From NCBI GenBank assembly GCA_009192285.1, contig WBVU01000011.1, positions 1,732,668-1,796,667 on the forward strand: a stretch of DNA of 64,000 bases. The letters are read 5' to 3'. Shown one piece after another: positions 1 through 64,000 of the stretch. Under the pieces are notes generated by a model, which saw only the letters and a list, made by a program, of their open reading frames with translations, searched no databases and was not told the DNA's origin. Both the position numbers and the translations under genes were made by a program. Positions within the stretch are counted from its first letter, which is position 1. Each line of letters opens with the position of its first letter. The DNA is from Morchella semilibera (Eukaryota > Ascomycota > Pezizomycetes > Pezizales > Morchellaceae).

Positions 1-3000
1 TTCGGCGTCAGGGCCCCCGCAGCGTCATTCGCCGGTAATGCTGGTCAGCAGACTGTTGAATTAACTCCAGCACAGAAAAGGCCTATCTCAGAGCTTCGGA
101 AGCCCGTTAATGAAATTGTTAAGGATATTATGAAAAAAACCTCAACCAAGATCGATCTTGCCAAGACCTCTACCGGCGTTTCTGTTTTCGTTGTCAAGGG
201 AAACGAGGCTAGTAGGCAAAGGGCCCGTAGAGAGATCTACAAAGAGTTGTCACTTAAGGTATGTTAAGTCGTTATATAAAATTCAACAATTCACATTGAC
301 TATACTAAAATTTCTGTTTGAGTCTTTAGGCCTCTAAGACAATCCAGGTTCCGGCAGTTGTAAGGCCTCATATTATTGGAAAGGGTGGTTCAAGAATTCA
401 AGAACTCGAGAGGGAAACATTGACTCATATTAGAGTACCCCAACAAAACTCTTCTGAAGCACAGGCACCTGTTGGGGATTACGATGATGAAATAATGATT
501 GATGTTGTCGTTGAGGGCGATGAATTTGGCGTTGCATCAGCGATTGAAAGGATCAGGGAGATTGTAGGCGAGCGAGTAAGTTTTGGTCACATTTCCTCTC
601 TATGCAAATGACTAATTGAAATTTAGACCATTGTTACCACTACCCGTATCTCGGATATTCCTGGAGAATTATATCCATTCATACAGGGCCCGAACCGTAA
701 AAACCTGGCAGAATATGAGACCAAGGTTGAGAGGGTTTCAGTGCCAGACTACTTTTTCAGTGCTTCAAGCCAGCCATTCAGTCCCCCTTCAGGTCCAATT
801 GTTATTACCGGGGAGAAAAGTGCTGTCCAGGAGGTCCGTGCTGCCATTGAAAAGAGGGCCGAGGAGCTCAAGGCCCAGAATTACGGACATATTTTGGTGC
901 CCATCCCTGCCGCCAAACATAGGTTCTTCACAGCGAATGATGGATGCCGCATCAATGAGGTTCTTGAAGAAACAGGATGCACAGTTATCTTTCCCTCTAG
1001 TGGAAAGGCCAACAGTGCAATCGTTTACGGGCCAGCAGACCAAATTGGAAACTGTTACACAAAGACTAACGCTATTTCTCAGGCCTATCAGTACCTTGGC
1101 CTTGATGTCTGCAAGGCGTATCCTAATGCTCCAGGTGGGGCAAAGTTACATGCCCGTGATATTACTCGCTATTATATCCAGAGGGGCGAGTTCGAAAGCT
1201 TGGAATACGAACTTGGTGTTGAAATCGCCCCACCCAGCATCGAGGAGCTTTATAACCCAACCACCTCCTGCATTATTGAGATCACGACCCAGTCCAAGGA
1301 GGGATTGGAGGCAGCTCGTTCTAAGATTCAGGAGATGTACCTCCAGGCCAAGCCCTTCATGGTTGCCCGTCTAGATGTAGAGCCACTTCACCACCGCCAC
1401 ATAGTCAAAAAGGACACGCTCCTTGAGGGGCGTCCTGTCAAGATTCTATTTCCAGAAGACTTGGATGAGCCCGAGCTCGTTCTTGTATATGAGGGGGGAT
1501 CCACAGAGCCGGAAGAAATCGGTGCAATCTTGGAGAAGGTAAAAGAAGAGATACTTGCCTTTTCAGGAGAGCAGGTTTCTATTATCTCCAAGACTATCAA
1601 TATTCCCAAAGAGTATAGGTTCCCTCACTAGAATTCTCCACATTCGCTAATCATTACCTTAGAAATCATGCCAAAATTCGGGGGGAGAGAGACACAACCC
1701 TCAATGCCTTGAACCCTAGCTCTGTTCTGGTTCAATTTGGTATCCCGAAAGCACGCCCCGGTAAACCGACACCAACCGGAGATGAGAACACTATTACCGT
1801 CCGTGGACCTCAATCCAATGTTGAGGCCACTATTAAGAATATAAACAATTTCCTTGCTTCAGAAAACCCAGAGGCGATCATTACCGAATCTTTTGAATAC
1901 CCTGCGCAGTTTTCCGGGAACTTGATTGGTGTGAGGGGCGCAAATATCAACAAATTGAGAGACGACCTTGGTGTTGAAATCAACCTTAAAGAAGGAAAGG
2001 GTGAAATCAAGGGTGTCCGGGTGGCTGTTGATGCCGCCAGGAAGAAGCTCACCACCCAAATCAAGGAATTGGAGGATAAAGCAACCGTTAGGTTAGTTAT
2101 ACCGCAGCAATTCCACTCTACCATAATTGGTCAGAAGGGAGAATCTGTACGGAGACTGGAGGCTAGGTATGATGTTCGCATCAACTTTCCCAGGTCATCA
2201 AAGGCAGATTATGCAGAAGAGTACGACACCTGGAACAAGCAGCAAGGGCCTAATGAAGTCGTTATTAAGGGGGGTAAGAAGGGAGTAGAAGAAGCTCGTG
2301 TAGAAATCATAGCACTTCTCAAATACGAGGAGGCCAAGAGCCATACCGTAGAAATCCCTATTGCTGCCAAAGCTGTAGAGTTTATGTTCAGGAACTCGGC
2401 AAAGGAGATCAAACAACTCCGCGAGGAGTCAGCAGCTAGGATCGACATACCACAAAGACCAGAGGAAGGCTCAGAGGAGCAGATGGTTATAAAGATTCGA
2501 GGAACAGTAGAAGAGGTGAATGAAGCAAAAGCCATTCTTTCAAAGATCGTCAAAGACGCCGAGCAGGCAACTGTCCGAAAGATCAACGTTGATAAGAAAT
2601 ACCACCGCTCTTTAATCGGTCAAGGAGGTAAGATGCTTCATTACTTTACGCATTTAGATTCAATACTGATACTTCAAAGGGAAAACCCTCAGAGAGATTG
2701 TTGTTGGGGCCGGTGGGCCGGATGACAGGACTGCGCTTGCCCGCATGGTCCGATTCCCTAACCAAGACTCCGAAGGTGATGAGATCACTGTTCAAGGCAA
2801 TGCAACAGTTGTCGATAAGATTATCCAGGCTATTGAGAAGATTGTCACGGAGAAGGAGAACCAAATTTCCATCAATGTTGAAGTCGCCCCCGAGAAGCAC
2901 AGGAAGTTGATTGGGCGTGAAGGAAGCATCCGCAAAGAGCTTGAGGCTAAATTCAAGGTCACTATCGATATTCCAAACCGCAACCGTCCTGGTCAGACCG

Positions 3001-3692
3001 TCAGCTCTGATATTAAGATTACCGGTGCCGAGGAAGACGTCGAGAAGGCTAAAGAACATATCCTCGAGCTTGTTAAAGACCCTGAAGGCGAAACAATCAT
3101 GGTTCCCCGCTATCTGCACCACTCGATCTCGGATATTATCCGTGAGCTCTATAAACGGTATAGGGTTAACGTCAACCATAACAACGAGCCTCGTCCTCCA
3201 AAGCCTGAAGACAAAAGGCCCCAGTCTAACGCCGACCTACCTTTGATTACCGATGAGGTAGATTCAGTGCCAAAATACAACTGGGATGTCCAGGAGAACA
3301 TTCATGAGACAGACAATGATGAGTATCCTTGGGTTCTCAGTGGATCACCTGAGAACATTGCTAAGGCTAAGGCCGACATCGAGAGTGCTCTTGAGGTTGC
3401 CAAGAAGCAGACCTGGATCGGCTATCTTGATCTGCCTGACCCAAGGAAATACCGCTTTGTGGTCGGCCCTGGGGGTACGCAAATTGAAAAGATCCGCCGG
3501 GAAACAAGCTGCCGAATCAACGTCCCAAACAAACAGCAAGGCTCTACAGCCCCTCCTGAAGGACCAATTGTTATCCATGGTAGCAAAGATGATATCGAGA
3601 AGGCTAAGGGAATAATTCTCGAGCTTATTAATAATGATGGTAGTGGTGGAAAGGGCGGGGATTCGGATGGAGACAGGCGCAGGCAGAACTAA
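1..3692 (+). CDS. SCP160: Vigilin/Scp160-type multi-KH RNA-binding protein (5' partial)
   Basis: The product is an RNA-binding protein of the vigilin family, which associates with polysomes and the ER in yeast. The 5' end lies before the window, and the reading frame is open from base 1. I place introns at 259-329, 576-626, 1619-1662 and 2628-2679. Removing them gives one continuous frame ending with TAA at 3690-3692. Many KH domains follow one another. GxxG loops are visible as IIGKGG (about 375), AKIRGERD (about 1670), LIGVRG (1921), IIGQKG (2125), LIGQGG (2612, completed across the last intron), LIGREG (2907) and VVGPGG (3461); further KH units are degenerate, as is usual in this family. 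The third intron is only 44 nt with a GTTCCC donor; the spliced sequence reads YRNHAKIRG, as expected for a KH loop. About 1,150 residues are visible, so most of the protein is present. Identification is secure; exact splice sites are inferred. Confidence 0.93.
259..329 (+). other. Intron in the SCP160-type gene
   Basis: Donor GTATGT, acceptor TTTAG, branch-like TACTAAA. The phase is 0 and the KH reading frame continues on both sides. Confidence 0.85.
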
Positions 3693-4059
3693 GTACTTTA
3701 ATTTTTTGTGTATATCTTTGTGTTCTAGCTGGGGAGAACTATTTTACTTTTTACTTGTAGATGTCATTTACAATATTTGCGGGAAAAAAATTTAGGGCGA
3801 ATTTTATAGATAGACCCGCCTTATAAAACGGCGGTCTGCGGATGTATGGGTTACGACTTTCTTGTTTTAAGGTTCTTAGCTTGTTTTCAACTTTTCAATT
3901 TTTTGTTCTCTCCATATTACCTATTTCAAGTGTGCCAAAGTGATTTCTATGATCGCCACGAAACAAATTAAAAGAGCTCCCATCCTGGAATATCGCATAT
4001 AACTACATGTACTTACATGTATGTATTGTGGCTTATGAGGCTCATCGCAGGGAAGCGAA
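3693..4059. other. Intergenic: 3' region of SCP160 and leader of the RING gene
   Basis: AT-rich 3' flank with T-rich runs near 3700-3760 and 3900. Two TACATGTA palindromes lie at about 4005-4022, shortly before the next gene. No ORF or RNA gene was recognised. Confidence 0.6.
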
Positions 4060-4930
4060 GTGGCATGCGTAGACGTCGCCCATCGATCCCCTACTTACAT
4101 CATCTCGTGCAAGAATCTTATCCAAATAAACAAGAGCATGGCAAGCTACGAAGGTAACAAAACTAGTGTTTGTCTTTTAAACCAAGATGCTAATGCAGTC
4201 CCAGATGATCATAACATTCGTGGGACCATCACTTTCCAACCTCCACCTCGTCAACGGATAGACCTCTCTGGCTTCTTTGCCACTCTTGATCCCTCAAACA
4301 GGAATGAGGGAGGGCAAGTCGAGGATAACGAGGCGCCTTTCCGATCATTGGCTGCCGCTTTTCAAGAACTCCCGGATACACCGGTGGTGGAAGCTCTGCG
4401 GCAACAGTTGCTATCGGAGGCGGGCGATCCGGATGCGAGGGTCAAAGGTGTACCGGATAGCTTTTTTGATGGATTGGAGAGGGTTCCAAAGAATAAGCTA
4501 AAAAAAGTATGTACTCCAGTCGATTTGTTCCAATGTGCCCGAGCTAAGAGTAAATCCACGCAGGACGATACTTGTAGTATCTGCAACACTGCGTTCCTTG
4601 ATGGTGAGTTCTTCGGGCCAGAAGTGGTCTCTGGCTCTAAGAGGCGATTAATAAGATTAACAAACTTCGGCAACTCAGACCAATATCCTTTGGTGGTTGT
4701 ACTACCCTGCCATGCAGCCCATATGTTCGATCTGGAGTGTATCCAGCCATGGCTGAAGCTTCATTCAACGTAAGGAAGCTCTGTCAAGTAATAATTATTC
4801 CCTGCTACTACTGACTTTTGGCCCCATTAGGTGCCCCCTCGACCGTATTGATCTGCTGAAGAAAAAGGAGCCTATTCCTCCATCGGTAGATGATGACGAG
4901 GAGGAGGACTGGGATCAGAACTATGGCTGA
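4060..4930 (+). CDS. RING-H2 finger protein, putative E3 ubiquitin ligase
   Basis: Two exons, 4060-4769 and 4831-4930, are joined across a 61-nt intron (GTAAGG to TTAG). The C-terminal part carries a RING-H2 finger: CSIC is the first zinc pair, PCHAAHMF supplies the Cys-His-His set, then LECIQPW, and the last pair CPLD is reached only after splicing (the Thr codon before it spans the junction). An acidic tail (DDDEEEDW) ends the protein. The rest resembles no family I can name. RING-H2 proteins usually bind an E2 and pass ubiquitin to a substrate; the substrate here is unknown. The start is uncertain: the first in-frame ATG is at 4060, and a second at 4138 (MASYEGN) is equally plausible and would remove 26 residues. 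Unspliced length is about 237 codons; the spliced product is about 269 residues from the first ATG. Confidence 0.8.
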
Positions 4931-6253
4931 TAGATCTAAATAATAAGTATTTATGAGGAAACGGAAGAAATGGTCTGCTGGACGTTGAGCTTGAGCATGC
5001 CTGAACCTTCCGATTATTTAGATATGTTAAAGATACCATAAAAGCATAGATGTCAGCACTACGTGTACCTACATGTAGTATTCATTATGTTCACTAGCTT
5101 AATTAAATCGTTATATATGCAATCTCTAAAATGAAGGAGGGGAGTATATAGAGCGGTGGAGGGTCGGGCGAGAGGGGTATGGCGAGGCTTGGCTCACGAA
5201 TGGGAATTCTACATAACTAGAGTACAGTAGAAATCTGCATTAATTTGCTAGTAAAAACTGCCAAGCCTCGCCATACCCTCCCTCTCGCCCGACCCTCCAC
5301 CACTCTAACTATTTCACGATTTTGGCTGTCAATAAAACCTATATAACTTATATAAAAATGTGTGGTGCTATAGACATGTGTGCAAGACTCCCTATTACTG
5401 CCTCTAGATGGAGGATGGCTTACGTCAGGTACTCGCACTGCATTGTGATTGGAAGGGGGGGGGGGGGGGGTAAGGAGTGTATGGACTTTGTGTGGCATTC
5501 CCTGGTTAGGAGTGCCCCTGTGACTACCTTACGATTGTGGGTTTTAGAATATTACATCTATTACTCCCATAGTTAGTAATCTACGCTACCGGTAGCGAAA
5601 TATGTACCTGCCAGTAATGAAATTCACCGGTGGACAATGTTCATATATACTAACATTTTAGCCGTGAGGTCTATAAAATTGGTATCGACTGGTGGTAAAA
5701 TAATTTGCTTTTGACACATTTACCGCTCTATTCAATATAAGGTGGTGCTGCAAGCTCAAGAGGGTGTTGTAACAGAATATCCTTGGCTCGAGCCTTAGGT
5801 TATGTAGTACTCGTACTACCTACTCGCTATCCACCATAAGAACCTGAAAACGCAGGCGCCAACATTTGTATGGCCAAGACGATTCTCCATACAAATTATC
5901 CTACTACCAACACGTGTGTATGGCAGCGAACGGGGGTTTAGGTCCATGGGTCCTGAAATTATACATAACGTATATTACCCGTTGTTAGTAGTGCATAGGC
6001 CAATGATCAGAATTTGATAAACTGATTTGACGAATCTAACCGTCCCAAGTTTCTCTTCCTAAGTATATCTTGTAATTATTTTTTGCTCCATCTAATAGCA
6101 ACGTATAAAGTAAATACATGTACATATACCCATGTACATGCGTGTGCCCATTACAAGTAAATGCCAATTAACGTCAATTATTGACTACCACAACTAAGTA
6201 TCAAAAAAGAAAATGCGAAGCCTAAACCCAAATCCTACTAAAGGAGTCGTTGC
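4931..6253. other. Intergenic between convergent RING and F-box genes
   Basis: Contains the foldback at 5154-5302, a G-run at 5455-5470, TACATGTA motifs near 5072 and 6117-6140, and otherwise AT-rich sequence. Short ORFs here overlap the foldback or are low complexity; I see no supported gene. Confidence 0.6.
5154..5302. repeat. Foldback (inverted repeat, about 40-nt arms)
   Basis: The left arm at 5154-5193 (GGTGGAGGGTCGGGCG...) is repeated in reverse complement at 5260-5302. The arms are nearly identical; the right arm has a 3-nt insertion in the purine run. About 66 nt of AT-rich loop lies between. No coding capacity. It looks like a small MITE-like or foldback element; no clear target duplication was identified. 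Confidence 0.75.
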
Positions 6254-8301
6254 CTATGATCTCTGCAGGAACTGTGTAATTTCTCGCTGCTGCTTCTCCC
6301 TCCTCCCCAAATTGTGGCGGCAAGATGAATAATTATTAGTTGAAGAAGGAAATTTAATCATATACTCCCATCTCCCCAAGATCAAATGAGTCAGATCCTG
6401 TTGGTGAATTCCCATCTCAACGAAATGTTGGGCCAGCTCCAACAGAGTCATGCGCTCTTTGTATTTGCACCTATGAAATGTAGGTCCGATGTGGGTGAGT
6501 TGCATCGATAATCCGTGACACGTGAAGATGCGATCCTCTTCATTCTCGAAAAATTCAAAGATGCTGGGATGGAGTAAATCTCGGTATGGAGAAGTCTCGC
6601 GGTCCAATGTCTCTTCCAATAGTTTTGCAAAACGGTAAAGAAGTGGAATCCCTAGATTATTGCAGCACCATCTACAATCTCGCAAGACGGCCTCTGGGGT
6701 ACCCTTAGGAAACTTCAGCACTATCCTGGATGAGCTTGCTTCCTTGACCTTCTCTCTCACTATATTACCCCAATTCTTTGCGGAGCCTTCACGGATGAGG
6801 GCATGCATAACTTGTTGGACTGTCTCTTCGAGAAGATTATCGTGTTTGAGCCGGCTTTGACGCTCGAGGGCTTTATGGCGACGGGCATCTTCATCGAAAC
6901 GGATTCTATCACGTATAAGACGAGGAAGGGATAGAACAAACTCCTTTTTGGTGAGAAATCCAGGTTTGTTAACAGTGCTATTGTAGGCCGAGAGCGCAGG
7001 CAAGGTTTCGTCAGGTATGGGATTTGGAAGGACCTGTTTGGCATCAATAAACCTTATTTCCACTTTAGTAAAGTTAGGGACGTTCTCTCACCTTTTCGCA
7101 CCAGATTTTATACACCTCTTTCCTGGCATTTATTATTTTGACCCTTTCATCTTCTTTATCTTTTTTCATCATCCGTGGGACCTCGGCTCCCCAGTCCTCC
7201 AAATTCCAGAAGATCTCCCGCGTATCTTTACTAATAGTCGATTCCAAATACCATTCACGGAATCTCTCTTCAAGCAACACCTCCTCAGCCTCATTTATCC
7301 GTTCATAGGCTTCCTTTTTCCAGCAGAGCCTTGCTCCCGTGGGTAGATCATGCCATTTTATAGTGTGGCATATGCGCTCACGTTTTTGAGCGTCCCAATC
7401 GGATGATTCTCCTACTTTCCTCTTGAGCATTCGTTTGAACTCGGATGCGGAAAGCGTCAAAGTTCTGATACAGTCCTATAGAGTGATCGGTTAGTTATTG
7501 GAGTCGATGGCTGAAAAGTGTTTACAAATTCTACCTGACAACACCGGACGCTCCAAACGTAGTATGGACGGACTTTCTTCTTAGTATCACAGTAGTCACA
7601 CTTCTTGACAGTTGTCATATCAAACAGCTCTTCCTCGTCAAAGCCCAGAGGAAGTTCCCGCGGTAGGCCCGGGTAGCTCTTATCGCAAGCTTTACGCCAG
7701 ATACTAAAAACATTGGTTTTCAATACAAATCCCAGAGAAATGAAGAATAGCTCAAAAGAATCAAGAATAAAAAATACCTTGGAGTTCCAGACAATAAATC
7801 TCGGAACCGTCTACACGCTTTCTTGCATTCGACAAGGACCTCGGGCCTGCATTCGCTAAATATCTGTAGAATGATCTCGCTCGGCAAAAACGGGATTTTC
7901 ATATCCTCTATTTTCTTCCCTCGGGGATCCTCAACCCAACCGTCAAAAAGTGAATAGTCGATATTGATGCTTTCACATGTGCGTTTCAGCAGTTCTTCGT
8001 CCAATTCTTCTGGGTCGGGTGTCTTTTCACCCTTGGTGCGGCACCTTTTTTGCGCAAATTTTTGAATGATGTCATTCGATCTTGATTGGTGACGAGACTT
8101 TGAACTGGATTCATTTACGTCGATATTATACAGTCTCTTTGAAGGAATTAGGGAAGAGTTAGATTCATTCCCACTGCCGACGTCTGGAGGATCTGCATAA
8201 GTAACCGTGCGAGGGTTAAGGCGGTTTGAGCGGCGAAGCGGAGTGGCAGAAACCTTCAAGCTTCGAGGCGGGGCCGTAGGTCGGGATGAAGCTAAAACCA
8301 T
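6254..8301 (-). CDS. F-box protein with Cys-rich zinc-binding motif
   Basis: Four exons on the minus strand: 8301-7778, 7703-7535, 7475-7092 and 7033-6254, giving 618 residues. An F-box lies at about residues 138-175 (IPFLPSEIILQIF... CKKACRRFRDLL), preceded by a basic, Ser-rich N-terminus. Downstream is a Cys cluster, CDYC... then RCCQDC. Its last Cys pair is completed by splicing exon 2 to exon 3; such CxxC...C motifs recur in fungal F-box proteins. The C-terminal 400 residues are charged and partly helical, without a recognisable substrate-binding repeat. F-box proteins bind Skp1 and recruit substrates to SCF ubiquitin ligases; the substrate is unknown. All three introns have GT-AG borders. 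The last intron was chosen (GTGAGA to ACAG, 58 nt) because it alone keeps phase 0 without losing sequence; a 49-nt alternative cannot be excluded. Confidence 0.8.
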
Positions 8302-8380
8302 GATTCCCGGATGAACACAGGGCTGGGTGAGCAGCTGTGGTTGTGGTTCCGAACGAGATTTAGAGAGAATATCGCTGTTG

Positions 8381-8441
8381 GATCTAGCTTTTAAATCTAG
8401 CTGTTGAGTCTAGCTGTTGAATCTAGCTAGCTGTTGAATCT
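8381..8441. repeat. Imperfect tandem repeat, unit about ATCTAGCTGTTGA
   Basis: Four to five degenerate copies of a 13-16 nt unit lie about 80-140 nt upstream of the F-box gene start. This could be promoter or leader sequence; no known factor site was recognised. Confidence 0.6.
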
Positions 8442-9509
8442 TCGAATGTAGGATAAGGTGGGGGTGTGTATGTAACAGTGAAACAATCCGTTGATGAAAC
8501 TGATTAGGGACCAGGGTAGGGTATGCATGTACCTTGTTGATCGTCCTTCAAGTAACACGCGCAGAATACATTACGTTACTAGATCAAGTCTGAAGTTGAG
8601 GGCAAACGAGAGCCGCAACATTCATTCCTGAACAAAGCAATGCTTATAAAAGCCATGAATTCGTTTTCTACGCCTCCTAGCTCTCAACCCAAGCTACTCG
8701 CATCATTAATCTATAGTTTGGGGGCTGATAACCACAGCGGCGCACCGCTGTTCCCTAGCGGTCCCCATAATGATATGTACTCTAATTATATAAAATATGA
8801 CTAAACAAGAAACATGCATTTTTGGACCGCTAAAGAAGAAAAATCCCCTCCGCTCACAATGACCATAGAACTACGGCTTAGAGTTCTCAACGACCTCCCA
8901 TTTCTCCGCCGAAGCATAATTTCGCCTTATATAACCAAAGAAATGATGCACCGAGCAAGTTAACACTAGTAAAGTGAGACTTTGACGGAGCTATATGAGC
9001 TACATCTTTTTTTGTCCACTAATTGCGACCCACGCTCCTGTTTCGTCCTCGATACCGAGAGATTTGCTTGTCTAAACTGGTTAACAGTTTTATGAGCACT
9101 CACTTTAGCCGAAAGGCAAACCCACGGACACCACTCAGTGTCCAAAATGAAAAAAACCCAGCGAGCCTCCTCTTTGTGAGTAACAATAAGTAGAATGATC
9201 ATCCTGTCATTCGGGCCATATATGTAGCCCTCGATCACTCGAACCCTTTTTTCAGCATGTAGGGTATGCCCAATTCCTCCGCAATTGCGGTTTCCAGTGT
9301 TTGGTGATTGACATCGGAGAGAAAAACACCGTAGTGGGTTGGAGACGTGATGATTTCGGGCTTGATATCATGAATATCAATAATCTATATCTATATATAG
9401 CATCTTTCTGACGCTTGTGGGCAACGTATTTCCGTAGGAGAACCGCTGAGCGATAGTATCGTAACTGGGAGACCTCCATGACGTTCCCGAACATGACCAC
9501 TATTGCATT

Positions 9510-9606
9510 TCATACAAAAAGTCAATCTTGGCGGTTCTTTGTGTGCATGCAATATCAGTCGTGCTCGGAAACGTTATGGAGTTGCGAGTACATGTAGGTA
9601 CATGTA
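9510..9606 (+). repeat. Diverged direct repeat, copy 1
   Basis: Shares an aligned stretch of about 90 nt with 10877-10966, including CATACAAAAA, CTTGGCGGTT and GCAATAT. Most differences are transitions (C/T or G/A). Confidence 0.65.
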
Positions 9607-9932
9607 GTTATCAAGTGATCCATGCTTTATTCCGTACTTGTACTCCTATCCTATCATTGGCATGAGCTTGGGTATAAATAATGTTTCCATTATGAAAAAA
9701 AATTCTTTCCCTATTGCTGAAGGCCTATCTATCATCTGGCGCTGGGGGTCGGTAAGTTTGGGATCTGGTGGGGTACCTCATACTCAATTACATGTAGAGT
9801 TAGGGGTATGTTTAACTGGTATGACTCCTTGAGCAGGATAAATTCTACAGGTGGTTTCCAGCCTCGGTCGGTGTTACATCGATTAGTCCAATACTTCAGC
9901 GCAAGCCGCTTCGTGGCTTATTTTCTGCTCAT

Positions 9933-10017
9933 GTACTTGCCGAATTTTTAAGTTTAGGACGGTTGCCACACAACTTTTGGTTATATCTCGTCCTAAACTT
10001 AAAAATTTGGCAAGTAC
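9933..10017. repeat. Foldback, 29-nt arms
   Basis: The arm 9933-9961 (GTACTTGCCGAATTTTTAAG...) is matched in reverse complement by 9989-10017. They are almost identical and separated by a 27-nt loop. Confidence 0.8.
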
Positions 10018-10183
10018 GTACCGCGTGTATACATACATGTACTTACATTAGATGCTGCCCCTCGGAGGGTGGGGGGGCAAAAGTTGGTAATAGATCTTCT
10101 TATCTCCCTTATCAAATAGTTGATCTCCCATAAAAAACTCTCGCCCTCTGTTATAGGAGGGCAGAGGTTGACAGCTTAAGGGA

Positions 10184-10333
10184 TAGACGACTTCCCTGGC
10201 ACCCAGACACCCCCCCCTCACTCGGACAGTCAATGACCATTGGTAGAGAAGCCACTTAAACTGCTGGTCTTCCCTTTTCTACATTAACTGAGTGAGGAGG
10301 TGTCCGGGTAGCTACATGTAGGGAAGTCGTCTA
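10184..10333. repeat. Foldback with 14-nt perfect ends
   Basis: The ends TAGACGACTTCCCT (10184) and AGGGAAGTCGTCTA (ending 10333) are perfect inverted copies. Inner arms (ACACC-C-run-TCACTC at about 10207 and GAGTGAGGAGGTGT at about 10290) also pair. Confidence 0.75.
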
Positions 10334-10430
10334 TATACATCTAAAGTACAATACACTACATGTACCCTGGGGTGCCGGAAACGGTTTACCAATCACGATT
10401 TCAACCACATACGACCCAAATACCGCAAAA

Positions 10431-10548
10431 ACTCGAAAAATTGGCTATCTCCGGCCAGGGATTACCTCCTTCACGATCGGTTAAAGGGGATAGATCAGGT
10501 CTGCTTATAGTAATTTTTGATCTCGTATGCATAACCAATTTTTCGAGT
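10431..10548. repeat. Foldback, 18-nt arms with one transition
   Basis: ACTCGAAAAATTGGCTAT at 10431 pairs with ATAACCAATTTTTCGAGT ending at 10548; one C/T difference. The sequence around the left arm resembles the left arm of the next foldback. Confidence 0.7.
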
Positions 10549-10646
10549 AATGTACATAAATAGAAGGAATCAAAGTGGTTGTGAATTTACTAAGACCTCA
10601 CCTAATAGCGCAATCCCAAGCCGTTGCATACATTACCATACATGAA

Positions 10647-10804
10647 GTACCGCAAACACTCGATAAATTCGCTATCGCTGCGCAGGGGTTCTTTGGTGAG
10701 AGAGCCTCAAGGGAGAGGATCGAGAGTACCTTCTCTCACCAAGAAATCCAACTGAACCCCTGCGCAACGATAGCGAATTTATCGAATATTTGCGGTATAC
10801 TCCA
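10647..10804. repeat. Foldback, about 55-60-nt arms
   Basis: The left arm from 10647 (TACCGCAAACACTCGATAAA...) pairs with the right arm ending at about 10800. Differences between arms are mainly transitions plus a roughly 10-nt insertion in the right arm. The left arm is about 75% similar to the stretch starting at 10421, so this and the previous foldback belong to one family. Confidence 0.75.
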
Positions 10805-10876
10805 TATACAGATGAAACAAAAGTCCTTCAAAACCAACAAAACCTTTGGAGAGTACTCGCAACTTCATATTACATG

Positions 10877-10966
10877 CCATACAAAAATGTAGTCTTGGCG
10901 GTTTTTTGGGTGTATGCAATATTAGTCGTGTTCAAAAACGCTATGAGAGCGAGTACTCTACATGCA
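10877..10966 (+). repeat. Diverged direct repeat, copy 2
   Basis: Second copy of the repeat at 9510-9606, same orientation. Several C positions of copy 1 are T here and some G positions are A. The two copies bracket the foldback cluster. Confidence 0.65.
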
Positions 10967-11293
10967 TATGCAGGTTATAATTATATACCTAACTTATTAG
11001 ATATTAATTTAATATTGCATGTACCTAACTGTCCAAAGGCTTAGACAGCTACCCCACACTCTCGGAAAGTTCCGTTGTATTACTCTAAACGTACATGTAC
11101 CATCAACATGAAGTATCTACATGTATGCAATAGCTCGGGCCGACATTTCACCCCGCAATTCACTCCTGAAGTCCGAACAAACCCTACATCTCTATATAAG
11201 TATCACGGGATCATGTTTGGTGCTTAACCTAGTACATAAAATTTACCATCTTCTCTATCTTCCTTCACTCTGCTCAACTTAAAGAGCTCAACC

Positions 11294-12952
11294 ATGGTTG
11301 CTGCACGCGTTGTCCCTACTGCTCGCACACGAGCCCTAGGGCTTCTCAGAACAGTTCAATACACCCACCCCCCTTCATGTCCATGTCACGGCCAACCTTC
11401 ACACCATCATAACCACAAACAGTCCTTGACAAACCTCTTCAAGGGTGGAAATCGAGGGATTACAACGCCTACGGGCTATGCGGGAGTGAAGGAGTACGCC
11501 TTTGAAATGGCTGCATCTAGCATACGTTTTGGCCCTGGCTCAACGCAGGAAGTTGGGATGGACTTTGCCAATATGAAGGTGAAGAAGGTGGTTGTTGTTA
11601 CTGATCAGACAGTGGCGAAGCTACAATCCATGAATACCGCAATTGAAGCTTTAGAAAAAGAAGGAATTAAGCATGAAATCTATAGCGACGTCCGCGTGGA
11701 GCCAAAAGACTATTCGATCAAGAATGCGATTGAGTTTAGCAAGAGGGTCAATGGAGATGCTTACCTTGCCGTGGGTGGGGGAAGTGTCATGGATACCGCA
11801 AAGTTGATGAATTTGTACACATGCTTCCCAGAAGCAGATTTCTTAGATTTTGTGAGCCCTTTTACTTTCTCGGAGCCATAACGGTCCAACGCTAATATCT
11901 GTTACTAGGTCAATGCTCCCTTAGGCAAGGGACTTCCGATTACGAAATCTCTGAGGCCGTTGATCTGTGTCCCAACTACTGCAGGGACTGGTAGTGAAAC
12001 AACTGGCACAGCTATCTTGTAATTCTTATCTCTGATAATCCTCCTTTTTGGTTTAAGCTTACTAGATTGCATGTAGTGATCTCGTGGACAAGAAAGCAAA
12101 AACTGGCATTGCTCACCGTGTCCTCAAACCAACACTTGGAATCTGTGACCCTCTCAATACTCGTACAATGCCATCGGCTGTTCATGCATCCTCAGGACTT
12201 GATGTATTATGCCATGCTCTTGAATCATATACAGCAATACCTTATAACGAACGTACCCCAAGGCCAACCAATCCAATACTTAGACCGGCCTACCAGGGGG
12301 CCAACCCCATAAGCGACGTATTCTCATTTAAAGCCTTACAGATGACTATTAAATACCTCCCAAGGGCTGTCAGAGATCCTGACGATTTTGAGGCACAATC
12401 TCAGATGCTCCTTGCAGCAACCCTGGCCGGGGTCGGGTTTGGAAATGCAGGTGTACACTTGTGTCACGGAATGAGCTATCCAATCTCGGGAGGCAACAAA
12501 GGGTATAAACACAAGGGATACGATGTTCCGCATCCAATTATTCCCCATGGTGTATGTATCCACTTTGAAAAATGCCTTAAAATTTAACTAATGTCTCGTG
12601 ACAATAGGTCAGTGTAGCCGTTACCGCACCGGCCGTCTTCAAATTCACCGCAGCCTCCAATCCCGAGCGCCATTTAGCTGCAGCTGAAGCATTCGGAGTA
12701 GACATCTCCAATGTTAGAAGAGAAGATGCCGGCGAGATACTCAGCGAGGCGCTCAAAAGATTTCTTTACGGGCTCGGTGACCAGCCGAAGGGTATTCAAG
12801 ACCTGGGTTTTAACTCGGGTGATATCCCAGGACTTGTAGAAGGCACAATCCCACAGAGAAGAGTTTTGATGTTGGCACCAAATTTGAATGAGGATATTGC
12901 ACCTCAAAGGGAGGAATTATCAAAGCTATTTGAGGGGTCACTTGTGTTTTAG
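11294..12952 (+). CDS. Hydroxyacid-oxoacid transhydrogenase-like iron-type alcohol dehydrogenase, mitochondrial
   Basis: Four exons: 11294-11851, 11909-12018, 12077-12551 and 12608-12952, giving 495 residues. This is a type III (iron-dependent) alcohol dehydrogenase of the ADHFE1 class. In animals that class oxidises 4-hydroxybutyrate while reducing 2-oxoglutarate to 2-hydroxyglutarate in mitochondria. Visible motifs: an Arg/Ser/His-rich N-terminus without acidic residues (a likely mitochondrial presequence, residues 1-50); the nucleotide-binding [20 protein letters not shown]; and the metal-ligand region with His residues in [14 protein letters not shown] and [14 protein letters not shown]. 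The spliced junctions FV/NAP, AIF/DLV and PHG/VSV match the family. Introns are 56-58 nt. The fungal substrate is inferred from the family only. Confidence 0.9.
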
Positions 12953-13636
12953 TGATAGCAGTTCTATATTGAATTTCTAAGGCTATTTTTTCATTTCTCT
13001 CCCCTTGCCTTCCCCTTCCCTCCCTTCATTTTCTTAACGCATATGATTTGGTTTAGCTGCATATATTAAACAATGTTAACTCACAAAATACCTCGTGATC
13101 ACAGGTTATCACTCGATTCCTCTTTAAATATTAGATTAGCCTAGGTTTTCTCTTCGAAGTAAACCCGTATAAAGAATGCATGCATATGTGTGTTCGTCGT
13201 TGTATTAAGTAATATTGATTTAGGTCTGTATCCATATGTAGGCATCGTATGAAATTTTAAAGATGCCCTATGTACTTACCAGATACTTGATATACGTAAA
13301 CTGAATTTAGATCGCATAAGATGACATTGTGCAGAGTCTCCATGGGCTAAGGTTTTGTGTATTTGTTGTCACAAAAACAATGGACGTCAGTTCACTCTTC
13401 CCTGCTAGCGTAACCATAGCCCCACTAATCGCCGAGAGAACAAAAAGCGCTTTTCACCGCATCAACACCAACACTCATCCCATCTCCCCGCTCTACAACA
13501 CCAAGAGCTCCAATATTTGTGGGTTTAAAGGCGAAGACGTTCCATATCCATAGAAGGGTTTTTATTAAGCACCCACTTACAAATTTCCCCTTTCGGTGGT
13601 AACCTGGCAAATCTACCCCTCATTACCCCTCTCATC
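12953..13636. other. Intergenic between ADHFE1-like and SUP35 genes
   Basis: A pyrimidine-rich stretch at 12990-13040 (3' flank), then AT-rich DNA, then the SUP35 leader. Nothing else recognised. Confidence 0.6.
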
Positions 13637-16208
13637 ATGTCCACAAACACTCCGAATTCCTGGGAAGACGCCGCAGGCGATGACAATGATCTCGCCAGAC
13701 AAACGCAAGAGCAACTGAACATTCAACAGCAACAACGCCAACAGCAACCACAGCAGCAATTCCGACCGTCTTACAACGCCCCCTCGTTCTCTCCCGGTGC
13801 CGCTACTTTCACCCCCGGTGCGGCCTCTTTTGTACCCGGTGGTACCTATGGCGGTCAACAACAGCCATACGGATACAGCCAGCAAAACCCACAATACCCT
13901 CAGTACGGGCAATATGGCGCGCAGCAGGGATATGACCAATACGTGCAGTACGGTGGATACAATACTGGGTACGGACAACAGGCAGCGTACGGGCAGCAGC
14001 CAGGCCAGTTTTATAATCAGCAGCCACAGCAGCAGCAAACGTATCGCCCTCCTCATATTCAAAGACAGCAGCAACAGCAACAGCAACAACAACAGCAACA
14101 GCAGCAGCAGCAGGTACCTCAGATCGCTAGGAACCCCAACTCCGGAGCTAGCACCCCAGTACCTACGGCACCTAAGCCAGCTGCTGCTTCGACCGCTGGT
14201 GCCGCCCAGGCCGCGCCGAAAGTTTTGAAGATAGGAGGAAACGAGACTCTGGGCGCCAAAGTCCTTACAATCGGAGGTGCCGCAACTCCACCAGCAGCTA
14301 AGAAGGATGCCCCTGCTGCCTCCGCCAAGGATGTTCCGGCAAACAAAGAGCCTGAAGCTAAGGCTGCCTCAGCAAAACCAGCAGCTGTCGTCCCAACTAC
14401 AGCTCCAAAGCCGCCAGCTACGGGCACAGCCTCCGCCGCCGCCGCCGCCGCCGCCGCCGTAGCGGCAGCCGCAACAGCTGCGGCACAGAAGAGGGAAGCA
14501 GACGCCGTCGCAAAGGAACAGGAGGAGGAAGTCGATGATTTAACCCTTGAGGAGCTCTACGGAAAGGTACTGAGCTAATAGCCTCGGAGTGTACACTTTG
14601 AACCCTTTGCCTATCCCTTTTCCCTAGTGAGGGTGTGGAGGTATCTGCTACAGATTAAGTGCATTATTATTACTAACACATGGGCCTAGGAACATGTAAA
14701 TCTCATCTTCATTGGACACGTCGATGCTGGAAAGTCGTCACTCGGGGGTGCTATTCTCTATGCCACAGGAATGGTTGACGAGCGTACGATGGATAAGTAC
14801 AAGCGTGATGCCAAAGAGCAAGGTCGTGAATCATGGTATCTCTCGTGGGCACTTGACTTGACAAAGGAAGAACGTTCCAAGGGGAAGACAGTTGAAGTTG
14901 GTCGCGCATACTTCGAAACCGAAAAACGACGATATACTATCCTTGATGCTCCTGGACACAAGACTTTCGTACCTAGTATGATTGGAGGTGCTTCACAGGC
15001 AGATGTTGGAATTTTAGTCATCTCTGCGAGAAAGGGAGAATATGAAACCGGGTTTGAGAAAGGAGGCCAGACTAGAGAGCACGCTGTTCTTGCAAAGACT
15101 CAGGGTGTCAACAAATTGATCGTCGTGGTGAATAAGATGGATGACCCCACTGTGGAATGGAGTCAGGAGCGCTTTATCGAGTGTACAACAAAACTGACAC
15201 AGTTCCTGAAAGGAACAGGCTATAACCCCAAAACAGGTAATCATACCGAAAAGATAGGAATTTATTCAAAAACTGATCACGTGTAGATCTGTTTTTTATG
15301 CCTTTGTCGGCACTGACTGGTGCTGGTCTGAACTCAAGAGTACCAAAGGATCTTTGTCCATGGTATGACGGGCCTTCACTCCTTGAGTATCTGGACGGCA
15401 TGAAGACCTTGGAACGTAAGCTCAAGGCACCATTCATGATGCCAATTTCCAGCAAATACAAGGTACGGTTACTTGATCTAGGCCCATTGAATTAACCTCC
15501 ACCCATCTTTAACTTCCATAATATGTAGGATATGGGAACTGTGATCGAAGGAAAGGTTGAATCAGGATTTGTTAAGAAGGGTGGTAACCTTCTTATGATG
15601 CCCGGGCGCACGCCTATTGAGGTCGTTGCGATCTACTCGGAAACGGAGGAGGAAATCAATCACGCCCAATGCGGAGACCAAGTTCGCATACGAGTTAAAG
15701 GTGTTGAGGAGGAGGACGTGACTACCGGTTTCGTGTTGACCTCTGCGAGAAAACCCATTCACTGTGTTACCGCTTTCGAAGCCCAGATTCATATCATTGA
15801 TCTCAAGAACATTTTGACTGCCGGATTTGGGTGTGTCATGCATGTGCACACAACTATTCAGGAAGTTGTCTTCACACAGCTGTTGCATAAACTAGAAAAG
15901 GGGACCGGAAGGAAGTCTAAGAAACCGCCTGCTTTTGCAAGTAAAGGTGAGACCTATGGTACCTTTTTTATCCCGTAAATGCTAATGTTTCATGCAGGGC
16001 AAGCAATCATCGCCCGCCTTGAGGCAGCCAGCGGTGATTCCTTTGCTATTGAAACGTACGAAGATTATCAGCAGTTGGGGCGTTTCACCCTTCGTGAGCA
16101 GGTATATTACTCAACCCCCGGGATCAATTAATTGAGTCTAATTTTTATTTCCGTTTTAAGGGACAAACTATTGCAATCGGGAAGGTCACGAAGCTTATCT
16201 TGGAGTAA
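13637..16208 (+). CDS. SUP35: Translation termination factor eRF3 (Sup35)
   Basis: Six exons: 13637-14566, 14690-15236, 15287-15462, 15529-15946, 15998-16101 and 16161-16208; 740 residues. eRF3 is the GTPase that binds eRF1 and drives peptide release at stop codons. Exon 1 is the N/M region (residues 1-310): rich in Q, Y, G and N, with repeats such as YGQYGAQQGYDQY, a run of 17 Q near residue 145-160, then Ala/Pro/Lys-rich sequence with a poly-Ala run (about 14430-14480) and two KxLxIGG motifs. The GTPase domain starts at the exon 2 border: GHVDAGKSS (G1), GKTVEVGRAYF (G2), DAPGHK (G3), NKMD (G4) and SALTG (G5, after intron 2). EF-Tu-like domains 2 and 3 follow, ending VTKLILE. Intron 1 (123 nt) carries a perfect TACTAAC branch site and cleanly separates the prion-like part from the GTPase. 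Confidence 0.96.
14567..14689 (+). other. Intron 1 of SUP35 with consensus TACTAAC branch site
   Basis: GTACTG donor, TACTAAC at 14671-14677, CCTAG acceptor. It is the longest intron of this gene and lies exactly between the N/M region and the GTPase domain. Confidence 0.85.
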
Positions 16209-16724
16209 ACCGGAGTGAAAACGCTAGTGCCATTTCGGAGTACTAATGCAAATGGGGATTTGATATCGTATTACTTTTTCTGTCGATATTGATATTAGAC
16301 CGCCCTCCAGCGCATTACTTACGTCCTTTTTGTATCTCTTTATTTCAAAATTTCTTTTTCTTTTCCTTTCTGGGTTTCCTTTCAAATTGATGATGTGGGG
16401 TATGATGATCTGGGGAAGAGAGAAAAGTCGGGCTGTAGGGTGGCTTTTTTTCCAGTTTGATAGTTAGGGTAAACAAAATTATATATTGGTGTCTATTTAT
16501 TCACTCTCTAGCTACATGTTCTCTTCGCAGTTTACTGGAATTGAGTCCCGAAGTAGATTTATCCTATTGTTTAGTTCGTTCTACATATGAGCAAATATGC
16601 ATCCTGGCAGCTTTCTTTCCTTTTCCGCTTAAGGTTTTATCCGGTAAAATACACGCAGATTAAACCCTACCCCTAGCTCTCCCGCCTTTAGTTTCTAACC
16701 CCACATCAACAAACTCAGTACATC
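16209..16724. other. Intergenic between SUP35 and ATG12
   Basis: T-rich 3' flank of SUP35 and a short promoter for the next gene. No further feature seen. Confidence 0.6.
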
Positions 16725-17297
16725 ATGGCAAGCCCAAGCCCTGGCCCGGAAGACCTATCAGCTCCGCCAAAAATTCCAGAAGAGGATGCTGGCGACCTTC
16801 CTGTTGCGCTTTCTGCATCCTTGGTCCTGACCTCGCTCCCACGAGATGGCAGGATGGCTCTCGATAAGGCTCTAAGCCCTAAGCCTACGAAAGGTGCTTG
16901 CTCGTATACCATTATCAACTTTTTTAGTTCTTTAATTGGAACGCGTATTAATTCTTATACGTTTATAGTCTCTATCCGTTTCAAGGCCATCGGCTCAGCC
17001 CCCATCCTTAACAAAGATGTCTACAAGATCAGAACGAACCAGCGATTCGAGAATGTTGTCAAATTTCTTAGAGACAACCTAGGTATACATACCAGCGAGT
17101 CAATATTCACGTATATCAATGCTACATTTGCGCCGGCCTTAGACGAAAATGTTGGGAATCTGTACAACGTGAGGAAACTTCTGCCCAGTCTTGAAGGATA
17201 TAGAAACCTGGCTGACCGACTGTTTTTCTGCGTGAAGTCTTTCAAGGTTGAAGATCAGCTGATTGTTTCGTATTGTCGAACGGCAGCTTTTGGATAA
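16725..17297 (+). CDS. ATG12: Ubiquitin-like autophagy protein ATG12
   Basis: ATG12 is conjugated through its C-terminal Gly to ATG5, and the conjugate acts as the E3 for ATG8 lipidation. I predict exons 16725-16893, 16969-17168 and 17238-17297, giving 142 residues. The ubiquitin-like fold is recognisable by VSIRFKAIGSAPIL, FLRDN, YINATFAPALDENVGNLYN and the end KVEDQLIVSYCRTAAFG with terminal Gly. The N-terminus is the usual acidic/Pro-rich extension. Both predicted introns (75 and 69 nt) are multiples of three and lack stop codons, so the unspliced frame is open for 190 codons. I treat them as introns because the inserted residues would break the ubiquitin fold in conserved blocks, and because donors (GTGCTT, GTGAGG), a GCTGAC branch and AG acceptors are present. 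Confidence 0.9.
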   Translation: MASPSPGPEDLSAPPKIPEEDAGDLPVALSASLVLTSLPRDGRMALDKALSPKPTKGACSYTIINFFSSLIGTRINSYTFIVSIRFKAIGSAPILNKDVYKIRTNQRFENVVKFLRDNLGIHTSESIFTYINATFAPALDENVGNLYNVRKLLPSLEGYRNLADRLFFCVKSFKVEDQLIVSYCRTAAFG

Positions 17298-19230
17298 CCC
17301 CCGTGGCGAAACTGATTTGTTTTAGTCCTATACACAGTGCACGCATAGAAAGGAGAGTGCAGGCGATGTTGCATCTTTTGTTTTTCTATCAACATCCTAA
17401 TAATTTTTATTTAGTGGACCTCATGCTTCTGAATTGCTTGTTCTGAAACCTCTGGTTTATTACGTTTATCCAACAAATGAGCTGCTGCACTCTACAATAA
17501 AAAGTGACGCGCTTAACGATGTGCATGTCCCATGACACAAGGTCACTTGCTTTTTGCCTCAAGAATACAAAGTCATTATGATATAGTTGCAACCAGTGAG
17601 TGATCCCAATGAGATTCAACAAAAAGCAAGCGAAATTGTGGCAAGCAGAAAAAATCCGCTGAATTCAACATATGATTATGCGGGCATTGCATTGACTTTT
17701 CTTCCATCTGCCACCAATATCGGAGCTCGAAAACATAAAGACGTGTTGTGGTAGATGTCGTACTGCATGCGGCCGGTAAATGATCAAGCTTCTTCATCCA
17801 TCCCTCTCGACATCAGATGGAACCCAGCTACACCAGCAGAAAGTTGCCGAAACAAAGGGATCACTCTCTTATATGTCCGTGCACAGGTCCCGTAAACTTC
17901 CGAGCCACTGCCATGACCTACATACATACATGAATCAAGTCACAGCCCTATGTTTATTCTCGGGATATTTCCAGGCAGGCCAAGAAGTATTGAAACCTCA
18001 TCTTCAACGGCAGCATCTAAATTTGAGTGTCTAGTCCGAATTTTCCCGGGAGACTGAGATCGATGAAAGATAAACCGGTTTCACTCACAGAAACCAAAAG
18101 GACCCATACGACCCTTTGGTTCTGAAACTATTGAACTCTTGCAAGTTCTAGTTTGCTGGAAAGAGGTTGACTTCGACATCACGGAAAGATCCAAAACCTT
18201 CACCCCACAGGCCTGGACTCGGGACTAGACCGCAGACCTCCCGCATTCAAAAAGGAAGCATACCACTAGACCGGGCAATGTAACTTGATTGTTCTCAAAA
18301 TAAAAGTTATAAGGCTTGGCAAACAACTTGCTCCTTGGCAAAACGCAACCGGAAAAACTTGGCGCCGAAATGCTTGTCCTCGACCCCGCGTGGGGGAACG
18401 GATGGTATATGATAACCCTTATCATATGTCGAGGACCTCGGCACCCCGGTACCAATCTATTTTAAAGTATGCAGCATCTACACCCACACTAAATGTACCT
18501 AGTCTAAGTACATGCAGCTCCGACTTTCTTTCTAGAGCTCAAGCTTGATAAGGGGATGAGCATCAACCAGATAAACATGAATGCGCCGAACGCGCCAGAA
18601 AATCTAGAGCCAGAACATGCGTGTGGAGAGCATGTACTTTCTCTACTCATACGCGCGAAAGAAAAAAAAATAACGCAAAATTTAGAGAATAGAGTGGATA
18701 TGCATGCAGGTCCTACATTGTTTGCATGGTGGCTGCATTTGCCGCAGATTGGTTGCACGTTTCAGTTGAGTGTAATATCACACAGCACCCCTCCCATGGC
18801 CATCCGTCCGGGAATGCTCAGTGATAATCGCTTTTGATAGGCAAAGTCGTATGGCAGCTGATTTTTTAAAGTAGATGGCGACCGACATTCAACTGAAAAT
18901 CCGTGCTCATAAAGGGATATTGGCGCATGAATACACGTATATGTAGATGACATGTCACTATAAAACTCTTAAATTTCTAACAAGCTAGAAATGCTCATAA
19001 ATCACAGAAAAGAAATTTTGAAGCACACAAATACACATTCCTCCAGCATTGCCTATACAGGAAGTAGAAAATAAACTCAAAACGCCTGCTTCTGTAGCCC
19101 ACAACAAAAGGAAATGGAAAAAAAGAAAAAAGAAATGAAAGTACGGTTTGGAAATCCATGCTTCTAACCTCGGTATCTACCAAGCGACACGGAGGAGTGA
19201 CTTTTATCTAAGATTCTCTGAAATAGGCAC
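17298..19230. other. Intergenic between convergent ATG12 and PEPCK genes
   Basis: Contains the tRNA-like relic at about 18213-18290, a perfect 8-bp-arm hairpin at 18409-18427 (TATGATAA-CCC-TTATCATA) and otherwise unremarkable AT-rich sequence. Short ORFs have no family resemblance. Confidence 0.6.
18213..18290 (-). pseudogene. tRNA-like relic (pseudo-tRNA or SINE head)
   Basis: On the minus strand a box A-like sequence GGTCTAGTGGTAT is followed, at tRNA spacing, by a CTTCC/GGGAG stem enclosing TTTTTGAATGC (TTTTGAA would be a TTG anticodon loop) and a degenerate box B, GGTCTAGTCCC. The acceptor stem does not pair and the T arm departs from consensus, so a functional tRNA is unlikely. Confidence 0.3.
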
Positions 19231-21161
19231 TTAAACAGCCGGGGCAGCACTCTTAACCTCAGCGGTAGCTTCCGACTCGTACTTGGAGAAGTTCTTGACA
19301 AAGAGCTTTCCAAGGTTAGTGACTGCACCAGTGAACTCAGTGGCGCTGCCAGACCAGCTCTTGCTGGGGTTCAAGAATTGATCAGGGACACCAGAAACTG
19401 AGAGAGGAACCTGGAGATTAAAGGTCTCGTAGGTCTCGTACTCGGCATTTGCCAATTCACCAGAGTGACTGTAAATTGTTGTTAGTAAATAATAGAAGGA
19501 AGGGGATACTTCGGGTATGGACTTACATAGCATCAAGAATGGCACGAGTGTACTTGAGGGGGCAACGTCTTCCACCCTTGTTGGCGGGGGCACCGACCCA
19601 ACCAGTGTTCAAGAGCCAAACGTTGGCCTTGTGCTCAGTGATCTTCTCGGACAACATGCTGGCATATCTCATGGGGTGGAGAGCAAGGAAGGGCTGTCCA
19701 AAGCAGGCAGAGAAAGTCGCAGTTGGCTCCAAGACACCATCCTCAGTGCCGGCCATCTTGGAGGTATAACCAGAGATGAAGTGGTACATGGTCTGGGCAT
19801 TATCCAGCTTGCTAATTGGGGGAAGAACTGCGCTGGCATCGCAAGTGAGAAGGATAATGTTTGATGGGTGAGCATCAGCAATGCAAGGAATCTTTGCGTT
19901 CGGGATGTACTCGATAGGGTAGCAAGCTCTGGTGTTTTCGGTCAAGGTAACATCATCGTAATCAACCTCCCTAGTCTCAGGGTTGAACACAACATTCTCG
20001 AGAACGGATCCAAAGCGGATGGAGTTGAAAATATCAGGTTCCTTCTCGGCTGAGAGGCCGACGCACTTGGCGTAGCATCCACCCTCAATGTTGAAGACAC
20101 CCTTGTCAGACCAGCAGTGCTCGTCATCACCGATCAATGATCGGTTGGGGTCAGCAGACAAAGTGGTCTTTCCAGTTCCGGAGAGACCGAAGAAAACAGT
20201 GACATCCCCGTCCTTTCCCTCGTTGGCAGAAGAGTGGAGAGTGAGGACGTTGTGCTTAACAGGCATTTCGTAGAAGAGAATGGTGAAGACACCCTTCTTC
20301 ATCTCGCCAGCGTACTCGGTACCAAGGATGACCATCTCCTTCTCGGCGAAGTTGATGGCAACTGAAGTAGAAGAAGTCATACCGGTGGTGAATCTGTTCG
20401 CAGGGAAAGTACCGGCATTGTAGATGGTGTAGTCGGGCTCAAAGTGAATAAGCTCTTCAGGCTTGGGCCTGATGAGCATGTTCCTCATGAATAGGGCGTG
20501 GTAGGCACGAGCGCAGACAACACGAACTCTAATCCTGTAGCGCTCATCCCATCCGGCGAAACCATCAACGACGTAAATCCTGTTTCTGGTGTTCAAGTAA
20601 TCGACAGCACGCTCGCGGTTGATCCTCCAAACCTATAATAATGTTAGCGCAAGGCCAAGCGCACTAGCTACCCCACAAAACCGGGTGATTACGTACTTCG
20701 GGTTCCATCGGCTTGTTGACAGGGCCCCACCAGATCTCCTTCTCAGATGAGGGCTCTCTGACGATACGCTTGTCAAGGGGAGAACGACCAGTCTTGGCTC
20801 CAGAGTACGCAGTCAAGGCACCTGAAGATGTGATGGCAGTACCGGTCTCGTAAACCAAAGCATCTTCGTAAAGAGCTGCTACTGAGGGATTTGCGACAAT
20901 TGCAACGCGGTCGTAGTCGATGTTGGCCTTGTCGTGGAGCTCCTCTTCAATTTCAGTGTGCTCACGAGTAGGTCTAAATTGTGACGTCAGTGAAGCTCTT
21001 TCGTAAAGGCAAGATCCGTGGAGGAGAAGAATCCTCGACGAAGAGCATCGTCATATCCACGAGTGGGTTTCTCCTAGGAATTGTATATGTAGAGAGAGCT
21101 TGGAGACTCACTGTACACCTCCAGGGTGGAGCGAAGTTCGGTTGACTGACCCAGAAACCAT
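19231..21161 (-). CDS. PCK1: Phosphoenolpyruvate carboxykinase (ATP)
   Basis: Four exons on the minus strand: 21161-21112, 20973-20697, 20632-19527 and 19468-19231; 556 residues. The enzyme converts oxaloacetate and ATP to phosphoenolpyruvate and CO2, the first committed step of gluconeogenesis, in the cytosol. Family blocks: the start [16 protein letters not shown] (joined over intron 1), [34 protein letters not shown], the P-loop [14 protein letters not shown] (about residues 258-271), the metal-binding [10 protein letters not shown], and the adenine-binding region near the end. The last exon ends SAAPAV. Length fits the ATP-type family. Intron 1 is 138 nt, larger than usual here. An in-frame upstream ATG near 21407 would add about 80 Ser/His-rich residues; I consider this leader sequence because the 21161 start matches fungal homologues. 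Confidence 0.96.
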
Positions 21162-24100
21162 TTTGACTATGGAGTTACTTAAATGGAAAGCTTTAAATGA
21201 TAGAGATGTAGTAGTATGGAATGATTTGTGGCAAGCTGTATGTCGAAGGGGAGTGTGTATCGAACTGTGAACTGCTGCTGATGGTGATGATGATAGTGAA
21301 GTGGAAATAAAGCTGGGGGAATTCGATGGCTTTATATTCCTTTGAACAGCTTGGGTAGCAAGAGAGGTGGACCATAGTATACGGCACTTACTCGGAAGCA
21401 TCCTCAAGGTTCTTCGGGAGGACTCGTCAAGTGGCTAGCCATTCCAAGAGCTAACCGTTGTGTCTCACACTGGCTAGAGTGATGATCCAGTTGATCGCCC
21501 CCTGTTTGGCTCAGCTTGGTAACTGGACCTCGGAGCAATCCGGCGGTACGGAGGCACTCTTCCAGCTCGTCCAGCTCCCAGTTGACCGAGTCGCAGCCGG
21601 TATTACCTTACGGAAGGAATCGGAGAGAGTACACTGAAACCCATCCCCTGGGTCAAGGCCCACGTCACAACCGAATTTTTTCTGGGGAAATAAGACTTAG
21701 GCGACGAGAAAAGGCCGGAACTCATCCGAATAATGCTCATTAAGCGATGATTTCCACCCCTGGAACTTACACTTTACATACAGCATCCAATACTGCATGC
21801 ACTGCATAAATAAATAAAATGCATTTCTCCTTGTAGTTTGTGCATGGGTAGGAAAGTTACGGAACAATTCAATTCCTTAAAATAAGCACATGCTGCGTTC
21901 AAAACCCAATACTTTAACACCGAATCGTCGTCAAAGGAAAGGAAAAAAAAAAAAGGAAAAAGGAAAAATAACCGCAGCCGTAGGAAACCGAAGAGGTCTC
22001 ACAGTCTCGGCCCTGCCTTGTTACACATCCAAGGTTCATTCAGGTTCCAACTTCCAACAGCACCTGGCCACAAGTTTATTTACCTTATGTATTTCCTGGG
22101 GGTAATTGGCATCGTGAAGTCTGTGTTTTTTTTTCACGCTTAGACCTCACGATGGTGGTCCCGTGGCAACAATACACGTAAGTCGCAGCTGAGACTATAC
22201 AGTAACAACAAAAAAAAAAGGGTCACACGCACGTATAGAAAGCTTTCCACCGACTTTTCAGCTGCCTAAAGGAAGCAGCAAGGAGATACCTGTTATAATA
22301 TGTATGGTAGAATAAGATGGCGCAGACTAGAGTACACTGAGTTTCTTTTGAGAGGAAGGAAATTAAGAAAAGAAAGATGGTCTACATACAACACCGAGCA
22401 ATTCAAATATTACTCGCATGCACGCGACACTGCTGCTCTGACGGGAGTGCCCAGATGAGGTAGGAACAGTATCAGAACGCGACATACCCTAGGTCCCCCA
22501 GGATCGTGCAGTCATGCACAGTATGTAGTGTATGATACTCTAACATGTATGTAGGTACATACATGTACCTAGTACTCTACATACTCTACACTACATGTAC
22601 TCTAGAGTAGGTGCGCACTCCAGCTCCGGAAGAAACATTAGCCAGGGAGGCTGAGCCAGGGTCAACAATTGGGTACCGCGCAAGTTTCCTCCCGTTCCAC
22701 ACGCTAGAGCACCCCGCATATTCGAACGGCTCGCCAATCGTTGAGAAAAGAAACAAGAAGGCCAACTGCCATCTCTCCACGACATATTGCCAAGCTTCCC
22801 AAAGAAAATTTCTCTGGTGAAAATTGCACCCCATACGGACTCTCTCTGCAACCAACCATCATCAACCAACGACCTCAAGTTCCTGAAATTTCAATTCCCT
22901 CGTCTTCTATTTGCAAAGAGCTCTCATCCAACTCCTTCGGTATTCGAATTAGAGTCCCGAACTTAGATTTCATCATCCCTTTGTCCGGGCTCGGGGATTT
23001 GCTAACTAAGTTCCGAAGCGTTATTTTTTTTTCCCTTTGTTGTACTACAGGAAGAATGGAATGTATGCGCCAAGTATAAATGTCAACCCGTTTACTCCCG
23101 TATATGGTGCAGCGATACAGTCGTGGATTCCAGGTACCATAGTTGCATGGTTGGTAGCACATAGAATGCAACTTCTGACACCCTAGTTCCGAAACTCCGA
23201 GGATGATCAAAGCAGTTTCAACTCAAAGCAGGCATGCTTTTCAAGGCATCGCAGGAAGGCTGTCGACGTTGGAGCTTCCAAATGGCTATTCTGAGGAAAA
23301 AGAGTTATTTTTGCTGTGTCTGATATGTAGGCTTCAGGCGCTCTAGAGCAATTCTGAATAAGCTGATCCCGGTGATGCTAAGTTAAGATAAGTGTTTCTC
23401 CGAAGCAGCCCGAGAACTCCTGTCGATCCAAGGGAGCGACTCCTCCGTACATAAAACCTTGAAGGGTGAGGCCCGCCGCGAATAACGTGCAGGCAGTTGG
23501 TTTAGGTCAGATTGACTAGTGCACGGACCACAGCGGGCTTTATTTCGTGGTCTCGTGGTCTGAGATACATTTTGCTTCCCAGAGGAAGAATGACCATTAA
23601 TATACCATTAGGTGGGTCGCGATCTTGACTTTGGTCAGGACAGTAGTGACAAACCTATGCTATGCTCCTAACAATAGCTTGTTGGAACCAGGAAGGGTCA
23701 CTCAGGATTTTGCCTGATGACAGAACATAAGCTTTTATTGATCTAAATTAAAACGCACTAGTTGCGCCTGGGGCTTCTGTGCAGCGTCACGAAATATCAA
23801 TCATTGATGATTAGTAAAAGATCAGTCACCGGGTATCACTCGACTTGGCGGAAAGACCTAGCCATCGAGGGGCAACGGCCAATACCAGCAAAGATGGCCT
23901 CTAATTTTTTATTTTTCGGACTAAAACGTTTCGGTTTGGCCACTAGAGGGGTTTATACTTGGGTTGTCAAAAAAAACAAGACTGGGGATCGCGTGACACT
24001 ATGAGAGATTTAATATCAGCGGTTATAGTCATGTTTTTACATAGGCGAAGGCCTAGGTACGTGTATGTTTTTAACATATATCCCGGCTTTATTAGAATAG

Positions 24101-24540
24101 GAAATACCCAGGGAGTGGATTTAGTTCATGAGCTAACCGCCACAGGCCCGATCGGGGGTTTTCGGAAGAGTTAAGATTCCCTCGTGAGGCAGAAATATCC
24201 ATACATGCTTACTAGATGTGTTTCTGCCGAAACCACAGTTGTCTATTTGTTGCCCTCAGTCTCCCCATATATCCGGCCCATAATTTTGCCTGCCGGAGAG
24301 GATCCAGAAACTTTATCGTAGATAACCCACATCATAACAGAACCCGTTTTAAAGTGAGAGTTTTTTTTTTGTTTCTAGTTATGCAGTGGAGACTATAGTA
24401 AATGCTATACGTGCACACTACATTTATAATTATCGATCGGAACACATGGTAACAAGAATACATATGTAAGTTAAAAGTAGAGGATTTTGCTGCTGCTGGT
24501 ATTAAATCTAATAACCAATAAAAAGTGTTTTAATTATACA
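21162..24540. other. Gene-poor intergenic, first part
   Basis: PEPCK promoter, then about 3 kb without a supported gene. Notable only for A/G runs (21939-21970, 22205-22220), a cluster of ACATGT palindromes at 22543-22600 and T-runs. Short ORFs (60-110 codons) on both strands overlap one another and match nothing I know. Confidence 0.55.
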
Positions 24541-24993
24541 GCTCACTACAGTATAGTACGTATCTCGCATTTTAAAGAACACCATACTGTACCTACATGT
24601 AAGTACATGTAAGTAGCACCATATCCTATCTTAGTACTACTATCCCATGGCTCGTAGCTTGGTTTTGACCCTTTGACTACAGCCCTCCTGCAACCCACCG
24701 CGACAATGACTCGACTCCCAATTAACAGTTTCTGAATTTTCGAGTGTATTCCGATAGCCGTACCATCCCCCTTCAGCTCTACCCACGAGACCAAACGCTG
24801 GATATATTAGTGTACGTACACCATTATTTAAAAAAAACTAATGGATTGATAATTATATATATAACCGCTATATTATGCATGCCATATACATAATTACTCG
24901 TTGGAGGGATACGTATTCTTTACTGGCTCCAATCTACACCCCAATCGCCCTATAAGGGTACCTTTTATTAGGGTAATCGCCTTCGATCGCGCG

Positions 24994-25048
24994 TATAGTT
25001 ATTGAGACACATATAGTTATTGAGACACATATAGTTATTGAGACACAA
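24994..25048. repeat. Tandem repeat, 3 copies of a 20-nt unit
   Basis: The unit TATAGTTATTGAGACACA occurs three times in direct succession with 20-nt spacing and no differences in the core. Confidence 0.85.
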
Positions 25049-25323
25049 ACTCAGATCTCCCTGTTTATAAGGCTAGGACAGGCCCTATACGGGTACGACT
25101 TCGTGCCACTTTTTTAACTTATATATGTAACGGGTATTAGGTACAGGAGCATATTTATCTGCATATATATACCAGTGTAGAACTATGGAATATCCTGATT
25201 GCTAGTTGTGATGAATTAGGACCACGACATTACTTCCACGTATACGCATATATGTTTGTAATCTGGGCAACCGTTTAATTGTTGTCATGCAGTTTGGCGG
25301 TTGTTGCTGAAGTACATGTATAT

Positions 25324-25524
25324 GTACTACGGGGGTAGGGGTAGTCTCGTTCCCAGACCCAATCGGTATTTCTTTAGGTGGTGTGCTCAATAAAATACTA
25401 CATCTCCAACCACACCAAAATAGGGGATGGGCACGAGACTAGGGTAGGGGTAAGTCTCCAGAACCATGGCCTGTTGCAACCATGGCCGCAGTTCTGGAGA
25501 CTTACCCCTAACCCCGTAGCACGT
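25324..25524. repeat. Compound foldback element, large form
   Basis: Outer ends are inverted copies (GTACTACGGGGGTAGGGG at 25324; reverse complement ending GTAGCAC at about 25522). Inside are two hairpins: TAGTCTCGTTCCCA (25342) with TGGGCACGAGACTA (about 25428-25441), and GGTAAGTCTCCAGAAC (about 25449) with GTTCTGGAGACTTACC (about 25491-25506). The right part is a reverse-complement relative of the element at 26917-27018. Confidence 0.75.
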
Positions 25525-25790
25525 CTGTTTCGGAGGACGATTGTTCTTAGTAAAACTGTATTATATAGAGAGTTTCTATCCCTTTCCTTGTTAATATTCA
25601 TCAGTTCGATGATACACTCCAATCTACATTGTCGGTTCACATACAAAGACCTGCTTCCGCGAAAAATGTTTACCTATGTTACATATCATGTAGTACCGTG
25701 ACGATGGATCCGAGTGATATTTCATGAGTCGACCCCATGACCCCATATACCTTTTTGTTTAATTCATGAATTCCATGACCTGATCGATTG

Positions 25791-25825
25791 ATACATGCAT
25801 ATGCATACATGCATATGCATACATG
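25791..25825. repeat. Tandem repeat, 14-nt unit ATACATGCATATGC
   Basis: Two full copies and a partial third, running into a TACATGTA palindrome. Confidence 0.8.
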
Positions 25826-26015
25826 TAGCCAATAGGTTATGGCAAAACTTACCTCCGTTCAAGAGTCAGGGCAAAACCCCCCTCCCAACGAAAACACCAC
25901 CACCCCGCCCCTTAGAAACATGAGCTGCCCATTCCCTGCGCTAGCCCGCACGTGTTTTCATACGTTGATTGACTGACTGGCTGATCAGTCTCGGGTACAA
26001 GAGCAGTATGAAGTA

Positions 26016-26066
<51 letters not shown>
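26016..26066. repeat. (AAAT)n microsatellite
   Basis: About 12 uninterrupted tetranucleotide units. Confidence 0.95.
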
Positions 26067-26067
<1 letters not shown>

Positions 26068-26916
26068 CTCCGGCACAAGAAAGGGACATTAGTGAGAGTT
26101 GACAACGGATAATAATCATTGCTATCTAGACGTCTTCTTTTAGTCTAGAAGTCCATTAATTCTACATATGAGCAGGTTCCCTGTTAATTGTAGCATATAT
26201 ATTTAATTTAAAGGTGAGCTATAGAGAATGGTAAATTACTTTTAAGGTATTTACCGCTTCATAGAATGTCGATATCTAGCCTTAAGCTGAATTAACTCCT
26301 AGCTCCAAAGGCCTAGATACGCAAGTAGTCACACGAAATTTTTGTGACGAGCTAGAGATCTAGATACTATACTGATAATTGTAGTTTTTGGCGTCGGTGG
26401 TTAGGGGCCGGGGCCGGCCCGATCAGCTAGACGATCATTATCTTTAGCTTTCATCTCGTCTCCTGTTAAAACAGTTAGTAGTTAGACATATCATATGGAA
26501 AATTTATGCCGCAAAGTGTGTATATCTAAAGTAGATGTCTATTTGGAGGTATCCTTATGTTTTGTGTAAGAAATTTGATAATTGGTTTGTTACCTTACCT
26601 TGCATACATAGTTTTATGCGTGTGCTATAGCTAAAGTGGCGGCTGGGCGCTTCTCTCTCGCAAAGGGTTAGAGTTACTGAGTTCTAATCTTCTGGTTAGC
26701 GCCTCTGAAAACCGATCGACCGAAACAATTATCATAAGGTATCACTCGTTATTCACTCCTCTAAGACAGGGAGGCATAATTGGCGGAGAGACACTGAGAC
26801 GAGTGACAAAAGTACGCAAAATAGTCCTAAGAGTGTTTCATTAAAGGTGCTACCCGTTGAAGAAGGATGTCGCGAATCCGAGAGATTCATCCACCTAAGG
26901 GAAAGAAAAATGAATG

Positions 26917-27018
26917 ATACATGTACTACGGGGGTAGGGGAAAGTCTCCAGAACTGCGGCCATGGCTGCAGCAGGCTATATTTATAGAGACTTTCTCCTA
27001 CCCCCGTAGTACATGTAT
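26917..27018. repeat. Foldback/MITE, small form (102 nt)
   Basis: Arms of about 31 nt (ATACATGTACTACGGGGG...AAGTCTC) are inverted copies with one mismatch. The central part (GCGGCCATGGCTGCAGCAGG) matches the reverse complement of 25442-25524 with two transitions, so the two loci are copies of one family. No coding capacity. Confidence 0.8.
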
Positions 27019-28000
27019 GTTATACTCCTTGGTGGGGACAGGGTGGGTTAGGGTTGACGTGGTAGCAACGAAACAAATTTTTATTTTGACACCAGCATAC
27101 ATGTAGTGAAAGAAGGGAGTGGCCAAATTGGAGCTAACACGGACTCTATGAGCAAAGACTACGACACAAACCTAGAACCTGGGAACTCATGTATCGTTCA
27201 TCATCATCATCCTCCTAACCCCAGACTTCCCCACCAAGCCGCAAATTCATCTATAGGGGGGATCCAATTGGGGCAGGGGCTCCTTCCTAGAATTCGGCCC
27301 TGCTAACAAATGCTTTCATGCATATATCCAGGTTTCATGCAGTGTCCTGACGTCTTGCCCTAAGCTAAAAAGTACATGTAAGTTCAAAATGTCAAGACGG
27401 ATCAAACATAATGGGGAGTTCTCCGCCCCTACCCCATCCTCCAGTACCGGAAAGGCTGTCTTTGATCTCAGCTCCAATAAAATTCAGAATTGTACTACAC
27501 ATCAGCGTCGACGGTTACACCCGTGGATCCATAATCATGACTCCACTTGCACACATACATTAATACTTATAGGACAGGCATTAGCCCAGGCACCTGGTAC
27601 ATACATATATGCTATGCAGTCTTTAAAACTGCTGACGATGTTTTTGTTGAAACAAAGCCCGCATCTAACGTGCATACTGCCTGCAGATGGACACCGTCCT
27701 CCCCCAAAATTTAGATGAGTTAGCCTTGTTAGCCATAATTCTCTCACTATCCACGTGCGGACCCCTTTACCCTAGACTAACTCAATTAATTCCCAGGAAT
27801 TGACTGATCAAGGCAATGTTGAACCTAGCCCCCGAAGCACATTGGCGCACGTTTCACGTTTCTATACAAAAAGATTTCGGCATGAAGATCACCAGAGGAT
27901 GACGCACTGAATCTAGAGTTCACTAGCTAAAACTGCTCCCACCTCTTCTACATGTATAGTTTTGGGCCCCAAGAAAGGGCCCAATATTTAATACCTGGCA

Positions 28001-31000
28001 CACAAGTATCAATACGATTTTCAAAGCCCCTATTAGGGTTGGAGAAATATTAGATGATACAAAGGCCACCTGCATCTTTCTTCTACTGACCCTCACTAGA
28101 TGGCAAGATTAGTGAATTAAACAAAAATCACCGGATGACAAGGTAGGTTAAGCTTCAACCAATACAGTGAGACCCTATTGATCTTATTTTTCAACATATC
28201 ACAGAAAATATCTGAAGAAGTCTACATCACTTTTCTAGCCAGGATAATGATACCTCTGTGTAACCAGTTCGCGTCCACCTTTCTTGATCTCGGTATTCTG
28301 ACCGGCATGGCAAACGTGGACAGAACAAGGATTCTAGACTTGCAGACTCTAATGAAGGAAGTCCCTAGAGGACATGAGATCGACGGGGCGAACCGTGGTT
28401 TCAATCTTCGACTCGCCGATTCAACTGGCCCTCTCCATTCCCGAAGAACTAGTCCCATATGCAAGTACCTACTTATGACATATTGAGCTCATCGCAGGTG
28501 ACATGACGGGGCAGAAGAATAAATGTTATTCCGCACTAGTGCGTTTGAATTCCTGGATACAGTGCCCTCGGACTCCTCTCAAGTGTTTGGCTTCGGAGTG
28601 CGTAGACACGGTGCTTGGAACATGATTAGTGGAAAGAAATTGCCTAGAGTTGGAAGACCCCAAAAGTCATGAGTGGCCCCAGCTAAATAGGTGTTTGGAA
28701 TGTTCGAAGTTGCGGGAAGTATGTACCCTTAAGTGATAAAAAATCAAACTACATGTAGTATGTTGACACCAAGCCCCGAGAAGAAACAATTGAATACAGT
28801 ACCATACCTATTTCTGAAGGGTGTTGGGTAACTATTTGTTGAATGCCCTATCATTGGTCGCCACACTACACTAAAGTTTTGATTACGAATTCGAATACCT
28901 CGAACCGGTCTGAGGATACTAACTATTCGTGACATAAGATATGTGATATTCTTTTGTATATTATGTATTTATGCCGAATGTACCTAAAATGCATGCTGAG
29001 CATGCGGTCAACAAAATCAGCTAACGGATGTTTGGTGTTCATCCTATCTAATCGACCAAACCAAGTCTTAACTAGGGTTCTCCATGTTCAGCGGAAAGCT
29101 TGAAGATGAAAATTTCGCTTAACTCCCCGTCAATACGGGAGGCTGGAGCTGGGGTGTATGTATGTACGTCCCAGTCCAAGACAGACCGGCACCCAATCTC
29201 CCCGCATACCTACATAACAAGGGCTATGTATGTGCATTACCCGTATCCGTATGGGAACGAAAATGGAAGAATATTCCACTGACTCAAATGTAGGTACACT
29301 GGTACTTGTTGCTCTCCTGGGAACTTAGCTTATGCAGCTCGATTAAAAGATGCATTACTTGAGACAGTGAGGCATGGGTATATATGTCCATCACGCGTTT
29401 AATTTTCGCGCTTCGAAGAACAGCTATCGTATATATCAGATAATGCTAATAAAACCAATTACTCTAGGGATGAGGCAACACCTCGTACGTTACAGGCTAC
29501 ACCTATGTAACCTGAAAGAATGTGGTATTTCATAACACCTACCCTAGCACCGATATGAAAGCTTACTATTAGGGGCCTGACAAAACCAAGATGACGCGCA
29601 ACGCGCTCGGAGCACGGCGTTTAACTAGCGCTGCCGTGGCAGAATCCTTCTGACGGAGATGATGGCTGATATGGCCTTCACCACCGATATGGATGAACCA
29701 TGAGTCCATGACCCTGAGAATAGTTTCCGAATATTTTCCGAATAGTCTCCGACGTCTTACCTTTTCGGAAGGTTTTCTGTTACACAGGGGATTCGCTATC
29801 GTCTACAGAGGGCTTACCCTTTTCTCTACCTCTTCTTGCCACGATCATCCTTGTCGGCGGGCCTGAAAATGGGGTTTAGGTATGAATGAAATGAATACGT
29901 GGTTGCGAAAATGTATCAAGAACAAAGACCTCCGCCCCATTAATTATAATACCAAATGAGAATTGCAACGCGAGCGGCTAATAGAATTACGCAACCGACT
30001 TCAGTAAGCATCATCGAGTGATATATTGTGATTCTCAACAACGTGGGATGGTGAGATTAATCTCCGGATCTAAAACCCCAAGACATATCACAATCTTACT
30101 ATTGAAAGTTACTAAATATACAGGCCCCACTCTAGCAATAACAACGCCGCTTGCCGAATTGCGGGGTACCATAATAGTGGCCAGCTGCCTATGCGGTCTT
30201 GCCAAATAATCTGAAATCGTGGGAAATGGCCCGAGCAGAATTTTTCTTTGGATGTTGCACTTGTTAATGGGTTGAGTAAAGGAAGGGTGGCGCTTTGTGC
30301 CTCGGGCCGAATTCCGATATGTGTACAAACGATAGGAAGGAGCCGTCTAGCCAATAGAAACTGCTCGGAAACCAACAATAAAAAAAAAGGGGATATCTTG
30401 TGGTGCTTGGGCCTATTGTAGCACCGTGAGTAGATCGGGATATAGTGTTCTTAGGGTGGGAAACGATCTGGTAAATGGGTCTCACTTTTGAATTCCGTTA
30501 TTATATAGGGACCGATACATGTAAAAAACAACTGCCATTTGGCCGAAAAAACCGAACCACTAGAAGGGGGACAACGAGGCCAAATAAAAATCATGTATGA
30601 ACCGGTATCCAGGTTTTGGAAAGGACGGATATCGGGTGCGGCGTACGTTGGTACAGAGTTCAACAGACATTAAACTGTCCGAGACAAAACAGGCGCCTCA
30701 CCTCGCGAGTGAAAAATGACGAATTGCTACTGAGAGTCGAGATGCCGTTGTTGCTACCCGGGAAGCAGTAATCCAGAGGTCAAAGTCCCCTTGCATATAT
30801 ATGGCTTTTTTCTTTTCTTTTCCCAGGCTCTCTGGATGCATAAACGCATTAAGCGAAATAGTTATCTCGAGTAAGTCCTTCCATATTTAGGGATAGGAAT
30901 GATATTTGAACGTTGATAGGTGGGAATCCTGTCCATGACAGTACTGTCGGCCCTGACCAAGGTAAAGGATCGGCGGCGGCGGTCTGTGCGTTTAGCGAAT

Positions 31001-33430
31001 TCAATCCGAGTAAGGAGGAGTGGGTCCCAATCTGCGCCACGAACTTTGTTCTAAGGTCGTGGAAGACAGTCAGTTAACTAGAAGTACGTAGCTGAGCTAT
31101 ATAGCTGTTTCGGGTGCATGTGCTTACTCTACTTTTAATCGAATCTGTGAGCGGTCGTTCATATGTAGTAGAGCTGCATGCAGAGCACACAATTGCACAA
31201 GCAAAGCTGCCTTTGGAGGAGTCAAGCTTTTGGTTGCCACAACCAATATTGCGGTGTTGGATCCGGAGTTCGATTTGGTGTTGGTGGCGAGTGAGTAAAT
31301 GGAGCGCCTGCTCTAATCTACCCGGCGAGAAGCCACCGATATAATATTATATGCGCACCTTTCCTTTGGTCTAGCAATTAGTACCCACGGGAGGGAGCTT
31401 ACAGGGTGGGCTTTGAGGTTGCAATGGCGGATTCGTTACCAACAAAATGGATGATGCCAACGGATGCTGTTTTGGGGGGGGGGGGGGATGGCATTTCATC
31501 CTGACTTTCTTCCATGCGGGGCACCGTAGAATACACATAAGCACTCCACACTGGTGCGAGAAGGTACAATGTACCTACACTGCACATTGCATATAGATTA
31601 TATAGTGTTTGTCTGGATCCCATACTGAATTGGCTACCTTCGTACTGGGTTGAAGGTGAGATGTCACATTATTATTATTTTATTTCTTGGAGCTTTAATT
31701 CATGCTTTTGATATGATACATGTACATGTAGCGAGAGGAACCTGAGCCGCACACCCTTTGATATTTTTTGCATGCAGCTAAGAAAAAAAAACGGGCGCCT
31801 TACTTAACTTCAATATGAAGTATGTAAGCCGTGTAGTGCGCACTCAAACATGTGAAATTTGATGGTTTGTGAACCAAAGCCATGGCTAGAGGTATGCATG
31901 TAGTATAAAAAGGCTTATTATATGGTATATCATAGCTTATATTTTGCTATGATATTAGACACGTACATACATGATGGAATCATCCAAAGACAAGGCGATA
32001 TATTGCAGCCCTTGCTTCATCACTTCTCTAAGCGCACAAGTACTCTCTCTCTTTTACTTTTTTTTTTTTTTTTTTTTTTTTGTGTGTTTTGAGTTTTTGG
32101 GTGCGCTTTGTGTATGGTGCACAGTGCTCGGCTTAGCATTCCCCATTTCAGATGTTCTATGGCACTTCTACTGCCCTTCTAGCGTGTTGTAAATTGATGA
32201 GGTGTGGGCCGTGTGGCTCTTCAACCCCTGTCTGTGAGGGGAGGAAGGAGGGTGTGTGTACCCAGTCGCCATTTAACCCCCTTCCCACGCTCGAGCCGCG
32301 TGGGAACTGCGTGGAGGATAGACTGACCGCTGCCCGGAAGCACCTACATAAGATGTAAGTACATGTATGTATGTAGGGTTACATGTACCCTATATCTTCC
32401 GTACAAAGAGGGCTATTTGAACGAAAATCGATTGAAGGCTTGCCTCCCCCCCCCCCTTCCCCCCCCACTCAGCTGCAGTCTCAAGGCACTCAAAATCGTG
32501 TTCGGGGGTTTCGGCCTCCGCTATCCTAATCTTATTTCTTGCCCTCTCCCTCTCCCTCTCTCTCTCTCTCTCTTGGCCGTGAAATCGTGCGGTGCTTTGC
32601 CAGGAAAAAAAAAAAAAAAAAAAAAACGGCGGCCTCGTGGCACCCCAGGATCATCTTGGAAAACCCGGGATCGCGCGTGGGGAAGGGGAGGGGGTGATGG
32701 AATAAACAATTAAGAAATCATAGTATTGGTTATGATAGCAAGATAATAATAATAGTAATAATAATAACAATAACAATAATAATAATAAAAACGGAAATCG
32801 AAGAAAATTACGTAGATTGGGATTCCAGAAGTCGAAACTGCCGGGTGGATCATGGAGCAGAGTGAATGTCTTGGGGGGAGGTACATGTAGTGTCTACTAA
32901 TGTTGTAAATAGAAACCAAATCTAAATACTTGTATGATGATCGATGGCCCAAAGTAACCAACCTGGAATCAAATCCTCACCGCCGACGTATGCAGAGTGG
33001 TACTGACGGCTACTTTTTCAAGGGTTGACCGACAATGGGAAGGGATGAAGGGCTGTATCGGGTGGGGGGGAGTTGGATATGGAGAGGGAAGGGGGTAGAT
33101 TTTAATTCCTCTTCTTCTTCTGCAGAATTTTGAAAGACATAGGAAACGAAAGGGCCACCACCCCTCTATCTGGGCTCCCCTGTTAATTCTGCTTTCCCCA
33201 CCCATGAAACCGTCAACAATCCGAAGCCCTTGTAGGTTGTTACGTCTTGGGGCACCCATACCCACCACGTCCACACACGAGCTCATTCTCTAGTCCCAAG
33301 AGTATCTAGACCATCGACGTAAAGGCGCTCGCTCTTCCCCTAGCTTCCTAGAGTCCCCCACAAGCAAGCCTGGGGGGTAATAGGTCGTACCTTTGGAGCG
33401 CCATACACCTACATACGGTACAGACCGATT
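28001..33430. other. Gene-poor intergenic, third part
   Basis: About 5.4 kb without a supported gene. Visible landmarks: the hairpin at 31927-31955, a G-run at 31474-31488, T-run at about 32059-32080, A-run at about 32605-32626, TAA-type repeats at 32740-32790 and several TACATGTA motifs. The longest ORF (28178-28486, 102 codons) has no recognised family. Confidence 0.5.
31927..31955. repeat. Perfect hairpin, 10-nt arms
   Basis: ATATCATAGC at 31927 pairs with GCTATGATAT ending at 31955 around a 9-nt loop. AT-rich; function unknown. Confidence 0.7.
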
Positions 33431-34419
33431 TTGACTCTTCTCCTTCTTGCTTTTCCCAGCATCCGCCAAAAGAGAAAAAAGGAAGAAGGAAAGAAAAAAA
33501 CTCCCTTGCTACTTCCCTTCCAACCTCACTCAGGCGTTACAACTGTATGTAGTTGGCACAAACCCGTACCTACATATAGACGACTCACGCAGTGTTCCTG
33601 TTTCTCTGATCCCCAATAATTCGCGTGAACCCATTCCTATAACCAGCCTTTTGGAACCCTTGTTCAGTTTGGGTTGACTTAATTTTTTTTCTTTTCTTTT
33701 TTCTTCTTTGCCTAATCTATTTTGTCGCCTACGAGGAAAAGCCCCGAAAGTAGAGAGACTGACCGGTACCGGTGTTTCGCATTTCTCTTCCCAAAGCCGA
33801 ATTTCCCTCTCCTCCGCGCCTGTCCTTACAACACCGATAATCCTACCAGCCTTGCCTACACACACACACGCACACACACACACACACCCACTCGCACTAC
33901 TATTACTACTACAACAACCCTACCTTATTTTCTGCCCTTTTGGCACCCTCTCCGTTCCTGGCCAACCATTTGCACTACCTACCCAATTGCTCACCACACC
34001 CCACCTCTATCCTGTGCGTGGTTTCCCTCTCTTCCCTCTCTTTTGCAGAACTTCTAGAAGTCTCCTTTCCTTCCTTCCTTACCTACCCACTTGCTCCATC
34101 ACCGGGATCCTTTGGGCCTTAACTCTCTCCGTTCATATTCCAACTACTATCCCTTAAACCCTGCTTCTGCTTTTTCCCCCAATTTTCTGTTCCTGTTAAT
34201 CTCGTTCATCGAAACTTTGTTGGCGATCACTCAAAAACTGCACCTGAGGAATACTAATTCTATTTCTTCCTCTATTTCTTTTTTGCAAAAGAAATTCGCA
34301 AGCAACGGAACACTCTTCGAAGAATAAGAATCTAAAGGTGATAGCGTATTAAAGGCCCAATTACTTGTTTTGTTTTAAATCTGGCCTTGCCATAACTTAG
34401 AGAAGCTCAAAAGGACAGT
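33431..34419 (+). promoter_or_regulatory. Pyrimidine-rich promoter/leader of the YANK kinase gene
   Basis: The plus strand is strongly C/T-rich from about 33670 to 34300, with a CA microsatellite at 33858-33888. Such tracts commonly precede fungal transcription starts. ORFs here are low-complexity by-products. Exact elements are not resolved. Confidence 0.45.
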
Positions 34420-36381
34420 ATGGGCAATTCCAGCGGGAAACCCGTTGTGTTCACAGATGAAGGTTGATTCTACCACATCTTTCTTGCCAGTAAAGCTCTA
34501 GCTAATGATGAGAATTCGCAGTCAACCTAAATCATTTCCGCCTTTTACGAGTAGTGGGGAAGGGTGCTTTTGGGAAGGTTCGAATTGTGGAAAGGAAGGA
34601 TACGGGCTTGACCTTCGCACTCAAATATATTAGAAAAGATGAAGGTGTGGCTCTATTCGGAGAGAGAACCGCGGAAAGCGGAATCGGGCTGATGCGTGGA
34701 AATTGCAGTGGTTCGATCGGAGAGTGTCCGGAATATTATCAGGGAACGACGGATGTTGGAGCATTTAAATCATCCATTTCTGTGCAATCTGAGATATTCT
34801 TTCCAGGATATCGAGTACTTGTACGTTCTCCCGACGCATTCTCTTCACCTTTTAAGAATTCGGTGGATCTTAACGGTTGGGTCTGATTTTAGGTATATTG
34901 TGGTCGATTTAATGAATGGTGGGGATTTGCGTTTCCACATCTCTCGAAAGACATTTACGGAGGAAGCGATCAAGTTTTGGATGGCGGAGTTATCTTGCGC
35001 ATTGAAGTATATCCATTCGAGAGGCATCGTGCATCGTGATGTTAAACCCGACAATATATTGCTTGACGGCGATGGCCATGTACACTTGGCGGATTTTGTA
35101 AGGCTCCCAATATTAGTATGGCTGTGTACAGGAGCTAATTGGAACTATAGAATGTTGCATCAGACATCAACCCTGAGAGGCCATTAACAAGCAAGTCGGG
35201 TACATTGGCTTATCTCGCGCCCGAAGTTTATGCGGGAAAGGGATATGGTACTGAAGTGGATTGGTGGTCATTGGGTGTTGTATTTTATGAGTGCATTTAC
35301 GGAAGGGTAATTATCTCCTCGGTCTTAGGCGGTTTTGGTTCTGACATGAAGTAGCGGCCGTTCGTCTCCGACACCCATTCAGAACTTGCTAAAGAAATTG
35401 GGAAGGCGGACCCTGTATACGCAGTTACAAAACCACCAGTATCGCCGATCTGTATGGACTCAATACGGAGTCTGTTGCAGGCGGACATCTCCAAACGTAT
35501 AGGTGCGCTGACATATGAAAGCTTCACCAACCACAGCTTCTTCTCCGATTTGGATTTTGAGGCATTGGAGAGGAAAGAGATTGAGCCAGTTTTTAAGCCT
35601 TCAAGTGACAAGACGAATTTTGATGCGACATATGACCTGGAAGAGTTGTTATTGGAGGAAGCACCACTTGAAGCACGAGCGCGAAGGCAGAGACCCAGAG
35701 AGGTATTAAGGCCTGATGCCACAGCGCAGGAAATCAGAGAGGAAGAATTACACAAGATGATAGAGACACTTTTTGAGCCCTTTGATTATACTTCAATAGC
35801 GTATGATAAGTATGTTTTTTTTTGTCAATAGTTATGATGGTACTTACTGATAGTTTAGTAGCTACCCCGGTACTGTTGATACCGAATCTCAATCTGTGGG
35901 CCCACCACCGGACTGGGTAAAACCTTCAAACCTCCCCGCTGGGTGCGTAACAGGAGGAACGGGAAGCCCTGTTTCGATAAACGCCACATCAAAGAGCCAG
36001 AAGTCAACGGTGGGATCTCCGACTTCGGGGTCCCCGCCGATACCGACAAAGTGTAATGGAGACAGGGGGGTTTCGTCATCACCGCATATGTTGCTGAAGA
36101 CAGTAACCGCGCCTGAGCGGCCAGCGCCGGCAAGACCGCCAACAGCAGGGGCGAAGGCCAGGCACGGGGTCAGGAACCAATCAGCGAGTGGTGGAGTATC
36201 GGTCACATTGGACGAGACCGGTTCATGGTCAGATCTGGCTGATAAATCAGCGCCGGTAAAATCAAAGCCTTCTGGTATGCTAGGATTCTTTTCAAAGAAG
36301 AGAGGGAGAGCATCTAGCCCGAAGCCGCAAGAACGTGGGGTTCTTTCTAGCAGAGAAGGCGGTAGGGTTGTCATGTCATAA
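34420..36381 (+). CDS. YANK/STK32-type serine/threonine protein kinase
   Basis: Seven exons: 34420-34462, 34522-34644, 34709-34820, 34893-35097, 35151-35306, 35355-35809 and 35862-36381; 537 residues. The first residues MGNSSGK suggest N-terminal myristoylation at Gly2. The kinase domain shows the glycine loop [10 protein letters not shown] (residues 25-34), the Lys in [16 protein letters not shown], the catalytic [12 protein letters not shown] (about 140-151), a DFN in place of DFG (160-162), [11 protein letters not shown] and DWWSLGV. The DFN and the insert-poor layout are typical of the AGC-like YANK group. The tail after residue 360 is Pro/Ser/Gly-rich and low complexity. Exon 6 to 7 was joined at TAGTAG/C to restore the frame (YDNYPG). 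Substrates in fungi are not known to me. Confidence 0.9.
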
Positions 36382-37909
36382 CAATCCGCCCGTAAGCGGC
36401 TCTACGTTATGAATACGACTTATCTAGTGTATGCGGATTTTCCCTATATTTCTTGCATTGGCATTCCTTTTCTTTCATCCTTAAGTTTTCGCTTATTTAC
36501 ACGGCGTGCGGGAGGCTGCAGATTTTTGATTTTGCATTAATTCGGCTTTTTTTTCTTTTTTCTTCTTTCCCTTTCTTTTTCCCGTTTATACTAAGCCTGC
36601 CCTATAAATTCGAAAGGCGAAGGCGATTGTGGTCGGGACGGATTATGGTGTATCAAGCTAGAAGGCGCACATCTCTACTTTTTTCCTTTTTTACCTGGGC
36701 TTTAACTTTTTTCTTTTGTTTTGTTTTGCCTCAATTTGACTGAGACAAAAGTCCTTTTTATATGGCCGGGACCAAAAAGCATTATTGACGGGCGGGAAAG
36801 AGACCCTTAAGTTCTCTTTTCTCTTTTTCACCGTTTACCGAAGTTTTCTTCTTCCTCTTGACTCCTCCAAGTCCCTTATCCATTGTAAATATATAAGTCC
36901 GATGACTTATTTAGTTTATATATTAGTGACATGAATGAAGACGAAGTCAAAAACAATACATTAACCTGGGTTTGGCAATTGTGCGCAATCGAGGGTGGGG
37001 GGGGGGAGTAACAATTTCCTGCAGGATCGGGTGAGATGAGCTGAGGTGAGGTGAGGTGGGGTTTGAGATTTTTATATGAATAGGTCCTGCGATCGATTCG
37101 TCTATGTTTAATTATTGACCATGACACTTTCACGTGGCTCTCAACAGGAACAACTTTAAAGCGTGGACCAATCGGGAGGGGCCGAGAGACGTCGATAAGT
37201 CGCGGCTGAAAGTTCCAGGGATTCTAGCCGAGATTCTACAGACTGAGTTAGACTGAGAGAGATCTACCTTGCTTTGCCTCTGGAGGTTTGTTGGTTGGTT
37301 GCATCGGTTCCTATGGCAACCCGTCCAACCAAAACAACATCTAGAGGTTTGTACCTGCCTACACCCTTCCCTGTTCGCTGGCAGAGGGCGGGAGGAATAA
37401 ACCCACCAAGACGCTTGGTATTTGGCATTACGCGTGTCTCTCTTTCTTGTCTTTCACTCTCCTCCGTAACTCTCCAGTTCTCTCTGTGTTTCGCTTCGCA
37501 TTTGCTCTCCCGTTCCGTTGCTACCGTGTTCACGAATTACGTTGTCGCTATTTGGTTTGGGGGCCTCCTATAGTTCAACTTTTTTTTTTTTTAGTCGATT
37601 TATTTATTTTTCTTTCCTTTTTTTCATTGCCAGGAGGGGACCCCTCGCTGCAGTGGAGGTTTACACTGCAGGTCCATCACTGCAGGTTACTCGATCCGCC
37701 TTGCCTTGCGTGCTAGTGGTGGTAGGTAGGTAGTCAATTGCCTGCAGCTCTGCTTCGATTATATCAACCTGTCATATACATATTGAGAATCTCCCCTGGG
37801 GGCATTCTTGGGAGCGAAGGAGGGGGGGGGATCAACCCTGCCTATTACCACTTCGACTCAAAATTAACGAATTACGAAGCACACGAATTACGACTAACGA
37901 TTAACGACT
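36382..37909. other. Intergenic between kinase and glucanase genes
   Basis: T-rich 3' flank, a G-run at 36996-37008, and the glucanase leader with T-runs and CACGAATTACGA-like repeats just before the start (about 37870-37905). No additional gene supported. Confidence 0.55.
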
Positions 37910-40294
37910 ATGCCGCGGTATGCGCTCACGCACCAAAGGGATGACTCTCACGACTCGACTTATGATGAGATTGAACGGGAGAAGATCGAGGCGGCACTAA
38001 GGAATGAACGCCGTCGGGAAAGAGATTTGGGGAGAGCAGAGAGCAGAAGGCCCCGTAGAGGAGAAAGTCGGAGAGGAGACATTGGCCGTGGTGAGAGTAG
38101 GCGCGGAGAGAGTAGACGTGGGGAAAGTAGACATGGGGAGAGTAGACGTAGTGAGAGTAGACGTGGGGAAGGCAGGCATGGTGAGGGCCGGCGGGGTAAC
38201 GCTCAGACTATTCGGGTTGTGAGGTCTGAGAGCACAGATGATGAATGGAGGCATCGAGGTGGTGACCTTGGTGAAAGACCTAGGAGGAAAAGCAGGACGA
38301 AACGGAAGTCTAGACATGGAATTGTCGTTGATGGCACTAAAGAGGAGGACTTGGAAGCTGCAGAACGCCTGAGAGGAAGAAGGAGTCGCAGTCGGAGCGC
38401 GCCGCCGCCGCCGCCGCCTAAGAAGAAAAAGCGATGTGGGCGTTGCTTCTGTATGGTTCCTGTTTGTAATACAGACTTTTGCTTGTGGGGGCAAACGCTG
38501 ACTGTGATTAGGGATTGCTCTTGGAGTATCGATACTGCTACTCATCATTCTGATCCCAGTTGGTGTTGTAATTGCTAAAAAGAAGAATGGGGCTGCAGCC
38601 AGCTCTGCGGATGTTGATTCTGGCCTTGGCAAAGGGGCACCTTCTGGGGACATTTCGAATATTGACCCTAACAGCGTTCCGGTTAGTCATTACCACTGGA
38701 TCGGGTTTGAATTGATGATGCTGATTAAAACCAGAGTGAGTATAAAGGGACGTATATCGATCCGTTCACTTGGCTCGATACTACAGATTTCAATCTGACA
38801 TTCACTGATAAGAAGATTGGAGGACTCTCCGTGATGGGCTTGTTTGACGATTATGATGACTCCGCCCAAGCCAACTCCAATGTCCCAGCACTGAATGGGA
38901 AGTGGAATTATGGTACCGATGCTGGAACAAACCCTATCCGTGGCGTGAACCTTGGAGGTTGGCTCATTATTGAGCCGTTTATCACACCCTCATTCTTTGA
39001 TGCCTATTCCCCAGCATATGGTGTTGTTGACGAGTACACCTTGACCAAAACACTTGGTGAAAGCAAGACAAAAGAAACCGTCGAAAAACATTACTCGACC
39101 TTTGTCAATGAAGCCACATTCAAAGGGATTCGAGATGCAGGCCTTGACCACGTTCGTATTCCATTTGGGTATTGGTCTATATTTCCAGAAGAGGGGGATC
39201 CATACCTTCCAAACGTTGGGTGGAGATACCTGCTTCGTGCAATTGAATACTGCCGAAAGTATGGCTTGAGAGTCAAACTCGACTTACACAGTGTGTATGG
39301 AGGAGCGAACGGATGGAACCACAGTGGGAGGCTTGGGCCAATCAATTGGCTGAATGGAACCGACGGAGAACTAAATGGACAGAAGACACTAGATCTTCAT
39401 GCTGGGATGGCAGAGTTTTTCGCGCAGCCCAGATACAAGAACATTGTTACGATGTATGGCCTAGTTAATGAGCCAAAGATGATCTATCTTGACCCTCAGA
39501 AGGTCATTGACTGGAGTACTAAAGCTCATGGTGTTATCCGGAAAGCTGGGTATGAGGGCTATATCATTTTCGGTGACGGCTTTAGGGGCCTTAATTCCTG
39601 GAAGGGTGTATTCAGTGGGCTTGATAAGATGTTATTGGATGTGCATCAGTACGTCATCTTTAACACAGGCCAGCTCTCTGCCAGCCATACTGCGAAGGTG
39701 AAGTTTGCTTGCATAGGGTGGAGCCAACAATTGGCGCAGAGTCTTAATACTTCTACGGGGTTTGGGCCCACTATCGTTGGTGAATGGGGGCAGGCAGATA
39801 CGGACTGCACCCCGTACTTGAATAATGTGAGTTGAACCATGCACCACTTGAGTGGCCGAACTGTCGCTAATGTAGTGCAGGTTGGCGTTGGCTCGCGTTG
39901 GGAGGGAACTTTGAACACCACGGATGGCACAGCAGTAACCACACCCAGCTGCCCCAGCGGAACGGACTGTTCATGCGAAAAAGCAAATGCAGACGCGTCG
40001 ACATACACAGCTGAATACAAACAGTTCTTGAAAATGTTTGCTATAGGTATGTTTATCAACTCTTGGATTGCCGCAACGGTTATTGATTCCAGAACCACAG
40101 CCCAAATGGACGCATTCGAAGTCGGCTGGGGATGGCTTTATTGGACGTGGGACACGGAGAAAGCCACCCAGTGGTCTTACAAAAAGGGCATAGCTGCTGG
40201 AATATTGCCGGCGAAAGCTTATGATCGTGACTGGAGCTGTTCAAATGACGATGTTCCCGATTTTCTGAGCCTAGGGCTACCGGAGGGCTATTGA
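37910..40294 (+). CDS. Membrane-anchored exo-beta-1,3-glucanase, GH5 (exgD-like)
   Basis: Four exons: 37910-38450, 38512-38681, 38735-39826 and 39881-40294; 738 residues. The protein looks like a type II membrane protein: a cytosolic, very basic N-terminal region (residues 1-180), a KKKK stop, a single membrane segment (about WIALGVSILLLIILIPVGV, created by splicing exon 1 to exon 2), then the external GH5 domain. Catalytic Glu residues are seen in LVNEPK (about 483, acid/base) and VGEWGQ (about 587, nucleophile); the RIPFGYW and HSVYGGANGWNHSG blocks agree with fungal exo-1,3-glucanases. The enzyme releases glucose from beta-1,3-glucan during wall remodelling. An unusual feature is an array of eight 5-residue repeats (RGES-type, with R/H/S variation) near residues 45-100. 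Confidence 0.92.
38040..38200 (+). repeat. 15-nt coding minisatellite (RGESR repeats)
   Basis: About eight copies of a 15-nt unit encoding RRGES or close variants in the cytosolic tail of the glucanase. Copies differ at single bases, e.g. RRGES, RHGES, RRSES and RRGEG. Confidence 0.85.
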
Positions 40295-42373
40295 TTCGCC
40301 TCCTGGTTTTGTTTTGCTGACTTGGGCTACAGCGCTGTTAATATCCCGGCTCGTTCTTGTTCTATTTTTTTGTGTTCGCTCTCCTTGTCTGTCGCCCTTT
40401 GCTTCTCAGGTGTTTTAAACGGTGGGAGTGGTCCTTTTTTTTTCCTATGGGGAATAGCGGTGTTTAGTACGGTCCGGATGAAAAATTACCTATTTAATGG
40501 CTGACGTAATTGAGACTATAAGAAGTGTATTTTTTTAATGATTAGCTTGCTCGTAATCACGGGCTCTTAGATAGTGATGAATGGCTGAGATGATAGATTA
40601 CGGAATTCGATGCTGTTTTTATCCAATAGACCAAGTACTTGATGAGTTGTATAAGCGGGAGTCCGATATCTAAGTATCGTGGCTCTATGAGGACCCGAGA
40701 AAGGTAAGGTGTGTGGAAGCCTCATGGGTGTGCGGATAGTCACAGAATGTCACTCGGATTAAGAATGCATTCCCTTTGGTGGGGGTAAGTTACGTGTGGT
40801 CCTTCCTTATAGCGCCACTACACGCCCGATAGCGCGGTTGGAGCCTTAATTATGCTGACATTGTCGCTGCCGCTTCTGGGAGTGACTCTTGGGAGAGAAG
40901 TGCTGGCTGTCTTTAGCCTACTGAAAGATGATGGTCAGTAGATGCAGATGTGAGGGGAGGTTGTAGGTATGTTGTGATAACAGGGGCTAGCCAAGTAACC
41001 GTACACCAGGTTTTAGGACTTAGGGGTCGGTCGGTGATTGGGGGCCAGGCTCTCTGCACAGGTTGGACCTTGGTGGGCAGGCCCCGAAAGTAGAATCACA
41101 CACAGCTACTAAGGAGACTGCTCACTACTCAACACTTGGGCCTATCATGATCAGTATAATATATACAGCTAGGATAATTCATCTGGTCAAGTTCAAACTC
41201 TTTCAGTTGCTGGGGCTAGCTTGCCTCACCCAAAGTGTCCCGTAATGTAAGTGATTGTCCGCCCAATCTTGACCATTATGAAACCTGCCTTCTTCTTAAT
41301 TAATTCTGCTGTCATGCCAATTGCTTGCTCGGTGTGACTCCTACGTGTAAATACATGCTCTATATCCACTATAGAAGTATATCTTCTGTTCCGTGTTGTA
41401 CACTCAACGTTTCAAGGCTGGTATCTGTGAGCGGTGAACGCATTAGGTTACAAGTACATGTATGTAGTTGCCAATTTTTATTTTTATTTTTTTGGTATAG
41501 AGGGACTGCACGCACTGTGCTTACTTCGGCGACGCAGGGAAACCGACTCACGGGAAATCACTCGCAGGCATACATCCTCTTTCTTATTTATGAATACTTC
41601 ATACATGCATGCGACGTAGGTTATGGCAATCGCCCCCTCCCCTCCCCTCTACTGTATATGGAGTGACGCAATTTTCCTCTTCGGTAAATAAATAAAACAA
41701 GAAAAATAAAGAAGCTTCTCAACACTGGCCGGCCTGGCGCGCTCACTGTCTCGATCGAGCCTCACAATTCACCAGGTAATTATAAGCACCCTTAACAATT
41801 TCAAATTCTGCCCAAATTTCTTCTCCGCCCTTGCATCCATGCAGTCTGTCTTAACTCAATGCCTCTTTTCTTGATCCGGAAATATCCTGTAAATAGTATG
41901 ATACATAGTGCAGTACATACACACTAAGGTTACCACCTCGCGGCCGCAAGTTGTGTAAATTTTAGGGGACAGCTCTACGGTACATACAGTGTTCTTTTTG
42001 GTGGGGTGGCCCGATTGCCGTACACAAATCGATGTAATCTAGTACATACATGTAGTAGACATAAAGATTAACTCACACACACACGACTATCTCTCTGGCC
42101 CCTCTATCTTAAGAATAGAGAGAACAAACAGAAAAAAGACTCTAAAACAAGAATGTAAAGATAGGGTCAAATAATAATAATATAAGGGAAAAAAAGAATT
42201 GTGCCTCCCAAAATATAGATTTACAATAAGAACGCACAGCCCCTGACTTTTGGTTGATTAGCCAAAGAAGAGGAGAAAGGAGAAGAAGCGGAAAGAGGGA
42301 AAAAGACCGCAGTATAGTGAACTAAAAAGATAAATCAAAACATTAGACCAATTATCTAGTCCCTCACCCGTCT
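40295..42373. other. Intergenic between convergent glucanase and panB genes
   Basis: T-rich 3' flank of the glucanase, then 2 kb of mixed sequence with TACATGTA motifs at 41455 and 42049, and an A-rich 3' flank of panB (42120-42350). No gene recognised. Confidence 0.55.
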
Positions 42374-43884
42374 CTACTCCTCAAACTCCTTCGCCCGCCT
42401 CTCCACAATCGCCTCAAACTCCTCGAGCTCTCCCTTACTGATGGGATACGTATGCTCGACCGCCGGATACTCGCCACTCTTCACCTCATCTACACCCTTC
42501 CATGTCAGCCCCCTCCCCTTTCTCAAAAAACTGGCAAAAGGCAAATAAAAACTCACCTCGATACCTCTCAATCGCCCTCTTGCTCTCCTCAAACACACTG
42601 CCATACCTCCTGACAAACTTTGGCATGAACCTCCCCTCGGGGAAGTTTCCCAGCGCATCAATCTGCACCAGCACCTGCCCGCTGCACCCGCCCCCCGCGC
42701 CGATCCCAATCGTCGGGATCCGCAGCTTGCTCGAGATGAGTGCCGCGACGGGGGCCGGCACGGCCTCGAGGAGGAGGGAGTAGCAGCCCGCCGCTTGCAG
42801 CGCCAGCGCGTCGTCGAGGATCTTGCTGGCGGAGGAGGCCGTCTTGCCTTGTACGCGGAAGCCACCGAGGGCGTGGGAGCGCTGTGGCATTAGGCCGATG
42901 TGCCCGAGGACGGGGATGCCGATCGAGGTGATGCGCGAGATTGTGGGCGCCATTTCGGCGCCGCCTTCGAGCTTGACGGACTATTGGGTGTTAGTAGGGG
43001 AAAGGGTTGAGGGGTGGAAAGGGGTGGGGAACCTCGACACGGCCTTCTTGGATCATGGAGATGGAGGAGCGGACGGCTTGGTCGGGGGAGACTTCGTAGG
43101 AGCCCATGGGGAGGTCGCCGATCTGTGAGATTTCATTGCTACGGATTAGGATACACTGCATACTACAATGATACTTATATATATATGTATATATAGATGT
43201 AAGGGAACGGGGGGAGGATTTACAGTAAAGGCTGATTTAACAGCTCTCGAAACGGCACGGCAGTGGTGAAGCATATCCTAATAAAATAAATATTTGTCTA
43301 CATTTTTAATCTCCCAGATTAATTCATGGTTTTTTTTTTTAATTACCTGTAGTTTTAATTGATTCGTATCCTAAACAGTCAGGGTGGGTAATGATCAGCA
43401 AAGCCACTTTATTATACCGTTGTTGTGGTGGGGGGGTTGTTGGCTCGTCGAGTGATAGGACGAGATGGAAGGGGAAAGGGGGAGGGGGGGGAGGAACATG
43501 AACAGGAACCAGTTCCATCCCCCCTCGAGTGATGAGCCATGACCACATGTATTATAATATAATATATATACACACCTCCATTCCCAAAGCCACCATGGCC
43601 AACGAGTCTCCGACAAGAATCATATCCATGTGCGCCTGGTCGGCGGCTAAGCCAGAGGGAAAATCGTGGGCCGTCATCATGGCTATGGGGACCTTGTTGG
43701 CGTGCATTGTGCGGAGCGAGTTTATGGTGATCTTCTTCCGTGGGGGAAGGGAGCCAGGGGATATGGGTGCGTGGGAGGAATAACCTCTGGCGCTGTTTGC
43801 GCAGCGAAGGATGAACGAGGAGGATCCAGCGCTGACACTGACGGGGCGGTTGAGAGCGAGACGGGTGAGGGCTACGCAATTCAT
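42374..43884 (-). CDS. panB: 3-methyl-2-oxobutanoate hydroxymethyltransferase (ketopantoate hydroxymethyltransferase)
   Basis: Six exons on the minus strand: 43884-43576, 43370-43347, 43277-43224, 43122-43033, 42980-42557 and 42489-42374; 338 residues. The enzyme adds a hydroxymethyl group from methylene-tetrahydrofolate to 2-oxoisovalerate, the first step of pantothenate and CoA synthesis. Blocks seen: MMTAHDFPSGLAAD, ILVGDSLAMVALGME (metal-binding Asp), IGDLPMGSYE, VKLEGGAEMAP, GHIGLMPQ, LEAVPAPVA and IGIGAGGGCSGQVLV. The N-terminus (MNCVALTRLALNRP) looks like a mitochondrial presequence. Exon 2 is only 24 nt, encoding DTNQLKLQ; without it the conserved link GMED...DMLHHC is lost. The fourth intron has a GTTCCC donor. 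An upstream in-frame ATG at 43983 was not chosen because the stretch between is leader-like. Confidence 0.94.
43347..43370 (-). other. 24-nt micro-exon of panB
   Basis: Bordered on the minus strand by TGTTTAG before and GTAATT after. It encodes DTNQLKLQ in phase 0 and restores the conserved sequence between GME and DMLHHC. Confidence 0.85.
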
Positions 43885-44042
43885 TGTCGGTAATATACGT
43901 AAAGGGAAGAAGAGATGAAGAGAAGAGGGAAAAAAAAAGTATTTACAACTGAAGGAGGGGGTAGATATGTATGGGGTGTTCAAAGACTGTGGGTGTAAAG
44001 TAGAGTTGTTGGGAAAAAGAAGTAGCTTTGTAGTAGCAGCAA

Positions 44043-44089
44043 TAGTAGTAGTTAGTAGTAGACAGTAGTAGTAGTAGTAGTAGTAGTAG
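44043..44089. repeat. (AGT)n microsatellite
   Basis: Interrupted array of AGT units within the panB promoter region. Confidence 0.9.
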
Positions 44090-44667
44090 GGAGATATATC
44101 AGACGAGTCAGTTCAGATAAGGGTACTGTAGAGTGACTCCTTCTAAGCTAGAGTCCCTCTTTGTGAATTTTTATTAATTTTTTTTCCTTCTTTCTTTCTT
44201 TTCTTTCTCTTTCTTTCTGTTTTTAGTCAGGGGAACGGCATCCCTCGGCCCGTTTGTGAGGATCTTACTGATCAGTCATGACCGAGATAGAACGAGAAGA
44301 GAAAAAAAAAATTCCCTTTTTGCCGACAACCATGTGCTTGCCTTCTGAATGCGGCGTTAGGCCTAATGTGTGGCGCTACCGAGTTGCCCCACCATTGGAA
44401 AGCGAGGCCAACAACCAACGGTAACGGAGACAACGGTTTTGAGAAGTGAGGATCTTTGTTAGTTAGGCAAGGCACCATAATATAATTTTTATGTTTTGTA
44501 GAGACTGGAGTAAAAATTAACATCGTGTCAGACATCAGACACCAGACTGGCTGAGAGCATGATATGAATAAATCAGTCAGTCAGTCAAAGACTGTTCGCG
44601 TGCACCTGACACCTTTGGATCCAAGAGGGGATGCATCGTTGCATGCATTATTTAGTTAACCTGCCCC

Positions 44668-44668
<1 letters not shown>

Positions 44669-44705
<37 letters not shown>
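44669..44705. repeat. (CT)n microsatellite
   Basis: About 18 CT units in a row. Confidence 0.95.
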
Positions 44706-44708
<3 letters not shown>

Positions 44709-45121
44709 GACTCCAGACTAAGGTAGGAGGTACATCTCATGTAGTAGTTAGTAGCTCCTCCTTCCTTTCCCCCGTCCTCCCCCTCCCCATTTCCCATCCC
44801 CTCCCCTCAACTGGCCCCGTGAGACCTGAGATAAGCATTGTATTTAACTTGTGACGGTGTAACGGATGTCGAGATTGCGCTAGAACCTCATACAACACGA
44901 CAGACAATGTGTACGATATGCTGGAATCATGCAATTACATTCAATCAGATCAGAACTACATAATATTATGTACATGTATGACAAGTGACTGCCCCACCAC
45001 CACCTCTTACATAGATATCTGCATTATATACTCCACCTCTTTTACGTACTACTGCTGCTGCTCTTCTCTCTTGTTCTTTTCTCACCATCTGAGTGCTCTG
45101 TGTGTTCTACAACTCTGATAC

Positions 45122-45455
45122 CTTTGCCTGCCTCTCTCTCTCTCTCATTGTTGTCACCCCTCCCCCTCTCACTCTCATCCCCTCCCCTACCCATCCTCCC
45201 CCCATCGTGACATCGGCTTTCTCCTTACTCTGCACATCTTCCAGCCTTTCAATTTAGCCACCCATTTATCGGTTTATCTTGTCTCCTACTGCTCCTCCCC
45301 TCCCCGCTCTCCTCCTCTACCACCTACCATTCCTTCCACAACCTCGCCACTTGCTCACTCCGCAATTAACAACTGATCGATCATCAACAATCCCCCCCCC
45401 CCCGCCTTAACCCAGCAGCTCTCGAACCACCCACTACACACCCAACTCTCCCACA
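45122..45455 (+). promoter_or_regulatory. Pyrimidine-rich leader of the UBC8-type gene
   Basis: Long C/T tracts on the coding strand directly before the ATG, typical of highly expressed fungal genes. Exact start of transcription not visible. Confidence 0.45.
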
Positions 45456-46759
45456 ATGAGCTCCCCAAAGAGAAGAATAGAAACAGACGTACGTTCCAGG
45501 GACCTTATTTGGGGATCATCTACCCTTGCACCACACTTTATTCTCTGCTAACAGCTTATCTTTTAGGTCATGAGGTACCACAACACGTCCCCGTCCCCTC
45601 TACCACCGCAATTCCGCGACCCTGTGCAACTCGTGTGCCTTTCCCCCAATTTCCGTTAACGTTGCTGACTGACCACGCATACAGGCTGTAAGTTCTTTGA
45701 AGCTTCCGAAACAAGCGAGTGAGGCCCCGATATTGACCTTTTACTAGCTTGATGAGTGACTATGAAGTTACCCTCGTCAATGATAATAGTAAGCCCCCCC
45801 CCCGGGCAACCAAGGGAGCTTTGAAACTCCCTCCGGTATAACGTCACTAATACGCCCCCCTCCCCCCACAGTGTAAACCTAGCCCTCTCAAACTCTTTCT
45901 TTCCCCACAACTTCTCACATGACGCAGGCAGGAATTCTACGTCCGGTTCAAGGCCGAAGAGAGTATTTCGTACCTCCTCTCCCCCCACCCCCCCCCCCAC
46001 CACACCTTGTGCTTTTTCGCGCTTTCCCGGTGGTGCGCATGGCTTAGCCGTCGGGCCGCGCGCACACCCCCGAAACGGAATGGGAGGCGTGGGCATTCTG
46101 GAAACAGATTTGCCGGGCAAATCACGAGTAAAAAAAAAAAAAAAAAATTCAACTAACTTAGTGCACAGCTCCCTTCGCCGGTGGCAACTGGAAGGTGCAT
46201 GTCGAGCTCCCCGACCAGTATCCATACAAGAGTCCCTCGATCGGCTTCGTGAACCGCATCTTCCACCCAAATATTGACGAACTGTGGGTCCCTATCTCTC
46301 TCGCCCGGTCACATACACTCCCGGAATATAGAGGGGAAACAGAGAATTGATGCAGTAATGAGGTTAGAAGCGGAAGTGTCTGTCTTGACGTCATCAACCA
46401 GACATGGTCACCCATGTTTGACATGATCAATATCTTTGAGGTGTTCCTACCGCAGCTCCTGCGCTACCCCAACCCTACAGATCCCCTAAACGGAGAGGCG
46501 GCGGCTCTGTTAATGAGGGAACCGAGGCAATACGACATCAAGGTTAAGGGTAAGTTTGGCTAGAGGAGAGGGGGCTTCTGATCCTATCAATTCTCCAGAA
46601 GCTAATGGGAGGTGGGTGTCAATAGAGTATGTCAATAAATACGCAACTAGAGAAGCTGCCGACGCTGCCACAGACGAGTCCGAAAGCGATGACGACATGT
46701 CGTCTGTTGGATCATTTGATTCCGGGGATGAGGAGCCTGCTGGTACCATGGAGGTCTGA
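45456..46759 (+). CDS. UBC8: Ubiquitin-conjugating enzyme E2, UBC8/UBE2H type, with micro-exons
   Basis: Nine exons: 45456-45488 (33 nt), 45567-45574 (8), 45685-45687 (3), 45748-45788 (41), 45872 (1), 45928-45962 (35), 46169-46283 (115), 46368-46549 (182) and 46626-46759 (134); 183 residues. The E2 accepts ubiquitin from E1 on its active Cys; in yeast Ubc8 serves the GID ligase that degrades gluconeogenic enzymes. Spliced sequence: [47 protein letters not shown], the HPN motif FHPNID, active Cys84 in [15 protein letters not shown], then [13 protein letters not shown] and an acidic tail [11 protein letters not shown]. All introns are GT-AG. The frame and the conserved residues are only obtained with the 8-, 3- and 1-nt exons; the single T makes the ATG codon of VNDNMQEF. 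The 3-nt exon could be skipped in frame; skipping the 1-nt exon would shift the frame. The family assignment is secure. Confidence 0.92.
45567..45574 (+). other. 8-nt micro-exon of UBC8
   Basis: GTCATGAG between acceptor TCTTTTAG (with TGCTAACA branch) and donor GTACCA. Encodes V, M and two bases of R. Confidence 0.8.
45685..45687 (+). other. 3-nt micro-exon of UBC8
   Basis: GCT between GCATACAG (CTGAC branch about 15 nt upstream) and GTAAGT. It completes R and starts L so that MRLLMSD is formed; without it the protein would read MSLMSD. Confidence 0.65.
45872..45872 (+). other. Single-nucleotide exon of UBC8
   Basis: One T between CCCCACAG (CACTAATA branch upstream) and GTAAAC. It supplies the middle base of the Met codon in VNDNMQEF. 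I found no donor/acceptor pair in this interval that restores the frame without it. Confidence 0.65.
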
Positions 46760-47662
46760 CAGAAAATGCTTCTCACTAATTATCATTATTTATACTCCCC
46801 GAAGGACGTGCTCCGGTAATCGGAACGACTCTCTGGTAACTCGGCATTTTGTGTTGTGGTCATTACTCCTGGCGTTTACCCTCTTGTTTTTTATTTACTC
46901 TTTTTCTACTCTTTTTCTCCCCCCCCCCCCTTTTTTTTGTTTCTCTTCTTTGTTTTTATCGTCGTGAGGAATCTCTCTTTTAGTCATAGTGTTGTTCCCC
47001 CCGTGTCTGTGTCTGGTGTGTGTGCATCCTGGAATATGGAATTAAGGAGTTTTGTTGTTTTGTTACCAATCAAGCACCTCTTTATCGGAGGGGGAAGGCG
47101 AAGACTGTGGGTATCTCTGGATGATTTAGTGAGTAGGACAGGACAGTAGTACATGTAGTTGAGGTGATTTAAGCCGGTGGTGATGTGTCTGTATGGCGAG
47201 TGATATCCTGCACGTTTTTCTCTTTTCCTTTTTCTTCGGAAGTATATATACCACAATACCATCTCAACGCTTCACGGGTGAATGGGTGGGACAGACTGAG
47301 GGGAGGAGGGAACCTGTGTCTGCGTTCCTGGCTATTGATATGTTTTCCGCCTGCTACAAAAACTACATGTACATATGTACGTCATTTTTTCTTGCTACGA
47401 GTGATATATCATGAACCAGCAACACACAACACCTGCACCCGCTAACTAAAAGGGCTGGCTAATAGACCAATGACCAAAACAGCAAGAACCCCGGAAAGCC
47501 ATAATCAATTCCTCCTTCTATAAAAAAAAAACATACACCGCTATGCTTTCTAAATACCTTATCAGACAGCGTAGTACATCACAACCCCCCCCCCCCCCTA
47601 AATCACTACTTCACATAGTAAAAGAGGGAAAACGGGGGGAGTCCTGGTTTTGGTTCTGGTTC
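46760..47662. other. Intergenic between convergent UBC8 and PAP2 genes
   Basis: T/C-rich 3' flank of UBC8 and 3' flank of the phosphatase, with TACATGTA at about 47152 and 47365 and a C-run at 47586-47599. No gene recognised. Confidence 0.55.
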
Positions 47663-48825
47663 CTACGAACGTGGCAGGCCCAGTTCCGGGTCCGGGCTGT
47701 CGGCGCGGCGAGGGAGCATCTCGAAGTCGCCTCGCGAGTCGCCGCCCAGCTTACTGCTGGGCTCGTCGTCGTCGTCGTCTTCGCCGTGCTTGAAGGGGAT
47801 GCTACAGTGCTTGCTGGATAGAGGAGGGAAGTAGCGTCGCTGGGGAGGGGATATTGTGTCAGCACCACCGCTCACTCGTCCGCACCATGCACACTCACAT
47901 AACTGTAGTAGCCCACCGCCATGCCAATCAGGCTGCCCACACACACATCAAACACATCATGGCGATAGTCCTCCGTCCTGCTCACGGTGATGAGCGTCGC
48001 GCCCACGGCGGGCAGGCCCGCAAGCACCACGATTGCCATGGCGGCGCCGCGCCTGAAGGCGCGGAGCTGCCCGGCCAGGAACAGGGCGAGGTATCCCAAG
48101 CCGCCCCAGGAGAAGCTGCTGTGGCCGCTGGGGAAGGAGCGGAAGCCGTCGTGCAGCGTGTGGTGGTCCGTCTGCGCGCACACCTCCCACGTCACGAGCT
48201 GGTGCTCGGGCGTGCCGGGGCGCGGGAGGCAGCGCGCGATCAGGTCGGGCCGCGGCCGCCCGACGCCGTTCTTGATGAGGTCTGTGATGAAGGTGGTGAG
48301 GCTGAGGGAGATTGTGAGGCCGAGGAGGGAGACGTGGAGCAGGTGGAGGCGCTGCGGCGTGGTCAGGCGCTTCCTGTGCGGGGTGAGGAGCGTGTAGAGG
48401 ATTATTGTGAGGAGGGGGAGGCCGATGGTGAGGGTGAGGAGCATGGGGACTGGGACTCGCTCGAGCTCGGCGTGGGGGTATTGGATGTCCCGGTTGTCGA
48501 GACTTGGGGGGTGGGTTTAGTCTTGTGGTCATAGCCCGGAGGAGGAGGAAGGGCGTACCTGAACATGCGGTGGAAGGGCTCGAAGAAGGTGATGGCGAGG
48601 TTCTGGAGAGCGAGCATGAGCACACCGAGCCAGTCTGGGGCATAAGATCTCTGTTTTTGGGGCAAGAGGAGGTCAGGAGCTGTCAGTGCTGTGGTACTGA
48701 AGAGTGGGCTGTAGAGTAGAGTAGAATAGATTATATATTGTATATACTCACGTATATATGTGAATATATTCAATTTGAGGGCATGGAGGCAGCCAGACCT
48801 GCCAGAATCGACGGAGGGTGCCCAT
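47663..48825 (-). CDS. PAP2-family lipid phosphatase (diacylglycerol pyrophosphate phosphatase-like)
   Basis: Four exons on the minus strand: 48825-48752, 48648-48559, 48502-47899 and 47839-47663; 314 residues. The three PAP2 signature motifs are intact: KNGVGRPRPD (KxxxxxxRP), FPSGHSSFSW (PSGH) and SRTEDYRHDVFDV (SRxxxxxHxxxD). About six hydrophobic segments surround them, e.g. LGVLMLALQNLAITFF and MLLTLTIGLPLLTIILY. This is the fungal DPP1/LPP1 layout; such enzymes remove phosphate from diacylglycerol pyrophosphate, phosphatidate and related lipids at the vacuole or Golgi. The tail is acidic (EDDDDDEPS). The first intron acceptor (ACAGAG) was chosen to keep SYAPDW in frame; the N-terminal 25 residues are the least certain part, and an in-frame ATG at 48876 would add 17. 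The gene is divergent from MED7. Confidence 0.88.
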
Positions 48826-49217
48826 TACACCGGACCCGTCGTGGTAACGGGCCTTTGCCGTGGCGGAGCCGGGCATTGGGAGCAGTGCGGCCGTGAACGG
48901 ATGAGTGAGTGAGTGAGCGAGTGGTGGTTGTGGCTGCGGTGATGTCGGTTTTTGGTTGTTTTTGGTGTTTTTGGTGTTTTTGGTTGTTTTTGGTTGTTTG
49001 CTGTTCGGGGCCCACGGGAATCGAACTGAAGCTGCGGGTGGAATGGTAGTGCTGACATGTACGCCCTCAGCTGAACTTCCACTCCCCCCCCAAGCGGTCA
49101 ACAACAGAAGAACAACACCAAACAAACCCTTGCATATCCATCATCAACCTTCACCTCCGGTCAGTCCACAATCCACAAGCCCGCAAACCCGCAAAATACC
49201 TCACACACACACAACAA
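48826..49217. promoter_or_regulatory. Shared divergent promoter of the PAP2 phosphatase and MED7
   Basis: About 390 nt between two divergent start codons. It includes GTGA repeats (48901-48920) and a minisatellite of GTTTTTGGT-like units (about 48947-49000). Confidence 0.5.
48947..49000. repeat. Short minisatellite, TTTTTGGTG/TTTTTGGTTG units
   Basis: Five to six units of 9-10 nt in direct succession within the divergent promoter. Confidence 0.8.
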
Positions 49218-50017
49218 ATGGCCGACCAACCCCCCGGAGCGCTCTCGGCAGCCTTCCCGCCGCCCCCAACCTTCTTCAAGCACTTCACGGCCGAGAACCT
49301 CGCGGCGCTCAAGGAGCTGAGGGCCGCCCTCCCCGACGGGACACTCCCGCCCGCCGAGCAGCTCCCGGAGGAGCTCAAGTGTCTGGTGCCCCCGCCGCTG
49401 CCAGAGGGCGGGTACCGCGCGTTCGGCGATACCTGGACAGTATGCTGCTCCCCTCCCCCCTCCCCCTCCCCCCCCCCCTCTATGGAATATGATTGTTATG
49501 AATTAAAAAAAAAATACAAATACAAATCTTTCTCTCTCTCTCTCTCGCACAGATCCCCGAGATCTACCCCTCCCTGATCCAGGCCGGGATCCAGCAGCTG
49601 TACCCCGAGGGCCCCTTCGACCGGACGCTGGAGCTGCGGCGCCTGGCGCAGTCGCTGCTGCTCAACTACCTCGAGCTCGTGGGCGTCATGGGCATGGCGC
49701 CCGACCAGTTCCACGAGAAGACGGCCGCAATCGAGACGATCCTCTTCAACATGCACCACCTCATCAACGAGTACCGGCCGCACCAGGCGCGCGAGACGCT
49801 GTGCCTGCGCATGGAGGAGCAGCTGGAGAAGATTCGTAGGGAGACGGAGGAGAATCGGGGCGCGGTGGCGCGCATCGAGGAGGTGCTGGCGGGGATGGCG
49901 GGCGTGGGAGAGAGGGCTGAGGCGACGGTGGGGGGCGGGGCGGTGGCGGCGGCGGCGGCGGTGGTGGTGGGGAGGGGGGGGAAGGGGAGGGGAGTGCGAG
50001 GAGGAGAGGAGGAGTAG
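49218..50017 (+). CDS. MED7: Mediator complex subunit MED7
   Basis: Two exons, 49218-49439 and 49553-50017, joined in phase 0 over a 113-nt C/T-rich intron; 228 residues. MED7 pairs with MED21 at the hinge of the Mediator middle module and links activators to RNA polymerase II. Family features: the N-terminal Pro-rich motif with AAFPPPPTFFKHFT, the PPPLPEGGYRAFGD block, IYPSLIQAGIQQLYP, LLLNYLELVGVM and the long coiled-coil RPHQARETL...EEQLEKIRRETEE. The C-terminal 35 residues are Ala/Gly/Val-rich low complexity and weakly conserved. Confidence 0.92.
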
Positions 50018-50458
50018 GGCTGTGGCGAGGGATAGGGAGGCGTGGAGGATGTTGGGGTTGTGAGGAGTTTTCTGGGTTGTTTTTTTTTTTTTCGTTTCGT
50101 TCTTTCTTTCGCCCCCCCCCCTCTCCTCCTTTTGTTTTACTTTCTTTTTCCCCCCCCGTTTAAAGGAGTTTTGGGAGTCTGTGTTGGGGGGCAAACACAA
50201 TGTAAATAATAGGAATAATAGCGATCAACTGACCAGGCTTAGAGACGAAGTATTGGGAAATCAAATCCGCTCTCTATCGAGGACTGACAGAGATTTTTAG
50301 CCTAGGTACCTTTATTCAATATCTCTTGACTCGATCTTTTCAAAAGCAAGTGCACGCATAAGTCAACACAGCTTCACAAATTCTCACTCGCCCAGAACCA
50401 ATGCCAATATATTGTTTTTTATTTATTTACTCTACCCTATCTACCCCCCTCTCCCGCT
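50018..50458. other. Intergenic between convergent MED7 and ADE13 genes
   Basis: T- and C-runs (50078-50160) and AT-rich sequence. Nothing else. Confidence 0.6.
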
Positions 50459-52043
50459 CTAAACATTCAACTCGCTCACCTCCCCACTCAACTGGCCCCT
50501 CCACGGCTCCAGCGCGGCCGCCACCTCCCTCTCCACAAATCTGACCGTCTGCTCGGGCGCGCGGCCCACAAACGTCTTGGGGTCCATGAGCACGTCGATC
50601 TCGGACCATATGGGCTTGAAGAAGTCGTCGCGCTTGATGCGGTCGATGAGGTCGTTGTCGCGGCCCTGCTGCTTGACGACGGCGCTGGCCTCGTGCGACA
50701 GCACGCGGATGCGCTCGTGGGCGTCCTGGCGCGAGGCCCCGAGCGCGACCATGCGCATGATGAAGTTCTCGGTGGCCATGAAGGGGAGCTCCTCGCGGAT
50801 GCGGCGCGCAATCACGGCGGGGTAGACGACGAGGCCGCTGACGACGTTGTCGAGGATGCGGAGGAGGACGTCGGTGGTGAGGAAGGCGTGGGGGATGTCG
50901 ATGCGGCGGATTGCGCTGAGGGGGGTTGTGTTAGGTCTCGAGTGGTGGTGGTGTCATTGACATCGGTTGGGAGGGGAACTCACGAGTCATCAAGGGTCCT
51001 CTCGAACCACTGCGCAGAGTAAGTGTCCAGCGCGTCCTTGCACAGGTTCGCCAGATGCCTCCCCAGCGAGCACATGCGCTCACTCCGCATGGGGTTCCTC
51101 TTGTAGGCCATGGCCGAGCTGCCAATCTGGTCCTTCTCAAAGGGCTCCTCCATCTCCTTTGTGGCGGCCAGATGCCTGATATCGCCGCCGATCCTCTGGC
51201 AGGTTGCGCCAAAGCTGCTCATGGCCGCGATGACGTCCGCGTCGACCTTGCGGCTGTAGGTCTGGCTGGTGACGGGGTATGCGTACTCGAAGCCGGCCAT
51301 CTGCGTGACGAGGCGGTCGAGCTCCTCGACCTTGTCGTGGTCGCCGCCAAAGATTGCGAGGAAGGAGGCCTGGGTGCCCGTGGTCCCCTTTGCGCCGCGG
51401 AAGCCGAGGTCGCCGTGTGCGCGCGTGAGGTTGCGCAGGTCCCAGAGCAGGTCCTGGATCCAGAGGGTGGCGCGCTTGCCGACGGTGGTGAGCTGCGCGG
51501 GCTGGTAGTGGGTGTAGCCGAGTGCGGGGAGGTCCTTGTGGGCGAGGGCGAAGGTGGAGAGTTTGTGGATCACGTTGGAGAGCTTTGGGAGGACGATCTC
51601 GAGGCCGCGGCGGAGGAAGATGAGGTCCGCGTTGTCTGTGCAGTAGCAGCTTGTGGCTGTTTAGGGGGTGGGGGGGTATTATTAGCTGCAGCGATGCAAA
51701 TTGATGGAGCAAACATAACATGCATACCCCCCCAGTGGATGATTCCCGCAGCTGCAGGGGCAACCTGGCCAAAGGCGTGAACGTGGGCCATGACATCGTG
51801 ACGGCGGCGCTTCTCCTCCTCCTCTGCGACCTTGAAGTCTTCGGGGGTGAGGTCGAGATGGGCCTCCATCTGTGTTATTGCCTCGTCGGAGATTGGGAGG
51901 CCGAGCTGCTTCTCGGCCTTTGCGAGCCAGACCCAGAGCTGGCGCCAGGTGCGGAAGCGGGTCTTGTTTGAGAAGAGCTGGGCCATCTCTGGGGAGGCAT
52001 AGCGGGAGGCGAGGGGTGTCTGGTAGATGTCGTTGTTGGCCAT
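50459..52043 (-). CDS. ADE13: Adenylosuccinate lyase
   Basis: Three exons on the minus strand: 52043-51728, 51656-50984 and 50915-50459; 481 residues. The enzyme releases fumarate from SAICAR and from adenylosuccinate, serving two steps of purine synthesis. Blocks seen: [37 protein letters not shown] (over intron 1), [14 protein letters not shown], the fumarate-lyase signature [15 protein letters not shown], and [14 protein letters not shown] (over intron 2). The catalytic His in the AHVH and THYQPAQ regions and the flexible Ser loop are intact. Length equals the family's usual size. Confidence 0.96.
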
Positions 52044-52875
52044 TGTGGGTGAGGGTGAGGATGGGGATTGAGGGATTGAGGATTGAGGGGATTGAGGGGA
52101 TGATGAGATGAAGAGAAGAAGAAGAGGTGAGGTCAGAAGATGATCTCAGGGCCAATGACAATTTGTGCGGGTGGGGCAGGAAAATCTCGTTACCCCCCAT
52201 CTAATCTAAATCTAATCTAATCTAAATCTAGATGAAGATCCCCTACAATCAGTTGCTATCTTATCTTATCAGCGCGATCAGTAGGCGGAGATGCAGGGAC
52301 CAAAACGTCAATTCCAAGGGCGATGGCGTGCTCAACGTCAATAAGACGGAATGAGAGAAAAAAATACCCACCCCACACAGCACAGCACACAGCATGGCAA
52401 GGGGCCTTGTTTGTAATTCGAATGGTAATAGAAATGGAAAAGAAGAAAAGAAGAAAAGAAGAAAAGAAGTAGAAAAAAAAGAGTGAGGGAGTACGTGAAT
52501 GCCCACCCAACACATTGGACCAATGATCGCTGGACCCAAAAAGAAAAGTAGTAAAAGGTTTATCCGTTCCTTCCCCTACATGATTAAATCCCCCCCCCCC
52601 CCTCTCTCCCCCATTTCCCCGGGTCACTCTCCCGGGTCTCTCGCAATTAAGCCGAAGGGGGAAAGGAAGGAAAAAAAAGTCTTATTAGTCAATTGGTGGA
52701 ATTCTGGCTAGAACTCGAGTCTGTTACAAAGCAGGAATCTTTTTTCGTAAAAAAAAAAGTATATACCCAAGTCCTTTCTCTCTCCCCCTTCCTTCCTTCC
52801 TCCTCCTTCACTCCTCCTCCTCCTCCTCCTCCTCCTCTCCCTTCTCACCCATCCTCACTCACCCCCCCAAACAAG
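52044..52875. other. Divergent intergenic between ADE13 and MET10
   Basis: About 830 nt with AATCTA repeats near 52200-52230, an A/G-rich stretch (52430-52485), a C-run at 52590-52601, and a C/T leader with a CTCCTC array (52795-52840) just before MET10. Confidence 0.6.
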
Positions 52876-55800
52876 ATGCGTCTCCAGGCCCCAGAGACCG
52901 GTGGCTCTCCCTCAATCTTCAGTATCCAGGAACAGGCCCTCGCCGAAGCCCTCTCCCATCCCAATGGCATAAAGACTCCTCTGGACAAAATCTCCCCCGT
53001 ATTCCCCTTCACCAACCAGGACATCTCCCGCATCTCTGGGAAAACAACCTACACGACCGCGCAGACCCTCGTCCAGCAGGTGGCCTACACCCTCTCGGAC
53101 AAGCTCTTCTCCTACTCCCCCGCCACATTCGACCTCGACGCCGCCGCAACCTCATGGTCCTCCGCCTCCCGGCCCAACGGCCGTGGCGCCGTCACCTCCG
53201 TCAACGCGATGGAGACCCGCCTCGGTGCCGCCAACGTCCTCCTCGGATACGTCTTCTCGCCCGACGTGAGCGCCGAGAAGCGGGCCGTCGCAAAGTCAAT
53301 CATTGCCTCGACGGCCTCCCTGCTGCCCATGCGCCCCGCCCTCCACCAATTGGCCGCCGCATACCATGATGCCAGCCCCTTCGTGGCCCATGTCGCCGCC
53401 GTCGACCTCGACGCCAGCTCCGGGAAGATGGTCAGCGACTACAGTGGGGCCGTGACGGTCGCGCAGGAGACTGGGGTCGCGCTCGTCGCCTCCTTCTCGG
53501 CGCACGAGGCGCAGCACATGGCGCTGTTTGCGACGCTGATGGCCACCGTCCTCCCGACTGTTCACATCTATGACGGTGTCGCCGTCTCCCGCGAGAGCAT
53601 AAAGGTGACGGATGCGCTCGAGCAGGGCAGGCTGCAGAGCGTCTTTGACGGCATCCTCGCAGAGCAGGCAGAGGTCAATGGAGGAGGGTCAAAGGCTGAC
53701 CAGGCAGCAAAGGTCAATGGGATCCTCAAGAGCCTGAACGCAGAGCTGGGAACCGCATACTCAATGTTCGAGTACGAGGGCCACCCGGAGCCCGATGCCG
53801 TCCTCGTCGTCTTTGGATCAGTAGAGAGTTCCCTAGCCACTCAGGTCGCCGCCGGTCTCTCAAAGACCGGAGAGAAGGTCGGTGTCGTCGTGGTCCGTGT
53901 ATATCGTCCATTCTCCGAATCCTACTTCCTCGAGGCCCTCCCCAAGAGCGTCAAGCGCATCGCGGTCCTCGGCCAGGTCAATGATCAGACCGCAGTCAAT
54001 GACCAGACCGTGCGGAGCGCCCTCTGGACCGACGTCGTCGCCGCCACCTCCATGAGCGGCATCTGGGAGCTCCCCCCGCCCACCCTCGACGTAAAGTACG
54101 CCCGCGAGACCGTCTGGTCGCCCAAGCAGTTTGCCTGGATCTTTGATCAGATTGTGCGCAAGAACAGCGTCTCCATCGATATCCCGGAGGAGGCACTGAC
54201 CTCGGAGGCATCAAACATCGACTCCTTCGAGCTCCTGTCCGAGGAGGGCGCCAGCGCAAAGCAGTACATCTTCTGGGACCGCGACGACGCCGCCTCCGCC
54301 CCCGCCCCCGCCGTGATCGCAAAGGTCCTGTCCGAGGAGAACGCGGAAAAGAGCATCTCCTTCTCGGCCACCTACGACAATGTGCCCCTCGCCGGTGTCC
54401 TCCAGGCGGAGATCAAGTCGGCCAAACACTCTGTCGAGGCCTCCTTCCACGTCGAGTCCGCGGACGTCGTGGTGGTCAATGATATCGCCCTCCTCTCCGC
54501 ATTCGACATCCCCGCGCGCACCAGGGCCGCCACGGGATCAATCATCCTCAAATCCTCCATCAAGGACGAGGACCTCGAGAAGAAGCTCCCCGCCGCATTC
54601 AAGCGCGCAGTCGCCATAAAGGGGATCAACCTCGTCCTCCTGGACGTCCCAGAGGATGCCTCCGCCGCAGTAGAGAACGCACTCGTCCAGCTCTCCTTCC
54701 TGAGTGTCGCCGGTCTCTCCGCATCCCTCGAGAAGCTCTCCGCCGCAAACCAAGACTCCGAGGCCGTTCACACCGCATCTACCGCCCTCTCCACCGCCCT
54801 CCGAAAGGTCGAGGTACCCAAGGAATGGGCCTCCGCTGTCTCCGAGAGTGAAGGCACCGCCGCCCTCCCCGCCCTCCCCTCCGCCACCTCCTTCACCACA
54901 AACGACGAAAAGAACCCCGCAGAGCCAATCTTCCACCTCAAACCCACCTACTCCGCCGCCCAGACCCTCTCCTTCAAGGAGGCCTACGGCGCGCAATCCG
55001 CCCTCCGCCCCGACCTCGCCATGCGCAACTACGTCGTGAGGGTCAAGGAGAACAAGCGCCTCACCCCGTCCTACTACGACCGCAACATCTTCCACATCGA
55101 GTTCGACCTCAGCGGCACGGGGATGGAATACGGGATCGGCGAAGCGCTGGGCATCCACGCACAGAACGACGCCGCCAGCGTCGCCGCCTTCATCGACTTC
55201 TACGGGCTGGACGGCGACGCCATCGTCGAGGTCCCCTCGCGCGAGGACCCGGACGTGCTCGAGGTCCGCACCGTCTTCCAGGCCCTCGCCCAGAACGTGG
55301 ACATCTTCGGCAAGCCGCCCAAGCGCTTCTACGAGGCGCTCGCCGAGTACGCCGTCGACGACGCCGAGCGCAAGGCCCTGCTCACGCTGGCCTCCGCCGA
55401 GGGCGCCACAGAGTTCAAGCGCCGCGCAGAGGTCGACACGTGCACGTTCGCCGACATACTCGACGAGTTCCCCAGCGCGCGCCCAAGCTTCCATGACCTG
55501 GCGCGCATCGTGAGCCCGCTCAAGAGGCGCGAGTACAGCATTGCGTCGTCGCAGCAGGTGCACCCCAACGAGGTGCATCTGCTCATCGTGGTGGTCAACT
55601 GGACGGATTCAAAGGGGAGGGAGAGGTTCGGGCAGGCGTCCAGATGGCTCAGCCGGTTGGAGATTGGAGCGGAGGTCACGGTCAGTGTGAAGCCCAGTGT
55701 CATGAAGCTTCCACAGCTGTCTACTCAGGTTCGTATTCTCCTTCTTCTTCTCTACTCATTATATTGAACTACAGCTAACCCCATATATCCCAGCCCCTGA

Positions 55801-56252
55801 TCATGGCCGGCCTCGGCACAGGTCTCGCCCCCTTCCGCGCCTTCGTCCAGTACCGGGCGTGGCAAAAGTCGCAAGGCATCCCCATCGGCTCCGTGCTACT
55901 GTACATGGGCTCGCGCCACCAGCGCGAGGAGTATCTCTACGGCGAGGAATGGGAGGCCTACCAAGCAGCGGGCATCGTGACGCTCCTGGGGCGCGCCTTC
56001 TCGCGCGACCAGGCAGAGAAGATCTACATCCAGGACCGCATGCGCCAGACGCTCGACGACATCATCGACGCCTACACCAAGGAGGAGGGCGCCTTCTACC
56101 TGTGCGGGCCCACATGGCCCGTGCCCGACGTGACGGAGGTGCTGATGGAGGCGATTGTGGAGGGCGGGAAGAGGGAGGGGAGGAAGGTTGATGGGGCAAA
56201 GAAGATTGATGAGTTGAAGGATGTGGGGAGGTATGTTTTGGAGGTTTACTAG
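52876..56252 (+). CDS. MET10: Sulfite reductase (NADPH) flavoprotein alpha subunit
   Basis: Two exons, 52876-55728 and 55794-56252, joined in phase 0 across a 65-nt intron (GTTCGT, GCTAACC branch, CCCAG); 1,103 residues. The subunit carries electrons from NADPH over flavin to the hemoprotein subunit, which reduces sulfite to sulfide for Cys and Met synthesis. As in yeast Met10, the N-terminal two thirds is a pyruvate-ferredoxin-oxidoreductase-like region without a clear FMN site. The C-terminal third is a ferredoxin-NADP reductase module: RREYSIASSQ (FAD), GLGTGLAPFRAFV (NADPH, spliced from exon 2), YLCGPTWPV and the end RYVLEVY. Codon use is strongly C-biased, suggesting high expression. The start at 52876 (MRLQAPETGG) follows a C/T-rich leader; the frame is open further upstream, but that stretch is low complexity. 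Confidence 0.94.
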
Positions 56253-58646
56253 GCTTTTTTTTTTTTAGGTTTTTTTAGGTTTTCTTTAGGTTTTCTTTTT
56301 TTATATTCTTATCTTTTTTAAAAAAAAAATTTCTTGTTTTTTGGGGAGGGGGGGTTCAAAGTGTATATTGTAAGTGTGGTTTGTTACGGAGGGAAGAGAA
56401 AAAAAGGGAAGGGGGATTATATAGAGTAAATTAACAAAAGAGAGGTCTCTTGAGGGCGTTCTCCACCTGAATGAATGGATGAATATAGAATGTAGCTATG
56501 ACGATGGGGGGCGCGAGAAAGTGGATAGAAAATATGCCCAATCCTGGCCGAGTGAGAGCCTATGATCCCACCCGACCAATTATTTATTATTTGTTTCATA
56601 CATGCATGCAGCCCTAATCCCACTGTGCATATGAAACTACCTGATCTATACCCCTTCAGCCAATCATTAAGGAGGCCATTCCTGGCCGCAGATGGCCCAA
56701 GAAGAAAAAACAGATCTGGTGTGGCTTTACTGTCTAATGCTCTATTATACGGGAGCAACTGACAGACGAAAGGATGCCGGGGATTTCTTGGTGGTGTCTA
56801 TCTAGCTACAAGCTGTATCCACATGTACCTATCCTCCAACGCCATCAGGGCACCTCCATGCCACGGGCCCCTCTGGAGCCACTATTTGGGGTAATACCTC
56901 ATCACCACTACATGTATCTATCACTAGCATATACTTACTTATACCCACCATGCACCAGACCCCGCACTGGCCCGTACAAAGGGGGTGGCCTCCCACAAGG
57001 TATCTAGTCTGCTGGGGTCGGCTTGGAGCTGCATGCCGCTCCTCTGCTAATACCGTGAACTAGACGCTTTGTCGGCGCCGTCTATTTCTGGGGGTGGTGC
57101 TCGAATTGGGGCTGGGACTGGGACGGGGACTGATGGGCTCTGGGGCAGGCACAAGAGCTCGTTTCTGGAGTAATATGGCTCGCCTCATTCCCTCGGTACG
57201 GGCCCAGGAATCGTATACATGTGCCTTGGTACATGGGCAGTGACGGCGCGGTTGATGATGGTGGTGGTGGGCGGTGGGTGATGAAAAGAAGAGATCTCAT
57301 GTGGTGGCCAAACCCACAAATGGCTGGTGTGGGGTAACAAGGGCTTAGGGCACAAAGTTGATGTGCTGTGGCTTGGCTTTGGCGCTGGCCGCTGTATTAT
57401 CTACATTCCCTGGCGGGTTGGGTGTGGGTTCGGAGGTGGGAAGGGCAACATCATGGAATATCACTCGGTGCCATTTACATCTCCTTTCCCCTTCTCCTTT
57501 GGCTCAGGTACGTACCTGCTATGGTAGATATGTAACAACGGCGGCCGAGAGTGCTTTGTGGTAAAACTATACATCCCATATGCGTATATATATCTTCCTC
57601 CAGGAAGTGGGTTATGAGTCTTGATTCTTTGGACACGAGTGGGTGGTGTCTGCGTGTTCATCGGGGTTACATCATCGATTACTAGTTTTGCTCCTATTAG
57701 CTCGTTATTTATAGCTTCCGTAAATATTGGGCCTTTGCTGGAGGTCTGTTTTGAGGGGGTTCTGGAGTATGGTATAGAGTTATGATCATGGTTCCTAGTT
57801 CTGAGACAGAGGGTGTAGTCTGTTGAGTTATGGATACTACATGGGTAGGGTGTACCGGGGATCCCCCCAAAGCTCTTTATCAGTACAAGGCATTAAGTTG
57901 CGGGGTACTATGGCACCAAGAGAGCAATTAGCGCAATAACAGGAGAGGGGGATGCTGGATACCATCGATATTCAGCGGGCTATTAGTTATTGCCCGTTGT
58001 CACAAGTAAGGGAACATTGGGAGAGTAGCCACCAAACCCACCAAACAAGTCGAATATTTCAGGGTAGTGCTCTTGATGGAACACTTGAGCTAAAGGTGCT
58101 CTCATAACCAGAGAATCCATCTATAAAGTTTTCCTCCAATTTCCTTGCGGTTATGGAGTAATAACCATTTGAAGTTGCGCCCCCATACCAATTTTGGTTG
58201 CAACACGAATGTTCAGTTGCTTATGACACCCGGCAATATATTGGCTGGGCTGGTACGAACGATTCCCGAGATGTCGCTCATAAGCTCACAAGAACTCTTC
58301 TCGGCGCGGTCATTCGGCCTAGGTATACCTCCTTAACAGCCTAACAGACTAGTAATCTACCCATCCCCAGTCACGAACTCCATCAATCAACTATTTGCTA
58401 GATAGAGCAACCCTCTCAAATTCGCTTCTCGAATAAACCGTGCACCATGAAACGAGGCATAAAACATCTGCCCTCAAGCCAAACACCACTTCCAGACCAA
58501 CCTCGGAAGTTTTATCAGAGTAAGCCGTCTATGAGACCAACGATAAGTAGTACATAAAGGTACTTATCTATCACAATGCATTGCCCAAGGCCCAAAGAAA
58601 ATGATGCCAAAATCCCCCCTAGCCATTCCTCAAGACACATTCTTCT
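56253..58646. other. Intergenic after MET10, first part
   Basis: T-rich 3' flank (56255-56340), then about 2.3 kb of AT-rich sequence with several ACATG motifs (56820, 56910, 57217). Short ORFs unsupported. Confidence 0.5.
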
Positions 58647-58994
58647 TAGTGATGGGCCGAGACAAGACGGGACAAGACTTGGAGGGGTCTTGTCTTGCTT
58701 GTCTTGTATCTTTTCACTCTAGTCTCGAATGTCTCGAGACAAAAGCCTAGTCTTGAGGCTTCATGGCCCTGTGACTTTGACGCCCGAGCTGGCGGGACAG
58801 AAGCCTGTCCCAAAACCCAAATCCTCGTTTGAGAGTTTGTACCATGAGCTTTAGGGTAAATTGGGATGGGTTTGTTAGGCTCTACACCGCCGAGTGATAT
58901 CAAATTGTATGTTGGAAGAGGTCTTGTCTTGTCCTGTCTCATCTTGTTTTGCACAAAGTCTCGAGATATGTAACTTGTCTCGTGCCCATCACTA
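58647..58994. mobile_element. hAT-like MITE (non-autonomous), 348 nt
   Basis: The ends TAGTGATGGGCCGAGACAAG and CTTGTCTCGTGCCCATCACTA are inverted copies of 20-21 nt with a 1-nt difference in spacing. TAGTGATGGGC agrees with the usual hAT end (TAGNGNTGGGC type). Subterminal GACAAGAC/GTCTTGTC motifs recur at both ends. No transposase is encoded. The 8-nt flanks (ATTCTTCT and CTTCAGAC) do not match, so the target duplication has decayed or the true ends are shifted. Confidence 0.7.
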
Positions 58995-61900
58995 CTTCAG
59001 ACCATGCAGATGTTACATTCTCGAGCGGCCCCAATAGCTCTAAGACTAAGCAGCGCGAAACATACCATTTAATTCATCTTGAACATTTAGCTCACGGGAG
59101 AGCTCACTTCTTAAATGCAGATATCGTATATATGCGACTACAACACCTTGAAATGCCTTTTGTTCACACAATTATCAGAGAGCTAGTGCTTCTAATAGTG
59201 CTTTTCTTGTGAGGTACTGGGGCGGTACTAAAATTCCCAGCTACTGCCAACCGAGGCCACATTTCTCCCGGCAGCAGAAATCTCCTGACAATATATGATG
59301 CTTACTGGCCCGACGGAAACAACTCAATATTAACTCCCCAGCCCCAAAGCTCCCCCTCATGGAGCCACAAAGCGTCTCTTAAAACAGCACAACCTTGGAA
59401 CCCCATCTAGTCCAGAAGCGGTGTAAAAAAATCTATGCAAACACCCACTCGGCTCGATAATGCCCACGTCTTTTCAAAGTTTACTCTTGGAGCAGAGCCA
59501 CAGAAGCCGAAAGCGAGAACCTAATCCTACCATACGTTCATATTATCCCCAAGAGCCTCCCGTGCCCGCTATCCCCCAGACAAACTGCAAATAGATCAAG
59601 ATATGATCTGCCCGGCTACCGACTCTGGAGTAACCATTTGGGACATCGAATATCTGGGATATATTCCTACTAATATTAACCTTGGGATAACATTAGTGGG
59701 AATATATTATCACCGATCTTATAACGACTCCACCATCTCGCAAACTAACTCATCAGTTTAGAATCTATCTATATGCTGAGTGGTGTGAAAAATATTTCCC
59801 AAATACCTAGCCCACGATAAAGCTCACGTACCACGTTGCAAACCCAAGGTCCATGCTTGGACCATGCCATTATCAAGACCCATAACCTATATCAAAGCCC
59901 CTATCATGCCTTCGGGTATTCTCAAGCGGGACCTTTCGTTCCCGTAATCCCTCAGTCAATAACTCATCAAGGGACTAGAAGCATCTCAGTCAATCGAGGC
60001 CGATGACTGTTTGAATTACTTGGTACACCGAACACTTGGGACACCCAAAACTTGGAACACCAAATACGGGTCAGATCTTTCTTGATGACAACCAAACACC
60101 AGTTGGGACAATGCGAACACCCCTTTCTAACCGTTGACATCTTACGAAAAGCTCCTGCAGCAGCCCATATACCTATGGCCTCACTTCCAAGCAAGCCGAA
60201 GCTTAAGCCTAGTGATGACTTGTACCCATCGAAACAAGACCCCCCAAAACCCCTTCTCCCCTGTGCGGGGCCGCATGCAATGCATGTAGCTTTGTCCTTC
60301 ATAGCGCGATTTCACAAATCCCCAAATGACCCCCAGCAAACCAAAGCTATCCTGCTCATGAGCGAGAGCACGTTCATGTTCATGTTCATCAAAGAATCAA
60401 CCCACATTCCCACTTGATGTAAAGCCTATAGACCAGAAGAAGTAGCAGAACCAATCTATCCCACAGCCCACAACCCACCGAGGCAGCAAACCAACCAAGT
60501 AGAACTCCAAGCCCAAACTAAAGTCTAAGCCCCCTGTTCCCAAACACCGCCTTGCAGGCCCTCCAAGGGGAGAGGACCAGGAGGGGAAGAAGCCAAACCC
60601 AAAAGAACCAAACCCAAAAGAGCCAAACCCACTACCCCGCATGCCAAACTTTCTCGACCCCTCAGTGGACCCAGAGGCCGAGAGAAAAGAGCACACAGGT
60701 GGGCCAACTTATGCCCGTACTCAATTTAGCGTGATTATTCTAGTTGGACGCTGCTGATGATGGTACATGAATGCGTTGATGGTTGATGGTTGATGGTCGG
60801 TGATGATGTGAGATGGAAGAGAAGTGTGGTTGGAAGGAAGGAAGCGTGGTTGGAAGGACAGGTTTGGTCCGTCGCACAATCACAAAATATCACTCGAACC
60901 ACCTGACCAAGCTCCTCCCCCCCTGGACCACCCACCCCCTTTCCTGCTGTACTACACACACAACCAAGAAGTTATTTCACCGTTGGTAAATGAGTAAATG
61001 CAGCCCCATTCGTTGTTCCCGCGTGTAACCACAATTTCAGGGACCGCGACCGTGGCGGGTAGAAGCCCAGGGTGGTGGTGGTGGCGGGGGTACAGGTACT
61101 AGAATTTATCCACAACTGTAAGTAATAAGGTATGGTAGTACACATATGCTCTTCTGGCCCCTAGATAGAAAGTCTGGTTTAGAGTGGTACTGATTGGAAT
61201 TGTGGTGGTACAGGTTGGTGCGGGTTAATGTGGATGGGGGGGGGGGTTGTAAGGTGCTGCGGAAACGGCCCAAGTCTGTCCGGTACAGAATGCGGCCGTT
61301 GTAATTGTAGCCTATAGAGGAAGAGGGGGGCACGGATTCTACACGAATTCAGTTGACCCTTAACATGGCCACGGCCTTTCATCGAGCCGTAGCAGATCCG
61401 GATGTACCATTGACTACATAAGTACATACATGTACTTGTGCAATGTTTTAATAAATGTGTGTCCGCATATGCAAATGGATTAACCGCACTAAACAAAAAG
61501 ACAAATAACCGAGTGAGGGCCCACGACATGCATTTGGATCCATAATCTCACCTGGCCCGGAGCTGAGTTTGATTTCGAGTTTATTTTCTACATTATTTTC
61601 CTTATAATGACTCCCCCGAAGCTACCTAAAGCGGGAACCATATCTTTGGCTTCTATACATGTAATCCAAGGGGCCCATAGTTTGTGGGAACATGTTTTTG
61701 TTTCATTCGGTGGGCATAAGGGAACCGACTGCATGTTAATTGTGTGGTTTTTAATAGGTTCGCTGAAGAGATGGTAGCGAGTGATAGCTTATGAAGAAAG
61801 AAAAGCACAGCCTGTTTCATCTACTCATACTCGTACCGTAGTGGGGGCGAATCCCTCATGGGGTTTGGGGTCGTGACACCTAAAGAAGCACTCATGTAAT

Positions 61901-62664
61901 CTGTGTTGGATTTGAGCAAACCTGAACGCGCGGCGTGTGGTCAGCAAACAGAGGCAGATCGGGTGGCAGGGAACAGAGTGTAGGGTGAATAGTGAACTGG
62001 TACGCAGAGATGAAGATGACCTACGTAAAGACTACATATTGTGACGCTCATACCAGTACATGCACTCCGATATTCCCTCCTCTTCCGATTAGCTCTCTGG
62101 CCCTCTAATACGAACCGCCCTGGTTTAAACATCCCACTTGTTGTACTGATACTGCATTGATTCTCGCCCCTAATAGACGCTTATCTTATTGTGAGCTCAC
62201 ATATCTCGTGTGATAGAAATGGGGATAGGGTCGTGTAGAGCTGCATATAGCATAAGCGTAATGCAAAGAGAAGGGATTTACTACTCGTGTGCTCTAATTC
62301 AGAATGAATAAAGCAGAGAATGCGAATTTTCCTGATGATGCATGTGCTACGACCCGCCAACTCAAACATTGACTGACTAACATATCTTATTCCCTTGTAT
62401 ACTAATGTGTACGACTGGGGAAACGAGCTGGCGTCGTATCTAGCTGAGTAAGAAGACACATATCACTCGCAGTGATTACTATACATAAATCGAGTCGCGC
62501 TACGGACGTCCAGCTACTCTGCTACATGGACTCAATCTATATTCTGTCATATCGTATTCTCACCATCGTGTCTACTTGAGGACTACGACCCCCTCTCTCT
62601 CCCCCCCAAACCTACAAACGCTACACCATACACTCACGCAGTGACTGTGATATAAGGAAAGAAG
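58995..62664. other. Intergenic, last part
   Basis: About 3.7 kb with no supported gene. ORFs at about 60052-60417 (plus) and 59967-60302 (minus) overlap each other and match no family I know. G/C runs at 61238-61247; TACATGTA at about 61425 and 61655. Confidence 0.5.
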
Positions 62665-64000
62665 ATGGCTTCCACTACTACAAATATCCCTCAGGAACTA
62701 CATTCAGACGGGCTAGACTATCGTATCGACATTAACACTCACACCTTCAGCACTCCCTCAAAACTTATTCATAATCAACAAGATGTCGACCATTTCCTCA
62801 CCTCCCCCGCCTACAAGCTCATAACCTCCTTCATCGTCCATCTGAATGCCTCCGTCTCACCTCTCGAACACTCCACAAACACTCTCCGCAATCCCTCTGA
62901 TTATACCCTCGTCTCCCCAACCATCACCGTCTCCCCAGAAGTCCAAAATATCATCGAACTTCTCCATGCCCTCGAGAACCTCATCACTCAAGCGCCACCA
63001 GAATCTGGCCCCCGCCGCTTCGGTAATGTGGCCTTCCGCAAATGGCACACTCTCGTTGAGGCTTCTGCGCCCGCGCTGCTAGCCCAGCACCTCCCAGCCC
63101 ACATCGCCTCCCACGCCGATGCCAAAGCCGAGCTTCTCCCGTATCTCCTCGGATCCTTCGGGTCTTCGCAGCGCCTCGACTACGGAACCGGCCATGAGCT
63201 CGCCTTCGCCGCGTTCCTGTGCTGCCTGTGGATGCTGGGCGGGTTCACCCCCGGCCGAGATGAGGTCGCACTGACCTTGCGGTGCTTTGACGCTTATTTC
63301 CACCTCGTGAGGAAGCTAGTACTGACTTATACGCTCGAGCCGGCGGGATCTCACGGTGTCTGGGGGCTCGACGATCATGCCTTTCTGCCGTATGTATTTG
63401 GCAGTGCGCAGCTGACGACCTATCCGCCCAGCAGTAGCAGTGGCACCGGCGAGGCGGCGGAGGCGAGTGCGAATGCGCCCAAGATGGTGGATCCTGCAGT
63501 TGCGAGTGCGCTCGAGGATGTACCGAAGCCCGGCGATGTGGTGACCGGTCAAGTCGTGGAGAGGGAACGCGTGCGCAATTTGTATTTCGGTGCGGTGGGC
63601 TTCATCTACGATGTCAAGACCGGGCCGTTCTGGGAGCATAGTCCTATTCTGTACGATATCTCGGGGGTGCAAGGCGGCTGGGGAAAGATTAATAAGGTAT
63701 GTACAATTCTGTACTCTTGCCCTTTTTTTTTCCTTTTTTCCTTTATTACTAGTAGCTACTCTACTGCCTACTACCTTGTAGGCAGAGTAGTAGCTGCTTC
63801 TACTATTATTCCAGATCTTCTGTTGAGCGCGTCAGATCGGGGGCGACGCTAATAATTGTTTTTTTTCTCCTTTTTTTTTATTATTATTATTAGTACTACA
63901 TGAGCTTCTTTTTTTTCTGTTTCTGTTTCTGTCTTGTTTTATCATTCTTATTTTTTGCTAATTTGCAATGTTTTCTTTTCCTCCAGGGAATGCTGAAAAT
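62665..64000 (+). CDS. PP2A phosphatase activator (PTPA/Rrd-type peptidyl-prolyl isomerase), 3' partial
   Basis: Exon 1 runs 62665-63696, then an intron 63697-63986 (GTATGT to CTCCAG, 290 nt, T-rich), then exon 2 from 63987 (GMLK) leaving the window. PTPA proteins activate PP2A-like phosphatases and have prolyl isomerase activity. Family blocks: RRFGNVAFRKW, YLLGSFGSSQRLDYGTGHELAFAAFLCCL, LEPAGSHGVWGLDDHAFLPYVFGSAQL, the linker YPPSSSSGT and [33 protein letters not shown] (over the junction). The long linker before GAVGFIYDVK suggests the Rrd1 rather than the Rrd2 branch, but I am not certain. 344 codons precede the intron; roughly 50 or more residues are missing. Confidence 0.9.

Follow-up and report, generated by a model that had tools for sequence, protein, structure and literature searches.

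The UBC8/UBE2H gene in the window (the whole stretch of 64,000 nt of DNA that was analysed) is, we conclude with high confidence, built from a run of micro-exons: its first exons measure 33, 8, 3, 41, 1 and 35 nt, the lone T of the 1-nt exon would be the middle base of the Met29 codon, the introns on either side would be spliced sequentially, and the micro-exons would be ancestral to Pezizomycotina.

Gene layout and the splice chain

The coding sequence covers 45456-46759 on the forward strand, with nine exons and eight introns and a product of 183 aa (Table 1); the assembly holding the window comprises 56.8 Mb in 23 contigs. The window translation scored 124 bits against PF00179 (UQ_con; cut-off 27), in agreement with UBC8/UBE2H membership, and carries IFHPNID and SVCLDV, presumably the HPN motif and the active-site Cys motif of exon 8, respectively. 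The best PDB matches of the near-identical contig protein P0002 (see below) were 8pmq (named E2-24 kDa) and 8pjn (named E2 H), which we take to be yeast Ubc8 and human UBE2H. E2 enzymes of the UBC8/UBE2H type work with the GID/CTLH ligase. Among the matches listed, the named proteins closest to the gene product were mostly from Morchella and Tuber, which, as far as a single gene can tell, suggests a Morchella-like host. Neither Rfam (gathering threshold) nor ARAGORN gave a match over the window.

Table 1. Exons of the UBC8/UBE2H gene and its introns 1 to 6, in window coordinates.
Feature	Position	Strand	Description
Exon 1	45456..45488	+	33 nt, from the chain search
Intron 1	45489..45566	+	78 nt, GTACGT..CTAAC..TTTTAG
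Exon 2	45567..45574	+	8-nt micro-exon GTCATGAG; codes for V-M and the start of R (two bases); VMR in P0002
Intron 2	45575..45684	+	110 nt, GTACCA..CTGAC..CATACAG
Exon 3	45685..45687	+	3-nt micro-exon GCT; end of Arg and first two Leu bases
Intron 3	45688..45747	+	60 nt, GTAAGT..TTGAC..ACTAG
Exon 4	45748..45788	+	41 nt, ends in A (first base of the Met29 codon)
Intron 4	45789..45871	+	83 nt, GTAAGC..ACTAAT..CCCCCCACAG
Exon 5	45872..45872	+	lone T, middle base of Met29 (A-T-G)
Intron 5	45873..45927	+	55 nt, GTAAAC..GACGCAG
Exon 6	45928..45962	+	35 nt; encodes KA, without GP
Intron 6	45963..46168	+	206 nt
Exon 7	46169..46283	+	
Exon 8	46368..46549	+	SGSVCLDV..DIKVK
Exon 9	46626..46759	+	includes the stop codon

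The search ran through all possible series of introns (GT-AG or GT/GC-AG, at most 400 nt), with minimum intron lengths of 10, 25, 40 or 50 nt. Only one chain, the exons given above followed by exon 7, rebuilt the UBC8 N-terminus. A first-pass annotation had placed five introns between 45489-45566 and 45873-45927 and had held that no other exon set restores the conserved UBC8/UBE2H N-terminus; each intron was found exactly at these bases, all of them GT...AG, and the exhaustive canonical search agrees in giving a single solution. Within 45789-45927 there is one AG-N-GT site only, the T at 45872, flanked by canonical introns of 83 and 55 nt, although the branch-site candidate of intron 5 is weak. 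AG-NNN-GT occurs twice in 45575-45747 (GCT at 45685 and CGA at 45716), and Arg-Leu is obtained from GCT only. The genome reads AATAGTAAG across the border of exon 4 and intron 4 (45785-45793), and the mRNA joints predicted by the micro-exon chain are ..AATATGCAGG.. and ..ATGAGGCTCTTG...

Chance rates were estimated from dinucleotide-preserving shuffles in which both introns had to measure at least 30 nt, using 20,000 shuffles per interval for T and for [AG]CT. For a T exon the rate was 1.4% and for an [AG]CT exon 1.1%, falling to 0.5% and 0.6%, respectively, with a minimum intron of 50 nt. A 1-nt exon of whatever base appeared in 8.3% of 5,000 shuffles (introns of at least 30 nt); at this rate the DNA sequence by itself is suggestive, and outside evidence is needed.

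Introns 4 and 5 would each be recognised as a short unit (intron definition) and excised one after the other, since AG-T-GT offers no room for two spliceosomes at the same time; the mRNA would be the same whichever intron leaves first. With 83 and 55 nt, respectively, they are comparable in length to the other short introns of the gene, and pairing of splice sites across short introns is described for Pezizomycotina in the accessible text of one study (PMC5639578). Skipping of the 8-nt exon results in a stop at codon 16 and skipping of the 3-nt exon keeps the frame. Skipping of the T shifts the frame and leads to a stop at codon 68, so that its inclusion would be required for the full protein. 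Met29 is aligned with Met in 8pmq and with Leu in 8pjn. As to origin, a second intron was likely gained one base away from an existing intron. The frameshift upon skipping of the 1-nt exon might also suggest that the 8-3-1 array is kept across Pezizomycotina as a splicing checkpoint, with the amount of UBC8 governed by how efficiently the sequential splicing proceeds, perhaps depending on the carbon source; we hold this to be rather unlikely.

A second possible acceptor of intron 8 (CTCCAG, 46593-46598) was noticed 27 nt upstream of the one used in Table 1. The frame is kept (46599-46625), and nine residues, EANGRWVSI, would be added ahead of EYV, making alternative splicing possible at this intron.

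Contig proteins and gene models of other fungi

P0002 has 184 aa, stems from a contig of 1,689 nt and matches the predicted protein at 99% identity along the full length. It shows Arg-Leu-Leu and Met as the micro-exon chain requires, which, together with the single canonical solution, upholds the earlier proposal of consecutive 8-, 3- and 1-nt exons. Its contig is presumably a spliced transcript, as a contiguous frame set against eight genomic introns indicates a spliced message. NDNMQEF is contiguous in P0002, P0004, P0006, P0008 and P0016, MRLLMSD is present in P0002 and P0016, and R-L-L is found in P0065 as well; P0016 and P0065 begin at MRLLMSD, by comparison the ATG inside the 8-nt exon. 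Judged at the protein level, Met29 needs the T, and the genomic exon ends (AATA-GCAG) are without it. Since Met has one codon (ATG), the message would hold a T between AATA and GCAG. This transcript support is at the protein level and rests on taking the contigs as transcripts. No second UBC8 copy was seen as a source of P0002 among 21 matches in the assembly; those of at least 90% identity were solely exons of the UBC8 gene on the two contigs C9 and C10.

The contig proteins P0016, P0065, P0004, P0006 and P0008 begin at MRLL or MSD. Such late starts may be due to truncated contigs or to retained upstream introns.

The 1-nt joint was followed in a main set of 120 proteins listed of 6,176, namely 42 named Pezizomycotina models, 25 from other named fungi and 51 contig proteins, i.e., listed proteins carrying no species name and read from contigs; two plant-named proteins (P0001, P0020) were excluded from the counts. 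A third set contributed 41 named non-Pezizomycotina fungi out of 80 new proteins, with the plant-named P0265 and unlabelled proteins left out. The query of a second list (120 proteins, 81 new) was itself a garbled model; this list is biased for that reason and did not enter the rates given for the 1-nt joint, which is intact in 4/81 of its new proteins. Met, Ile or Leu were accepted at the joint, as were V-to-I variants (P0068, P0113, P0212, P0221).

The NDN-M-QEF joint is broken in 32 and intact in 10 of the 42 named Pezizomycotina models. It is intact in all other named fungi (25/25 in the main set and 41/41 in the third, hence 66/66) and in 51/51 contig proteins of the main set. Comparing the 42 with the 66 models, Fisher's test gave p = 5.5e-19, species relatedness being ignored. 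When the remainder of the protein was compared with 123 Pezizomycotina and 66 other proteins as reference, 47 of the 51 contig proteins had their nearest match in a Pezizomycotina model, and 47/47 are intact at the joint; 29 of these reach at least 90% identity, and for the remainder, down to 82%, the placing is less sure. From the GP motif on, 100% identity was found between P0002 and P0010 (M. snyderi), P0018 and P0159 (A. tubingensis), and P0021 and P0127 (Lepidopterella), the joint being broken in P0010, P0159 and P0127. These 42 Pezizomycotina models have the correct joint at intron 6 in 40 cases and at introns 7 and 8 in 42 cases each; the corresponding figures for the 41 outgroup models are 37, 39 and 40. 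Outgroup models also contain errors, but the 1-nt joint is spared. At the upstream joint, with the 8- and 3-nt micro-exons, 24/42 Pezizomycotina models are intact, as are 24/25 and 38/41 models of other fungi and 44/45 eligible contig proteins, the T-to-A variant P0073 being wrongly scored as a failure.

The garbled models can in part be read. NDNSKQEF, NDNSEQEF, NDNSMQEF or NDNSTQEF stands in 11/42 listed Pezizomycotina models, as would result if the predictor moves the donor by 4 nt (AATAgtNN / gt..ag / GCAG) and thereby mends a frame one base short; the true donor right after AATA would then be GTAAGT, GTGAGT, GTATGT or GTACGT. The M. importuna and M. snyderi models read NDNSKLP, which corresponds to AATA directly followed by GTAAG. 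NDNM followed by a residue with a T-startable codon (Y, F and others) occurs in 4/42 listed models and in 21/81 of the biased list; here intron 4 would have been joined properly to the T and the next donor GT read through. In-frame retention of the homologous second intron, at 51-75 nt (55 nt in the window), fits 9/81 models of the biased list. Both readings are met within Ophidiomyces ophidiicola (P0142 NDNMYM vs. P0158 NDNSDV) and within Aureobasidium pullulans (P0200 NDNMFV vs. P0147 NDNSTL), so that the T there is seemingly not contiguous with AATA. NDNRQEF (4/42) and five other forms (KFY, KIV, TRC, TVQ, RSE) are unexplained at this joint, MHP (1/42) and MPN, MTD and MTN (3/81) misfit a read-through of T and GT, and two MSV forms are ambiguous. 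The 10/42 intact Pezizomycotina models may reflect intron loss or RNA-guided annotation.

In the region of the 3-nt exon, VMKM followed by Y or C was read in 24/123, ETDDV or ETDAV in 8/123 and one residue too few in 22/123 models (81/123 from the biased list), and M. snyderi P0010 runs through the 3-nt exon into its donor (AVSSLKLP). Two failing outgroup models, Russula brevipes P0207 and Lentinula raphanica P0268, read KLCV and KLYV, respectively, after VMK. An intron placed immediately behind AA-RCT in mushroom-forming fungi would account for this; that is the position of intron 3, so intron 3 may predate intron 2 and the 3-nt exon.

Foreign fungal UBC8 DNA was sought in genome and viral contig collections with one scan each, and no relative was confirmed. 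Read back from predicted proteins, the DNA of other species would bear strong traces of the UBC8 micro-exons, and we infer that the 1-nt and 3-nt exons are probably ancestral to Pezizomycotina. The first-pass annotation had called such a chain exceptional for a fungus; it seems to be no peculiarity of this one species, as many Pezizomycotina genome models break at the same joints.

Assembly questions and alternative explanations

At 45948-45962 the window encodes RFKAEE, one codon short of the RFKGPEE in the near-identical P0002; GP is contained in 281/281 stored homologues and absent at the KA of the window. A further canonical micro-exon was considered here and rejected, as no GT-AG or GC-AG chain yields KGP. 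The difference would be either a real variant, or a different source species, or an assembly error nearby. C9:1774285-1783785 and C10:1774000-1783500, on two contigs of 2.07 Mb, show 100% identity across the 9,501 bases that were compared, so C10 is uninformative as an independent allele or assembly check. On C12 and C13, too, E2 matches came in pairs with the same score. Paired identical contigs may represent near-identical nuclei or a duplicated assembly.

If a base were missing from the assembly at 45788/45789, a single ordinary intron of 139 nt would suffice. The missing codon in the next exon, seen against 281/281 homologues, makes an error nearby possible, and the identical C10 gives no independent check. 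However, the NDNSKLP of M. importuna and M. snyderi and the 4-nt donor shift in 11/42 models point to the same short frame in other assemblies, and since an error of one base is not expected to turn up in so many places, we consider this explanation very improbable. An assembly error had been named at the outset as what would undo the micro-exon reading; other Morchella, Tuber and Terfezia models, going by their predicted proteins, have the same missing base. Alternatively, the 139-nt intron might have a non-canonical end (GT..CA or TA..AG), one splice-site base being kept. While this restores the frame and matches the NDNRQEF of 4/42 models, it predicts Arg, whereas P0002 has Met and 51/51 contig proteins have Met, Ile or Leu at the joint; it is hardly credible. 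The same low standing is given to a stwintron, i.e., one intron nested in the splice site of another with no exon at all. According to the accessible text of PMC5639578, Pezizomycotina do contain stwintrons, which have to be spliced consecutively, but both introns here have a complete GT and AG, and the base is kept in the message to judge from P0002. No internal intron interrupts an external splice motif, and the T is retained in the sole fitting chain.

It could also be that the morel does have the micro-exons and that the garbling in other classes is N-terminal noise of gene finders, with no shared 1-nt exon. Gene predictors share training and cope badly with short exons, which counts for such noise, as do the 10/42 Pezizomycotina models intact at the joint. 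Nevertheless, the failures in the 42 models cluster at the micro-exon joints and hardly touch joints 6-8, many broken models obey the arithmetic of one missing base, and the 1-nt joint is intact in 66/66 named models of other fungi. We therefore regard noise as decidedly unlikely and favour micro-exons shared across Pezizomycotina.

Significance and comparison with known systems

If this wider reading is true, a core gene has retained a 1-nt exon while the Pezizomycotina radiated, laboratory species included, which would explain why 32/42 examined models break at the joint. Sequential one-base splicing could then stay stable over very long times, and the gene would lend itself to studying how AG-N-GT is dealt with by two spliceosomes. 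The signature of one missing base is usable to find further 1-nt exons. A single-base exon is reportedly also present in placozoan cox1. Fungal mitochondrial group II cases of single-base exons appear in the available part of PMC12308204. A report of micro-exons in UBC8 was not found in the open-licence literature, searched only partly by enzyme name.

The first-pass annotation had referred to Arabidopsis APC11 for the existence of single-nucleotide exons. This holds, since a 1-nt exon of that gene is described in the accessible text of PMC4674806, yet the precedents go further: the available sections of PMC8831610 report 1-nt exons of APC11 and VPS55 conserved in land plants, and those of PMC12940212 one in Fusarium CYP621A. 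As far as these sections tell, the plant genes resemble UBC8 in having one base between two introns that is frame-critical and was overlooked by annotation. They differ in being plant genes whose exon has been demonstrated with RT-PCR, RNA-seq or reporter constructs, whereas the evidence for UBC8 is at the protein level, and in UBC8 the 1-nt exon is closely preceded by 8- and 3-nt exons. In fungi, the Trichoderma Xlr2 micro-exon measures 20 nt and serves as an alternatively used switch, as stated in the accessible part of PMC11121469; both are fungal micro-exons, UBC8 being without evidence of a switch. With the stwintrons of Pezizomycotina, as presented in the available text of PMC5639578, UBC8 shares two tightly packed introns removed in sequence. 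In a stwintron, however, the internal intron breaks the splice motif of the external one, while in UBC8 both introns have all their splice sites whole, and a single base is left between them.

Since 1-nt exons are already known from plants and Fusarium CYP621A, UBC8 is a further case, its series of 8-, 3- and 1-nt exons being unusual, and by its traces its 1-nt exon would be more widely spread than that of the fungal case found in print. The authors of the CYP621A study claim, in its accessible sections (PMC12940212), the first 1-nt exon in a fungal gene. Measured against these sections, both are fungal nuclear genes with an AG-N-GT arrangement in which the base takes the middle position of a conserved-motif codon, and the interval is 139 nt both in F. 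graminearum CYP621A and in UBC8 of the window. In CYP621A the base is G, and Fusarium orthologues and SRA reads are presented; in UBC8 it is T, in a core ubiquitin enzyme, apparently Pezizomycotina-wide and seen at the protein level.
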